A DNA stretch of 43,007 nt from a virus, in IMG/VR virus record IMGVR_UViG_3300036826_000023, positions 1-43,007 of that record, one strand, 5' to 3'. Of this stretch, positions 1 through 43,007 are shown piece by piece. Every line of letters begins with the position of its first letter. Position 1 is the stretch's first letter. Under the pieces are notes generated by a model that searched no databases, was not told the DNA's origin, and was given only the letters and a program-made list of their open reading frames with translations. The position numbers and the translations under genes were made by a program.

Positions 1-1807
1 CAACGCTCGTATTCTGGAAATTCAACGGCGGATCAAAGAGATTAACACTCAATACGATCCGCTTGTGACTCTCCTACAGGAGTCAGAGAAAGAAGAAGAG
101 GCTCTGTTTGAGGAGTTTCAGCGTGTTCTCGGCGAAATGCGTGAGGCACGAAAGGATAGTGCTATAGCTAAGGCTCAACTAGAACATGAGCTAAGCGATA
201 TCAATGACGAGTTGGAGCGGCAACAAAGACTTCACAACTTAACTCTTCAGAACATCGCAGCTAAGCAGTTGTTTGAGGAAACAAAGCGTCAGTTCGATGA
301 ACTCAGAGTTGGTAAGCCGTGGGATGACAAGATCATGGGTTACCAGTGGGATGATGTTTGCTTCATGGCTGCAAAGTTCCTTGCTGGAAAGACTGGCGTA
401 CTGAACGCTAACGATATGGGCCTTGGTAAGACAGCGGAGACAGCTTTCTTCTTCGACATTGTCGTGCCTTTGTTCTACGAGAAGTACGAGCGTCTGCCTC
501 AGATCCTTTGGCTTACGAAGAAGACTCTGCGGTACTCAACCTTTAAGGAGCTTCTTCGGTGGAACTCGGAACGTAAGCCCATCGTTCTTGATGGTAACAA
601 GACGGCACGAGAGTTCCAGCTTGAACTTGCTGTAGCGACGAACACAATGGTTATTGCCAACTACGATATGATGAACACCACAAGTATTCTTAAGTACGAT
701 TGGGATATTGTGGTGATGGACGAGGTTCATAAGTTGAAAGGTGGCGCCAACTCCAAGCCAACTCAAATCTTTGAGAACGCTGTTACCCTCAGCAAGAAGG
801 CGAAGTTCCTTCTGCCTCTGTCGGGTAGTCCTATTCAGAACCATCCTAAAGAGATGTGGACTTACCTTCATATCTTTGATCCCACTAGGTTCCCTGATGT
901 TCGTAGGTTCGAGCGGGAGTATTGCTTCGGATGGGGCGAGCGAGATGAAGCTGGTAACCCAATTGTTCAAGTCGATTGGGAGAAGATCATTCGTGCCATG
1001 AAAGATCAAGTCATTCGCCATAGTAAGCAAGAGTGCTTGCCGGATCTTCCCGACAAGGTGCGGGAATTCCGGTACGTGGAAATGGAAGGCGAGCAAGCAA
1101 GGATCTATCAATCCTTGCGGGATGACTTCTTCGTATGGCTTGATGATCAGAAGGAAGCAAAGATTAACGTGACTTCCATTCTGGCTCAGCTTACTCGTCT
1201 TCGGCAAGCAGCTATCATGCCAGCCTCAATGCAAATCAAGACTCAAGATGGAAGTCTTAAGGGTGTGGATTGCTATGAGTCTGCAAAGCTTGACGAGGCG
1301 ATGGATATTGTTGAGCAACTCGTGGGTGCAGGTGAGCAGGTTGTAGTCTTTAGCTCACAATTCAATCCCCCGCTCCATGAAATGAAGCGAAGGGTCGCAG
1401 AAAATGGTTGGACCAGTGAGATTCTTGCTGGCGAAAACTCAAGCCGATTCGAGCAGATCGAAAGCAGTTTCCAGAACGGTGACATTCAAGTGTTGCTGGT
1501 AAACATGAAAACTGGTGGCGAGGGTTTGAACTTGCAGAAGTCAGATGAATGGTCCGGTGGAGCTAACCACGCTATCTTTCTTGATCTTTGGTGGAACCCG
1601 AAGTTCAATGAGCAAGCTGAGGACAGACTTCATCGCAAAGGTCAGAAAGATGCCGTGACTATTCATATCCTCCAAACTGAGAATTCGGTTGATCAGTTCA
1701 TCGCAGCCAAGTTGGAAGAGAAAGAGCAAATGATCCACGGTATCATGGAAGATAGTGAACTCCGTAAGGGTTCAGATTGGGCCGACGTTCTGAGGGACTT
1801 GCTCTGA
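1..1807 (+). CDS. SNF2-family DNA helicase/translocase, C-terminal part (continues from 42464)
   Basis: This frame is open from the first base and is the continuation of the gene that starts at 42464. Joined across the 140-bp overlap it encodes 736 aa. Superfamily 2 SNF2 motifs are in order: Walker A DMGLGKT (joined residues about 273-279), the DEVH box in VVMDEVHKLKGG, motif III SGSPIQ, motif V GGEGLNLQ, and motif VI QAEDRLHRKGQ. A charged coiled-coil-like segment precedes the ATPase. Such proteins use ATP to translocate on double-stranded DNA; in phages they are usually placed with replication or recombination. A GTG at 65 could look like a start, but it is an internal Val codon. The stop overlaps the next ATG (TGATGA), so translation is probably coupled. 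Confidence 0.93.
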   Translation, partial: NARILEIQRRIKEINTQYDPLVTLLQESEKEEEALFEEFQRVLGEMREARKDSAIAKAQLEHELSDINDELERQQRLHNLTLQNIAAKQLFEETKRQFDELRVGKPWDDKIMGYQWDDVCFMAAKFLAGKTGVLNANDMGLGKTAETAFFFDIVVPLFYEKYERLPQILWLTKKTLRYSTFKELLRWNSERKPIVLDGNKTAREFQLELAVATNTMVIANYDMMNTTSILKYDWDIVVMDEVHKLKGGANSKPTQIFENAVTLSKKAKFLLPLSGSPIQNHPKEMWTYLHIFDPTRFPDVRRFEREYCFGWGERDEAGNPIVQVDWEKIIRAMKDQVIRHSKQECLPDLPDKVREFRYVEMEGEQARIYQSLRDDFFVWLDDQKEAKINVTSILAQLTRLRQAAIMPASMQIKTQDGSLKGVDCYESAKLDEAMDIVEQLVGAGEQVVVFSSQFNPPLHEMKRRVAENGWTSEILAGENSSRFEQIESSFQNGDIQVLLVNMKTGGEGLNLQKSDEWSGGANHAIFLDLWWNPKFNEQAEDRLHRKGQKDAVTIHILQTENSVDQFIAAKLEEKEQMIHGIMEDSELRKGSDWADVLRDLL

Positions 1808-2031
1808 TGATCAGTAAGGAAAGCAAAGAGTACATTCTCCACCACATAGACTTCGTAGAGAAGAGTCTGCTAAACGTGGAAGATGCAACGAAGCGGATAT
1901 CCTCTGAGGGTTACGTCACCGGAGAAGAATACAAGAGTGTCATGGAATTGATTTCTGGGTACATAAAGGAAGTCTCCATGCACCTAGGCAACCTCGGAAC
2001 GTGGATAGTACTAGAAGAGGAAACATCCTGA
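1807..2031 (+). CDS. Hypothetical protein, 74 aa
   Basis: Small, predicted mostly helical, acidic protein with no motif I recognise. ATG at 1807 overlaps the helicase stop codon, and a GAGGG sequence lies about 10 bases upstream, so this start is preferred to an earlier in-frame codon. Its own stop overlaps the next ATG at 2031. It belongs to the run of overlapped small early-type genes downstream of the SNF2 helicase. Function unknown. Confidence 0.75.
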   Translation: MISKESKEYILHHIDFVEKSLLNVEDATKRISSEGYVTGEEYKSVMELISGYIKEVSMHLGNLGTWIVLEEETS

Positions 2032-2216
2032 TGAACTTTCGAGAGTACATGGATACTGTCAAGGAACGATTCCAGTTTGATGACTTAGAAACAAGTACCA
2101 CGGCAGCAATGTGGGTTTGGGATCACTACATAGTTCCTCTGCAAGCAGAGCTTAAGGAGGCAGAAGAAAGAGCAGACGATGCGATTTCTGGCTTCAACAA
2201 AGGGCTTGATTACTGA
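2031..2216 (+). CDS. Hypothetical protein, 61 aa
   Basis: Short helical protein with a Glu/Lys/Ala-rich C-terminal half that could form a short coiled coil (QAELKEAEERADDA). Start and stop both overlap neighbours by the ATGA arrangement (TGATG at 2029-2033 and 2214-2218), which argues for a real, translationally coupled gene. No family recognised. Confidence 0.7.
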   Translation: MNFREYMDTVKERFQFDDLETSTTAAMWVWDHYIVPLQAELKEAEERADDAISGFNKGLDY

Positions 2217-2389
2217 TGCAACTCGGAGAACTTACGGAACAAGAGGTAGCTCTCATCATCTTCACCTTGCGTGATTTGCGAGACGCTACACTTGAAGAAG
2301 TAATGTCCGATGCTAGTCACGATCTGAGTCCTGTAGATTTCATAGACGGGATACTCAGTAAACTACACGTAGAAGGCTATGAGGATTGA
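2216..2389 (+). CDS. Hypothetical protein, 57 aa
   Basis: ATG at 2216 overlaps the previous stop codon and the frame ends with TGA at 2387-2389, giving a 57-aa acidic helical protein beginning MQLGELTEQEV. It overlaps the next gene by 11 bases. Nothing in the sequence identifies a function. Gene-call support is the tight overlap with both neighbours and codon usage like theirs. Confidence 0.6.
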   Translation: MQLGELTEQEVALIIFTLRDLRDATLEEVMSDASHDLSPVDFIDGILSKLHVEGYED

Positions 2390-2837
2390 ATGCGAGTGCG
2401 GGTTTCAAGGTTCTGTACGAGAACAAGAAACCCCACTCGGAACTATCGGCCGATGTTTCGGCTGTGATAAGATATACACATCAGAAAGGGAAAGCATGGC
2501 AGGAATACCAGAATTCAAGAGCTACGAAGATATGAAGAAATTCATAGACAAAGCGAACGCAGGGAAGGCTACTGAAAGTAAGCCTACAGGAAAGAAGCGT
2601 TCATCCCGTAAGCGCAAGCCGGCGGAAACTGATCAGTCCAAAAACTTGATCGAGACAAAGCCGAACGTACCTATCTTCAAGACTATACATTTCTACCTCC
2701 GACCGGGGGATAGTTGGGATCAAGTCCTGAAAGATGGGAGAGAAGAAACAAACTACGCCGGTCCAGGCACAATAGTTTGTTGCCACCAACACTTGCATGG
2801 AGAACAATGCAAGGATTCCTGTAGGAGCATGGGATGA
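2379..2837 (+). CDS. Zinc-ribbon-like protein, 152 aa, unknown function
   Basis: The N-terminus has the cysteine pattern CECGFQG followed by CFGCDK, a likely zinc knuckle at residues 5-30. A Lys/Arg-rich linker around residues 68-85 (TGKKRSSRKRKP) follows. The C-terminal half carries more Cys and His residues, including CCHQHLHGEQCKDSC. A nucleic-acid or protein adaptor role is possible but unproven. It overlaps its neighbours by 11 and 4 bases inside the small-gene operon. Confidence 0.7.
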   Translation: MRIECECGFQGSVREQETPLGTIGRCFGCDKIYTSERESMAGIPEFKSYEDMKKFIDKANAGKATESKPTGKKRSSRKRKPAETDQSKNLIETKPNVPIFKTIHFYLRPGDSWDQVLKDGREETNYAGPGTIVCCHQHLHGEQCKDSCRSMG

Positions 2838-3043
2838 AAAACACACAAGAATGTGCAATACACGAAATAATAGAACCTTACATCACAAAGCCCACAGAAC
2901 GTTCACAATGCTTTGAATGTTGGCATGTATTCAATACTGATGCAGAAGCTATTGACTTGTATTGTGAGGTTTACCCAAACAACCCAAAACCAAAGAAGCT
3001 AACCGACATTCCATTCTGTCCACTATGTTTGCACGATTGGTGA
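2834..3043 (+). CDS. Small CxxC protein, 69 aa
   Basis: ATG overlaps the previous TGA (ATGA). The sequence has two cysteine pairs, CFEC near residue 29 and CPLC near the C-terminus, as in a small zinc-binding fold. No specific family recognised. Codon use is A+T-richer than in the helicase. Confidence 0.65.
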   Translation: MKNTQECAIHEIIEPYITKPTERSQCFECWHVFNTDAEAIDLYCEVYPNNPKPKKLTDIPFCPLCLHDW

Positions 3044-3046
3044 ACC

Positions 3047-3325
3047 ATGATATGTGATGACAGAGAGTGGAACCTTACCTTGACAGGTAATGAAATTTCC
3101 CTCATAACAGAAGCATTGGAAGTCTACTACCATGATACTCTAAAGAAAGATTTAGGTGATCCCAAGGTAGTTGAACAAATGAAAGACCTCTTTACTTTCT
3201 TTGGAGAAGAAGAAAGAGCTGAGCAGGTAGACGAGTTTGATGCAGAGATGATCCAAGTGAGATACATAGAAGCGGTGGGAGCCGTGATGGATAAACTTGG
3301 AGAGTTTCTGAATACCCATGAATAA
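3047..3325 (+). CDS. Hypothetical protein, 92 aa
   Basis: Acidic, helical protein starting MICDDREWNL, three bases downstream of the previous stop. No motif recognised. It ends 17 bases before the next gene, whose leader contains the AAGAAAGGAAAC ribosome-binding sequence common in this genome. Confidence 0.65.
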   Translation: MICDDREWNLTLTGNEISLITEALEVYYHDTLKKDLGDPKVVEQMKDLFTFFGEEERAEQVDEFDAEMIQVRYIEAVGAVMDKLGEFLNTHE

Positions 3326-3342
3326 ACTAAGAAAGGAAACTA

Positions 3343-3540
3343 ATGCCCACCAAAGATAATCAGTTCACAGATATCACGAAGCCAGAACATGGAGTTCAAA
3401 TCACTGTTCGTGATGATGGTTCCGTGCTTTGGGTTTCTGTAGATGGCTTGACTGTACTTCGTATTTGTCAAATTCCATACATGGAAATCAACCTTCCAGA
3501 TCAGATGCTCACCTATGGTGAGATTAAGGAAACAGAATGA
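3343..3540 (+). CDS. Hypothetical protein, 65 aa
   Basis: ATG at 3343 follows the genome's typical strong ribosome-binding leader (AAGAAAGGAAACTA). The product looks like a small beta-rich protein (GVQITVRDDGSVLWVSVDGL). Its stop overlaps the next gene by four bases. Function unknown. Confidence 0.7.
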   Translation: MPTKDNQFTDITKPEHGVQITVRDDGSVLWVSVDGLTVLRICQIPYMEINLPDQMLTYGEIKETE

Positions 3541-3746
3541 AAGTCAAAGAACTACTAGAGGCTCTAGCCGACTACGATCAAGAGATGGAAGTACAAGTAA
3601 GAGTAACTCCTGTAGATGATGGGGATTACGTTGGCTCAGTCAATGAATTCTTCGGTGACTATTGTGATGTTACGGATGAGCGTAATATTCTCGTAGAGTA
3701 CGGGAAGCTCACAATAGTTGCAGACTATGATGATGAGGCAGACTAA
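3537..3746 (+). CDS. Hypothetical acidic protein, 69 aa
   Basis: Starts with ATG overlapping the previous stop. The N-terminus MKVKELLEALADYDQEMEV resembles the opening of small phage proteins of unknown function that begin with an ELL-L---D-D-EV signature; that resemblance is from memory and is weak. The C-terminus is rich in Asp. The stop (TAA) overlaps the next ATG. Confidence 0.7.
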   Translation: MKVKELLEALADYDQEMEVQVRVTPVDDGDYVGSVNEFFGDYCDVTDERNILVEYGKLTIVADYDDEAD

Positions 3747-3913
3747 TGATGGCCTTGGTATCTATCATTGTAGTGGCAATCTGTTGGATCTATATAATTT
3801 ATCGTGGACACTTTCCTGCCTACGATGAAAAGATGTACATGGATCAAGAGATAAGTGATCACTTCCGTAGGCTGGAGCAAGAGTATGATGAGGAGCGGTC
3901 GCTTAATGGGTGA
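3746..3913 (+). CDS. Small membrane protein, 55 aa
   Basis: ATG ATG at 3746 overlaps the previous TAA. An N-terminal hydrophobic segment (ALVSIIVVAICWIYIIY, residues 3-19) is followed by a polar acidic tail, so one membrane span with a cytoplasmic C-terminus is likely. It lies among small early genes, not near the endolysin, so a holin role is not supported. Confidence 0.65.
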   Translation: MMALVSIIVVAICWIYIIYRGHFPAYDEKMYMDQEISDHFRRLEQEYDEERSLNG

Positions 3914-4118
3914 TTCGGAAAAAAATTCTGTGGAGATTTGCTCTAACTGCCACAAGCTTCTAGATTCAAGTGATCGAGTTGTTCGAGACGGCTCGGGAAT
4001 GTGTAGCCATATGTACTCGCAGGAGTGCATCCGATATCAAAGGGAGCAGCTTGCCAGTCTTAACTCTCGTTTAGATGAATTGGAGCGTCAGTATCTTGTT
4101 AAAGTCCTACCAAAATGA
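3906..4118 (+). CDS. Hypothetical protein with CxxC motif, 70 aa
   Basis: ATG at 3906 overlaps the membrane-protein gene by 8 bases. Residues 11-40 contain CSNCHK and a later Cys/His (MCSHMYSQEC), suggesting a zinc-binding site, followed by a C-terminal helix (REQLASLNSRLDELERQY) that could be a coiled coil. Function unknown. Confidence 0.65.
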   Translation: MGDSEKNSVEICSNCHKLLDSSDRVVRDGSGMCSHMYSQECIRYQREQLASLNSRLDELERQYLVKVLPK

Positions 4119-4272
4119 TAGCACCAAAATAGTCAGGTTGGTTGCTCTTACAGTAGTGGCTCTCGCGGTGATTATTGCTATGGCAATCTTATGGAACCAC
4201 CGCCAGAAACTTGACGCGTGCAATAAGATGATAGATAACGCAGCAAGGATTATCTGCATCTCAGACCAGTAA
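4075..4272 (+). CDS. Small membrane protein, 65 aa
   Basis: This frame overlaps the previous gene by 44 bases if ATG 4075 is used; a TTG at 4138 would remove the overlap but leave only a short peptide. One strong hydrophobic segment (LVALTVVALAVIIAMAIL) lies at about residues 22-40, followed by a short soluble tail with two Cys. A single-pass inner-membrane protein is likely. No family recognised. Confidence 0.55.
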   Translation: MNWSVSILLKSYQNDSTKIVRLVALTVVALAVIIAMAILWNHRQKLDACNKMIDNAARIICISDQ

Positions 4273-4277
4273 GACCG

Positions 4278-4357
4278 TCCTGGGTAGTGTAAAGTAACAC
4301 GCTAGCTGTTCTTGCAGGGGGCAACTAGAAATGTGAGTGCAAGTCTCACCCCAGGAA
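4278..4357 (+). ncRNA. tRNA-like element with disrupted anticodon arm
   Basis: A tRNA outline is visible. A perfect 7-bp acceptor stem pairs TCCTGGG (4278-4284) with CCCAGGA (4350-4356). TA follows at tRNA positions 8-9, then a 4-bp D stem GTGT/ACAC. A 5-bp T stem GTGAG/CTCAC holds a 7-base loop TGCAAGT (canonical TTCAAGT with G at position 55) directly against the acceptor. The anticodon arm is abnormal: CTAG/CTAG can pair (4302-4305 with 4325-4328) but encloses about 19 bases instead of 7-9, so no anticodon can be assigned. The U1-A72 acceptor and TAGTGTAA start recall phage tRNA-Gln genes. It may be a decayed tRNA or a tRNA-like leader, because the 3' acceptor strand contains AGGA just before the ATG at 4360. 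Confidence 0.6.
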
Positions 4358-4359
4358 CT

Positions 4360-4629
4360 ATGGAGAAATCATATGACCCCAACCTGTTTGAAGTGGACGT
4401 AAGACTTAAGTTGCTGGTTACCGCAAGTAACCCGACTCATGCTATTGCTAGAGTTCAAGTTCTCCTAGATTCTCGTATCACTCAGTATGTTCATCCAGAA
4501 GATGCACAACCTCTCTATAAGGTTATAGCTCTTGTTGAGCAGAAATTGATTACTCAGCCACCAACAAGGAAGCGTATAATTGAAAGGCAATCCGAAAGAT
4601 CCGAGAAGCACGATGAGACGCCGGGGTAG
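4360..4629 (+). CDS. Hypothetical protein, 89 aa
   Basis: I chose ATG 4360 (MEKSYDPNLFEVDV) because the upstream in-frame TTG lies inside the tRNA-like element. The AGGA of that element's 3' acceptor strand is the only ribosome-binding sequence, only three bases from the ATG. The protein appears to have an alpha/beta fold with a central segment ASNPTHAIARVQVLLDS. The C-terminus is very basic and polar. It overlaps the HNH gene by 17 bases. Function unknown. Confidence 0.65.
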   Translation: MEKSYDPNLFEVDVRLKLLVTASNPTHAIARVQVLLDSRITQYVHPEDAQPLYKVIALVEQKLITQPPTRKRIIERQSERSEKHDETPG

Positions 4630-4912
4630 AGGCGTACTCTTTAAGTTGAAGATACCATACATTTGTAACGATTGTGGAAGATCACCTAAGCTCTTACCAA
4701 ACGATGCTCCTAAAGATTTACAACTAGCTGCACCGTATTTGCGTACTGTGAACCAGTTGCAAGTTAACCACATCAACAAAGATATATGGGATAATGATGC
4801 AGTTAACTTAGAGTGGTTGTGTCCAAGCTGTCATAAGTTGAAGGATAAGCAAACTGCTAAAGGAGTCTCCATCAAAGGAGACGAGTGGGGATGGGATTTG
4901 GAGAACTTGTGA
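4613..4912 (+). CDS. HNH endonuclease, 99 aa
   Basis: The C-terminal half has the HNH nuclease signature: LQVNHINKDIWDND, then NLEWLCPSCHKLKDKQ. This gives the first His, the central Asn and the final His next to a CxxC pair; a second pair (CNDC) near residue 18 completes a structural zinc site. The N-terminus MRRRGRG is strongly basic. Small stand-alone HNH proteins are common in phages, either as homing endonucleases or next to terminase as packaging helpers. This one is far from terminase, so a homing or early-nuclease role is more likely. ATG 4613 is chosen over an upstream TTG. Confidence 0.82.
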   Translation: MRRRGRGVLFKLKIPYICNDCGRSPKLLPNDAPKDLQLAAPYLRTVNQLQVNHINKDIWDNDAVNLEWLCPSCHKLKDKQTAKGVSIKGDEWGWDLENL

Positions 4913-5322
4913 AAGTATTCTGCCAATGCAAGAAAAACGACTACGTTTGTAGACAAGTCTCTGATGTTCCTACTTACAAGTTTGACTATCTCTGGGTGTG
5001 TGCTCACTGTTGTCTTCCCCACAAGTTAGTCTACGAGGCGTATTTACGGCCCTGTAGAGGATGCTTGCGGGACACTTGTTTACCGTGGGAAGATATGTGT
5101 CAAGCTTGCTTTAGGATTGAGTCTCCAAACGAGAAATACCAGGGCTTAGTAAGAGCAAGGAACTTAGCTTTACGAAGGGGAACTTGGCCGCTTAAGTCTG
5201 GCAAAACTCTAAATGAAATTTCGGGGCCTGTACGCCAGCGATCCCTTGCAGCACAAGGGTTTGTCGGGGAACCATCCTCAAAATTCCATAAAGGATTCTC
5301 GAAGATTCAGGACACAATCTAG
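4909..5322 (+). CDS. Cysteine-rich zinc-binding protein, 137 aa
   Basis: GTG at 4909 overlaps the HNH stop (GTGA) and has a well-spaced GGAG five bases upstream, so it is preferred to the earlier ATG inside the HNH gene. Cysteines are grouped as CQCKKNDYVC, CAHCC, CRGC and CQAC over residues 5-75, which suggests two zinc ribbons. The C-terminal third is basic (RARNLALRRGTW). Nucleic-acid binding is plausible, but no family is recognised. The pairing with the HNH gene suggests they are expressed together. Confidence 0.65.
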   Translation: MKVFCQCKKNDYVCRQVSDVPTYKFDYLWVCAHCCLPHKLVYEAYLRPCRGCLRDTCLPWEDMCQACFRIESPNEKYQGLVRARNLALRRGTWPLKSGKTLNEISGPVRQRSLAAQGFVGEPSSKFHKGFSKIQDTI

Positions 5323-5327
5323 TGAGA

Positions 5328-5480
5328 ATGGAGTACTTCATGAAAGAAAAACTTCTAGAACTTAGGATTAAGTTTCTAGAAAACCTAAATGATATTCCGT
5401 GGCCCCGAGAGGCTCTCAGATCCTTCCGAGGCACCATCGGCCCCTCTCGCGCTCAGAGGCCGGGAGGCGGCCACCTGTGA
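5328..5480 (+). CDS. Possible small protein, 50 aa
   Basis: ATG 5328 opens a 50-aa frame. Its first half (MEYFMKEKLLELRIKFLENL) looks like normal phage coding sequence, but its second half runs into the GC-rich structured stretch and is Pro/Gly/Arg-rich. It may be a real gene whose 3' end overlaps the structured DNA, or a remnant truncated by it. Confidence 0.35.
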   Translation: MEYFMKEKLLELRIKFLENLNDIPWPREALRSFRGTIGPSRAQRPGGGHL

Positions 5481-5545
5481 CGGCTGACGGCAATCTAGAG
5501 GCACCTTCCGAAATACCCTTCCGAAGCCTCCCCAACCCGGCTCCC
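5399..5545. other. GC-rich, inverted-repeat-rich stretch of unknown role
   Basis: This block is far more GC-rich than its surroundings. GTGGCC at 5399-5404 is matched by GGCCAC near 5470, and GAGAGGCTCTC is a perfect palindrome around a central base. CCTTCCGA recurs three times (about 5431, 5506 and 5519). It lies between the left small-gene run and the 268-aa gene, followed by a possible promoter. It could be a structured transcript end, a protein-binding region or an origin; I cannot tell which. The rest of the 5481-5689 gap shows only the promoter candidate. Confidence 0.45.
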
Positions 5546-5605
5546 AAGTTTCCTAAATCGCACAGTCTCACTCTCAGAAAGTTCTTATTCGACCAAAGAA
5601 ATCGC

Positions 5606-5637
5606 TTGACAAGGTACTGAGACAGGTCCACTATACC
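5606..5637 (+). promoter_or_regulatory. Possible sigma-70-type promoter
   Basis: TTGACA at 5606-5611 is a perfect -35 box. The -10 is less certain: ACTATA at 18-bp spacing or TATACC at 20 bp. It would drive the acidic 268-aa gene at 5690. The CTTGACAAG context is shared with promoters at 6616 and 41855. Confidence 0.4.
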
Positions 5638-5689
5638 CCTAGAGGCCAGGCAACCTAGTCTCATTCACACACTGAAAGGCAATCCAGCA

Positions 5690-6496
5690 ATGACCGATGT
5701 GTCAACCCCTACAGGGGGAATCGCAGTAACCCCGGATATTCTCAGGGCAAAAGTTGAGGATATCGCCAAACTTGACGAACAGCTTGATGCTGCTAGTGGT
5801 TCTGAGGCAGCCGGTAAGCGTGCTCTTGGAAATGCTCTCGCAAAGGAATACGAGAATGCATGGAAGGGAAACGCTGACAATCTTGTGGAGGCAATCCAGA
5901 AGATTTCAGATCCTCAGCAACTCGCTGGTGTTTACACCGGAATCATCTCATCTTTGCAGGATAGTTTCCGTACGCAAATTGATGAGTATTTGACCAAGGA
6001 AGTTGAAGCTCGTTCCGAGAACCGTGAGCAAGTTGATCCTGCACAAATTCAGGAATGGACCGAAGCTCGTAAGGTTCTGATGGAACAGTACAAGGCTCTT
6101 CGCAACATTCTGGAAATGTTCGAGCAGGACATTTCTGGAATTCCTGAGCCGAAGAAGCGGACTGGTGCTCGTGGTAAGCGTGGTAAGCGAGTTCTGCAAG
6201 GTTTCGATTGGTTCATTGATGATGAGCCTCGGACGGAACATCAGAATTCCATGAGTTCCATCGCCAACACTGTTTGTGCTCCACTCGGATGGAAAACTGC
6301 TGATCTTCGTTCCTTCTTGGAGGAAAACGGAGTTGACTTGCAGAACCCGGAAGATGAGTTTTCCATCATGCTTCCTGATCCCGTAAACAAGAAGCTTTCT
6401 TGGAAGCGGCGTCCAGTTTCTTTGGACGAAGATCCTGAGGAAGATGACGACGACGATGACGACATTGACGACGATGACGACAACGGCGTGGAGTAA
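5690..6496 (+). CDS. Acidic-tailed protein, 268 aa, unknown
   Basis: ATG 5690 follows GAAAGGCAATCCAGCA. The N-terminal 140 residues look helical. A basic linker follows (KKRTGARGKRGKRV, about residues 154-168), then a small mixed domain containing GFDWFIDDEP, DLRSFLEENGVDL and FSIMLPDP. The protein ends in an extremely acidic tail (residues 246-265, almost all Asp/Glu). Basic patch plus acidic tail is typical of DNA-associated or DNA-mimicking proteins, but no family is recognised. Its C-terminal domain pattern resembles the end of the 285-aa protein at 39634 (see findings). A terminator follows directly, so this may be a monocistronic early gene. Confidence 0.8.
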   Translation: MTDVSTPTGGIAVTPDILRAKVEDIAKLDEQLDAASGSEAAGKRALGNALAKEYENAWKGNADNLVEAIQKISDPQQLAGVYTGIISSLQDSFRTQIDEYLTKEVEARSENREQVDPAQIQEWTEARKVLMEQYKALRNILEMFEQDISGIPEPKKRTGARGKRGKRVLQGFDWFIDDEPRTEHQNSMSSIANTVCAPLGWKTADLRSFLEENGVDLQNPEDEFSIMLPDPVNKKLSWKRRPVSLDEDPEEDDDDDDDIDDDDDNGVE

Positions 6497-6510
6497 AGTT
6501 CCCAACTGAG

Positions 6511-6590
6511 CTGTCTAGTTGTTATTCCCTTTCTAGCTAGACAGTAGGGGCCGGGAAAGGGGGAGAGAAACAAATTCTCTCCCCCTTTTC
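6511..6590 (+). terminator. Tandem stem-loops, rho-independent terminator
   Basis: First hairpin: CTGTCTAG (6511-6518) pairs with CTAGACAG (6537-6544). Second: AAGGGGGAGAGAA (6557-6569) pairs perfectly with TTCTCTCCCCCTT (6575-6587) across a 5-base loop and is followed by TTTC. Position just after the 268-aa gene supports transcription termination. Confidence 0.8.
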
Positions 6591-6615
6591 CATTTGAAAC
6601 ATCGAAAGAAAAGGC

Positions 6616-6644
6616 TTGACAAGCCGCTCTATGTATGCTTCAAT
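6616..6644 (+). promoter_or_regulatory. Possible promoter for the 6.65-7.7 kb transcript
   Basis: TTGACA at 6616-6621 lies in GGCTTGACAAGCC, as at 41855. At 17-bp spacing the -10 would be the poor TTCAAT. TATGCT sits only 12 bp away, so the -10 is uncertain. Context favours a promoter: it follows a terminator and precedes a small gene and a structured RNA. Confidence 0.4.
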
Positions 6645-6652
6645 GCGGTTCC

Positions 6653-6754
6653 ATGACAGAAAGCCAGGCATGGATACTCATAGTTGAAGTCGGAATCATT
6701 GCTCTTGTTTACTTGATCAACTTGTTGGTTGGTACACGTAGAGCAAGACCCTAA
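6653..6754 (+). CDS. Tiny membrane peptide, 33 aa
   Basis: ATG 6653 encodes 33 residues: a short polar N-terminus (MTESQAW), one hydrophobic span (ILIVEVGIIALVYLINLLV) and a basic tail (GTRRARP). This is the layout of a single-pass membrane peptide with the tail inside. There is no clear ribosome-binding site; the start is close to the presumed transcription start, so leaderless translation is possible. Real-gene status rests on the ideal membrane-span pattern and the promoter upstream. Confidence 0.5.
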   Translation: MTESQAWILIVEVGIIALVYLINLLVGTRRARP

Positions 6755-6763
6755 CAGAAAGGT

Positions 6764-6931
6764 TCAAATAGAAGCACTCCTATATAGGGGCGACAAAAAG
6801 AGTAAGCTATGATCTTGGGATTGATCCCCCGAACACTCATAGCGTAATCCCCTGCCAGGGTGCTCTACAAACCGTCCGCTGTGGCAGCAGAAACCGGGGA
6901 ATATTATCTCGGGGGTAGTGCTTCTATTTGA
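6764..6931 (+). ncRNA. Candidate structured RNA, about 168 nt
   Basis: A perfect 15-bp stem closes the element: TCAAATAGAAGCACT (6764-6778) pairs with 6917-6931. Inside are several further helices. GCTATGA (6806-6812) pairs with TCATAGC (6838-6844), capped by GGGA-TTGA-TCCC. CCCC (6849-6852) can pair with the GGGG near 6897-6900, enclosing CTGCCA/TGGCAG. CCTATATAGG (6779-6788) is self-complementary. The region is open in no convincing coding frame. Orientation is assumed from the flanking plus-strand genes. A further hairpin GAGTCT-TTCT-AGACTC (6930-6945) abuts its end. I do not recognise a known RNA family. Confidence 0.65.
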
Positions 6932-6971
6932 GTCTTTCTAGACTCTACAACAACAGAAAGAAAAGGGTCCG

Positions 6972-7175
6972 ATGGAGATCGAAGGTACAGCAGTATATAG
7001 AGATGCAGATGGTAATGAACTAGACGAGAATCCGTTTTACGGATTGGTCCGAAAGCTTATCCATCTTGGATTCAGTGACACACATGATGGCACTGATGTA
7101 AATAAGGCCAACTTGGCTAGTGCTCTTAACTTGACTAAGGCTGAGAGAGCTTCACTTGACGAAGTAGAACTGTAA
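6972..7175 (+). CDS. Hypothetical acidic protein, 67 aa
   Basis: ATG 6972 follows AGAAAGAAAAGGGTCCG. The product begins MEIEGTAVYRDADGNELDEN and ends with a helical acidic segment. No family recognised. First coding gene after the candidate structured RNA, so the RNA could lie in its 5' leader. Confidence 0.65.
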   Translation: MEIEGTAVYRDADGNELDENPFYGLVRKLIHLGFSDTHDGTDVNKANLASALNLTKAERASLDEVEL

Positions 7176-7196
7176 TTCACAACAAAATAGAAAGGA

Positions 7197-7685
7197 ATGA
7201 TACCAGTGGGAAACTGGGGATCAGATTTGTTTGGTAAGAAGGACGCTGCTCCTACAAACTTGCAGGAAACGATTGATAAGTTTCCTCCGAGCTTGAAGCA
7301 AGCAATGTTTGCGGCTGCCTCTCGTACAACTATTCGTCGTCAGACTTGGAATGGTTGTGCTATGAATGCGGCAGGGATTGAAGTTGGAAAGAACAATCAA
7401 GTTCAATCTCTTGAAACTGCGGCTGCCGCATTCGGAATTTCCTCTGACTTGGTGGACTCTTTCATTAAGCGGTGGGATATTCTGGATGGCTCCGATGAGG
7501 AATGTACCCAACTTCTTCGCAACATGATCGAGAAGGCTGGGTTGTTCCGTAAGCCTGGGTCATTCAATATCCGAGTCTTTGAGCAGAAGAAGCGTGACGA
7601 GTTTGAACACTTGTTCACGACTCATCAAGTTCCTGACGAAGACATAGCTCTAGATATTCTAGACGGCAGCCTGGCCGGCGTCTAA
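7197..7685 (+). CDS. Hypothetical protein, 162 aa
   Basis: ATG 7197 has AGAAAGGA close upstream. The product is helical, with TTIRRQTWNGCAMNAAG near residue 43 and an acidic C-terminus. No motif gives a function. The gene opens the cluster that continues into the recombination genes and is followed by a large two-tier hairpin that may end its transcript. Confidence 0.7.
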   Translation: MIPVGNWGSDLFGKKDAAPTNLQETIDKFPPSLKQAMFAAASRTTIRRQTWNGCAMNAAGIEVGKNNQVQSLETAAAAFGISSDLVDSFIKRWDILDGSDEECTQLLRNMIEKAGLFRKPGSFNIRVFEQKKRDEFEHLFTTHQVPDEDIALDILDGSLAGV

Positions 7686-7701
7686 GGAATATCTAGTTGA
7701 A

Positions 7702-7760
7702 CTGGTGGGGTGAGGGAAACTTATCTGTCCGCATGGATAAGTGATGACTCGCCCCACCAG
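7702..7760 (+). promoter_or_regulatory. Two-tier hairpin between genes, overlapping the nuclease start region
   Basis: CTGGTGGGGTGAG (7702-7714) pairs with CTCGCCCCACCAG (7748-7760) apart from one G-T pair. Inside, ACTTATC (7719-7725) pairs with GATAAGT (7736-7742). The possible GTG/ATG starts of the nuclease (7741, 7744) lie within it. It could be a terminator without a T tract or a translational control element. A similar two-tier hairpin lies at 10000-10050. Confidence 0.6.
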
Positions 7761-8730
7761 CTCTCTAACCTTCGGAGGAACTTTGGAAACCAACGCTTTA
7801 ATCGAACGGGCTATGTCGTCTGATATGGACGACTGGCCTATTTTTTCTTATTCCCAATTCCAGGCTTGGGATCGTTGCGAAGAACTTTGGTTCTACTCGT
7901 ACGCCCGAAATTGGTTCAAACGTTCCAAGGGAAATGCTCTAAATCTTGGAACAGAAATTCACCTTGCTATGAAGGAATGGTACGATATGGCTATTGCTAG
8001 AGTACCAAAGGAACCTCGCAAGGAGAAGATGTATCTGTACTTTAAGCAGCGCATCAATGACCATTCAACTAACATGGATATGTTGAATGTCATTCAGAAA
8101 GCCATGCGCTTAACTATGCGCTACGTGGAGGAATTCGCCCCTGTAGAAGATAAGGGTCATCGCATCCTTAAGACGGAATACCATTTCACTGTTCCGTTTC
8201 AAAGTCCAAAGGGACGTAACTTCATCCTACAGGGGTACATAGACTTACTCACGGAATACGCCGAAAATCTCTGGGCGTGGGATCACAAGAGTATGGAGTC
8301 AAACTTTTGGACTCCGACTCAGGTAATGATGGAACCACAAACTCCACTCTACATAGTTTCACTTAGAGAGCAAATGGAGAAGGTTCATGGTGTGATCATT
8401 AATATGTTCAACACATATGATTACGCCAAGCCAGAGAAAGCTTTGACTTCTAAGCTGTTCTCTCGTGAGAAGTCATACCGAACAGACATAGAACTCAACA
8501 CGTTTAAGACAGACATGCTGAGAATGGCTGATAGGTTGTTTGACAACTATCAGAGTCCTCTCAGGTCTAAGAGACTTGATTGCAAGAACTGTGGTTTCCA
8601 AGAGCCGTGTCTGTTGAGGATCAAGGGAATCAATGACGAGCCTTTGCTGTACGAGGAATACGAACAAAAGGAAAAGGTTGAGGTTCCCTTGAATATTAGT
8701 CCAGACAGGCTGATGCAACGTGCTGGATGA
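7741..8730 (+). CDS. Cas4/RecB-like PD-(D/E)XK nuclease with Fe-S cluster
   Basis: The catalytic pattern of the RecB-like nuclease superfamily is visible: His74 in GTEIHLAM, Asp168 in GYIDLL, and Asp181-His-Lys183 in WAWDHKSM. Four cysteines (C46 in DRCEELW; C281, C284 and C290 in CKNCGFQEPC) match the 4Fe-4S ligands of Cas4/AddB-type enzymes. It probably processes DNA ends in phage recombination, with the Sak4-like ATPase and ssDNA-binding protein encoded next. There is no CRISPR array. The start is uncertain: GTG 7741 and ATG 7744 lie in a hairpin; TTG 7783 has GGAGGA just upstream; ATG 7813 would still include all motifs. Confidence 0.88.
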   Translation: MMTRPTSSLTFGGTLETNALIERAMSSDMDDWPIFSYSQFQAWDRCEELWFYSYARNWFKRSKGNALNLGTEIHLAMKEWYDMAIARVPKEPRKEKMYLYFKQRINDHSTNMDMLNVIQKAMRLTMRYVEEFAPVEDKGHRILKTEYHFTVPFQSPKGRNFILQGYIDLLTEYAENLWAWDHKSMESNFWTPTQVMMEPQTPLYIVSLREQMEKVHGVIINMFNTYDYAKPEKALTSKLFSREKSYRTDIELNTFKTDMLRMADRLFDNYQSPLRSKRLDCKNCGFQEPCLLRIKGINDEPLLYEEYEQKEKVEVPLNISPDRLMQRAG

Positions 8731-9493
8731 TAAAGTTCAGAGAGTTGTAGACAACCCAGGTCCGTGGATGATTTGGCTATACGGAGACTATGGAGTTGGC
8801 AAGACTGTACTAGCTTGTCAGTTTCCAAACGTTCTTCTGTTTGACACAGAAGGCTCACGTCAGTCTCTACTGAACCATCCTGATCTTGTCAATACTCCGT
8901 TCATTCCCATTGAGACGTTCACAGATTTCAAGAAGCTCTCAGACGAGGTTCTCTTGAAGAAAGGGGATGCTCTAGAGAAGGCTGAAACGATTGTGGTTGA
9001 TACTGTTTCGACCCTTCAAATGAAGGAACTTAACGAACAGATGCGCACAGTCGCGAAAAATCAAACTAGGCATCCTGATCTTCCGAGCCAGAATGAGTAC
9101 AACATCAACAACACGAGGATTCGCAAAGCCATTCTTGATTTGAAGGAGCGATCGGGGAAGAATCTTCTTCTTGTGTCTCACATTAAGGAGGAACAGGATG
9201 ACCAGGGAACGACGGTTCTTATTCGTCCTGGGAATTCTCCTTCTCTATCTGGGACCATTGCTTCGCTTTGCGATGGCATTTTTTATTTGGGTTCTAAGAC
9301 AGACAGCAAAGGAGAAACAACACGAACACTTAAATGTATGCCAACACCGAGAATCAGGGCGAAGAATCGGTTTGCTTCGACCCTGGAACGGGAAATAGTT
9401 GATCCCACCGGGAAAGACATTCTCGATGCTATCAACAAACGACAAGAACTTGCACTTCAATATTCACAAGAAAGAGAAACTTCAAATGCCTGA
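8720..9493 (+). CDS. Sak4-like RecA-fold ATPase (single-strand annealing/recombination)
   Basis: Walker A GDYGVGKT (residues 22-29) lies close to the N-terminus, followed by LLFDTEGS, a Walker B-like ETIVVDTVS and LLLVSHIKEE. This is the compact layout of phage AAA_24/Sak4-type RecA-fold proteins. The family helps anneal single strands and works with phage ssDNA-binding proteins, and one is encoded directly downstream. GTG 8720 overlaps the nuclease stop by 11 bases. Its own stop lies inside the next gene's first codons, so the three genes are probably coupled. Confidence 0.85.
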   Translation: MLDDKVQRVVDNPGPWMIWLYGDYGVGKTVLACQFPNVLLFDTEGSRQSLLNHPDLVNTPFIPIETFTDFKKLSDEVLLKKGDALEKAETIVVDTVSTLQMKELNEQMRTVAKNQTRHPDLPSQNEYNINNTRIRKAILDLKERSGKNLLLVSHIKEEQDDQGTTVLIRPGNSPSLSGTIASLCDGIFYLGSKTDSKGETTRTLKCMPTPRIRAKNRFASTLEREIVDPTGKDILDAINKRQELALQYSQERETSNA

Positions 9494-9989
9494 AATTGAC
9501 CTTGACTTTGGTGGAGTAAACGTCCGACCTTCTGGATGGTTCCGTCTGACAGTCAACAAGGCCATCTACAAGTCCAACAAAGCCAATGATGGAATGCTCA
9601 TCAATCTGCAAATGCAATTGACAGATATGCCGTCAGGAACAATTCCTGACACTGATGTTGATTACGAGCAGTTTGAGGGTATGATGGTTCAAGACTGGCC
9701 TTCCTTGAAGCCAACAACTCGCTGGAAGCTTGCAAAGGTTCTTTCCGCTATCACTCAGAAGGATTGGGTGGAAGATGGAATGAAGCTGGAATACAAGTGT
9801 GAGGAAGATTGTGACCAGTTCAGTGAAACTGGTAAGTGCCCTCACACAAAGCGAGTTCCGCTTTTGGAAGAAAGAACTGTGGTCGGCTTGGTGGAAGCTG
9901 GAGAGTTTGAGGGAACTCCACAAATGAAGGTTCAGCGGTACGTGGAAGATGATGGTAACGTGGAATTCGGACCTAACTTCGTGGAGTAG
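9486..9989 (+). CDS. DUF669-like ssDNA-binding protein, 167 aa
   Basis: ATG 9486 gives MPEIDLDFGGVNVRPSGWFRLTV, the beta-strand opening of DUF669-type phage single-strand-binding proteins. LINLQMQLTDMPSG and KLAKVLSAI follow. A Cys/His set (CEEDCDQFSETGKCPHTKR) in the second half could bind zinc. Position directly after a Sak4-like ATPase supports a recombination/replication ssDNA-binding role. The upstream in-frame start at 9399 would bury most of the Sak4 gene's end and is rejected. Confidence 0.75.
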   Translation: MPEIDLDFGGVNVRPSGWFRLTVNKAIYKSNKANDGMLINLQMQLTDMPSGTIPDTDVDYEQFEGMMVQDWPSLKPTTRWKLAKVLSAITQKDWVEDGMKLEYKCEEDCDQFSETGKCPHTKRVPLLEERTVVGLVEAGEFEGTPQMKVQRYVEDDGNVEFGPNFVE

Positions 9990-9999
9990 TTAACAATTC

Positions 10000-10050
10000 G
10001 TGGGAGAGAGATGTGTAGTTTGTCCACCCAAACGAAAGTCTCTCTCCCAC
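10000..10050 (+). terminator. Two-tier stem-loop between operon parts
   Basis: GTGGGAGAGAGA (10000-10011) pairs perfectly with TCTCTCTCCCAC (10039-10050). Inside, GTTTG (10018-10022) pairs with CAAAC (10029-10033). It lies in the 84-base gap after the ssDNA-binding gene. There is no T tract, as is common for actinobacterial terminators. An attenuator is also possible. Confidence 0.55.
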
Positions 10051-10073
10051 ACCAGTCCAAGAAAGGGTAAGGC

Positions 10074-11807
10074 TTGAAGTTGGAAACAGAATCAGCAGAG
10101 TCTGATCTTTCTGACTTCTTCCATTTGATCTATGGTGACTCGGTAGGATTTGCTTACATAGCATTCAAGGGGGTGAATCCAACTGGAAAACCTTCATGGA
10201 GGCAAGAATGGTTCGAGTGGCCTAATGAATCCGAATTGCTCTACGGTAGAGTCCGTGAGCAATCCGACAAGGTAGAAGTATACTTCGGGCCGGCATTGTA
10301 CTTGGAGAAGTCAAGTCAGAAGAAGGACGTAAAAGGATCGACAGTTCTATGGGCGGAACTAGATGGTCACATTCCTGAAAACCTTGGCGAGATACCTGAA
10401 CCAACTATTAGAGTCAGAAGTTCCAGTTCAGAGGGCCATGAACATTGGTACTGGAAACTGGATACGGTACTATCGGTTCCTGAAATTGAACGAATCAACA
10501 GAGTCCTTGCTCTTGCTTTGGAAGCTGACATTTCAGGATGGGATGCTACTCAAGTTCTCCGACCCCCGACCACCCATAATCATAAAAGAAACTCAACTGT
10601 CGATCTTCTGTTCAAATCCACAGAGATTTATTCCGTCGGGCACTTTGCTGGACTTCCAAGTGCTCCAAATCTTCCCGAAGTCACGGTTCTCGACAATGCG
10701 ATTCCTGACGTTAATGACGTAATAGCTACTTACAAAATCCCCGGTAACGTGTGGTACTTGTTCCGAAAAGGGTTGCCAGAGGGCTTGCGATCTGATGGTC
10801 TTATGAGACTTGGCTACCATCTAGCTGAGCTTCAATTGAGAGATGTTGAGATATTCTCACTACTTAAAAACGCAGATGGTAGGTGGGGTAAATTTGCAGG
10901 GAGAGAGGATCAGTCTCTCCGTTTAGCTCAAATTGTAGCAATCGCCAGAGCTAAGTACCCTCTAATAAACGTAGAAGTCATAGAGAAGTTCAAGACGTAT
11001 GGCTTTGAGACACTTCTTAAAACTGAAATCAACCTTGAATGGGTATGGGAAGGACTCCTACAGGAAGCGGGTTATTTCCTTCTGACTGGTCCTCCCGGTG
11101 TTGGAAAGACTCAATTCGGTTTGGATTTCGGTCAACACATAGTCTTAGGAAAGGATTTCCTTGAACGGAAAATCGTTCAACCCAAACGAGTTGGGTTTGT
11201 TTCACTTGAAATGGGACTCGCAGACCTCAAATTCTTCGTCCAAAATCAAGCGGAGTATTGGGATGCAGAGGAAATTGCATCTCTTGAAGAGGGCTTCAAG
11301 TTCTTACCTCTCGGTGAACCATTGTATCTTAACTATACAAAAGAACAAGAATTCCTAGAGGAATGGATATCGGAGCAGAAGCTTGATGGAATTATCCTCG
11401 ATTCGTTGGGTAGCACAACTTCAAACGAACTTAGTGATGAGTCCTCAGCTAAGCTACTCATGGATTTTAACGATAGGATACGTCAACGACATAATTGTTT
11501 TACCCTTTTTATTCACCATCATAGAAAAGCAAGCGGAGACAACAAAAAGCCTAATAAGCTGGATGACGTGTATGGGAATAGATACCTCACGGCTAGGGCA
11601 ACAACAGTATATTGTCTTTGGAATGATCCCAATGGAAATTCGCTTACAGGAATTCCCTTGAAGGTTCGTCTTGCTCCGAAGCCTCCTATCGTAGAAATCC
11701 ACCGAGATAACAGACTACACTTCACCATAAAGTCTGATCAATCCATTATCCAACCTCAGTCTAAAAATGGACAAGAGAAGCCCATAACTCCGAAACTTGA
11801 TCACTGA
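10074..11807 (+). CDS. Primase-helicase fusion (AEP/RepB-like N-terminus, RecA-like ATPase)
   Basis: The N-terminal 200 residues carry features of archaeo-eukaryotic-type primase domains: LWAELDGH (about residue 92), the HxW motif in GHEHWYWKL, and WDATQVLRPPTTHNHKR. The C-terminal part is a RecA-like ATPase of the RepA/AAA_25 type: Walker A GPPGVGKT (339-346), FVSLEMGLADL, Walker B DGIILDSLGS and FTLFIHHHRKASGD. The protein probably primes and unwinds DNA for the phage polymerase encoded next. TTG 10074 is preceded by AAGAAAGGG at good spacing. Its TGA overlaps the polA ATG. Confidence 0.85.
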   Translation: MKLETESAESDLSDFFHLIYGDSVGFAYIAFKGVNPTGKPSWRQEWFEWPNESELLYGRVREQSDKVEVYFGPALYLEKSSQKKDVKGSTVLWAELDGHIPENLGEIPEPTIRVRSSSSEGHEHWYWKLDTVLSVPEIERINRVLALALEADISGWDATQVLRPPTTHNHKRNSTVDLLFKSTEIYSVGHFAGLPSAPNLPEVTVLDNAIPDVNDVIATYKIPGNVWYLFRKGLPEGLRSDGLMRLGYHLAELQLRDVEIFSLLKNADGRWGKFAGREDQSLRLAQIVAIARAKYPLINVEVIEKFKTYGFETLLKTEINLEWVWEGLLQEAGYFLLTGPPGVGKTQFGLDFGQHIVLGKDFLERKIVQPKRVGFVSLEMGLADLKFFVQNQAEYWDAEEIASLEEGFKFLPLGEPLYLNYTKEQEFLEEWISEQKLDGIILDSLGSTTSNELSDESSAKLLMDFNDRIRQRHNCFTLFIHHHRKASGDNKKPNKLDDVYGNRYLTARATTVYCLWNDPNGNSLTGIPLKVRLAPKPPIVEIHRDNRLHFTIKSDQSIIQPQSKNGQEKPITPKLDH

Positions 11808-13594
11808 TGCTTATCCAAACTAGAGAAGAATTCCTACAGGCCAGGACAACTCTGCTTAAGGCAGAAGTTATCGCGGTGGACACAGAAACTAACTGGACTG
11901 ATGATTGGGATGCCAGAGAACTCATGGGCATCTCATTCCATTGTCGGTTACCGGAGAACAATGAGTACGAGCTATCGTTTTATTTCCCTTTCCGACATAA
12001 CCATGATAGAAATCTGTTCCCCAAGCACAATGAAAATCTACCATACGAATGGTTACGAGATTTGGCTTGCGTGCTCGAAAGAACAGATTGCATTTATGTG
12101 GGGCATGGATTCAAGTTTGACTTTAAAGTCTTGGAACGAGAGGGCATTTTCCTCACCGCCATACTCCGAGACACGTTACTTCTATCCTGGATGGACGATG
12201 AAAACAAGTTCTCCCATGAGCTTAACGACTTGGCGAAACTGGTCGGTGACAAAAAGGACCGCAAGGAACTTAAGGAAATTGGCAAGCATCTTGGAGGATG
12301 GGAGAAGATTCCCCCAGAAGTAATGGATCGGTATGCTTGTGGAGATACCCGCATAACATTCCACTTGCATGAATACTTCTGGCCGAAGATCGTAGAGCAG
12401 GAATTAGCAGAGCTTTACACTAAAGAAGAAAAGCGTCTCCGTATCCTTACCAAAATGGAACAAAGAGGAATTCAAATTGATAAGGATACGGCGCTTAGGC
12501 TGAGCGAGGAAGCTCGCAAAGCGATGCGAGATACTCTAGCTGAGTTTGGATACGATCCTGCGAAGCCCTCTCAACTGGCTCATAGGTTGTTCGGAGCAGA
12601 GTCAGAAGGTTGTCTAGGTCTTCCGATGCTAGGGCCTCCAACGAAGCGAAAGTCAAAGGAGTTTCCATCTGGCCTTCCTAACATGGACGAGAAGGTTCTG
12701 TCAAGACTCAATCACCCCGAGGCTCTGAGGGTGCTGGAGTACCGATCATGGCAGAAGGCCAATAGCACATGGTACGAAGGTTGGTTTAACAAAACAACTA
12801 ATGACTCCAGAATTCATCCCGAGTTTAAACAGCATGGAACTGTCACCACAAGACTCAGCTGCACTAAACCAAATATGCAGCAAATTCCTAGAGACATTGA
12901 AAGAACTCCTGTCAAATCAATGCTCAGAGCTAAAGAAGGATATGAACTCTGGGAGTTCGATTACAGCCAGGTGGAATTCCGGCTCGGAGCAATTTACGCT
13001 GAATGCACTCCTATCTTGGAAGCATACCAAACCGGAATTGACGTACATCAACTTACATCGGATAGACTTAAGCTCGAAGAACTTACGGGCTTATCAAAGG
13101 CAGAAGCTCGGTACGCAGGAAAACAAACCAACTTCCTAACGATTTATGGTGGTGGTCCAGAAGTTCTGAGAATGCAAGTCTGGAGAGATGCCAGATTAGA
13201 TTTGCCCTGGCATACCGCTGACGAGATTCTCGATGAGTTCCACAGATCATATCCTGAATGGAGAAAGATAGCGGCGAAATGTAAGAATACCGCTCTCCAT
13301 AGAGGGTATGTTAAGATGTGGAATGGTAGAAGGCGTCACTTCGATGTTGTGTGGAAATGCAAGGATGCCTTCAATAGCATAGTACAAGGGGGATGCGCAC
13401 AGATTATATTTGAGAGTTTAGAACAGCTAGACGACAAGGGATTTGAGATTGTATCTCAGGTCCACGACTCTCTCTGGATTGAACTTCCTATAGAAAGTAG
13501 TGAGTCCGATCGAGTGATTGTTAAAGAAATCATGGAATGGCCTTCGGAGAAGTTTGGAATACCATTTCCTGTAGACGAGAAAAGACTAGCATGA
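11807..13594 (+). CDS. polA: DNA polymerase I family, with 3'-5' exonuclease domain
   Basis: The N-terminal exonuclease is intact: Asp25/Glu27 in VDTETN, Asp105 in FKFDFKVL, and Asp180 in RYACGDTRITF. Family A polymerase motifs follow: motif A FDYSQVEFR (Asp385, Glu390, Arg392), motif B RYAGKQTNFLTIYGG (Arg435, Lys439, Tyr447) and motif C QVHDSLWIE (His553, Asp554). A 5'-3' exonuclease domain is absent, as usual for phage replicases of about 600 aa. Position 387 is Ser and the O-helix aromatic is Tyr-Gly-type, typical of the family. Start and stop overlap both neighbours by ATGA. Confidence 0.96.
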   Translation: MLIQTREEFLQARTTLLKAEVIAVDTETNWTDDWDARELMGISFHCRLPENNEYELSFYFPFRHNHDRNLFPKHNENLPYEWLRDLACVLERTDCIYVGHGFKFDFKVLEREGIFLTAILRDTLLLSWMDDENKFSHELNDLAKLVGDKKDRKELKEIGKHLGGWEKIPPEVMDRYACGDTRITFHLHEYFWPKIVEQELAELYTKEEKRLRILTKMEQRGIQIDKDTALRLSEEARKAMRDTLAEFGYDPAKPSQLAHRLFGAESEGCLGLPMLGPPTKRKSKEFPSGLPNMDEKVLSRLNHPEALRVLEYRSWQKANSTWYEGWFNKTTNDSRIHPEFKQHGTVTTRLSCTKPNMQQIPRDIERTPVKSMLRAKEGYELWEFDYSQVEFRLGAIYAECTPILEAYQTGIDVHQLTSDRLKLEELTGLSKAEARYAGKQTNFLTIYGGGPEVLRMQVWRDARLDLPWHTADEILDEFHRSYPEWRKIAAKCKNTALHRGYVKMWNGRRRHFDVVWKCKDAFNSIVQGGCAQIIFESLEQLDDKGFEIVSQVHDSLWIELPIESSESDRVIVKEIMEWPSEKFGIPFPVDEKRLA

Positions 13595-13665
13595 TGGCAT
13601 TATTTGGACTTGGTTGTATCATAGGTATCATTGTGATCATCAACTTCATGGTGCCTAGAAAGTAG
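13591..13665 (+). CDS. Tiny hydrophobic peptide, 24 aa
   Basis: ATG 13591 overlaps the polA stop (ATGA). It encodes MMALFGLGCIIGIIVIINF followed by MVPRK: one membrane span and a short basic tail. Supported only by overlap coupling and the clear membrane pattern. Function unknown. Confidence 0.45.
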   Translation: MMALFGLGCIIGIIVIINFMVPRK

Positions 13666-13686
13666 TACTAATCAGGAGGTCCGACA

Positions 13687-13857
13687 ATGAAATTCAAACC
13701 AAGATACATCTTTCCTCTAGTTGTTATATGTTGGCTTTGGGTTGCTTACCAAAGTGGCAATTGGATTTTTGGATTACTTATACTAATCCCTGGAACCATT
13801 GCCAGCCTAGCAGCCTTTGATCTTTTTGGTCTACATTGGAGGAAAGACGAGCAATGA
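13687..13857 (+). CDS. Small two-span membrane protein, 56 aa
   Basis: ATG 13687 has AGGAGG 9-14 bases upstream. The protein has a basic N-terminus (MKFKPRY), two hydrophobic segments (about residues 8-20 and 27-46) and a charged C-terminus (HWRKDEQ), the outline of a class II holin or other small inner-membrane protein. It is not beside the endolysin, so the holin idea is only possible. The stop overlaps the next ATG. Confidence 0.6.
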   Translation: MKFKPRYIFPLVVICWLWVAYQSGNWIFGLLILIPGTIASLAAFDLFGLHWRKDEQ

Positions 13858-14513
13858 AAAAGATAATTGCTATAGTGATGATCCTAGGAGTGTCCGCAAC
13901 AGCTTGTGCTGATGCACATTATCGTCCAGCCGAAGCTGGTCCTTCTGTTCCACCTATTGTAGATGGAATGGGATGGGCAACAAACAGTCAAGCAACAGAT
14001 TGTGCAATTGGAGTTATAGGTACAGGAGCAATAGCTGTAACTGCTGCTGCTGATCCTCCGGCTGGAGTTGTTGCTTGGCTAGCATATTCCACGGGAGCTT
14101 TTGGATCAGGATATTCACTCAATTCCTGTTGGAATGAAGCTCAAAGAAATTGGCGATCCTTCAATGTTTATGTCCATTGCTATGGAACACCAACTGTGGC
14201 GGCTACCTTTAATGATTTCAGGGAAGCCACAGCATATGTGAATATTCCTTTCTGCACATGCAATCAGGGATGCATAGCGGCTATGAATGCTGCAACCGCA
14301 ATGGTGCGAGAAAAGACAGCAAATTGTCATGGATTGTTGAAATATGCTAATCCCTGGTGTGTAGCATTTACTTTGAATGCTCTGTCCACTACTGATGATC
14401 CTCCCCCTGATCCTTTGTATGGATTGCAGCCGGGACAATCAGCACCATTACCGTCAGACTTTGATACCCCAAATTGGGATACATCAATTCCAATTCCACC
14501 ACCAGACGAGTAA
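13854..14513 (+). CDS. Secreted Cys-rich protein with signal peptide, 219 aa
   Basis: ATG 13854 overlaps the preceding stop; an upstream TTG start is rejected. The N-terminus MKKIIAIVMILGVSATACAD is a signal peptide; cleavage before or near Cys18 is possible, with SATAC a weak lipobox. The mature part has about ten Cys (for example FCTCNQGCIAA and NPWCVAF), alanine/glycine-rich stretches and a Pro-rich acidic tail (IPIPPPDE). Exported phage proteins may act in host-surface modification or superinfection exclusion, but no family is recognised. Grouped with two membrane proteins directly upstream. Confidence 0.72.
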   Translation: MKKIIAIVMILGVSATACADAHYRPAEAGPSVPPIVDGMGWATNSQATDCAIGVIGTGAIAVTAAADPPAGVVAWLAYSTGAFGSGYSLNSCWNEAQRNWRSFNVYVHCYGTPTVAATFNDFREATAYVNIPFCTCNQGCIAAMNAATAMVREKTANCHGLLKYANPWCVAFTLNALSTTDDPPPDPLYGLQPGQSAPLPSDFDTPNWDTSIPIPPPDE

Positions 14514-14519
14514 ATCCAT

Positions 14520-14636
14520 ATGAATGAGATTCAGAAATTACTCTCCGAATGGAGTTTGGTTTTAGATTTCTACGAGAAAAAGGGTAAGATCAAGGTGATT
14601 CGTTACCCACACAAGAGATGGAAGAACGAAGATTAA
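14520..14636 (+). CDS. Hypothetical basic protein, 38 aa
   Basis: ATG 14520 opens a 38-aa frame (MNEIQKLLSEWS) with a helical N-terminus and basic C-terminus (HKRWKNED). It starts seven bases after the secreted-protein gene and its TAA abuts the resolvase ATG at 14637. No function visible. Confidence 0.5.
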   Translation: MNEIQKLLSEWSLVLDFYEKKGKIKVIRYPHKRWKNED

Positions 14637-15092
14637 ATGAGGCTGCTTTCTATTGATCCCGGAAAGCATACGGGTTGGGCGGTCTGGAACTACGGTTCTG
14701 GACCGCCTCAACTATCTGTTATGGGAGTCACCCAAGAGACAGAAGAATTCTACGATGTTCTAATAGACATTGATGATGTAGATTATGAAACTATAGTCTA
14801 TGAGAACTACCACATTCGTCCCGCAGTTAATAATAGGGGGTGGGGGCATGAATGGAACCGTCCACCGGCTCTACTTATTATTGGAGCGTTGGAACTCTTC
14901 GCAAGACAAACGGGTACTAAACTGGTGTCGCAACCAGCATCCGTACTTCCAGTGGGTTGCGGGTACATTGGATACAACTACAGGAAAGGTATTCATGTAC
15001 CGAACAATGTTTCAGCCATCGCCCACGGCGCTTACTGGCTTGTCAAAAACAAGCACGCCACACCTAAAGAGTTCAAGACCGTAACATCGTAA
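14637..15092 (+). CDS. RuvC-like Holliday junction resolvase/RNase H-fold nuclease, 151 aa
   Basis: The N-terminus LLSIDPGKHTGWAVW is the first RNase H-fold strand with catalytic Asp7 and the DPG..TGWA signature of RuvC-like resolvases. IVYENYHI (about residue 54) supplies the second acidic residue, and the C-terminal HGAYWL segment sits where a late acidic/His ligand is expected. It would resolve branched DNA before packaging. The last plus-strand gene of the replication side, it converges on the minus-strand whiB gene with a 20-base overlap. Confidence 0.78.
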   Translation: MRLLSIDPGKHTGWAVWNYGSGPPQLSVMGVTQETEEFYDVLIDIDDVDYETIVYENYHIRPAVNNRGWGHEWNRPPALLIIGALELFARQTGTKLVSQPASVLPVGCGYIGYNYRKGIHVPNNVSAIAHGAYWLVKNKHATPKEFKTVTS

Positions 15093-15327
15093 GGATTGCA
15101 TCCATTGTAGCCCTAGGAGGAATATTCAGAAGTGCTCCCATTAGACGTCTTTCGTCTGCTGTAGATCCTCCGAATATTCCCTCATCAACGTGTCCTGAAT
15201 AAGCGTCGGCCCAACATTCTTTGCGAACGGGGCAACTGCGGCAAATAGATTTTGACCGAGCTATTACCCGAGTTTCCTTCATAGAAGGGAAACCCTCAAA
15301 TTCAGGATTGTCTATACACGCACCCAA
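15073..15327 (-). CDS. WhiB-family iron-sulfur transcription factor
   Basis: Four cysteines in WhiB arrangement: Cys4, then CRSCPVRKEC, and the family's G-[IVL]-[FW]-GG turn as GIFGGSTADERR. WhiB proteins bind a 4Fe-4S cluster and regulate transcription with the primary sigma factor; they occur only in Actinobacteria and their phages, so this gene indicates the host phylum. The listed start is TTG. The open frame continues upstream to encode RSQWYSL, restoring the conserved Trp that precedes the first Cys in this family, with only an ATT (15348-15346) behind a GGAG as start (see findings). Confidence 0.88.
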   Translation of the reverse strand: MGACIDNPEFEGFPSMKETRVIARSKSICRSCPVRKECWADAYSGHVDEGIFGGSTADERRLMGALLNIPPRATMDAILTMLRS

Positions 15328-15356
15328 TGAATACCATTGACTCCGAATCTTTGCTC

Positions 15357-15506
15357 CTATTCCTCGTCATCTTTTCTCTTACGTCTACTTGTTCGTTCTT
15401 CTAATCGAGCTACTCTCTGAGATAACCTAGAGACAGCAAGAGCGACGAAAACTAGACCGGCGATTAACGCCGAGTCGATACTAAGTAAGGCTTGTGTGGA
15501 ACTCAT
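15357..15506 (-). CDS. Small single-span membrane protein, 49 aa; possible holin
   Basis: ATG at 15506 on the minus strand encodes MSSTQALLSI, a hydrophobic span (SALIAGLVFVALAVS, about residues 12-26), a short helix (RLSQRVARLEERT) and a highly charged end (RRKRKDDEE). Short span, coil and charged tail is a common phage holin outline, and it is in the late operon, but the endolysin gene is 9 kb upstream. It overlaps the preceding gene's stop by four bases and ends just before whiB. Confidence 0.6.
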   Translation of the reverse strand: MSSTQALLSIDSALIAGLVFVALAVSRLSQRVARLEERTSRRKRKDDEE

Positions 15507-15739
15507 TTCTGAGCTATCTTGCTAACCATTTCCTCACGAAGCATAGGGTACAGAGAACCATCCTCTGTACCTCCCTCTGTTGGGTGACTAGATTTGTAGG
15601 AAGCAAAGTGTGCTGTCTTACCCATAGGATCAGTAAGACCAAGTTTACGAGCAACAGCGTCAGCAGTAGGAACTCCGGGAATAGGATTTCCGGGAGGACC
15701 TAAGAGGTATTCAATTACCTTGCTCGGTAACTTGTCCAT
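15503..15739 (-). CDS. Hypothetical late protein, 78 aa
   Basis: ATG at 15739 overlaps the stop of the 950-aa gene (TAATG), which I prefer to a start 15 bases further upstream. The sequence MDKLPSKVIEYLLGPPGNPIPG and VARKLGLTDP shows no recognised domain. Its position after the internal virion proteins suggests a virion-associated or lysis-period role. Confidence 0.65.
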   Translation of the reverse strand: MDKLPSKVIEYLLGPPGNPIPGVPTADAVARKLGLTDPMGKTAHFASYKSSHPTEGGTEDGSLYPMLREEMVSKIAQK

Positions 15740-18591
15740 TAGCCAGACTCCCAAGATCGTGGCTGTTGTTTCTTTCTCGCCTTCAACAAGGCAGTAACAA
15801 TATCCTGTTGTCTGCGGAGTTCCCCTAGCTGTTGTTGAGGTCCAACGTTATACAATGAGACTCCCAACAGCTTCCCTATATCTGTTGGTTCTCCCTTCCC
15901 TGTAGCTATAGCTTTCGCTGCATAGGTAGAAGGTGGAAGAACTTGTTGACCGAGGTACGTTGGCAAATTCCCTACAGGGGCACCACTGGAAAGCATACGT
16001 CCTGTAGCTTGTTCAATGGGAACTCTAGCCATTGGAGTAAGTCCACTGAGGAACTGTCGTCCAATATCTGTCGGACTTCCACTACCAAAGTACTGTCCAA
16101 TGTCGGTAGACGGAATGATATTCGGATTCCAGTAAATCTGATTCCGTCCTACACCTTCACCAGCAACTCGTACTCCGGCCATTTCACGTAGCCACTGAGG
16201 TACAGTGTTCAATCCAAGAACACTTTGAGTATCTGGCTGTTGTCCAGTTATACTTTGTAGTGCCCGCAATCCCTTTGGAACAACACTGATTTTACTTGGG
16301 TCCATAGCTAGAGTCTCTAGCTGTAGAGGAATATTCTTCCTCATCCAAGTATAGAAAGGAACAACACGCTTCATTGTGTTCTTTTCAAATGGTGTCAAAT
16401 CACCATAATCAATGTTGAATTTACGAACTCTCTGTCCGGCCTCTTTAGCTAGGGCTTCAAGGTCTGCATCAGAGCTAGCTTTAATTCCTTTAGCTCCACC
16501 CTTATCCATAACATCAAGAAAGTGCGCCATGCGAGTCCAATCCTCTCGCATTTCTGCTGCTTGACGGATGGATTCAACTGGATGCCTAACTACTCCCTGG
16601 ATTCCCTTAGCTGTCTGAGCGTATTCTTGACGGAAGAATCCAGACTTACCACCATTACGAGTAAACAGATCCATCAACCGACCAGCATCAACGTCCATAT
16701 TACCAATGGTCATTTTGAATGCTGTGGGATTATCTCGCCAGTTCTGGAGAACTTTGGCGGAATCTGTGTATCGTGCAGGATTCTTAAGGCCATCCTCAAA
16801 GTTGAGGTAAACATCTCCACCAAAGTTACGGATATGGTGACCAGGGTTCAAGGCTGTCATGTTTAGCTTCCAAGCCTGCTGAACCTTGTCGAAATATCGA
16901 AGAAGATCACCGCCTGCTGCTGGATCAGTAAAGGTTTTGTACGACTTCTTAAGGGCATCCCCAATTTCGGGCGGGAAATACACATTACTGGTGGGAAATC
17001 CAGGCATAGTGTAAGGCTTAAGACCTAGATCGTTAGCAAGTTGCTTTCCAATCCGATTTCGTACCTTTCCCGGTGCCAATTCGTTCAGATGCACCCCAAA
17101 TTCCTCAGATGCAGCCTTATTTACTCGGGCAGGAGTCTGAAGTCGGAAAGATTTGATAGTTTTCTGTCCATAAGCTTCCAATGGATCAAGAACAGGGTTC
17201 AATCCCTTTGCTTCTGCATCAGCAAGTGTGTGACCAGGGAGTCCAGCTCTAATACCCTTCTTGAAAGCGTCCTGTTCTGCCTTAGAACCGCCTCTAAGAA
17301 TTGTAGGAACGTAGTCTTCTCTAAAATTCTCAGGTATCTTACCAGCTAGTCTAGCTGCTCTAGCTTTTTCCCCACGAAGTCCTAGTTCAGTCTCATTACC
17401 CCAGAGAGTTTTAGTTTCGTTCTTTAGAAAGTCAGCGTATTGCTGGAGAGGACGACCAGTAGCGGCTGCTGCACCTTCAATTTGGGTGCCAGAACTAATG
17501 GCTCGCATAACATTGGCAGCTTCCCCTTCGGAAAGTCCACCCCACTTTTCTCCACCAATGTCAGTAACATGCTTACCAACCATACGAGCAAGGTTACGAA
17601 GTCTTTCCTCACCCATATGAATACCGTGGCTCTCAGCATTTCGCACAATGGTATTCAAACCCTGAGGCATGTTATACGTTGGCCTGAATGCTGCATTAAA
17701 TCCCTTAACAACAGGAAGATCACGAGTAACGTCAGCAGCCGCTCTACCTGCTTTGTAGAGTCCCTCACTAGCAATAGGAGTCTGCTTACCCATAAACTTC
17801 AAGTAGACCTTACCACGTTGCTTAGCTAGTTCTTGATCATTCTTTTCCAGAATAGAAGACAGAGCATTTCCCTTAGCTTGCTCTTCTGCCATTTTCCTGG
17901 CTTGCTTGTTAGAAATCTGCTGCACAGTATCAAACTGTCTCTCAGGAGCAGTTTCCATCATCTTCCTGTAGGCAGCATTCTCACTCATCCCACTCATATC
18001 AAAGTTCTTGAAATGAGCTTGACGTGCAGCCTTAGAGGCAGCAGATTCTCCACCCTGAACCTTACTGCCCTCAGCAATACTTTTAGCCGTACTCTTGACA
18101 ATACTTTCACCAGCAGATTTAGCAATCGCTTCACCTGAGGCTTCTACAGCAGCTTTCCTAGCTACTCCCTCGGCTACGTTCTTTTCAATTCCAAGTCCAG
18201 TATAAGTTGTTGGATCAAGAGCTACATCAAGACCAAATCCTGCAAGAGAACGTTGCCATCCTCCAGACATACCCATATCACCAAGAACTTGGTCATAGGA
18301 AGTCTTATCTTGACCAGTAAGTCCTCTTAGAGTTCCTGTTAAAGGACTCTTACCTTTCACAGCATAATCAACTGTGTTAGCAGAAGCATAAAGGGGACGC
18401 TGAATTAGGTCAAAGATTTTTCCCATAACACCGGAACCCGGTGCTTGTGGAGCGCCTATACCTGCGGAATAGCGTTGTCTTGTAAGTTGAGACGCCAACT
18501 TCAATACCTCAGGAGCAGTACCCTGAGAAGAAACTACTGGAGAGTTTCCACTGATTCCAGCTACGTTTAGAGCATAGTCTCTAGCAGACAT
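15739..18591 (-). CDS. Large internal virion (DNA-ejection) protein, 950 aa
   Basis: The largest gene in the window. The N-terminal half is Ala/Lys-rich and helical (VEASGEAIAKSAGES, KSTAKSIAEGS). The second half has segments seen in podovirus internal virion proteins: LNPGHHIRNFGGDVYLNFED and, near residue 770, TPFEKNTMKRVVPFYTWMRK. These proteins are packed in the capsid and released with the DNA to span the cell envelope. It follows two smaller Ala/Gln-rich proteins in the same order as T7-type core proteins. A tape-measure role is less likely without tail tube genes. ATG at 18591 overlaps the previous stop. Confidence 0.72.
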   Translation of the reverse strand: MSARDYALNVAGISGNSPVVSSQGTAPEVLKLASQLTRQRYSAGIGAPQAPGSGVMGKIFDLIQRPLYASANTVDYAVKGKSPLTGTLRGLTGQDKTSYDQVLGDMGMSGGWQRSLAGFGLDVALDPTTYTGLGIEKNVAEGVARKAAVEASGEAIAKSAGESIVKSTAKSIAEGSKVQGGESAASKAARQAHFKNFDMSGMSENAAYRKMMETAPERQFDTVQQISNKQARKMAEEQAKGNALSSILEKNDQELAKQRGKVYLKFMGKQTPIASEGLYKAGRAAADVTRDLPVVKGFNAAFRPTYNMPQGLNTIVRNAESHGIHMGEERLRNLARMVGKHVTDIGGEKWGGLSEGEAANVMRAISSGTQIEGAAAATGRPLQQYADFLKNETKTLWGNETELGLRGEKARAARLAGKIPENFREDYVPTILRGGSKAEQDAFKKGIRAGLPGHTLADAEAKGLNPVLDPLEAYGQKTIKSFRLQTPARVNKAASEEFGVHLNELAPGKVRNRIGKQLANDLGLKPYTMPGFPTSNVYFPPEIGDALKKSYKTFTDPAAGGDLLRYFDKVQQAWKLNMTALNPGHHIRNFGGDVYLNFEDGLKNPARYTDSAKVLQNWRDNPTAFKMTIGNMDVDAGRLMDLFTRNGGKSGFFRQEYAQTAKGIQGVVRHPVESIRQAAEMREDWTRMAHFLDVMDKGGAKGIKASSDADLEALAKEAGQRVRKFNIDYGDLTPFEKNTMKRVVPFYTWMRKNIPLQLETLAMDPSKISVVPKGLRALQSITGQQPDTQSVLGLNTVPQWLREMAGVRVAGEGVGRNQIYWNPNIIPSTDIGQYFGSGSPTDIGRQFLSGLTPMARVPIEQATGRMLSSGAPVGNLPTYLGQQVLPPSTYAAKAIATGKGEPTDIGKLLGVSLYNVGPQQQLGELRRQQDIVTALLKARKKQQPRSWESG

Positions 18592-20180
18592 TAGAGAGAA
18601 CCTTGACCATACTTACCCTGGTAGATGTTAAAGAGATTCATCAGCAAATCCTGTGGCGTGCTGCTAAAGTAATTATAGTATGACTTAACAGCATTAGGAT
18701 CTTGCCGTAGTGCAGTAAGATTCACAAAGGGAGTGAACCGATTCTTCAAATCATTAACATTCTGACCCTGATTTTCCCCAAGACCACTGAGAGGACCGCG
18801 GGCTAGATACTTAATTCCACCCTGCAACCATCCGGGAGTTTGTGAAAGTCCAGGCGCACGATCAAACCAACTCTTTCCACCACCACCGGCTGCCTTGTTG
18901 TAATCCTGTTGTGATACACCAAAGGCAGGAACATACTCTCCAGCCTTGATAGCAGATTCAGGATCAGAGATAATGTACTTCTTAAGTCCTGAAAGCTCAG
19001 GTGTGTTTCTAATAAGACTCAGAATATCTCCACGAGGATTGATATCCGTAGACAAATCTTCTCGGTTACCACCAGCTTGTCCAAGAAGCATTTGGAGTTG
19101 TTCATCAGCAGAAGTTCGCTTATTAGTGGCGGCGAACCCAGGATCAGTAGCAATACGGTTATTGATTGAAGCAGCAGTAACTCGGGACTGATTCAACATA
19201 TCCATGAACTTCTTAGCAGCTTGTGGATTACCATTCTGAATAGCGTAAGCTAGAACACCACGAATTCCCGAAAGATTCTGACTACCCTGCTTCTGATTAG
19301 TCTGAGCACGCTTAACTGCATCCTCTAAAGCTTTATATCTTGCATCATTAGCTTTTTGTTGCGCGGTCGCAGATTGGCTAGCTGCTTCCTCACGGATTTT
19401 CTCCTGAGCCATAGCTGTTCTCTGATTCGAAGCAGCCATATCTGCCTGTGCTTTAGAAATCAAGTTGTTAACCTGACTACCAAACAAGCCAGATTGAGCA
19501 ACTTTTTCATGCTGAGCACCAGACATTAGATCATTGAACATCGCTGCTTTACCAGTAGCCATATTCTGCATATTTCCAAGAGCACTACCCTTGTTTGAAG
19601 CATTCATGGCAGCTTGTCTTTGAATAGCAGCAGTAGCAGCAGCGGCAGACTCAGCAGCGGCTTCTTTTCCAGCAGAACCTTGATTTCCGGCAGTATTAAT
19701 AGCCGCTTGAGCTTGTTGCTGTGCAGCAGCAATATCTTTTGCGGCAGCTTCAAACCCTGCGCCAGTACGCATTTCTCCAGCGGCAAACTGATTAGCTGTA
19801 TCAGACTGTCTTCCCTGCATGTACTGACCTAACTGTGCATACAGATCACTAATTCTAGCTTGACCTTCATTGCCATACTGACGAAGTTGATCAAGTGAAG
19901 GTCCACCATAAGCATTCTGAGCAGCAGCTTGTCTCAAAGCAGCAGTAATATCTCCGCCGCCAGTAGGCATCTCCCCAATACGTTGAGTTTCCAACTGAAG
20001 GATTGGATCTTGTGCAATAGAATTCCAATCTAGATCCCCACTACCCTTAGTGAGAGCATCTAGACCAGCCTTCAAGTCTCCGAAATCATTAGACGGAGGG
20101 GGAAGCGCCCCTGCGGGCCTTCCCTGCAATAATCTTATAGCCCCTTGAGCACCTTTGGGAAGATAGCTAAAGTCAGCCAT
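18591..20180 (-). CDS. Ala/Gln-rich internal virion protein, 529 aa
   Basis: Long helical segments dominated by Ala, Gln and Asn (DIAAAQQQAQAAINTAGNQG; AAAESAAAATAAIQRQAAM) extend over residues 150-300, with a more ordered C-terminal third. Composition and position between a 219-aa Gln-rich protein and the 950-aa protein suggest an internal core/ejection protein. Overlaps both neighbours by single stop/start bases, so the three are translated together. Confidence 0.65.
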   Translation of the reverse strand: MADFSYLPKGAQGAIRLLQGRPAGALPPPSNDFGDLKAGLDALTKGSGDLDWNSIAQDPILQLETQRIGEMPTGGGDITAALRQAAAQNAYGGPSLDQLRQYGNEGQARISDLYAQLGQYMQGRQSDTANQFAAGEMRTGAGFEAAAKDIAAAQQQAQAAINTAGNQGSAGKEAAAESAAAATAAIQRQAAMNASNKGSALGNMQNMATGKAAMFNDLMSGAQHEKVAQSGLFGSQVNNLISKAQADMAASNQRTAMAQEKIREEAASQSATAQQKANDARYKALEDAVKRAQTNQKQGSQNLSGIRGVLAYAIQNGNPQAAKKFMDMLNQSRVTAASINNRIATDPGFAATNKRTSADEQLQMLLGQAGGNREDLSTDINPRGDILSLIRNTPELSGLKKYIISDPESAIKAGEYVPAFGVSQQDYNKAAGGGGKSWFDRAPGLSQTPGWLQGGIKYLARGPLSGLGENQGQNVNDLKNRFTPFVNLTALRQDPNAVKSYYNYFSSTPQDLLMNLFNIYQGKYGQGSL

Positions 20181-20839
20181 TACTTAAACCTCGCACCTGT
20201 CATACCAAGTGGATTTCCAGAACCAGCAAATTCAGTTCTGTTATTAGATTGCATAGCAGCATTCCAAGCCATAACAGCATTCCACTGTTTAACTGCATTC
20301 AAATATTGAACAGCATTCCAGTAATCAACATCTGATTGACTTGCGCCTTGTGGTGCAGCAGGAGCTTGTGCTGGTTGTTGTTGTCCAGCAGCAGCCGTCA
20401 TAGTTGCAGCATTCTGAGCATCAATTTGTCTCTGCTGCAAAGCCAACTGAGCGGCACTCTGCTGTTGAGCTAGTTCCTGGCGAGTAGCATCTCCCATAGC
20501 TTGTGTCTGGTAATCTTGAAGAGCCGACAAAGCATTAGTGTATTGGTTCTCAATACCACTTGTTTGTTGCCCGTACTGAGTCCCCAAGAAACCCTTACGT
20601 TCTCCAACATTCTGCTGCAAACGACCCTGCTCATTCACACGGATACCTGAATTGAAGATACCCTGTGCAGCATATTGATCGTTGATCTTCTTACCAGCAT
20701 CCGTGGAATACTGGTTTAGATTATACAAGTTCTGATTATATCCCTGCTGAGCCTGCTGTAGGGAAGTATCATGCTGTTGCTGAATTCCAAGTCTTTTACT
20801 AGCGATATTCGCCAGTACCTCAGGTGGTAACGTAGCCAT
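20180..20839 (-). CDS. Gln-rich virion protein with WNA repeats, 219 aa
   Basis: Gln/Ala/Asn-rich helical protein. Near residues 173-197 it has four imperfect copies of an aromatic-rich unit (YWNAVQ, YLNAVKQ, WNAVMA, WNAAMQ), consistent with an amphipathic helix with Trp along one face, such as a membrane-contacting segment. This suits an ejection protein. It is the first of three large Ala/Gln-rich products in this part of the late operon. Confidence 0.62.
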   Translation of the reverse strand: MATLPPEVLANIASKRLGIQQQHDTSLQQAQQGYNQNLYNLNQYSTDAGKKINDQYAAQGIFNSGIRVNEQGRLQQNVGERKGFLGTQYGQQTSGIENQYTNALSALQDYQTQAMGDATRQELAQQQSAAQLALQQRQIDAQNAATMTAAAGQQQPAQAPAAPQGASQSDVDYWNAVQYLNAVKQWNAVMAWNAAMQSNNRTEFAGSGNPLGMTGARFK

Positions 20840-20845
20840 TTTTCC

Positions 20846-21076
20846 TCACCCGTACAATTTTCGACGGATAGCTTCTAGACTCACTGGGTTAGCATCTTGT
20901 AAGGGGTTGTACCGACCATACTGTAGCCCTCCCCCTCGTTGGGCTGCAAGCGATCCACCATTATATACATTTGCACCGCGACTGAGAATACCTTGCGGAC
21001 CCCTAGAATCCTTTAACCCCTGTAGGGTCTGAATTCGTTTCAGCATAGCTTCTAGAACACCAGTATCAGCAGGCAT
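20846..21076 (-). CDS. Hypothetical late protein, 76 aa
   Basis: Small protein (MPADTGVLEAMLKRIQTLQG) with a glycine-rich central part and a basic C-terminus. No domain recognised. It lies between the fibre-like 156-aa protein and the internal virion proteins, spaced by 2 and 6 bases, so it is clearly within the operon. Confidence 0.6.
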   Translation of the reverse strand: MPADTGVLEAMLKRIQTLQGLKDSRGPQGILSRGANVYNGGSLAAQRGGGLQYGRYNPLQDANPVSLEAIRRKLYG

Positions 21077-21078
21077 AA

Positions 21079-21549
21079 TTAGTCCGTTGTGAAAATATGT
21101 GGTCCAAGACTAATGTAACCGTATGGACCAGCCCCAATGGCAGCATTCCCTTCTGATAATATCACAGTTCCATCAGTTCTAATGTCAACTCTTACTGCTC
21201 CACCTGCTCCCCAACATATGAGTATCTCTGTTCCACTATGAGGGGCAAAACCAGTGGGAAGAATAGCAATAGTTTGTCCAACATTTCCCCCTTTAATCAT
21301 GCCATGTATCATACAAGTACCACCGACTCTGGCATACTCGGGGGATCTATAGGGTGTTCCAAAGATAAGCCAAGGATTAGCTAAAGAAAGAGGATTCCAG
21401 GGTCCAAAGAAAAACCCATGTTGATGATCTGCATTAGATTTGGATGAAGATTGTCCAACATCTGTATCACCAACATCCGCAGGAGAAGGAACTTCACCTT
21501 CCCACTTAGGATTATCAAGAGGACTGAAATATGGATATAAATCGCTCAT
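21079..21549 (-). CDS. Putative tail tip/fibre-like protein, 156 aa
   Basis: The sequence is rich in Gly, Ser, Pro and aromatic residues with alternating short strands (VRVDIRTDGTVILSEGN, YGYISLGPHIF). A His-rich turn, SNADHQHGFFFG, lies near residue 40. Such beta-rich C-terminal domains are typical of small receptor-contacting tail proteins. It directly follows the nozzle-like 520-aa gene. No family recognised, so function is inferred from composition and position. Confidence 0.5.
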   Translation of the reverse strand: MSDLYPYFSPLDNPKWEGEVPSPADVGDTDVGQSSSKSNADHQHGFFFGPWNPLSLANPWLIFGTPYRSPEYARVGGTCMIHGMIKGGNVGQTIAILPTGFAPHSGTEILICWGAGGAVRVDIRTDGTVILSEGNAAIGAGPYGYISLGPHIFTTD

Positions 21550-23108
21550 GTTGAGGATTCCGTAAGCTCGTTCTTCTTCTTAAGAGCTACTGTAATACCC
21601 TCAATCTCTACCAATTGATCTGAGTTATCTGATACCTCAAGATTGAACTTGCGAAAATACCCAGGTCCCTTAATACGCACATCTTTAGATAGAATCGAAT
21701 TAGAGTTAATGGGGATTACAGACTTATCTACACCATTCACATTCAACTTTGTGTTGATTGTTGAGACACTAGTTTTGCGATATCTGATGGCTACCCTATG
21801 AGATCGCTTGTATTCTGAGGGTAGATCACCATCAATATCTCTAGTTCTCATAGTAGTAGTAAAATTGGTGGCATTAGAAGGACCATCATAATAAACAGGG
21901 TCCTCATCATCGAAGATACAAATCCTTCCAGCAGAATCACCAAAAATGGTGTAAAGACCTTCCTTAAAATATTGAACACTACTGTTCAATCTCTTACCAA
22001 TGAAAACAGGCAAGAACGAAGTAGCAGGAGTCCAAGGCAAACTAGACTCATTACTGATGTTAGGAATAATCTCCGACCAAGCCCCATTACGAATGTTATA
22101 CATGAACATTCTATGAGTTGGAATACCTCCGCCCAACTTGCCAGCCGTCCTACAGGAGATGATAAATCTTCCTCTCCAATAGCCAATCGCGTCCGTGTAT
22201 TTTAAGTAGGTTGAGGTAACTATATCGTAAGCTTCCCAGCGAGCTTGCAGAACTGGAGCAATAGGCTTCGACAATTCTTCAAGCTGTGACAAATCGGTAC
22301 GGAAGAAGCCCTCAGAACTCAGGAAGTAGAGAAGATCGTTATACACGTAGTAACAATCTTGATTCCTAACTCCCATGTAGAATGGAAGAAATTTCAAAAT
22401 CCATGAGGAAGGAGGACCGTTGAGATAGAGAACTCGAATCGAGTTGGTGAAGAAGATAACCACTCGATCACGGTAAGGAATAGCACCTACAATTTTGTCC
22501 TTGTTATCAACTGTGAAGCCAATAGTGTTGGCCCCAGGATAAGAGGCAGCGTTCCCAGCATCGGAGAACCAAAGCTGACCACTAGAGTTCTCAATAGTAA
22601 AGTAACGATCCTGAGAATAGAACCCATTGTAAGAACTGTTTTTGGTGCCAGTAATAGGTGTCTGGAAGGTAGTACCGTTCCATCCTAGCAAACCGGAAGC
22701 AGATGGAATATTAGACGAGTAAGCTGACCCATACTGAGATGATCTACCACAAGAATAGTTTGTACCAGCCGGAGTAGAAATTTGAGTCCAAGTAACACCA
22801 TTGTCACTGGACATAAAGAGCTTTCCGGCGCCATGAGTTGTAGCCCAGTTATCTGTGATAGTTTGAACAATCAACTGGCTAGCAGCATCACCTGAATGCT
22901 GTCCAATAAACTTTATTGGAAAACCACCAAATGAGGCTCCACCATACACCTGTCGAAATCCAGGGCGACTACGAAGCTGGCCCAAATCTCCAACTTCCAT
23001 ATTAATCAAACTAGCCAAGCTTCGATTAGACAGAAGTTCAGAAGGACCACGAAGATCGAGTCCCGTCCAGTTCTTTAGTTCAAGATCCTGAAAATCACCA
23101 CGAGCCAT
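21546..23108 (-). CDS. Tail nozzle/tubular protein B-like, 520 aa
   Basis: The opening MARGDFQDLELKNWTGLDLR with LASLINMEVGDLGQLRSRPGF resembles the start of podovirus tail nozzle/stopper proteins: a short arm, then a list of 'source' residues leading to a beta-propeller. The rest is strongly beta-rich with repeated aromatic/Gly turns (WFSDAGNAASYPG; DLLYFLSSEGFFR), as expected for a beta-propeller. It follows the adaptor-like gene, the same order as T7 gp11-gp12. Confidence 0.68.
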   Translation of the reverse strand: MARGDFQDLELKNWTGLDLRGPSELLSNRSLASLINMEVGDLGQLRSRPGFRQVYGGASFGGFPIKFIGQHSGDAASQLIVQTITDNWATTHGAGKLFMSSDNGVTWTQISTPAGTNYSCGRSSQYGSAYSSNIPSASGLLGWNGTTFQTPITGTKNSSYNGFYSQDRYFTIENSSGQLWFSDAGNAASYPGANTIGFTVDNKDKIVGAIPYRDRVVIFFTNSIRVLYLNGPPSSWILKFLPFYMGVRNQDCYYVYNDLLYFLSSEGFFRTDLSQLEELSKPIAPVLQARWEAYDIVTSTYLKYTDAIGYWRGRFIISCRTAGKLGGGIPTHRMFMYNIRNGAWSEIIPNISNESSLPWTPATSFLPVFIGKRLNSSVQYFKEGLYTIFGDSAGRICIFDDEDPVYYDGPSNATNFTTTMRTRDIDGDLPSEYKRSHRVAIRYRKTSVSTINTKLNVNGVDKSVIPINSNSILSKDVRIKGPGYFRKFNLEVSDNSDQLVEIEGITVALKKKNELTESST

Positions 23109-23740
23109 TAGTAATATGATCCCTCTATATCACGAATGTATGGATACGACTCATCTGAGACTTCTTGTGCTTGCTCCTGAGTCAGTGTTATAGCCTTGTC
23201 ATACTCCGCAGCCTTGACACCAGCAGCTTGAAAATCCTCCACCAATTCATGCCCCTTAGCAATAACTCGGATCACGATATCCTCATGGTAAGCTATAGGA
23301 ATATCGGGAACATCACTATCACTAACTAGTATGGTAGGAGTGCAGGAATATACAACTCTAATACTGTTAGTTGTATTAGTAGATGTATACGGATAGAAGG
23401 TTATTTTATTCCCCATGACAAAGAAACAAGTGGGATTACCTCTAGTGCTACCACTGTCCTTAGTAGGATCGAGCATATCTACTTCTTGCCAAGTGGTTTT
23501 ATAGAGCTTCGTACCATTACTTACTACTCTTAAAACCTCAATGCAATCAGGAGGCAAAGCCCAACTAGACGTGGTAGTTGATAGAGAATACAACTGTTCC
23601 GAAGTGGTCAATCCTGTCTTGCGACAAATATCAATCTGAGCATCATTGATCATGTCTAGAAGATCAGCATCTTCAAAAATGATCTTAGCATCATCTCCGA
23701 GAACATTAGTTACCCGTCTCTTTATATCAGCTACGTTCAT
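23108..23740 (-). CDS. Head-tail adaptor/tail tubular protein A-like, 210 aa
   Basis: Helical opening MNVADIKRRVTNVLGDDAKI with a DLLDMINDAQIDICRKTGL helix pair, then SWALPPDCIEVLRV and a beta-rich middle (NKITFYPYTSTNTTNSIRVVY), and a helical end. This is the usual pattern of short-tailed phage adaptor proteins that sit below the portal. ATG overlaps the preceding gene by 14 bases and the stop abuts the nozzle gene. Confidence 0.7.
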   Translation of the reverse strand: MNVADIKRRVTNVLGDDAKIIFEDADLLDMINDAQIDICRKTGLTTSEQLYSLSTTTSSWALPPDCIEVLRVVSNGTKLYKTTWQEVDMLDPTKDSGSTRGNPTCFFVMGNKITFYPYTSTNTTNSIRVVYSCTPTILVSDSDVPDIPIAYHEDIVIRVIAKGHELVEDFQAAGVKAAEYDKAITLTQEQAQEVSDESYPYIRDIEGSYY

Positions 23741-24200
23741 CGACTTTGTGCTTTCTTCCCTCTTGATCGTCGATTGTAACTAAGGCACCATCTTCTCGAC
23801 GTTTGAAACTCCAACGACTTTTTGGAGATTTCACGTAATGAAGAAGTATGTCTTGATCCTCTAGACATATCTCTCTATAACGACGGTCTTGTTCCTTCTT
23901 AGCAAGTAGGTTATTACCGTGAACGTCAAGAAGAACGTTAGTACGGGTGTTATCAGCTTTGTAAAGCCTTTCAAGTACCTGTTCATCTAGTGTCCAGACT
24001 CCAAACACTACTCGTTCTATACCATCAGGACAGAGTTCAACTATCTTATAGGGCGGATCACTTGGATCAGCGAGAGCAGGATCGCAATACTTGATGCGCA
24101 AATTGCTATCGTAGGCGCGAATCTTTTCCACAATGTTGAGAACATCTTCTTCAACATATGTTCCATCGCTCATCTCTATAAGACGTTGCCTAACGTCCAT
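23727..24200 (-). CDS. Hypothetical late protein, 157 aa
   Basis: Mixed alpha/beta protein beginning MDVRQRLIEMSDGTYVEEDV, with a basic C-terminus (RWSFKRREDGALV). No family recognised. It sits between the endolysin and the adaptor, so it may be a head-completion or virion component. ATG overlaps the endolysin stop by one base. Confidence 0.62.
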   Translation of the reverse strand: MDVRQRLIEMSDGTYVEEDVLNIVEKIRAYDSNLRIKYCDPALADPSDPPYKIVELCPDGIERVVFGVWTLDEQVLERLYKADNTRTNVLLDVHGNNLLAKKEQDRRYREICLEDQDILLHYVKSPKSRWSFKRREDGALVTIDDQEGRKHKVDERS

Positions 24201-24961
24201 TAATCTACCTTTGGAATCCAGTCAACAACGTCCTGATCATAAGGAACTGGACCGTTCTGACCGTTCTGCTCAATCTTCCCACCAGTCTTAACTGTCGAGA
24301 CAATAATTTGAGCAGCTTCATCTGGAGATTGAATGTATCGCTTTGTGATCCAGTCAGTAAGCCACCATTCTGGCTTCCTAGTTCCAACAATCAAATGGAG
24401 TGCCACTTCGTCATCTTCCTCCGCTGGGGGTGTAGGCTTAGTAAGTCTAGGGATGATTATGTTATGGAATTGATCTACCTTCTGATCCCCAGGACAAGAA
24501 TGGTAAGGTTCATTCCACTCTTTAAACAGCCTGTGGTATCCAAGTCCTTGAGAATCCCAAGTTGGACACACTCGGAGAGGAATTCCGTCAAGAAAATGAG
24601 CTTGCTGGAATAACCAAACTATGGCATCCAATTGAGCATCAGTCCAAGGATCATCTCCAGTTCCCTCAGACTCAAAGCTTAAGGCACCACAAAACATACC
24701 ATTCTTCCAGAAACCATTTGCCATGTAACTAGAATCAGCTTGATAAATGGTATCTCGGAGTTGAGTGATAATTTCCTGAGGCGAACCTGGGCCTTTGTCA
24801 ATGTAGAAGTGCCACTCTAGACCACTATGAAATGCTGGTCCTTGATCAATTCCTGCTTGATTGTAAACTGCCACATGGGCAATAAACATCCAAGGAACAA
24901 TTGTAGGATCTGGGCCGGGATCATAAGGCTTAAGATCACGTCTACATGGATAAAGACTCAT
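24200..24961 (-). CDS. Endolysin: N-acetylmuramoyl-L-alanine amidase, 253 aa
   Basis: The N-terminal 165 residues fit amidase_2 (PGRP-like): MFIAHVAVYNQAG with likely zinc ligand His29, LEWHFYIDK, a conserved strand ALSFESEG with the catalytic-region Glu, and GLGYHRLFKEW plus HSCPGD, giving the second His and Cys156 as zinc ligands. It cuts the amide bond between muramic acid and L-alanine. The last 70 residues (EEDDEVALHLIVGT onward) may bind cell wall. ATG 24961 has AGGAGA five bases upstream. The gene comes first after the terminator that follows the capsid gene. Confidence 0.88.
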   Translation of the reverse strand: MSLYPCRRDLKPYDPGPDPTIVPWMFIAHVAVYNQAGIDQGPAFHSGLEWHFYIDKGPGSPQEIITQLRDTIYQADSSYMANGFWKNGMFCGALSFESEGTGDDPWTDAQLDAIVWLFQQAHFLDGIPLRVCPTWDSQGLGYHRLFKEWNEPYHSCPGDQKVDQFHNIIIPRLTKPTPPAEEDDEVALHLIVGTRKPEWWLTDWITKRYIQSPDEAAQIIVSTVKTGGKIEQNGQNGPVPYDQDVVDWIPKVD

Positions 24962-24980
24962 GCATTCTCCTAAACATGGA

Positions 24981-25021
24981 AGAAAGGGGGTAGAGGGTCC
25001 GACAGGCTCTACCCCCTTTCT
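24981..25021 (-). terminator. Strong terminator after the capsid gene
   Basis: A perfect 15-bp inverted repeat (24981-24995 with 25007-25021; AGAAAGGGGGTAGAG) with an 11-base loop. On the minus strand it ends CCCCCTTTCTTCC. It lies between the capsid protein and endolysin genes and would lower expression of downstream late genes relative to capsid. Confidence 0.85.
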
Positions 25022-25030
25022 TCGACTGTT

Positions 25031-26242
25031 TTAACCCTCGATAATGTCGTTCAGGCTTCCCTGACCATTACGATGAGTAGTTCCAAGTTCTGAATACTGC
25101 TTGATGAAACCTTCCCAAGCATCATATCCAGAAACCCACTTAAGAACGGTTCCGTCTGTATCCGCCCAATGCCACGGACGGTTACGGAAAATCTTAAGTG
25201 ACTTCTCATCAATGAACTTCATGGTATTCGGCTTGCAATCTACGTCCTCTACTACAGGAATCTCTGTTCCGTAGTTGAACGCTAGACCCTGGAAACCTCC
25301 ATCAAAGCTCTTTGTATCCGTGTACCGGCGTTGCTGAGTAAGGAGGTTAAAGTAAGCCCGACGGCAACCAAGCCCAGTAAGAATAACTGTAACCTTACGA
25401 CCAGACCTGACTCTAACTGAGTCACACATCTGAATCATAAGACCCTCAGACAAGGCTCGTGGAGTTCCAGCACCGCCAGGATTATTGGCAATACTAGCCT
25501 TCCACTTTGGCTGCAAGGCCGGATCAATTCCATGAAGCGGCAAAGTATCCGAGATGATCAGATCAAATCCTGAAATCTCTCGGGAAGTACCACCAGTGAA
25601 GTTACCTTCACGGTAGATTCCTTCTGTTGCGGAAGCTGTAACATCAGCACCATCGTATGTCACAGACTTGGTGGCTTCGTTAATAGCCGTAACGTTCCTC
25701 TGAACAGCAATTGCTGCACCTGTAGAACGAGTACGAATATCAATAAAAGCACCAACTTCAAGGTACTGAATGTTGTCAACTGTAACAGCGTTCGCACCAT
25801 CAGCAGTAACGTTAGCCATAACACCAGTTCCGTTACCGTAAACCTGACGGTTGTAATCCTTCGCTGCATCGTCCTTAACACCATTCATTTCTTCGTCAAG
25901 AGCCGAAGCAAATGATTGGTAGTTCTTCTCAGCCAGTTCAATCAACTGACCAGTGAGACGAACTCTACCATAACAGTAGGTCAAGGGAATATGCGGAGCA
26001 GCATATTGCTGAGAACCAGCAGTAGGCAGAGCTTCGTTTTCAAGTCGGTTACCAATACCAGCGTTCCTACCGACACGAATTGGGAAGTCTACATACTTAC
26101 CACCAACAGTTTCAACAACTCCGTCAGAGGTTCGCTCAATTCTCTTAGCTGCAACAACTTCGTTTTGTAGTTGGGATTCAATCCTGCCCTCGTAAATCTC
26201 CTTTAGGATTGCCGTGAGGGCTGTCATGGTCGCCTGGGCCAT
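25031..26242 (-). CDS. Major capsid protein, 403 aa, with inserted domain
   Basis: Start chosen at ATG 26242 (MAQATMTALTAIL), after GGAAATTACA; the frame extends upstream to 26284 but that would overlap the scaffold gene. The N-terminal segment (ILKEIYEGRIESQLQNEV; VDFPIRVGRNAGIGN), ALPTAG, and the C-terminal GLGCRRAYFNLLTQQRRYTD and IPVVEDVDCKP fit an HK97-fold capsid subunit. Residues about 140-210 form a beta-rich insertion that is closely similar to part of the 163-aa protein at 27825-28316. The preceding scaffold gene and following strong terminator suit a highly expressed capsid gene. Confidence 0.87.
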   Translation of the reverse strand: MAQATMTALTAILKEIYEGRIESQLQNEVVAAKRIERTSDGVVETVGGKYVDFPIRVGRNAGIGNRLENEALPTAGSQQYAAPHIPLTYCYGRVRLTGQLIELAEKNYQSFASALDEEMNGVKDDAAKDYNRQVYGNGTGVMANVTADGANAVTVDNIQYLEVGAFIDIRTRSTGAAIAVQRNVTAINEATKSVTYDGADVTASATEGIYREGNFTGGTSREISGFDLIISDTLPLHGIDPALQPKWKASIANNPGGAGTPRALSEGLMIQMCDSVRVRSGRKVTVILTGLGCRRAYFNLLTQQRRYTDTKSFDGGFQGLAFNYGTEIPVVEDVDCKPNTMKFIDEKSLKIFRNRPWHWADTDGTVLKWVSGYDAWEGFIKQYSELGTTHRNGQGSLNDIIEG

Positions 26243-26252
26243 TGTAATTTCC

Positions 26253-27080
26253 TTATTGGTTGTTCTGCAAAGCCGCAAATACATTTGCGGTCAATGCCTT
26301 AACGTCCTTATCTGACATTGCACCAATATCAACATTATCAGAAGGAGTACTTCCACCAAACAAAGGCGGTGGAACTTGAGTTTGTGGTTGAGGCGCCCAC
26401 TGACTAAGAGATTCACGCCATTCTTTCACGGCTTGATCCCCGTCCTTGCCTTCATACAAACTCATAAGAATCGCACGTTGATCAAATTTACCGTGTCGTT
26501 CTTCCAACTCGGCAAGGTATTGATCCAACGCATGATCCTCAGCAGCTTCCTGTTGACTCTGATTCCCCTGCAAAATCACCTGGGCCATTTTCTCCATCAT
26601 CTCTTGCTGCTCTTGGAGTTTATCCTGTAGAGGCTGGATGAATGGATTAAGTGCCTGTTGAAGTTCAGGTGGAGGTTGTGGTGGTGCTGGAAGTTGTTGA
26701 TTCTGTTGATTATAACCCTGGTAATTCTGAGGAGCAACATTGTCTTGAAAATGTTGCTTCAAAGTTTCATAAACAACTTCTGGGCTATTGTCCAACAAGT
26801 CATAGACTTCAATAGCTTGTCGAAGTTGTTCAACATCTCCCAATTCCTTATAGGGAGCATACTGGTTATGAATCTCCTGGAATCTTTTGGTAACTCCTGA
26901 ATCCCAATCTTTGATGTACCGTCCAACAACGGCCCTGTCAGCTTCGGGAACATGACTTAAAAAATCATCGGATAGGCTGGCTTCGCCCTGGCCTGTATTT
27001 GGATCTGATCCTGTAACTTCCTGACCTGGCATGTATCCAGAAATATCAGGAGGCCCCTGGGAACCACCTTGCTCTGACAT
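26253..27080 (-). CDS. Scaffolding protein, 275 aa
   Basis: Acidic, Gln-rich, strongly helical protein with a Pro/Gln central region (NQQLPAPPQPPPELQQ) and coiled-coil-like segment (LQDKLQEQQEMMEKMAQV), ending in a short helix MSDKDVKALTANVFAALQNN. Position directly upstream of the capsid gene and this composition are typical of phage capsid scaffolds. No protease domain is visible. Confidence 0.8.
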   Translation of the reverse strand: MSEQGGSQGPPDISGYMPGQEVTGSDPNTGQGEASLSDDFLSHVPEADRAVVGRYIKDWDSGVTKRFQEIHNQYAPYKELGDVEQLRQAIEVYDLLDNSPEVVYETLKQHFQDNVAPQNYQGYNQQNQQLPAPPQPPPELQQALNPFIQPLQDKLQEQQEMMEKMAQVILQGNQSQQEAAEDHALDQYLAELEERHGKFDQRAILMSLYEGKDGDQAVKEWRESLSQWAPQPQTQVPPPLFGGSTPSDNVDIGAMSDKDVKALTANVFAALQNNQ

Positions 27081-27521
27081 TTACATTCCTTGTGTGAATA
27101 GTCGCCGACGAACTGCTTCACGCACAATCGGCGGAGCGTTATCAAACACTTCTACAATTGGATTAATTGGTGGAGTTGGAGCCTGTGCTCCAATTTGAGC
27201 CAACTTATCCGATACCATACTTCCCATTCCAGGATTAACTTGTGGATTGGGAATCATCCCTGGTGGAATTCCTTGTGGCATTCCCTGTGGTGGACCTTGT
27301 GGCATTCCTTGTGGCATTCCCTGGGGAGGCCCTGGCATCATTCCTTGTGGTGGACCTTGAGGTAAACCCTGTGGCATTGGAATTCCTTGGGGCGGTCCCT
27401 GTGGCGGTCCCTGTAAACCTTGTGGTGGTCCTTGTAAACCTTGTGGAGGGGGTTGTTGAGTTTGTCCGCCACGAACAAGCATGGCTAACAACTCATTCAT
27501 ATTAGGGGGCTGTTGAGGCAT
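27081..27521 (-). CDS. Pro-Gln-Gly repeat protein, 146 aa
   Basis: Residues 20-95 are almost only Pro, Gln, Gly, Met and Leu in units such as GPPQG, LQGPPQG and GMPQG. The ordered C-terminal 50 residues (MVSDKLAQIGAQAP; IVREAVRRRLFTQGM) end with a helix. The underlying DNA is correspondingly repetitive, so repeat number could vary between isolates. An extended flexible head-associated or scaffold-interacting role is plausible from its place just before the scaffold gene. Not recognised further. Confidence 0.68.
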   Translation of the reverse strand: MPQQPPNMNELLAMLVRGGQTQQPPPQGLQGPPQGLQGPPQGPPQGIPMPQGLPQGPPQGMMPGPPQGMPQGMPQGPPQGMPQGIPPGMIPNPQVNPGMGSMVSDKLAQIGAQAPTPPINPIVEVFDNAPPIVREAVRRRLFTQGM

Positions 27522-27825
27522 TTTTCGCTGCCAACCTCATCGCTAGAATTTTACGACTCGCAGCAGGCTGAACCTTAGTCTTCGGCTTTTTCTTAGGAGC
27601 AGACTTCAATTGAGCCATGAAATTAGAAGCAGTAGCTCCAGGCTCAGCTTCCCCAGGAGTTTCCCCTGAACCAAGTTGTTGCATCAACCCTGCTCCAGCT
27701 TTATTACCAGGGTTCTTGAAGGTAGCTACTTGACCTTGCTTAGTGTTAGAAGCTGTGTTACTAGGAAGTGCAGCATCCAACCTACGCTTAGAAGCCTTTT
27801 TGATAAACTGCGGAGGAACTGGCAT
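27502..27825 (-). CDS. Basic, disordered head-region protein, 107 aa
   Basis: Lys/Ala/Pro-rich product (IKKASKRRLDAALP; SAPKKKPKTKVQPAASRK). Overlaps the Pro-Gln-Gly gene by 20 bases and begins at the stop of the 163-aa gene. High positive charge suggests DNA or inner-capsid contact, but that is inference only. Confidence 0.62.
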   Translation of the reverse strand: MPVPPQFIKKASKRRLDAALPSNTASNTKQGQVATFKNPGNKAGAGLMQQLGSGETPGEAEPGATASNFMAQLKSAPKKKPKTKVQPAASRKILAMRLAAKNASTAP

Positions 27826-28316
27826 CAGGTAACACTCCCTGGTGCCTCATACAAACGTAGAGCATAAATCATATCGTTCTCAGTTAACTTATCAAGTTCT
27901 GAGTTACTGTACGTTGTGGCATTAATTTGTTGCAACCTTGAACGGAGTCTATCAATTGTTGTAGACTCGCCTCCCATATTGAAACCTTCACCGGGGGCTG
28001 GACCACCGTTCAAATTAGTGTAGCCAGAAGCAGTTGTTGTGCCAGGAGCAACAACAATATGAGTTCCCGGAACGGCTGCAACATCAGCACCACTATAAGT
28101 CATAACTCCAGCGGAAGTCATGTTAGTTACTTGGCGAGCAGAAGCCAGAACAGCACCAGTACTCTTATTTACAATGTCAACATTACGTCCAACATCAATA
28201 TCAAACGTATCATCGACTGTAACAGTATTAGATCCATCAGCTGTAATGTTAGCTAAGAATCCATTATTTCCTACTGCGGTAATTCCTGCCCTATTTCCTA
28301 GTTGTGCTCTAGCCAT
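27825..28316 (-). CDS. Capsid-insertion-domain paralogue, 163 aa
   Basis: Residues 19-90 match the capsid protein's inserted domain (capsid residues about 140-210). GFLANITADGSNTVTVD versus GVMANVTADGANAVTVD is 12 of 17 identical, and later STGA and TYSGADV versus TYDGADV recur in the same order. The C-terminal third is different, with a helical end (IDRLRSRLQQIN). A head decoration or fibre-like protein built from the capsid domain is the likely role. It lies in the head cluster between portal and scaffold. Confidence 0.75.
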   Translation of the reverse strand: MARAQLGNRAGITAVGNNGFLANITADGSNTVTVDDTFDIDVGRNVDIVNKSTGAVLASARQVTNMTSAGVMTYSGADVAAVPGTHIVVAPGTTTASGYTNLNGGPAPGEGFNMGGESTTIDRLRSRLQQINATTYSNSELDKLTENDMIYALRLYEAPGSVT

Positions 28317-28515
28317 TTTGCTTTCCCATCAATCGTCTCCCGGCGGCTTTCTGTGTAGGGGATTTATCAGCAACAGAATTAGCAATTCTGATAGCTTGCC
28401 CCTCATCTCCAGTTTTCTTAAGAATTCCATTAGCTACGTTTGCAGCCTTAACAGCCTGCGCTGGACTAAGACTGTGGTTGTGTTTACCTGCAAAGGTTTT
28501 AGCTGTCCAAGGCAT
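28309..28515 (-). CDS. Small basic conserved-type phage protein, 68 aa
   Basis: MPWTAKTFAGKHNHSLSPAQ, AANVANGILKKTGDEGQAIR and IANSVADK follow a pattern I recall from short proteins of many tailed phages (a FASKHN... opening and a GDEG-AIR-AN segment). Their function is not established. It overlaps the next gene by 8 bases and starts one base after the portal gene. Confidence 0.68.
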   Translation of the reverse strand: MPWTAKTFAGKHNHSLSPAQAVKAANVANGILKKTGDEGQAIRIANSVADKSPTQKAAGRRLMGKQNG

Positions 28516-28516
28516 C

Positions 28517-30607
28517 TTATTTTCCTGGTATTGGAGTAGGAGTTGCGCTACTCAATCCTACACTATTTGGCGATCCTGGGGAATTTCCTTGTAATGGACT
28601 TCCCGGTGAGGGACCGGGAGGTTTAGGGGGCAGTTTAGGGGGTTGCTCCGGTGATCCCCCCGGCCCCGGTGGCATCATTCCAGGCATCGGAGAGAATAGC
28701 AAGCGATCAAGCATCATTCCTGTAGGATCATTCATAGCTTGATCAACTATTTCTTGAGGAATTCCCTTGTGTGTCAAGACAAAAGCCTTATGTCCCTTAA
28801 CATGAGTTTCAAATACCTGTTGAAGCTCAGGAGGTAGCATCTCGTAACTCTGACGCTTTCGATAATTGTCATGCTCCATAATATGGGAAATATGATCATC
28901 CCAAGTATTAACTGTAACATTGAGATCGCCCTGAGACATTTTCACGTTCTCACGCTGAGCCTGACGAGCATTAATCTGGAGTTCTTCGTACATCTTTCCA
29001 GTCTCACTCATCTGCAAGTAGCGGAGAGCCTTATCCGGCGGAATAAGCCCCATCTTAAAGAGTTCCATGATGAAAGCTTGTTTCGCAGCAAGGGATCTAG
29101 GACTAGCTGATCCAGCTTGAACGTTGTAGTTCGTATTTGAATTAAGGGAGTTCTTGTCAAGCTGGAACATCTCGAAGGCACCGTTTTCCCCGGCAACCTG
29201 AATCTGACGCTGAGAATCCCAGAACTGTGTGACATAGGAAAGCCAATGCCGTGTGATTCTTTCTACACCTTCCTCAATGCTAGAAATAGCAGAGGATAGA
29301 ACAGAGTCATCCTGTTCCTGTAGATAAGAAATAGCCGTGGCTGCATGAACTCCGGCTGGTGTACCACCCCTAGAGATTGCGTGCTGACTCGAAACATCTT
29401 CCATATCCGAGTAAGTACGGTTCAATTCTTCTAGAACATACTGAGGAATTTGAGCGAGAGAAAGGGGAGTAGGAGGTTGAAAACCAGGAGTGTACTGTAT
29501 AACCAATCCCGGCTCGCTCGTAATCTTGTTGGGATCAACTGAACCTCTTGGAGCCAATAGCTGTGGTTTTGCCATACGATTCTTAGCTTCAACTAACTGC
29601 GACCTAGTTCTATTGTACTCCTTCTGGAGAGGAATAAGGTCAATCAGTGAAGATTCTGAATAGAATCTACCCGTTGGCATAAGGTCTATCTTACTAAATG
29701 GATATTGACCATGTTGATACGGCCATGAGTCAATAACCTTAATCAGTTGATCCTGAGTGAAGATTACTACTCCACCATTTTCCAACATCTTGCAAGGCTT
29801 CAACCACATCTCTTTGACATAAACTTGTGTCTTAGAGCTAGATTGCTTGATACCCAAAGCTGATAGGAACTTATCCTCCACCATATCCGTACCGTTAGTA
29901 TCAGCCTTAGCTTCTACTCCATACATACGCTTAATCGCATCAGGATTCTTAGCGCAAGCATGAATCAAGTGTGGCTGGTTTTCAAGTTCCTCTTCTTGAA
30001 CATCAGGTACAAAGACATGAAAAGGCGACACACGATCAAGAAATACGTCGCCCTTCTGAACAGAGTCGAACCTTGCGTTCTCATCGTAACCATCCTTAAG
30101 AAAACCAGTGCCTACCAAGCTCACCCAAAAGACAGTACGACGAAGATGCATCATAAGTTTCTGTTCCCGCCAGAAGAACTCAGCGAGATTATCTCCAGCT
30201 TGTGCAGCTAGAATATCCTCATCATCCGAAGATTGAGGAACAACGAAACCCATAGGCATTTCCTTAGTGAGTTTCGCCATTTCCTTTCGCATAAAACTAC
30301 GAACCTTATTTGCAACAAGCCTTACTCTCCAAGGGGGTGCAGGAGGCTCATACATACGAGCCACCATACCTTGACTAGCAATCCATTGAAGGTATTGCTT
30401 TCCAAAATAGAAAGCAAGATTCATGTACCACTGGTTCTCAAACTGCTGACGATATTCCTTATCCTTACGGAAACATTCGTTAGCGAAGTCTAGAAGCTTT
30501 TTGTTACTGGATGAGCCTCTAATATTAGCGAGGCCCGTATTCGGCATACCACTATTGGGTTCCGAATATGCCGAGTTCGTTGAACTCGTTTGTAAGGTCG
30601 TCGCCAT
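28517..30607 (-). CDS. Portal protein, 696 aa
   Basis: Large protein just after terminase in the operon, with portal-like features: an N-terminal helical region (FANECFRKDKEYRQQFENQW), QYLQW, a VRLVANKVRSFMRKEMAKL helix, a beta-rich middle (GDVFLDRVSPFHVFVPDV), a long helix with YNRTRSQLVEAKNRMAKP, and HAISRGGTPAGVHAATAISY. The C-terminal 60 residues are Pro/Gly-rich and flexible. Portals form a dodecameric ring at one capsid vertex for DNA passage. The length suits podovirus-type or long-barrel portals. Confidence 0.85.
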   Translation of the reverse strand: MATTLQTSSTNSAYSEPNSGMPNTGLANIRGSSSNKKLLDFANECFRKDKEYRQQFENQWYMNLAFYFGKQYLQWIASQGMVARMYEPPAPPWRVRLVANKVRSFMRKEMAKLTKEMPMGFVVPQSSDDEDILAAQAGDNLAEFFWREQKLMMHLRRTVFWVSLVGTGFLKDGYDENARFDSVQKGDVFLDRVSPFHVFVPDVQEEELENQPHLIHACAKNPDAIKRMYGVEAKADTNGTDMVEDKFLSALGIKQSSSKTQVYVKEMWLKPCKMLENGGVVIFTQDQLIKVIDSWPYQHGQYPFSKIDLMPTGRFYSESSLIDLIPLQKEYNRTRSQLVEAKNRMAKPQLLAPRGSVDPNKITSEPGLVIQYTPGFQPPTPLSLAQIPQYVLEELNRTYSDMEDVSSQHAISRGGTPAGVHAATAISYLQEQDDSVLSSAISSIEEGVERITRHWLSYVTQFWDSQRQIQVAGENGAFEMFQLDKNSLNSNTNYNVQAGSASPRSLAAKQAFIMELFKMGLIPPDKALRYLQMSETGKMYEELQINARQAQRENVKMSQGDLNVTVNTWDDHISHIMEHDNYRKRQSYEMLPPELQQVFETHVKGHKAFVLTHKGIPQEIVDQAMNDPTGMMLDRLLFSPMPGMMPPGPGGSPEQPPKLPPKPPGPSPGSPLQGNSPGSPNSVGLSSATPTPIPGK

Positions 30608-30911
30608 TTAGGGCTTCTCCGATTCCAGTGTTTTCATGCATCAACTTCCAGCGTCGAAGTTCTTCTTCATCCGACATACCAGCAGCAATTTCTTCATGAC
30701 TAGAGACTGAACTTAAAGCTTGAGTCATCTGAGTGTAGCTTGTCCATTCCTTTGTCATTACTCGATTCATCAGACGTTCGCGTTCCATCATCCACGAATT
30801 CATCTGCATCTCGTGTTGCTTCATCATCATCCTGAGAAGCTGCCAGAATATCAGAGTCAAAATCAGCAACAGACCCAGGAGGCTGAATATCGTCGCTAAA
30901 TATGGACTCAT
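30552..30911 (-). CDS. Membrane-anchored protein overlapping two genes, 119 aa
   Basis: An N-terminal hydrophobic span (YLATIFSLLGLLLILTLIFW, residues 4-23) is followed by a Met-rich helical part and an acidic end. It overlaps the 171-aa gene by 212 bases in another frame and the portal gene by 56 bases. The overlapped part of the 171-aa protein is Asp/Ser-rich and low complexity, while this frame has a well-formed membrane segment. A later Met start would shorten the overlap but lose the membrane span. Confidence 0.55.
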   Translation of the reverse strand: MSPYLATIFSLLGLLLILTLIFWQLLRMMMKQHEMQMNSWMMERERLMNRVMTKEWTSYTQMTQALSSVSSHEEIAAGMSDEEELRRWKLMHENTGIGEALNGDDLTNEFNELGIFGTQ

Positions 30912-31215
30912 TTACTTCCACCTTAAATCCTGCTGCCCTCAGGTGTTCAATGGACATACAAAGTTCACGGTTCTGAATCTCTAGATCAAGGTTCCTAGAA
31001 ATCAGTTCATTGTTAGTCCTAATAACCAATTCATGAACTGGCCTAGAAACCCAACCCAATAGGGTAGCTACCGCCCCCGTACATTCAAAGCAAGTGTAAA
31101 GAGCACCGTGGTAATCAATGCTCACACCCCAATCAATGTACGGGGACTTATCTCCACTCCCACATAAGTAGCATTGTCCTGGGAGAGCTACTGGATATTC
31201 AACAACCTGAAACAT
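30700..31215 (-). CDS. Zinc-ribbon protein with acidic tail, 171 aa
   Basis: The N-terminal 60 residues contain CYLCGSGDKSPYIDWG and YTCFECTG, two CxxC pairs typical of a zinc ribbon. A helix follows, then a long Asp/Glu/Ser-rich tail (SQDDDEATRDADEFVDDG) that overlaps the membrane-protein gene in another frame. No family recognised. It lies between terminase and portal, where phages often keep small packaging or morphogenesis accessories. Confidence 0.62.
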   Translation of the reverse strand: MFQVVEYPVALPGQCYLCGSGDKSPYIDWGVSIDYHGALYTCFECTGAVATLLGWVSRPVHELVIRTNNELISRNLDLEIQNRELCMSIEHLRAAGFKVEVNESIFSDDIQPPGSVADFDSDILAASQDDDEATRDADEFVDDGTRTSDESSNDKGMDKLHSDDSSFKFSL

Positions 31216-31601
31216 CAGGACATAGACTCTACTGTAACCGAAGTATCTTCTTCCGGCTCTTCTTCAACTTCCTCAGCTTCAACTTCCCTATCGGCTGTAG
31301 AACCATCAGGATTCAGCTCTCGTTCTTCCTCAGCAGCAACAGCCACAGGATTATAAGAAAGAACTTCTTCCGGTCCTTCTTCTTGAGCCTTGAGACGAGC
31401 ATCATCTTCCATAACAGGAAGTGCAGTAGGTTGCTGAGTAATAATGGCCAAGTTCACGTAATCATTTCCTTCACCAGAAAACGGTGAACCAGCAACTCCA
31501 GCTTCCCCCTGAGCTGTCCTGAGACTGACTGAAACAACAAGTCGCGGATCAATGTCAATTTCGTGAACCACATCACCGTTCACTTGGATATTGAATGACA
31601 T
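31215..31601 (-). CDS. Acidic hypothetical protein, 128 aa
   Basis: The first half looks folded and beta-rich (MSFNIQVNGDVVHEIDIDPR; YVNLAIITQQ). The second half is dominated by Glu (EAEEVEEEPEEDTSVTV). The start abuts the terminase stop and its stop abuts the next ATG. Function unknown. Confidence 0.62.
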   Translation of the reverse strand: MSFNIQVNGDVVHEIDIDPRLVVSVSLRTAQGEAGVAGSPFSGEGNDYVNLAIITQQPTALPVMEDDARLKAQEEGPEEVLSYNPVAVAAEEERELNPDGSTADREVEAEEVEEEPEEDTSVTVESMS

Positions 31602-33103
31602 TAAAATTCCTCTCCTAAATGAAAATCTTGGTATGGTCTTCCACTTCTTACAAGTTCCCTGTCTATATAAGGTTTTGTAGGATCTACTGAATCCGTAGCT
31701 CCCAGGGGCAGCGTGCTCATATCAGGTACAGAGAGGCCGTCATCTGCCTCCGGTCTAGAGGCTAGACCATAACGCAAGGCATCGCAAGCGTGATCGTCTT
31801 TTTCAACTGGCCTTTCTTTTGCGTTCTTTTCGTAATTCATTTTCTTATGTGCCCACTTACCCCAACGATACTTCCTTAGTTCCCAGATCAAGTTCACACA
31901 ATTCCTTGTTATGTAAACATCTGGTTTACCAGTCACAGCATTCCCAAGGAACTTAGTCTTAACTCTAGTAAGACCAGCAGAAATGTCGTTATTACCCAGT
32001 ATAATAGGTACTCCGTTGTAGACATATTCAAGTTGTACGGAAGTACCAGTAATAGGGTCAGTGTTGCGAATACTAGGATCGCCCACCCGGTAAGCCGGAT
32101 CACCAAGCTCATTATCTTTTTCTCTCACAACCTTAGCGTGATGGGCGACAATTCTACCCGCCTCATAATGTTCGTCTAGAACAATTACCCGCCCTTCCCT
32201 ATCAACACAGGAAAAAAGCCAAGCAGTAGGGTTACGAATACCGTGATCCATACTATCAAAGCGCATCCAACCCGGAGGGCATGAGATCGGGTCGATAACG
32301 TGTTTGTTGGGATCAAACTCAGGGTAAACAAGGCCGCCGACAGAAACGTAACGACCATGCTTCCTAGCATCAAGTTCTTCCTGATTGAGTCCACTTAATG
32401 CTAGATGTTTTCCTTCTTCTGTCAGGTATGGGTTATCATCCATATCAACTTCAATTACCAGAAGATAAGGATCTAGACCATACTGTGAATAAATATCATC
32501 GAACGTCCACGTCATTCCTTCTACAGGAGTCATAGTTATCCACCAGTGGCCGGTGGTATCCAAAAGACGTAGGCTACATTCCGTGAAAATATCCTTAGGT
32601 GGTTCCTCATCGAACCAAGTCCAATGTCTTGAGGTTCCTGCGAACTTCTCCAAGTCTTGCTCATACGTTAGAATTTCAGTGTAGGACCCGTTTGCAAAAG
32701 TTAAGGTCCTAAGTTCCTTGTCGTAACTATCCTCCCAGGAACCGTTAACTAGGTAAGATTTAGGGATTAAGTTTGACAACATTGGAAGGATGATCTTGTT
32801 CAGACCTTGGATGATATCGACGGTCACTATGCGGCCAAAAGTGGGCGGTGACCAGGGCAAACGCTTCAACGGGTGCTGCCCCTGCATATAGTATATAGCC
32901 TCTGCTGCGCCCGCATACGTTTTTCCAGAGCGGTTACCTCCAACAAATTGCCTTTTCGGTACAGGACTCTGGTGAAACCTACGTTGTTTGTCGTGAGGCT
33001 TATACTGATAAATTGATGGGAAGCGAGCTTGTGTTCTCAAAGCCGAAGCAAGAGCAAATGTAGCCTGCTTCTCGTTCTTAATTTGGTTCTTAGCGCGTGG
33101 CAT
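31601..33103 (-). CDS. terL: Terminase large subunit, 500 aa
   Basis: Walker A GGNRSGKT (residues 55-62) and Walker B WTWFDEEPP (Asp165, Glu166) define the packaging ATPase. TMTPVEGMTW fits the coupling motif. The C-terminal RNase H-like nuclease has FDSMDHGIRNP (Asp286), VIVLDEHYEAG (Asp310) and a late KDDHACDALRY. It cuts concatemers and drives DNA into the prohead through the portal. It overlaps the small subunit by 14 bases. Confidence 0.95.
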   Translation of the reverse strand: MPRAKNQIKNEKQATFALASALRTQARFPSIYQYKPHDKQRRFHQSPVPKRQFVGGNRSGKTYAGAAEAIYYMQGQHPLKRLPWSPPTFGRIVTVDIIQGLNKIILPMLSNLIPKSYLVNGSWEDSYDKELRTLTFANGSYTEILTYEQDLEKFAGTSRHWTWFDEEPPKDIFTECSLRLLDTTGHWWITMTPVEGMTWTFDDIYSQYGLDPYLLVIEVDMDDNPYLTEEGKHLALSGLNQEELDARKHGRYVSVGGLVYPEFDPNKHVIDPISCPPGWMRFDSMDHGIRNPTAWLFSCVDREGRVIVLDEHYEAGRIVAHHAKVVREKDNELGDPAYRVGDPSIRNTDPITGTSVQLEYVYNGVPIILGNNDISAGLTRVKTKFLGNAVTGKPDVYITRNCVNLIWELRKYRWGKWAHKKMNYEKNAKERPVEKDDHACDALRYGLASRPEADDGLSVPDMSTLPLGATDSVDPTKPYIDRELVRSGRPYQDFHLGEEF

Positions 33104-33791
33104 ATCTAGGAATTTCTAGTTGTTCTACCTCATCAGCAATTGCTGTGAGAATGGCCGGATCTTTAACATGCTTGCCAACAACTTCAACCAACCTGTAGAC
33201 GATGCTCTCAATGTTGACATTAACATCAAGCCTAGGACTATAAATCCCTCGCATCTCAAAGAACAACTTCATGGCAGTAACGTCGCCACGAGTCACGGCT
33301 TGAATCAGAGATTTGTACGCGTCGTGATCTGAGTTCTCAAATAACTGTTCCGTCCTCATTGTGAGGTAGTTATGGAACACCGGATCACGTAGCCAAGTCT
33401 GGTACTTAGCCATGTTAATTCCGAGAAGATCTAGTTTCTGTCGTAGAGACTTCTTATCCTCCACGTTCAGAAGCATGTTAACCAAAAGAAGCTGAGTTGG
33501 AGTTAAGAACTTGGAATCGTTCTGAAACTCCAACCCACGCTTCTCTAGAGCAGCCTGGAACCTAGGCTTGTTCCAAGCTCTTGTGACTTTAGTTCTGGTA
33601 GCTGTGGAACTAAAAGGATCAAGTCCCTCAATTGTAGCTTCCTTAGAGGGAACTTTCCCAGTCTGCCAATAAACCTGTTCAACGTAAGCCAGAACACTCA
33701 ACTCAGAATCAGTCAGGCTCTCTTCTTTTTGTACTGGTGGTTCCTGAGTTTCCTCTTGTACTTCCTCTACGAACTTGAAGTCTAAGGCCAC
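33090..33791 (-). CDS. Terminase small subunit-like protein, 233 aa
   Basis: Located directly before terL. An N-terminal acidic arm (EEVQEETQEPPVQKEES) is followed by helical segments with a possible HTH (RTKVTRAWNKPRFQAALEKR; KKSLRQKLDLLGINMAKYQ) and a C-terminal helix set (TAMKLFFEMRGIYSPR), as in DNA-recognition terminase subunits. GTG 33791 has AGGAG ten bases upstream and gives an 83-base overlap with the preceding regulator gene. Confidence 0.75.
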   Translation of the reverse strand: MALDFKFVEEVQEETQEPPVQKEESLTDSELSVLAYVEQVYWQTGKVPSKEATIEGLDPFSSTATRTKVTRAWNKPRFQAALEKRGLEFQNDSKFLTPTQLLLVNMLLNVEDKKSLRQKLDLLGINMAKYQTWLRDPVFHNYLTMRTEQLFENSDHDAYKSLIQAVTRGDVTAMKLFFEMRGIYSPRLDVNVNIESIVYRLVEVVGKHVKDPAILTAIADEVEQLEIPRYATR

Positions 33792-34296
33792 TATGATAAT
33801 ACTCCTGGAGTTGGTATTCTAGATCGTCGATTTCTTCTACAGGAATACGAATGTCCCGCAGGGCGAGTCTAAGTTGGCCGGGGAAAGTATCGACCTTGCA
33901 AGACTCTACACGTCGAATAGCTGTAGGATTAATTGCGATGGCGTTGGCGAATCCGAAAACAGTGTTGTATCCGAGGGAGTTTCGGAAAGTTCGTATCGGA
34001 TTCCTTGAGAGGTCAGGTTCCCCAAAAACGTAAGGATTGTGCTGCTCCCAAAATCTAAATCGCTTGTCGAAAACGTAATATTGATATTCTTCTTCGGCCC
34101 CTGAAGTTGTGAACCCATATTTCTCCACTAGTTTTTTCAGGATGGATGGAAGTATCGTGGGATACATACCCATCTCGTTTAAGTAAACCGCTTGTAAGTG
34201 GACGTGACATTCTTGTGCGAACTCTTCTAGGGTTTTTCTATTCTCAAGCCGTGTACGCCGAATGGGGTTCCAGCTAGGCTCGGACTTTCTTGGCAT
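33709..34296 (-). CDS. Two-HTH (XRE-like) DNA-binding protein, 195 aa
   Basis: ATG 34296 (MPRKSEPSWNPIRR) is chosen; the longer frame begins inside the presumed promoter. Two helix-turn-helix-like segments are visible: TLEEFAQECHVHLQAVYLNE (residues 23-42) and TVFGFANAIAINPTAIRRVE (about 115-135). Each is preceded by a similar NPIR-type helix (NPIRRTRLENRK and NPIRTFRNSLG), so the protein looks like a duplicated XRE domain. At the head of the late operon it is a good candidate regulator or a terminase partner. A -10 box lies 8 bases before the ATG, so the mRNA is probably leaderless. Confidence 0.72.
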   Translation of the reverse strand: MPRKSEPSWNPIRRTRLENRKTLEEFAQECHVHLQAVYLNEMGMYPTILPSILKKLVEKYGFTTSGAEEEYQYYVFDKRFRFWEQHNPYVFGEPDLSRNPIRTFRNSLGYNTVFGFANAIAINPTAIRRVESCKVDTFPGQLRLALRDIRIPVEEIDDLEYQLQEYYHSGLRLQVRRGSTRGNSGTTSTKRREPD

Positions 34297-34304
34297 GTAG
34301 TCAT

Positions 34305-34313
34305 TGTATACCA
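34305..34313 (-). promoter_or_regulatory. Extended -10 promoter of the late operon
   Basis: On the minus strand TGGTATACA places an extended -10 (TGn plus TATACA) 8 bases before the ATG at 34296. TTGACA is also present (34323-34318), but only 7 bases from this -10, so it cannot act as its usual -35. Inferred leaderless start. Confidence 0.5.
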
Positions 34314-34349
34314 GGGCTGTCAAGTTTATTGAGAATCGAAAGAAAACAC

Positions 34350-34378
34350 TTGACAGGTGGTTTGCTTAATGGTATTAT
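34350..34378 (+). promoter_or_regulatory. Strong sigma-70-type promoter, leaderless gene
   Basis: TTGACA (34350-34355), 17-bp spacer, TATTAT (34373-34378). The expected transcription start coincides with the ATG at 34385. It is divergent from the late promoter 40 bp away, so one operator could control both. Confidence 0.82.
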
Positions 34379-34384
34379 AGGACG

Positions 34385-34576
34385 ATGGCCTATAATGACA
34401 AATGGAGGACCAAGCTAGTAATTGATGTAGTTGTTTCAGCAAGTTCTAAGGAACGTGCTGACAGACGTTGGCAGGACGTACTTGAAAAGATCAAGTACCA
34501 AACACCCAATGTTGTGCTTATTTCGGAAATCGAACCTAACTGGAAGTTGGAAACTGAGAATGATGACGATGACTGA
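34385..34576 (+). CDS. Hypothetical protein, 63 aa, leaderless
   Basis: Begins at the predicted transcription start, with no ribosome-binding site upstream. The product MAYNDKWRTKLVIDVVVSAS... has strand-helix-strand character and an Asp-rich end (ENDDDD). No family recognised. First of three plus-strand genes inserted between minus-strand virion operons, which suggests an independently expressed accessory (moron-like) unit. Confidence 0.68.
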   Translation: MAYNDKWRTKLVIDVVVSASSKERADRRWQDVLEKIKYQTPNVVLISEIEPNWKLETENDDDD

Positions 34577-34844
34577 TTCTGGCAACCTCAATCTGATAAT
34601 TGATGAGTTGCGTAAACCAAGAGAAGTGGAGGAAATTTCCTTTGTAGACAAGGTTAGGAAGTCTAACGCTAACCTTCGTATCATGTTTGAGTACGGTTGG
34701 CCTTACCAAGATATCATGGAGTCTGACGAAGAAGAACTTAGTGGTATCCCCATCGAACTAGCTCAACTTGTTTTGATCATCTGTGAGTTCTGTGCCGATC
34801 ATAACATCGACCTTGTGGATGCACTTGCACTCGTGAGAGGTTAA
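34563..34844 (+). CDS. Hypothetical protein, 93 aa
   Basis: ATG 34563 overlaps the previous gene by 14 bases; ATG 34569 is an alternative. Acidic helical protein with EEISFVDKVRKSNANLRIMF and a C-terminal helix (ELAQLVLIICEFCADHN). No function visible. Confidence 0.62.
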   Translation: MTMTDSGNLNLIIDELRKPREVEEISFVDKVRKSNANLRIMFEYGWPYQDIMESDEEELSGIPIELAQLVLIICEFCADHNIDLVDALALVRG

Positions 34845-34859
34845 GCCTATTCTTGTGTA

Positions 34860-35000
34860 GTGACCAATTGGTATCTAGAACTCAATTTCCGCAACACTTG
34901 GAAAGACTCACTTCGTAGGAAACGTTGTCGTAAATGTATGTTCCTCGTTGAGCCTAACGAACTCAACGAGGACGACATTTGTTCACTATGTCAGGGATGA
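34860..35000 (+). CDS. Small zinc-ribbon protein, 46 aa
   Basis: GTG 34860 opens a 46-aa frame with CRKC (residues 23-26) and CSLC (41-44), separated by a short acidic loop, the outline of a minimal zinc ribbon. The last gene of the plus-strand island; its end overlaps the converging fibre gene by 10 bases. Confidence 0.55.
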   Translation: MTNWYLELNFRNTWKDSLRRKRCRKCMFLVEPNELNEDDICSLCQG

Positions 35001-36256
35001 GGAACTGACGAAGTACTTACGTCATAAGTAGCTGGCGTATCTGCTTCGGGGATCAAGAACGTTAAGCGACTTGAATCCTTAGTTCCATGCGGTTCAGGTA
35101 CAGGACGAATACCGTTCTCTACCATACCACCTAAATTGAACGCCTTGTTGTTTGCCTTAGCTACGAACCTAAGACGACCAAAAGCTGTAGTCACGTAGTA
35201 AATGTCGTTCCTGAGACGATAAATCCCAGGAGTAGAAGCCCCCGTTCCTTGAGTTGGAACAAAGTTATTTTGCCAAGCTGAACCATCCCAGTAAAGTTCA
35301 AGGTAGGATTGACCGGGAGTAGTAACACTCCCGTTAGCTACAATAAGGTGGGGGTAGCCTAAAGTATCAATCATCATGGATGGCCCACCAGTTGCGTTGA
35401 ACTGTGGAGCACTAGTCATCAACAACGGTGTGTAATTCTGGAACGTAATAGGGAACGTTACTGTTGCTCCTGTAACAGTTTTCCAAGCCGTGTTGGTTCC
35501 AAATGGACCATCAGTGTAACAGTAAAATGGGTTCCACTTTGATAGAGGTCCAGTAGCAGTATCTCTCCGTGCCCACATAAAAGCAGCGTGCAAACGTTCT
35601 GTACCGTTAGCTCTTACTTCCAAACTTACAGCACAAATGTAAGCACGATCGGGTTCACCAGCCGGAGCGTTCTGAGCCGAAACAACAAACTTCCCATCAT
35701 TAAGCATGGGTAACCATGTACCTGTGCCCGGTGGTAAGTACCAAGAAGTAACTTGACGTCCTGCTGTAGTAGGTACTGGACTAGTTTCCTGATCCGCGAA
35801 TAGAATTGACGTACCATCATTAGTCCGCAGGAAGTTAGCGTACGTGTGCATCTGTATGCCTGTGTTGTTCCACGGTAAAGAGGCAAAGGTAGGAGTAGTC
35901 CACGTTGTACTAGGAGGCCAGGTAGTTAAATCTTTGGTAGTGTAGTACCAAGCATCCGCGTGGGAATTCCCCATCATGTGACAAACGTTCCTACTATCAA
36001 GTCCAAACAGCATACACCAGTGGTCATCACCACCTAGAGCATCAGACTTAATAGGTAAATTCAATGGGTTACCAACAATAGTACTGCAATCAAATAGTGG
36101 TAAGTAATCCCCTCCTACAGGACGCTTCCATAGCATAAGGTTCCAGTCGTTCCTAATAACGAACCCTGCATCAAACGTACCGTCAAAGGAACGCATCATA
36201 GGAGGCTGAGAACTAGCAGCACTTGTTCTTTCGTTGCCTGTTATAAGACTCTGCAT
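34991..36256 (-). CDS. Receptor-binding/tail fibre protein, BNR-propeller-like, 421 aa
   Basis: Beta-rich protein with repeated blade-like units: FDAGFVIRNDWNLMLWKRP, NVCHMMGNSHADAWYYTTKD, HTYANFLRTNDGTSILFADQ, YPHLIVANGSVT, YLELYWDGSAWQNNF and DIYYVTTAFGRLRFVAKA. Spacing and aromatic/Asp-Gly turns resemble BNR/sialidase-type beta-propellers found in phage receptor-binding proteins. No complete Asp-box set is visible, so glycosidase activity is uncertain. Last gene of the separate fibre operon. Confidence 0.68.
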   Translation of the reverse strand: MQSLITGNERTSAASSQPPMMRSFDGTFDAGFVIRNDWNLMLWKRPVGGDYLPLFDCSTIVGNPLNLPIKSDALGGDDHWCMLFGLDSRNVCHMMGNSHADAWYYTTKDLTTWPPSTTWTTPTFASLPWNNTGIQMHTYANFLRTNDGTSILFADQETSPVPTTAGRQVTSWYLPPGTGTWLPMLNDGKFVVSAQNAPAGEPDRAYICAVSLEVRANGTERLHAAFMWARRDTATGPLSKWNPFYCYTDGPFGTNTAWKTVTGATVTFPITFQNYTPLLMTSAPQFNATGGPSMMIDTLGYPHLIVANGSVTTPGQSYLELYWDGSAWQNNFVPTQGTGASTPGIYRLRNDIYYVTTAFGRLRFVAKANNKAFNLGGMVENGIRPVPEPHGTKDSSRLTFLIPEADTPATYDVSTSSVPHP

Positions 36257-36257
36257 A

Positions 36258-36770
36258 CTACAGGACCCTCCGCAACAATAGACTGGACCCGGCCTTGCGA
36301 ATTGTGTTGACTACAGTAGCCGTAGTCTGAGCGTACTTGACTTGGAAAGTTCCTGCCGTTCCAGCAGTTTGAATGTGACCACGAATGTAAGTTGCAATAG
36401 GAACACCAGACGCAGCAGAACCAACTTGCAAATCAGAGCCACCTAGAGCAGAGTAATAAGTTGGGTTAATTGTACCAACACCTGAACCGCTCCAAGATGC
36501 GTGCTGAGACATATTAGTGTAATCTCCAGAAGACCCCGCTGGAAAAGTAAAGTTAATCCTAGCATCCGCAGCCGTACTGGAATCTATGTACATCTGGAGT
36601 TCAAAGATGTAAGTAGCGTTAGCTACTACAGCAGCCAGCAATACAGGATCGTTCTGAACAGCAGTTGTGTTATTGGGCGGAGCCGGATCATCTACAGCAG
36701 CCCTCACGAAAACCGGCGTCCAAAGACTATGCATGGCAGGAGATACGTCCATCGTCTGAACGTTGCTCAC
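36258..36770 (-). CDS. Beta-rich fibre/virion surface protein, 170 aa
   Basis: Ala/Gly/Thr-rich product with a strand pattern like phage head or tail surface proteins (NATYIFELQMYIDSSTAADA; VPIATYIRGHIQTAGTAGTF) and a short basic C-terminus. It lies between the two fibre genes and overlaps the upstream gene by a single base. Similar short beta-sandwich proteins occur in fibre modules. No specific family identified. Confidence 0.6.
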   Translation of the reverse strand: MSNVQTMDVSPAMHSLWTPVFVRAAVDDPAPPNNTTAVQNDPVLLAAVVANATYIFELQMYIDSSTAADARINFTFPAGSSGDYTNMSQHASWSGSGVGTINPTYYSALGGSDLQVGSAASGVPIATYIRGHIQTAGTAGTFQVKYAQTTATVVNTIRKAGSSLLLRRVL

Positions 36771-37438
36771 TACAGCCGAAGGGTTAAATCAGCTCCCGCG
36801 GCAACTGTAGGCGTAGAGGCTGCTACCAAGTAACGAGTATCCAATACGTTAATTGTAGCCGCTGTAGAGTTGACTATCCATACTGTGGATGCTGAATAAT
36901 ACTCGTACACTGTACCAGTGTTAATTATAACGGCAGCGGGGTTAGTCGTGTTAGAGAACCCAGGTCGGCCAATAAAATCGCCACTCTGAGATACAGCAGT
37001 AATGGTATTCGATCCTCCCTGTAGAACCATACGAATTCCTACCTTCGTTCCATTTGGTGGAGCTTGAGGTAGAGTAACGGTTATGTTTCCTGACGTCGTG
37101 TCTACAAGCACGTACTCGTTTGGGTTAGCTGTGTAGTTAGCCGTCTTAACGTTTGTGAACGGTAGGATGGTGGTTGTGATATTAGCTCCACCTGCGCCAT
37201 CATTTTGTGCTGTTACTTCTGGTCCAATGAAGTTTAGCTTGTTCGCTGCGGCTACAACTTGTGTACCCTCATCGTTAATAGGTAGTGGTGTACCTCCAGA
37301 TCCTCCACCTGAGAGTGCTCCGGTAATCAATGCTTGCCATTCTAGGTCAGCTAAGGATTGCTGTTGAGCCTGAGTTAGTGAAATTCCCAGTGCTGTTGCG
37401 TAGTATTGGTATCTTAAATCGTTAAGAGTGAGTGACAC
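36770..37438 (-). CDS. Fibre N-terminal/virion-attachment protein, 222 aa
   Basis: GTG 37438 (VSLTLNDLRYQYYATALGIS) has AAGGAG eight bases upstream and is chosen over a longer frame that would begin at 37522. A helical N-terminal 45 residues precede a Gly/Ser linker (GALSGGGSGGTPLP). A beta-helix-like part with ANPNEYVLVDTTSGNITVTL and IGRPGFSNTTNPAAVIINTG follows, a pattern common in phage fibre and appendage proteins. First gene of the three-gene fibre operon. Confidence 0.65.
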   Translation of the reverse strand: MSLTLNDLRYQYYATALGISLTQAQQQSLADLEWQALITGALSGGGSGGTPLPINDEGTQVVAAANKLNFIGPEVTAQNDGAGGANITTTILPFTNVKTANYTANPNEYVLVDTTSGNITVTLPQAPPNGTKVGIRMVLQGGSNTITAVSQSGDFIGRPGFSNTTNPAAVIINTGTVYEYYSASTVWIVNSTAATINVLDTRYLVAASTPTVAAGADLTLRL

Positions 37439-37592
37439 TTGGATTCTCCTTGTGTGTACTGTGTATAGGTTATGTGATTGGGGTTCATTTGGCAAGCACT
37501 TGTACCTTTGGTTTAAAAACAAATTCTTGTACGCTTAGTACATACTTAGGTACGCTTCGCTCCGTCGCAGTTCTGGCCGAGTGAACGATTTG

Positions 37593-37718
37593 GAAAACAA
37601 CTTCCTAACAACGCAATCACAACACTTCAACAACTCTCGCCCAACACTTGGACAACACTCTAACAACACCTAACACAACAGGGCAACAACATTCACACAA
37701 CAAAGTCTCAACAATTAT
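37593..37718. other. AAC-rich, G-poor stretch in the 37439-37789 gap
   Basis: The gap between divergent operons contains about 125 bases in which AACAAC, CAACACT and ACACAACA units recur with very few G residues on the plus strand. No frame gives a convincing protein. It ends near the palindrome ACAATTATTGT. The stretch would be unstructured as RNA and strongly strand-asymmetric as DNA. The part of the gap nearest 37530 (GTACATACTTAGGTACGC) shows short inverted repeats only. Confidence 0.5.
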
Positions 37719-37775
37719 TGTGCGAGATTTGTTATTGAGAAACGGGAAACTTTATGTCAGCTTTATATCGGACAG

Positions 37776-37781
37776 TATAAG
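37776..37781 (+). promoter_or_regulatory. -10 box of a probable leaderless promoter
   Basis: TATAAG ends 8 bases before the ATG at 37790, the same spacing as at 41064 and 34296. No good -35 is visible. Confidence 0.4.
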
Positions 37782-37789
37782 GTCGAGCC

Positions 37790-37990
37790 ATGTTCATTTA
37801 CATCCCCGCCCTATCCGCCGCAGTTACTTTCACGCCGGGAACTTTCGGAGACTGTCCGTTCCCGATGTACCCGATCGGCACTCCCATCGTTACCGCCGTT
37901 TCTCGTGAGACGGGGGAAGCGTGGGAAGGTACTCCGCTCACTGTGGCGCACCATCTGTTCACTCTCGAACTCTACATGGAAGAAGGTTGA
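37790..37990 (+). CDS. Hypothetical protein, 66 aa (first gene of GC-rich cassette)
   Basis: MFIYIPALSAAVTFTPGTFG with a moderately hydrophobic, Pro/Thr-rich N-terminal half and an acidic end. Codon use favours G/C in third positions, unlike genes on either side of the cassette. The -10 box TATAAG eight bases upstream suggests leaderless translation. No function recognised. Confidence 0.6.
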   Translation: MFIYIPALSAAVTFTPGTFGDCPFPMYPIGTPIVTAVSRETGEAWEGTPLTVAHHLFTLELYMEEG

Positions 37991-37992
37991 TC

Positions 37993-38214
37993 ATGAATCT
38001 GTTCCCCATCAATCTCGCGCGCGTGGAAGTTAGCCGCGTTCAGTGTCCGCCCGCTTTCGTTCTGACGTTCTGGAGTGAGGATGGGTGGACAACGCCGTAC
38101 ACTTACTACCTGTTCTCTGGCCAGACTGTTGAGCCGTTGACGTATTCCTATGTGAACGATGACGGCGAGATGGTTTACATCGAAGGAGGGATGAAGATTA
38201 TGCGAGCCAACTAA
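37993..38214 (+). CDS. Hypothetical protein, 73 aa
   Basis: ATG two bases after the previous stop. Beta-rich sequence (FVLTFWSEDGWTTPYTYYLF; VEPLTYSYVNDDGEMVYIEG). No family recognised. Two stem-loops follow directly, closing the first module of the cassette. Confidence 0.6.
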   Translation: MNLFPINLARVEVSRVQCPPAFVLTFWSEDGWTTPYTYYLFSGQTVEPLTYSYVNDDGEMVYIEGGMKIMRAN

Positions 38215-38227
38215 ATCTCGCACTAAA

Positions 38228-38288
38228 GTTTAGCCAAGCGACAAAGCTTGGCTAAACGCGACCGCGCAGCCCACTCGCCCGCGGTCGC
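38228..38288 (+). terminator. Paired stem-loops ending cassette module 1
   Basis: GTTTAGCCAAGC (38228-38239) pairs perfectly with 38246-38257. It is followed at once by GCGACCGCG (38258-38266) pairing with CGCGGTCGC (38280-38288). There is no T tract. The GCGACCGC arm recurs at 39340 and 40566. Confidence 0.72.
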
Positions 38289-38290
38289 AA

Positions 38291-38404
38291 TCGAACACTT
38301 GTTCGACGAACTCTTGTTCGATGACTAGTTACCGAACATATGTTTGTAGTTAGATATGACTATACGAACGTTTGTTCGTTACTAGTTATCGAACATTCGT
38401 TCTG
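38291..38404. promoter_or_regulatory. Cluster of five LexA-box-like palindromes
   Basis: CGAAC-N4-GTTCG-type sites lie at 38291-38306 (TCGAACACTTGTTCGA, a perfect match to the mycobacterial LexA consensus TCGAAC-N4-GTTCGA), 38306-38321, 38332-38347, 38364-38379 and 38389-38404. Two of them are preceded by ACTAGTTA[C/T]CGAACAT as a direct repeat 57 bp apart. They occupy the gap between cassette modules 1 and 2 and so probably regulate the genes from 38492. A phage repressor with the same specificity is the alternative to LexA. The remaining 38405-38491 shows nothing further except the leader of the next gene. Confidence 0.65.
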
Positions 38405-38491
38405 TGACGAAGTTCACACCCTAGTGACTAAGGTTCCTAGGTGGGATGCCGATATAGTAAGTGCAAGCAAGCACAACGAAAGGGAAAGCAA

Positions 38492-38704
38492 GTGATCGAG
38501 AATCTCCTCACCGTAATCAGTCACGGTTGGAAGAAGTACGTCAGCGAAGCCGGGCAGCCGGAGTTTCCGTTCCCCACGGATTACTTTGTCATGCACGTTG
38601 ATATCTTCCCGGAAAGCGTGATCACGAAAGACGCACCGGGAGTTCATGTCAACTTCGCCGAAATGTCCTACGTTGTTCGGTTCGGCGGGAGCGTAGTTCT
38701 GTAA
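38492..38704 (+). CDS. Hypothetical protein, 70 aa
   Basis: GTG 38492 follows GAAAGGGAAAGCAA, the genome's usual ribosome-binding leader; the frame is open further upstream to 38441 but that part has no ribosome-binding site. Compact protein (VIENLLTVISHGWKKYVSEA; HVNFAEMSYVVRFGGSVVL). GC-rich codons. No family recognised. Confidence 0.6.
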   Translation: MIENLLTVISHGWKKYVSEAGQPEFPFPTDYFVMHVDIFPESVITKDAPGVHVNFAEMSYVVRFGGSVVL

Positions 38705-38710
38705 AGTTTC

Positions 38711-38745
38711 CGGCGGGGAGGCTAAAGTTCTGAGTCTCCCCGCCG
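38711..38745 (+). terminator. Stem-loop after the 70-aa gene
   Basis: CGGCGGGGAG (38711-38720) pairs with CTCCCCGCCG (38736-38745), a perfect 10-bp GC stem just after the stop. Terminator or mRNA 3'-end stabiliser; no T tract. Confidence 0.65.
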
Positions 38746-38821
38746 ATAAATAAGAACACAGGCGGTACCACTGCGAAGGTCTAACCTAGAGTAACAGTAC
38801 GCAGAGCGAGCCTAAACAAGT

Positions 38822-38855
38822 CCTAGCTAGGGGAATGGACCCTAACCTAGCTAGG
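38822..38855. promoter_or_regulatory. Two CCTAGCTAGG palindromes
   Basis: Identical 10-bp perfect palindromes at 38822-38831 and 38846-38855, 24 bp apart, 34 bp before the 38889 gene. The spacing of about two helical turns suits an operator pair. Candidate binding sites only. Confidence 0.45.
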
Positions 38856-38888
38856 CACCATCCAACAAACAAGAAAGAGGATACAGAA

Positions 38889-39056
38889 ATGGCAGACGAA
38901 CTCACTCGGGCGAAGAAGCAGACAGCTCTCGTCAAGTTCTTCGGCAAGCTTCCCGGTCAATCTCTGGCGGAAATCGCCCAAGAGATGAAGCCGCTTTCGG
39001 ATTCGGACGTCGATGAGTTGTTCGGCGGAATCTCCGCCGGTACGCTGACCTACTGA
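38889..39056 (+). CDS. Hypothetical protein, 55 aa
   Basis: ATG 38889 (MADELTRAKKQTALVKFFGK) has AAGAAAGAGGA upstream; the ATG at 38835 lies among the palindromes and is rejected. Helical, with QSLAEIAQEMKPLSDSDVDE, which loosely resembles a small helix-bundle regulator. Unknown function. Confidence 0.62.
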   Translation: MADELTRAKKQTALVKFFGKLPGQSLAEIAQEMKPLSDSDVDELFGGISAGTLTY

Positions 39057-39065
39057 TTCAAACTT

Positions 39066-39092
39066 TCCCCGCCGTCAATCGGGCGGCGGGGA
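39066..39092 (+). terminator. Stem-loop between small cassette genes
   Basis: TCCCCGCCG (39066-39074) pairs with CGGCGGGGA (39084-39092). The ribosome-binding leader of the next gene follows at once. Could terminate transcription or separate cistrons. Confidence 0.6.
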
Positions 39093-39114
39093 ACAAACAA
39101 GAAAGGGAAACATC

Positions 39115-39297
39115 ATGGCAACTAACCACTACGATCTGACGGAAGGCGAACTCATCATCGAAGGTCTGAACCTTGTGTTCGCTGCTCGCCTTAGTTCAGC
39201 GAAGGTGAATGCTCGCCGCTACAACTATTCCGCCGCACGTTTCAGTCTCCTCGATGCTCAGACGGTAATGAATGCACTGGAGGCACGCTGCATGTAA
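39115..39297 (+). CDS. Hypothetical protein, 60 aa
   Basis: ATG 39115 follows CAAGAAAGGGAAACATC. Helical protein (LIIEGLNLVFAARLSS; SAARFSLLDAQTVMNALEAR). Codon use is GC-rich like its neighbours. Last gene of cassette module 2, closed by paired stem-loops. No family recognised. Confidence 0.62.
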   Translation: MATNHYDLTEGELIIEGLNLVFAARLSSAKVNARRYNYSAARFSLLDAQTVMNALEARCM

Positions 39298-39307
39298 ACT
39301 AAATCGC

Positions 39308-39371
39308 TTTGATCAGAGTTTCAGGTGCTCTGATCAAATGCGACCGCGCGCGGCAAGCCGCAAGCGGTCGC
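39308..39371 (+). terminator. Paired stem-loops ending cassette module 2
   Basis: TTTGATCAGAG (39308-39318) pairs with 39328-39338; GCGACCGC (39340-39347) then pairs with GCGGTCGC (39364-39371), with an inner CGGC/GCCG pair. Same architecture as 38228-38288 but with a different first stem. Confidence 0.7.
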
Positions 39372-39404
39372 GAAACGATTTAGCTTCAACTATGGCTTGC
39401 GAAA

Positions 39405-39511
39405 TGAGAATGAGTCTCATTACCAAATCGAACATATGTACGGCTCGTGAGAATGATTCCCATTATCATTGATCGAACATCTGTACGGCTATAAATCGAA
39501 CACCAGTTCGA
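39405..39511. promoter_or_regulatory. Composite Fur/Zur-box-like and LexA-box-like operators
   Basis: Two 21-bp palindromic sites, TGAGAATGAGTCTCATTACC(A) at 39405-39425 and its near copy at 39448-39468 (18 of 21 identical), resemble Fur/Zur boxes. The reverse complement of the second differs from the E. coli 19-bp Fur box at about three positions. Each is followed within 2-4 bp by a LexA-like site of the form TCGAACAT[A/C]TGTACGG (39428-39443 and 39473-39488). A full TCGAACACCAGTTCGA lies at 39496-39511. The unit repeats with a period of about 43-45 bp upstream of the 285-aa gene. The rest of the 39298-39633 gap (39512-39630) shows no further clear site. Confidence 0.6.
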
Positions 39512-39633
39512 TTCGCAAGTTGTTCTTCTGTTGGGTTTCCGTTGGGCTTGAGTTGTTTCTGGCCCATTATCTTACTACTTGTCGGGCCAACGGGGTCCGG
39601 CGAACCTAGTCCACTAGAAAGGGACACAACATC

Positions 39634-40491
39634 ATGGCAGGACTTGAACTACTCGCCCGATACGAGATTGACCTATCGGACCTTAACCTCGCCGCACTTG
39701 TGAAGTTGCGGGGAGAATACGAGACGATCAATAACGCACTTATCGGCGATAAGGATAAGCAGGAGTCTAAGGACTCAGAACTTAAGAAATACCTGCTCGC
39801 CGTTGTTTCGGAAGATGACGAAGTTACCGAAACAGTCAAGAATTTCGTTTCGGAAGTGCGTCATATGTTCTACACAATCGTAGACAACGATCCCCGAACC
39901 ATCATGCCACTAGTCGAGGCGATTTCGGAACTTAAGACGGACGTGCTTAACGAGCGTGACCACTGGCTTAACAAGGTCAAGCGCGAATCTGCTCCGGTAA
40001 AGGTCATCGACGAAGATTACGAGAACAAGCGGGCAGAGGCGGCGGAGATTGCCGAACTTATCCGCCAGCTTTACCCGCTCTTGTCGAGTCTCGTTCCGAC
40101 CGATAAGCGAGGCGACGAATTCGGCCCGGTAGAATTCCCGCTCATTGCTCAGAAAGAATCGGGCAAGGCGACCGGAAAGTTTCTGCCGAAACTTACCAAG
40201 TTGGCCCGTAGCCAGAACGAGGATAACCCTACTGGGCGAGCGGCCCAGAACCGTTACTTGCAGTTCACGTGGAACGGAAACGTTCTGCCCGAGGGAACGT
40301 TGCCGAGCGATGTTGCGCACGACTTTGTTTCGGATTTCAAAGCCGGGTTCGTTATTGACTGGACCGGAATCCGTGACCTTGCGAAGAAGGACGGCGTGGA
40401 AATGTTCGGCGATAAGCCGTGGACCCACGACTTTCCGACCGGAAGCCTGACAATTCAGGACGTGCGGCCCAATAAGCCGGAGCGCAAGTAA
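39634..40491 (+). CDS. Hypothetical protein, 285 aa (main gene of GC-rich cassette)
   Basis: ATG 39634 follows CTAGAAAGGGACACAACATC. The N-terminal 150 residues are helical and acidic with coiled-coil-like runs (DKDKQESKDSELKKYLLAV; EDYENKRAEAAEIAELIRQL). The C-terminal part is a mixed domain: LQFTWNGNVLPEGTLPSDVA, DWTGIRDLAKKDGVEMFG and HDFPTGSLTIQDVRP. Domain order is like that of the acidic 268-aa protein at 5690, which suggests a distant relationship, not proven. GC-rich codons mark the gene as compositionally distinct from the rest of the phage. It is probably controlled by the composite operators upstream. Confidence 0.72.
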   Translation: MAGLELLARYEIDLSDLNLAALVKLRGEYETINNALIGDKDKQESKDSELKKYLLAVVSEDDEVTETVKNFVSEVRHMFYTIVDNDPRTIMPLVEAISELKTDVLNERDHWLNKVKRESAPVKVIDEDYENKRAEAAEIAELIRQLYPLLSSLVPTDKRGDEFGPVEFPLIAQKESGKATGKFLPKLTKLARSQNEDNPTGRAAQNRYLQFTWNGNVLPEGTLPSDVAHDFVSDFKAGFVIDWTGIRDLAKKDGVEMFGDKPWTHDFPTGSLTIQDVRPNKPERK

Positions 40492-40495
40492 CAAA

Positions 40496-40525
40496 GTTCG
40501 GGGGGAACGAAAGTTCCCCCCGAAC
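40496..40525 (+). terminator. Perfect hairpin with GAAA loop
   Basis: GTTCGGGGGGAAC (40496-40508), GAAA loop, GTTCCCCCCGAAC (40513-40525), four bases after the stop of the 285-aa gene. Very stable; terminator or 3'-end protector. Confidence 0.75.
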
Positions 40526-40565
40526 CTAACAACTTAGGTAAGTGGGTCCGAAGAGTTAGCGAAAT

Positions 40566-40601
40566 GCGACCGCGCCCGCCCAGGGCAGCGGTCGCTTTTT
40601 T
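40566..40601 (+). terminator. GCGACCGC hairpin with T6 tract
   Basis: GCGACCGC (40566-40573) pairs with GCGGTCGC (40588-40595), followed directly by TTTTTT, a textbook rho-independent terminator. Third copy of the GCGACCGC arm, closing the cassette. Confidence 0.85.
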
Positions 40602-40737
40602 GATGATTCAAGAATTACTTGTGCAAGACATAGATTCTTCTACAGGAGTAACGCGGTTATTACGTTATATGGTCAAGTTAAATCACCATAAACGGAATAT
40701 TGGATTTACAGATGGAATGTGCATTCTGGAGATTCAG

Positions 40738-40798
40738 GTTTCCTCTATCTTCGGGCACCCCCTAAGGGGGGGTGCCCCAGAAGCCAAAGATAGGAAAC
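40738..40798. other. Long imperfect hairpin in a 570-bp gap
   Basis: GTTTCC (40738-40743) pairs with GGAAAC (40793-40798), TATCTT (40746-40751) with AAGATA (40787-40792), and GGGCACCCCC (40753-40762) with GGGGGTGCCC (40768-40777). This leaves a small loop and a 9-base one-sided bulge. A 107-codon frame crosses it but looks non-coding. The rest of the gap (40602-41026) holds a pyrimidine/C-rich, G-poor stretch at about 40835-40925 and A+T-rich DNA before the next promoter. Role unknown. Confidence 0.55.
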
Positions 40799-41026
40799 GG
40801 CCATTAACTGTCTCTTGCTTATGTTGCGTGTCTCTTGTTCCTTGTAACCCTTACTCAACCACCCCTGACCAGCACTTATTGCTCAACCCCTCCCAGGATC
40901 AACCAATGCTCTACCCCACTCTTTGAAAGACTGTAACTCAACTAACTCATTATGTCTAAAATAAGAATTACAATAGAAACTGCACCAAACCTGAGCAAAA
41001 TTTTAGGAAAGCTTCAAAGAAATAGC

Positions 41027-41055
41027 TTGACACGCCTCCGAAAAAATATTACCCT
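41027..41055 (+). promoter_or_regulatory. Promoter of a leaderless gene
   Basis: TTGACA (41027-41032), 17-bp spacer, TACCCT (41050-41055). The expected start falls at about 41062, two bases from the ATG at 41064. Confidence 0.72.
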
Positions 41056-41063
41056 GTGCGCCT

Positions 41064-41837
41064 ATGCCTACACCTGACGAACCAGAAGAAATACGAACCA
41101 ATCTTGAAAACCTAGCAAGGCGGGGGAAACATATTAACAGGGTACAGCGTTGGATACTCATAACCTGTTACGAGAACTACCACTCAGTCAAGGAACTCGC
41201 TGACTTGCAAAACGTAAGCTACCAAGGTATGTACGTCAACGTAAAGCGTTTAGTTGATCTCAACTTGCTAGACAAAGCGTACTCAGAAGGTCGAGAGTGG
41301 TTTTATAAATGTAGGTTCGATCTTTCCGAGACGGCGGATTACACGTATCGGTTTCGTATTAAGAAACAGAACCTAACATTTGAAGAACTACTCATGTATT
41401 ACTTTAGTAACGAGTTGAAATTCTACCCTCGACAAGTATTCTTGACCTTGATCTACCTCTACAAGCGTTCACTAAATAAGGCCGAAGGGAAACCTATTGG
41501 AAGTGTTACAGGAACCGAAGCCAAGACATTTGTGTTACGTATGTGTGAGCAGATAGAGGAGTTTGCTACCAACATGCGTATACTCACGGAGGGTAAACTC
41601 TTTGAGCAGACAGAGAATTGCCATGAGATGTATGGCCCTGTAGAAGGACCGGTCATGGAGGATTTAATGTCTCGTTTCGAGACAGACTTTGCTAACTTCT
41701 GGGCACATAAACTGTTTTCCACCAAGGGGCTGCAAGTCAGTAGTCCTAAAGAGTTAATGGAGGAAGCTCGACAGGAGTACATTAAGGATAAAAGAGTTGG
41801 GCCAAGAGAATGGTGGGCAGAGGACAGTCAAGGATAA
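41064..41837 (+). CDS. Winged-helix DNA-binding protein, 257 aa
   Basis: Residues 28-75 form a winged helix-turn-helix-like unit: RVQRWILITCYENYHSVKEL, then ADLQNVSYQGMYVNVKRLVD and LLDKAYSEGREWFYKC for the wing. The remaining 180 residues are helical, with no recognised domain. A MarR/ArsR-like early transcription regulator is a reasonable inference. The gene has its own promoter and appears leaderless, and the next promoter lies just after it, so it is expressed alone. A hairpin (GGACAGT/ACTGTCC, 41822-41843) spans its stop codon. Confidence 0.72.
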   Translation: MPTPDEPEEIRTNLENLARRGKHINRVQRWILITCYENYHSVKELADLQNVSYQGMYVNVKRLVDLNLLDKAYSEGREWFYKCRFDLSETADYTYRFRIKKQNLTFEELLMYYFSNELKFYPRQVFLTLIYLYKRSLNKAEGKPIGSVTGTEAKTFVLRMCEQIEEFATNMRILTEGKLFEQTENCHEMYGPVEGPVMEDLMSRFETDFANFWAHKLFSTKGLQVSSPKELMEEARQEYIKDKRVGPREWWAEDSQG

Positions 41838-41854
41838 CTGTCCAAAGAAAAGCC

Positions 41855-41883
41855 TTGACAAGCTTCTAACAAAGCCTTATGCT
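41855..41883 (+). promoter_or_regulatory. Strong promoter of the left-arm operon
   Basis: TTGACA (41855-41860), 17-bp spacer, TATGCT (41878-41883). It would drive 41953, 42192 and the SNF2 helicase and, across the circular join, probably the small-gene run to 5.3 kb. Confidence 0.82.
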
Positions 41884-41888
41884 CGGGT

Positions 41889-41925
41889 CCTCGCCTTACC
41901 AGCGAGGGCGGATACTTCTGTCCGC
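41889..41925 (+). promoter_or_regulatory. Two hairpins at the 5' end of the left-arm mRNA
   Basis: CCTCGC (41889-41894) pairs with GCGAGG (41902-41907), followed by GCGGA (41908-41912) with TCCGC (41921-41925). The first stem starts at the predicted transcript end. Likely an mRNA-stabilising or regulatory leader. Confidence 0.55.
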
Positions 41926-41952
41926 ACTCAACCAACTAAGAAAGGGAAACTA

Positions 41953-42192
41953 GTGACTGACACTAATTGGGAACAAGTAGTAACAACAGATGGTACTCAC
42001 CATTTCAATAAGGAATACAGAAACGGTGATCTAGGATTTATTGATCCTGACGTTCTCCAGCCCGGAACAATCTGGAATTGGGCTTACTCAGATTCCGCTA
42101 ATCAGGTTCTCACCTTTGGCTCTGAGGATAATGTTGAGCTTGCTAAGAATGAGTGTGATAAGTTCGCCTCAACCTTTGAAGGAAATGTCTGA
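41953..42192 (+). CDS. Hypothetical protein, 79 aa
   Basis: GTG 41953 follows AAGAAAGGGAAACTA; the longer frame starting at 41797 would cross the promoter and is rejected. Product MTDTNWEQVVTTDGTHHFNK with WNWAYSDSANQVLTFGSEDN is small and acidic. Its TGA overlaps the next ATG. No family recognised. Confidence 0.7.
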   Translation: MTDTNWEQVVTTDGTHHFNKEYRNGDLGFIDPDVLQPGTIWNWAYSDSANQVLTFGSEDNVELAKNECDKFASTFEGNV

Positions 42193-42455
42193 TGAAGCCT
42201 GAGAACCATAACCCTGATTTCCTCTTGCCTGACGAGGCACCAGTTACTTGCTACTTCATGGCTAAAGCTGATGCTCCAACTTTCTGGGAGCGTTGTGAAA
42301 CAAACGCTACAGGAGTACTTGAAGAGAAGGAAGTTGAACTGTTCCACACTTGGCTAGCGGATAACCCTAAGGCCATTATCCATCTTTACCCTCACGGCGG
42401 AAACAGAGTTTACCTCTGCGATACGCACACTTCAATTATCAGAGAGTTGAGTTAA
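42192..42455 (+). CDS. Hypothetical protein, 87 aa
   Basis: ATG overlaps the preceding TGA. Sequence MKPENHNPDFLLPDEAPVTC, with FHTWLADNPKAIIHLYPHGG, has no recognised domain. Ends eight bases before the SNF2 helicase start and is part of the same operon. Confidence 0.68.
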   Translation: MKPENHNPDFLLPDEAPVTCYFMAKADAPTFWERCETNATGVLEEKEVELFHTWLADNPKAIIHLYPHGGNRVYLCDTHTSIIRELS

Positions 42456-42463
42456 GCAAACCA

Positions 42464-43007
42464 ATGGACTTGTCAAGACAACAAATAGCTAAGGAAGCTA
42501 GTCTCCATGCTCGCTTCACTGAGCAAGACGTAAACAACTACTGGACTCAACGTGCTGTAGCCTACGCTAGACAGTACGAGGGTGACTTTAGTTTCATGCT
42601 CTCAATGAAAGCTAAGGCGATTAACCCTGATGGTACTCCGTCAACAGAAAGTTTCTCACCTGCACAAGTCAAGGCTATCCTGAACTGTGCTCGCAAAGAA
42701 GGTTCACAACAAGCCTCAGAAACTCTCATGGAACAAGTGGAAATTATCCAACCTGCTCCTGTAGAGGAACCTGTTCACTTCGATTTCACGGCGTTTGAAC
42801 AAGCTGTGGAACACAGTGAGGAAACTCCGAAACAGGATGACCCAGAGTACATCGAACTTAACAAGATCAACGCTCGTATTCTGGAAATTCAACGGCGGAT
42901 CAAAGAGATTAACACTCAATACGATCCGCTTGTGACTCTCCTACAGGAGTCAGAGAAAGAAGAAGAGGCTCTGTTTGAGGAGTTTCAGCGTGTCCTCGGC
43001 GAAATGC
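42464..43007 (+). CDS. SNF2-family helicase, N-terminal part (continues at position 1)
   Basis: ATG 42464 (MDLSRQQIAKEASLHARFTE) opens a frame with no stop to the window end; after removing the 140-bp overlap it continues as the 1-1807 frame. The N-terminal 155 residues hold a helical region with SFSPAQVKAILNCARKEGSQ, then an acidic spacer (PAPVEEPVHFDFTAFEQAVE) and the start of a coiled coil, before the ATPase domain. The spacer probably links a small targeting domain to the motor. It is read from the promoter at 41855. Confidence 0.9.
   Translation, partial: MDLSRQQIAKEASLHARFTEQDVNNYWTQRAVAYARQYEGDFSFMLSMKAKAINPDGTPSTESFSPAQVKAILNCARKEGSQQASETLMEQVEIIQPAPVEEPVHFDFTAFEQAVEHSEETPKQDDPEYIELNKINARILEIQRRIKEINTQYDPLVTLLQESEKEEEALFEEFQRVLGEM
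42868..43007 (+). repeat. Direct repeat of bases 1-140 (circular overlap)
   Basis: Bases 42868-43007 equal 1-140 except at 42994 (C) versus 127 (T), a synonymous Val codon change in the helicase. The same gene is continuous across it, so it marks circular closure of the assembly or terminal redundancy. Confidence 0.95.

Follow-up and report, generated by a model that had tools for sequence, protein, structure and literature searches.

Why would a phage set Zur-type and LexA-type boxes side by side, in duplicate, upstream of one of its genes? The region at 39396-39573 of a 43-kb virus record from IMG/VR raises this question; we refer to the whole analyzed stretch, 43,007 nucleotides long, as the window. 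Our main reading, to which we assign a probability of roughly 0.5, is that host Zur and LexA, and perhaps CRP, control the early promoters of this phage through sites lying mostly upstream of the putative core promoters.

The phage and its early control region

Positions 1-140 and 42868-43007 of the window are near-identical direct repeats with one difference seen, so the genome is probably complete, with overlapping or redundant ends. The encoded proteins include a P22/SU10-like portal, a phrog_14242 capsid, a terminase, an SNF2 helicase, PolA, a primase-helicase-like protein, and a Sak4-like protein. Relatives of the capsid are found in isolated phages of Arthrobacter, Microbacterium, and Cellulosimicrobium, pointing to a micrococcal actinobacterium; the host of this podovirus-like phage is thus probably an actinobacterium of the Micrococcales or a neighboring group. 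The isolated-phage collection held no nucleotide match to the window and no match to the 285-aa protein discussed below. Transcription diverges at about 37.5 kb, with early genes running rightward and the structural operon leftward (5' end near 37522). None of the window ORFs scanned gave a LexA-like or Fur-like protein, and no integrase family appeared among the protein matches listed.

The original prediction described two near-identical 21-bp palindromes, each followed by a CGAAC-N4-GT[A/T]CG site, with a third, perfect LexA-type site and a period of about 43 bp upstream of the 285-aa gene. All of these elements are present (Table 1). The palindromes, here termed Zur-type, share 18 of 21 positions (86%) and start 43 bp apart, while the CGAAC-N4-GTWCG sites are spaced by 45; two LexA-type boxes of the composite carry a mismatch in the right half. 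The description was also incomplete, having missed another five LexA-type boxes, which form a second cluster, and a CRP-type site. In total, the early control region holds two Zur-type, eight LexA-type, and one CRP-type site.

Table 1. Sites and neighboring features of the early control region (window coordinates).
Feature	Position	Strand	Basis or remark
GC-rich hairpin GCGACCGC...GCGGTCGC before the second cluster	38258-38288	+	terminator-like, without a clear T run
Five LexA-type boxes (38292, 38307, 38333, 38365, 38390)	38292-38403		pattern scan
Perfect CRP/GlxR-type palindrome TGTGACGAAGTTCACA (TGTGA-N6-TCACA)	38403-38418		pattern scan
Putative core promoter AAGGTT-17-TATAGT	38430-38458	+	by eye; G001 counterpart AAGGTT-17-TATACT
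Left arm CTTGCGAA of inverted repeat enclosing the composite array	39396-39403	+	identical in G001
Zur-type box 1 TGAGAATGAGTCTCATTACCA	39405-39425	+	pattern scan; host-genome boxes; G001 alignment
LexA-type box CGAACATATGTACG	39429-39442	+	one mismatch to CGAAC-N4-GTTCG (GTACG variant)
Zur-type box 2 TGAGAATGATTCCCATTATCA	39448-39468	+	in duplicated unit absent from G001
LexA-type box CGAACATCTGTACG	39474-39487	+	one mismatch; pattern scan, G001 alignment
Perfect LexA-type box TCGAACACCAGTTCGA	39496-39511		pattern scan
Right arm TTCGCAAG of inverted repeat enclosing the composite array	39512-39519	+	identical in G001
GTTGGG-N5-GTTGGG direct repeat, between array and putative -10	39530-39546	+	conserved, G001 alignment
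Putative -10 TATCTT of the 285-aa gene	39568-39573	+	by eye; without a good -35
285-aa gene, downstream of the composite array	39634-40491	+	homologues in G001 (55%) and G004 (37%)

Three similar hairpins (38258-38288, 39340-39372, and 40566-40601, the last with a T run) split the early region into transcription units, and similar hairpins also occur in the related phage G001. By eye, the arrays of both phages are flanked by a terminator-like hairpin on one side and a putative core promoter on the other, with a few tens of bases separating them from the downstream -35 region. They are mostly upstream of the best putative core promoters, without overlap. A further putative promoter, TTGATC-15-TATAAA at 39469-39495, is weaker and unconserved, with LexA-type boxes over and just after it; if used, it would imply classical repression.

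Statistics and identity of the boxes

We scanned the window for LexA-type sites with CGAACNNNNGTTCG, allowing at most one mismatch, and took 300 dinucleotide shuffles as the null. Eight sites were found, four of them perfect and all within the two clusters; the shuffles gave 0.87 on average and 4 at most, and 0 of 300 reached eight. The largest cluster contained five sites, compared with at most two in the shuffles. With at most one mismatch, the sites fit the actinobacterial SOS box, which is CGAAC-N4-GTTCG, preferentially with an inner A..T. For the 21-bp Zur-type pattern with up to three mismatches, the two sites were the only matches in 43 kb (chance 0.07), and the published 18-bp actinobacterial Zur core with up to one mismatch again returned these two alone, a result equalled in 19 of 300 shuffles. 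By count alone, the Zur boxes in the window are thus weak and not significant. In substance, the original prediction came through the scoring by which it was to be judged, here done with actinobacterial consensus patterns in place of host-specific matrices.

Because the Zur count was weak, we tested the identity of the box in other genomes, and the case for Zur rests on these and on conservation. With up to two mismatches, TGAGAATGRTTCTCATTATCA was found in 12 of 297 Actinomycetales genomes, while the reversed-pattern control gave 0. By location, which is the evidence here, the matches adjoin genes for CobW_C proteins (CobW/COG0523; three cases), ribosomal protein L28 (rpmB), ZnuA (znuA), an ABC-3 permease (znuB), and ABC ATPases. 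These neighbors agree with the known content of Zur regulons (PMC6103462, PMC7174638). Both window sites deviate by a single base from the published consensus for actinobacterial Zur boxes (tGaNNatSatNNtCa; taaTGaNAANNNTTNtCANta; PMC5472717), and a site in the related phage G004, TGAGAATGGTTCTCATTA, fits it fully. The original prediction had left the choice between Fur and Zur open. The motif does resemble Fur boxes in viral contigs L027, L043, and L100, which carry Fur-like tandem boxes, but the host-order matches sit at zinc genes, so that, on this sequence evidence, we prefer Zur over host Fur as the metal regulator.

The predicted likeness to the LexA box was borne out. Among the GTDB matches listed for the exact phage box ATCGAACACTTGTTCGA, about 56 of 80 are actinobacterial by hand count, and at several loci the box adjoins lexA- or recA-like motifs. 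Host-order genomes also contain the GTACG half-site of the composite, beside lhr and ruvA according to a by-eye reading of the genes. A scan of bacterial genomes for the composite Zur-LexA pattern gave no match.

The palindromes might instead be bound by a phage-encoded regulator, their likeness to Zur and LexA boxes reflecting convergence or the capture of host sites. A candidate is the 257-aa winged-helix-like protein at 41064-41837, which has a weak MarR_2 match and homologues (26-31% identical) in G001 and G004, both of which also carry the arrays. This explanation appears unlikely to us, as two unrelated motifs each match specific host operators over 14-18 bp and the phage proteins scanned contain no LexA- or Fur-like domain.

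Conservation of the arrays in related phages

Conservation in related phages, on which the original prediction also depended, was found for the composite in G001 and for both box types in G004. The capsid of G001 is 92% identical to that of the window, and its homologue of the 285-aa protein 55%. The composite is conserved base by base, with all 17 positions of the Zur core GAGAATGAGTCTCATTA identical; G001 also retains both arms of the enclosing inverted repeat (CTTGCGAA/TTCGCAAG) as well as the GTTGGG repeat. G001 has one Zur-LexA unit fewer, seen as a 40-column gap in the alignment; tandem duplication of one Zur-LexA unit in the window is the simplest reading of the repeat.

We also considered that the array is a structural element, such as a replication origin or an array of RNA hairpins, whose resemblance to operators is incidental. 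The palindromes do lie within the conserved enclosing inverted repeat, in a region of divergent transcription with flat skew. The first LexA-type box of the composite, however, reads GTACG in the window and GTGCG in G001, so that its mismatch was kept rather than mended, and the boxes have counterparts among host operators that adjoin zinc and SOS genes. This makes a purely structural role highly improbable.

G001 carries three LexA-type boxes in a second promoter region and, in a third, a CRP-type site with AAGGTT-17-TATACT. The position of the CRP-type site is kept, perfect in the window and with one mismatch (GTGACAAAGTTCACA) at the corresponding promoter of G001; in G004 it is at a different location. 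In G004, two Zur-type boxes are interspersed with four LexA-type boxes, and the homologue of the 285-aa gene is inverted, the array instead preceding the structural operon. When the viral collection was scanned for the composite, with its parts in either order, only G001 and G004 matched.

Arrays were also seen in more distant relatives (capsids 51-61% identical) among 44 records with related capsids. In G323 and G321, tandem Zur-type boxes precede a 284/277-aa gene by a few hundred bases; this gene and the 285-aa gene are distant homologues (hhalign E 5e-5, probability 67). In G317, four LexA-type boxes lie upstream of a 264-aa gene similar in size to the 285-aa gene; comparison of this gene with the 285-aa family did not establish homology. 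The Zur-type boxes of G323 and G321 adjoin TTAGGC...GCCTAA palindromes (L395, L397, about 1410-1440) that recall DtxR-family operators. A DtxR/IdeR reading of these palindromes found no support in one scan of host genomes (1 of 59).

Possible regulation by, or titration of, host regulators

That related viruses retain these host-type operators points to a virus that either responds to the stress regulators of its host or sequesters them. Given site identity and conservation, host Zur and LexA, and perhaps CRP, would bind the arrays, including the Zur-LexA unit apparently duplicated in tandem ahead of the 285-aa gene. Transcription of the unit at 38493-39297 and of the 285-aa gene would then vary with the zinc status of the host, with DNA damage, and perhaps with cAMP state. 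The arrays are mostly upstream of the best putative promoters and not over them. Simple joint repression through blocking of the promoter would thus fit their position less well than would activation from upstream or a cooperative form of upstream repression. In Streptomyces coelicolor, an upstream Zur box at zitB can activate rather than repress (PMC5472717, PMC7174638), and in the Bacillus thuringiensis phage GIL01 a phage LexA homologue activates (PMC6182141). In view of both cases, activation and repression would both be conceivable. Several observations count against the wiring: the array of G004 no longer precedes the 285-aa homologue, two LexA-type boxes of the composite are imperfect, the best putative core promoters lie outside the arrays, the 285-aa protein has no evident tie to zinc or DNA repair, and the Zur boxes of the window lack significance by count.

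The main rival to this wiring is that the arrays are decoys, drawing Zur, LexA, and CRP off host promoters as phage DNA multiplies; zinc uptake, zinc-independent ribosomal proteins, and SOS functions would be de-repressed, from which the phage would profit. Such titration would be suited by the density of host-type sites, up to 11 per genome within 1.2 kb. It would also be suited by the shifting of the arrays relative to genes between phages, with the neighboring gene inverted in G004 and with different promoters of the window and G001 bearing LexA-type boxes. Regulatory sites, on the other hand, would be expected where the arrays of the window and G001 consistently lie, between hairpin and putative promoter, and several LexA-type boxes are off their optimum. 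We regard titration as rather doubtful. Decoys of this kind would amount to DNA-level reprogramming of the host zinc and SOS regulons.

Wiring to host regulators has precedents in known phages that read a single one. GIL01 is governed by host LexA (PMC4551915, PMC6182141) and, like the window phage, has several host-type LexA boxes in its early promoter region, with no classical repressor found. The window phage differs in adding Zur boxes and a CRP-type site and in its probable actinobacterial host. Phages of Alphaproteobacteria carry arrays of host CtrA sites, associated with 'lytic deferment' (PMC9437464); there too, sites of a host master regulator show a skewed clustering in promoter regions, in several phage lineages. 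CtrA, however, is a cell cycle regulator, whereas the present arrays interleave predicted sites for two regulators, of zinc and of DNA damage. The Zur-type sites share the 7-1-7, 21-bp architecture of actinobacterial Zur boxes, but are on a phage, beside LexA boxes and upstream of a gene without a known zinc role. Searches of the open-access literature turned up no earlier case of a phage with Zur and LexA sites together; as far as that literature shows, the joint, duplicated Zur-LexA composite is new, while host-regulator boxes in phage promoters are already known.

If the wiring is real, the joint array would let a phage integrate several stress signals from its host, and the influence of zinc status on infection could be put to the test. 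More tentatively, a lineage with no detected repressor of its own may use host Zur and LexA together to time or defer its early program, with related phages swapping such operators at the same place.

The 285-aa gene offers few clues to the function that might be under such control. Its product has no Pfam match, the family has no match in the PDB by sequence, and the protein shows no recognizable link to zinc or DNA repair. Among viral contigs, its relatives were found only in G001 and G004. The AlphaFold model is unusable, with a mean pLDDT of 42.6. In G004, repeated GACTAGTC motifs and a perfect TGTGA-N6-TCACA palindrome lie upstream of the inverted 285-aa homologue (L023, about 1660-1790), and the structural operon contains a gene for a sulfatase-like protein (MPPNILFVLADDMRYEQ...; L023, 4517-5806).
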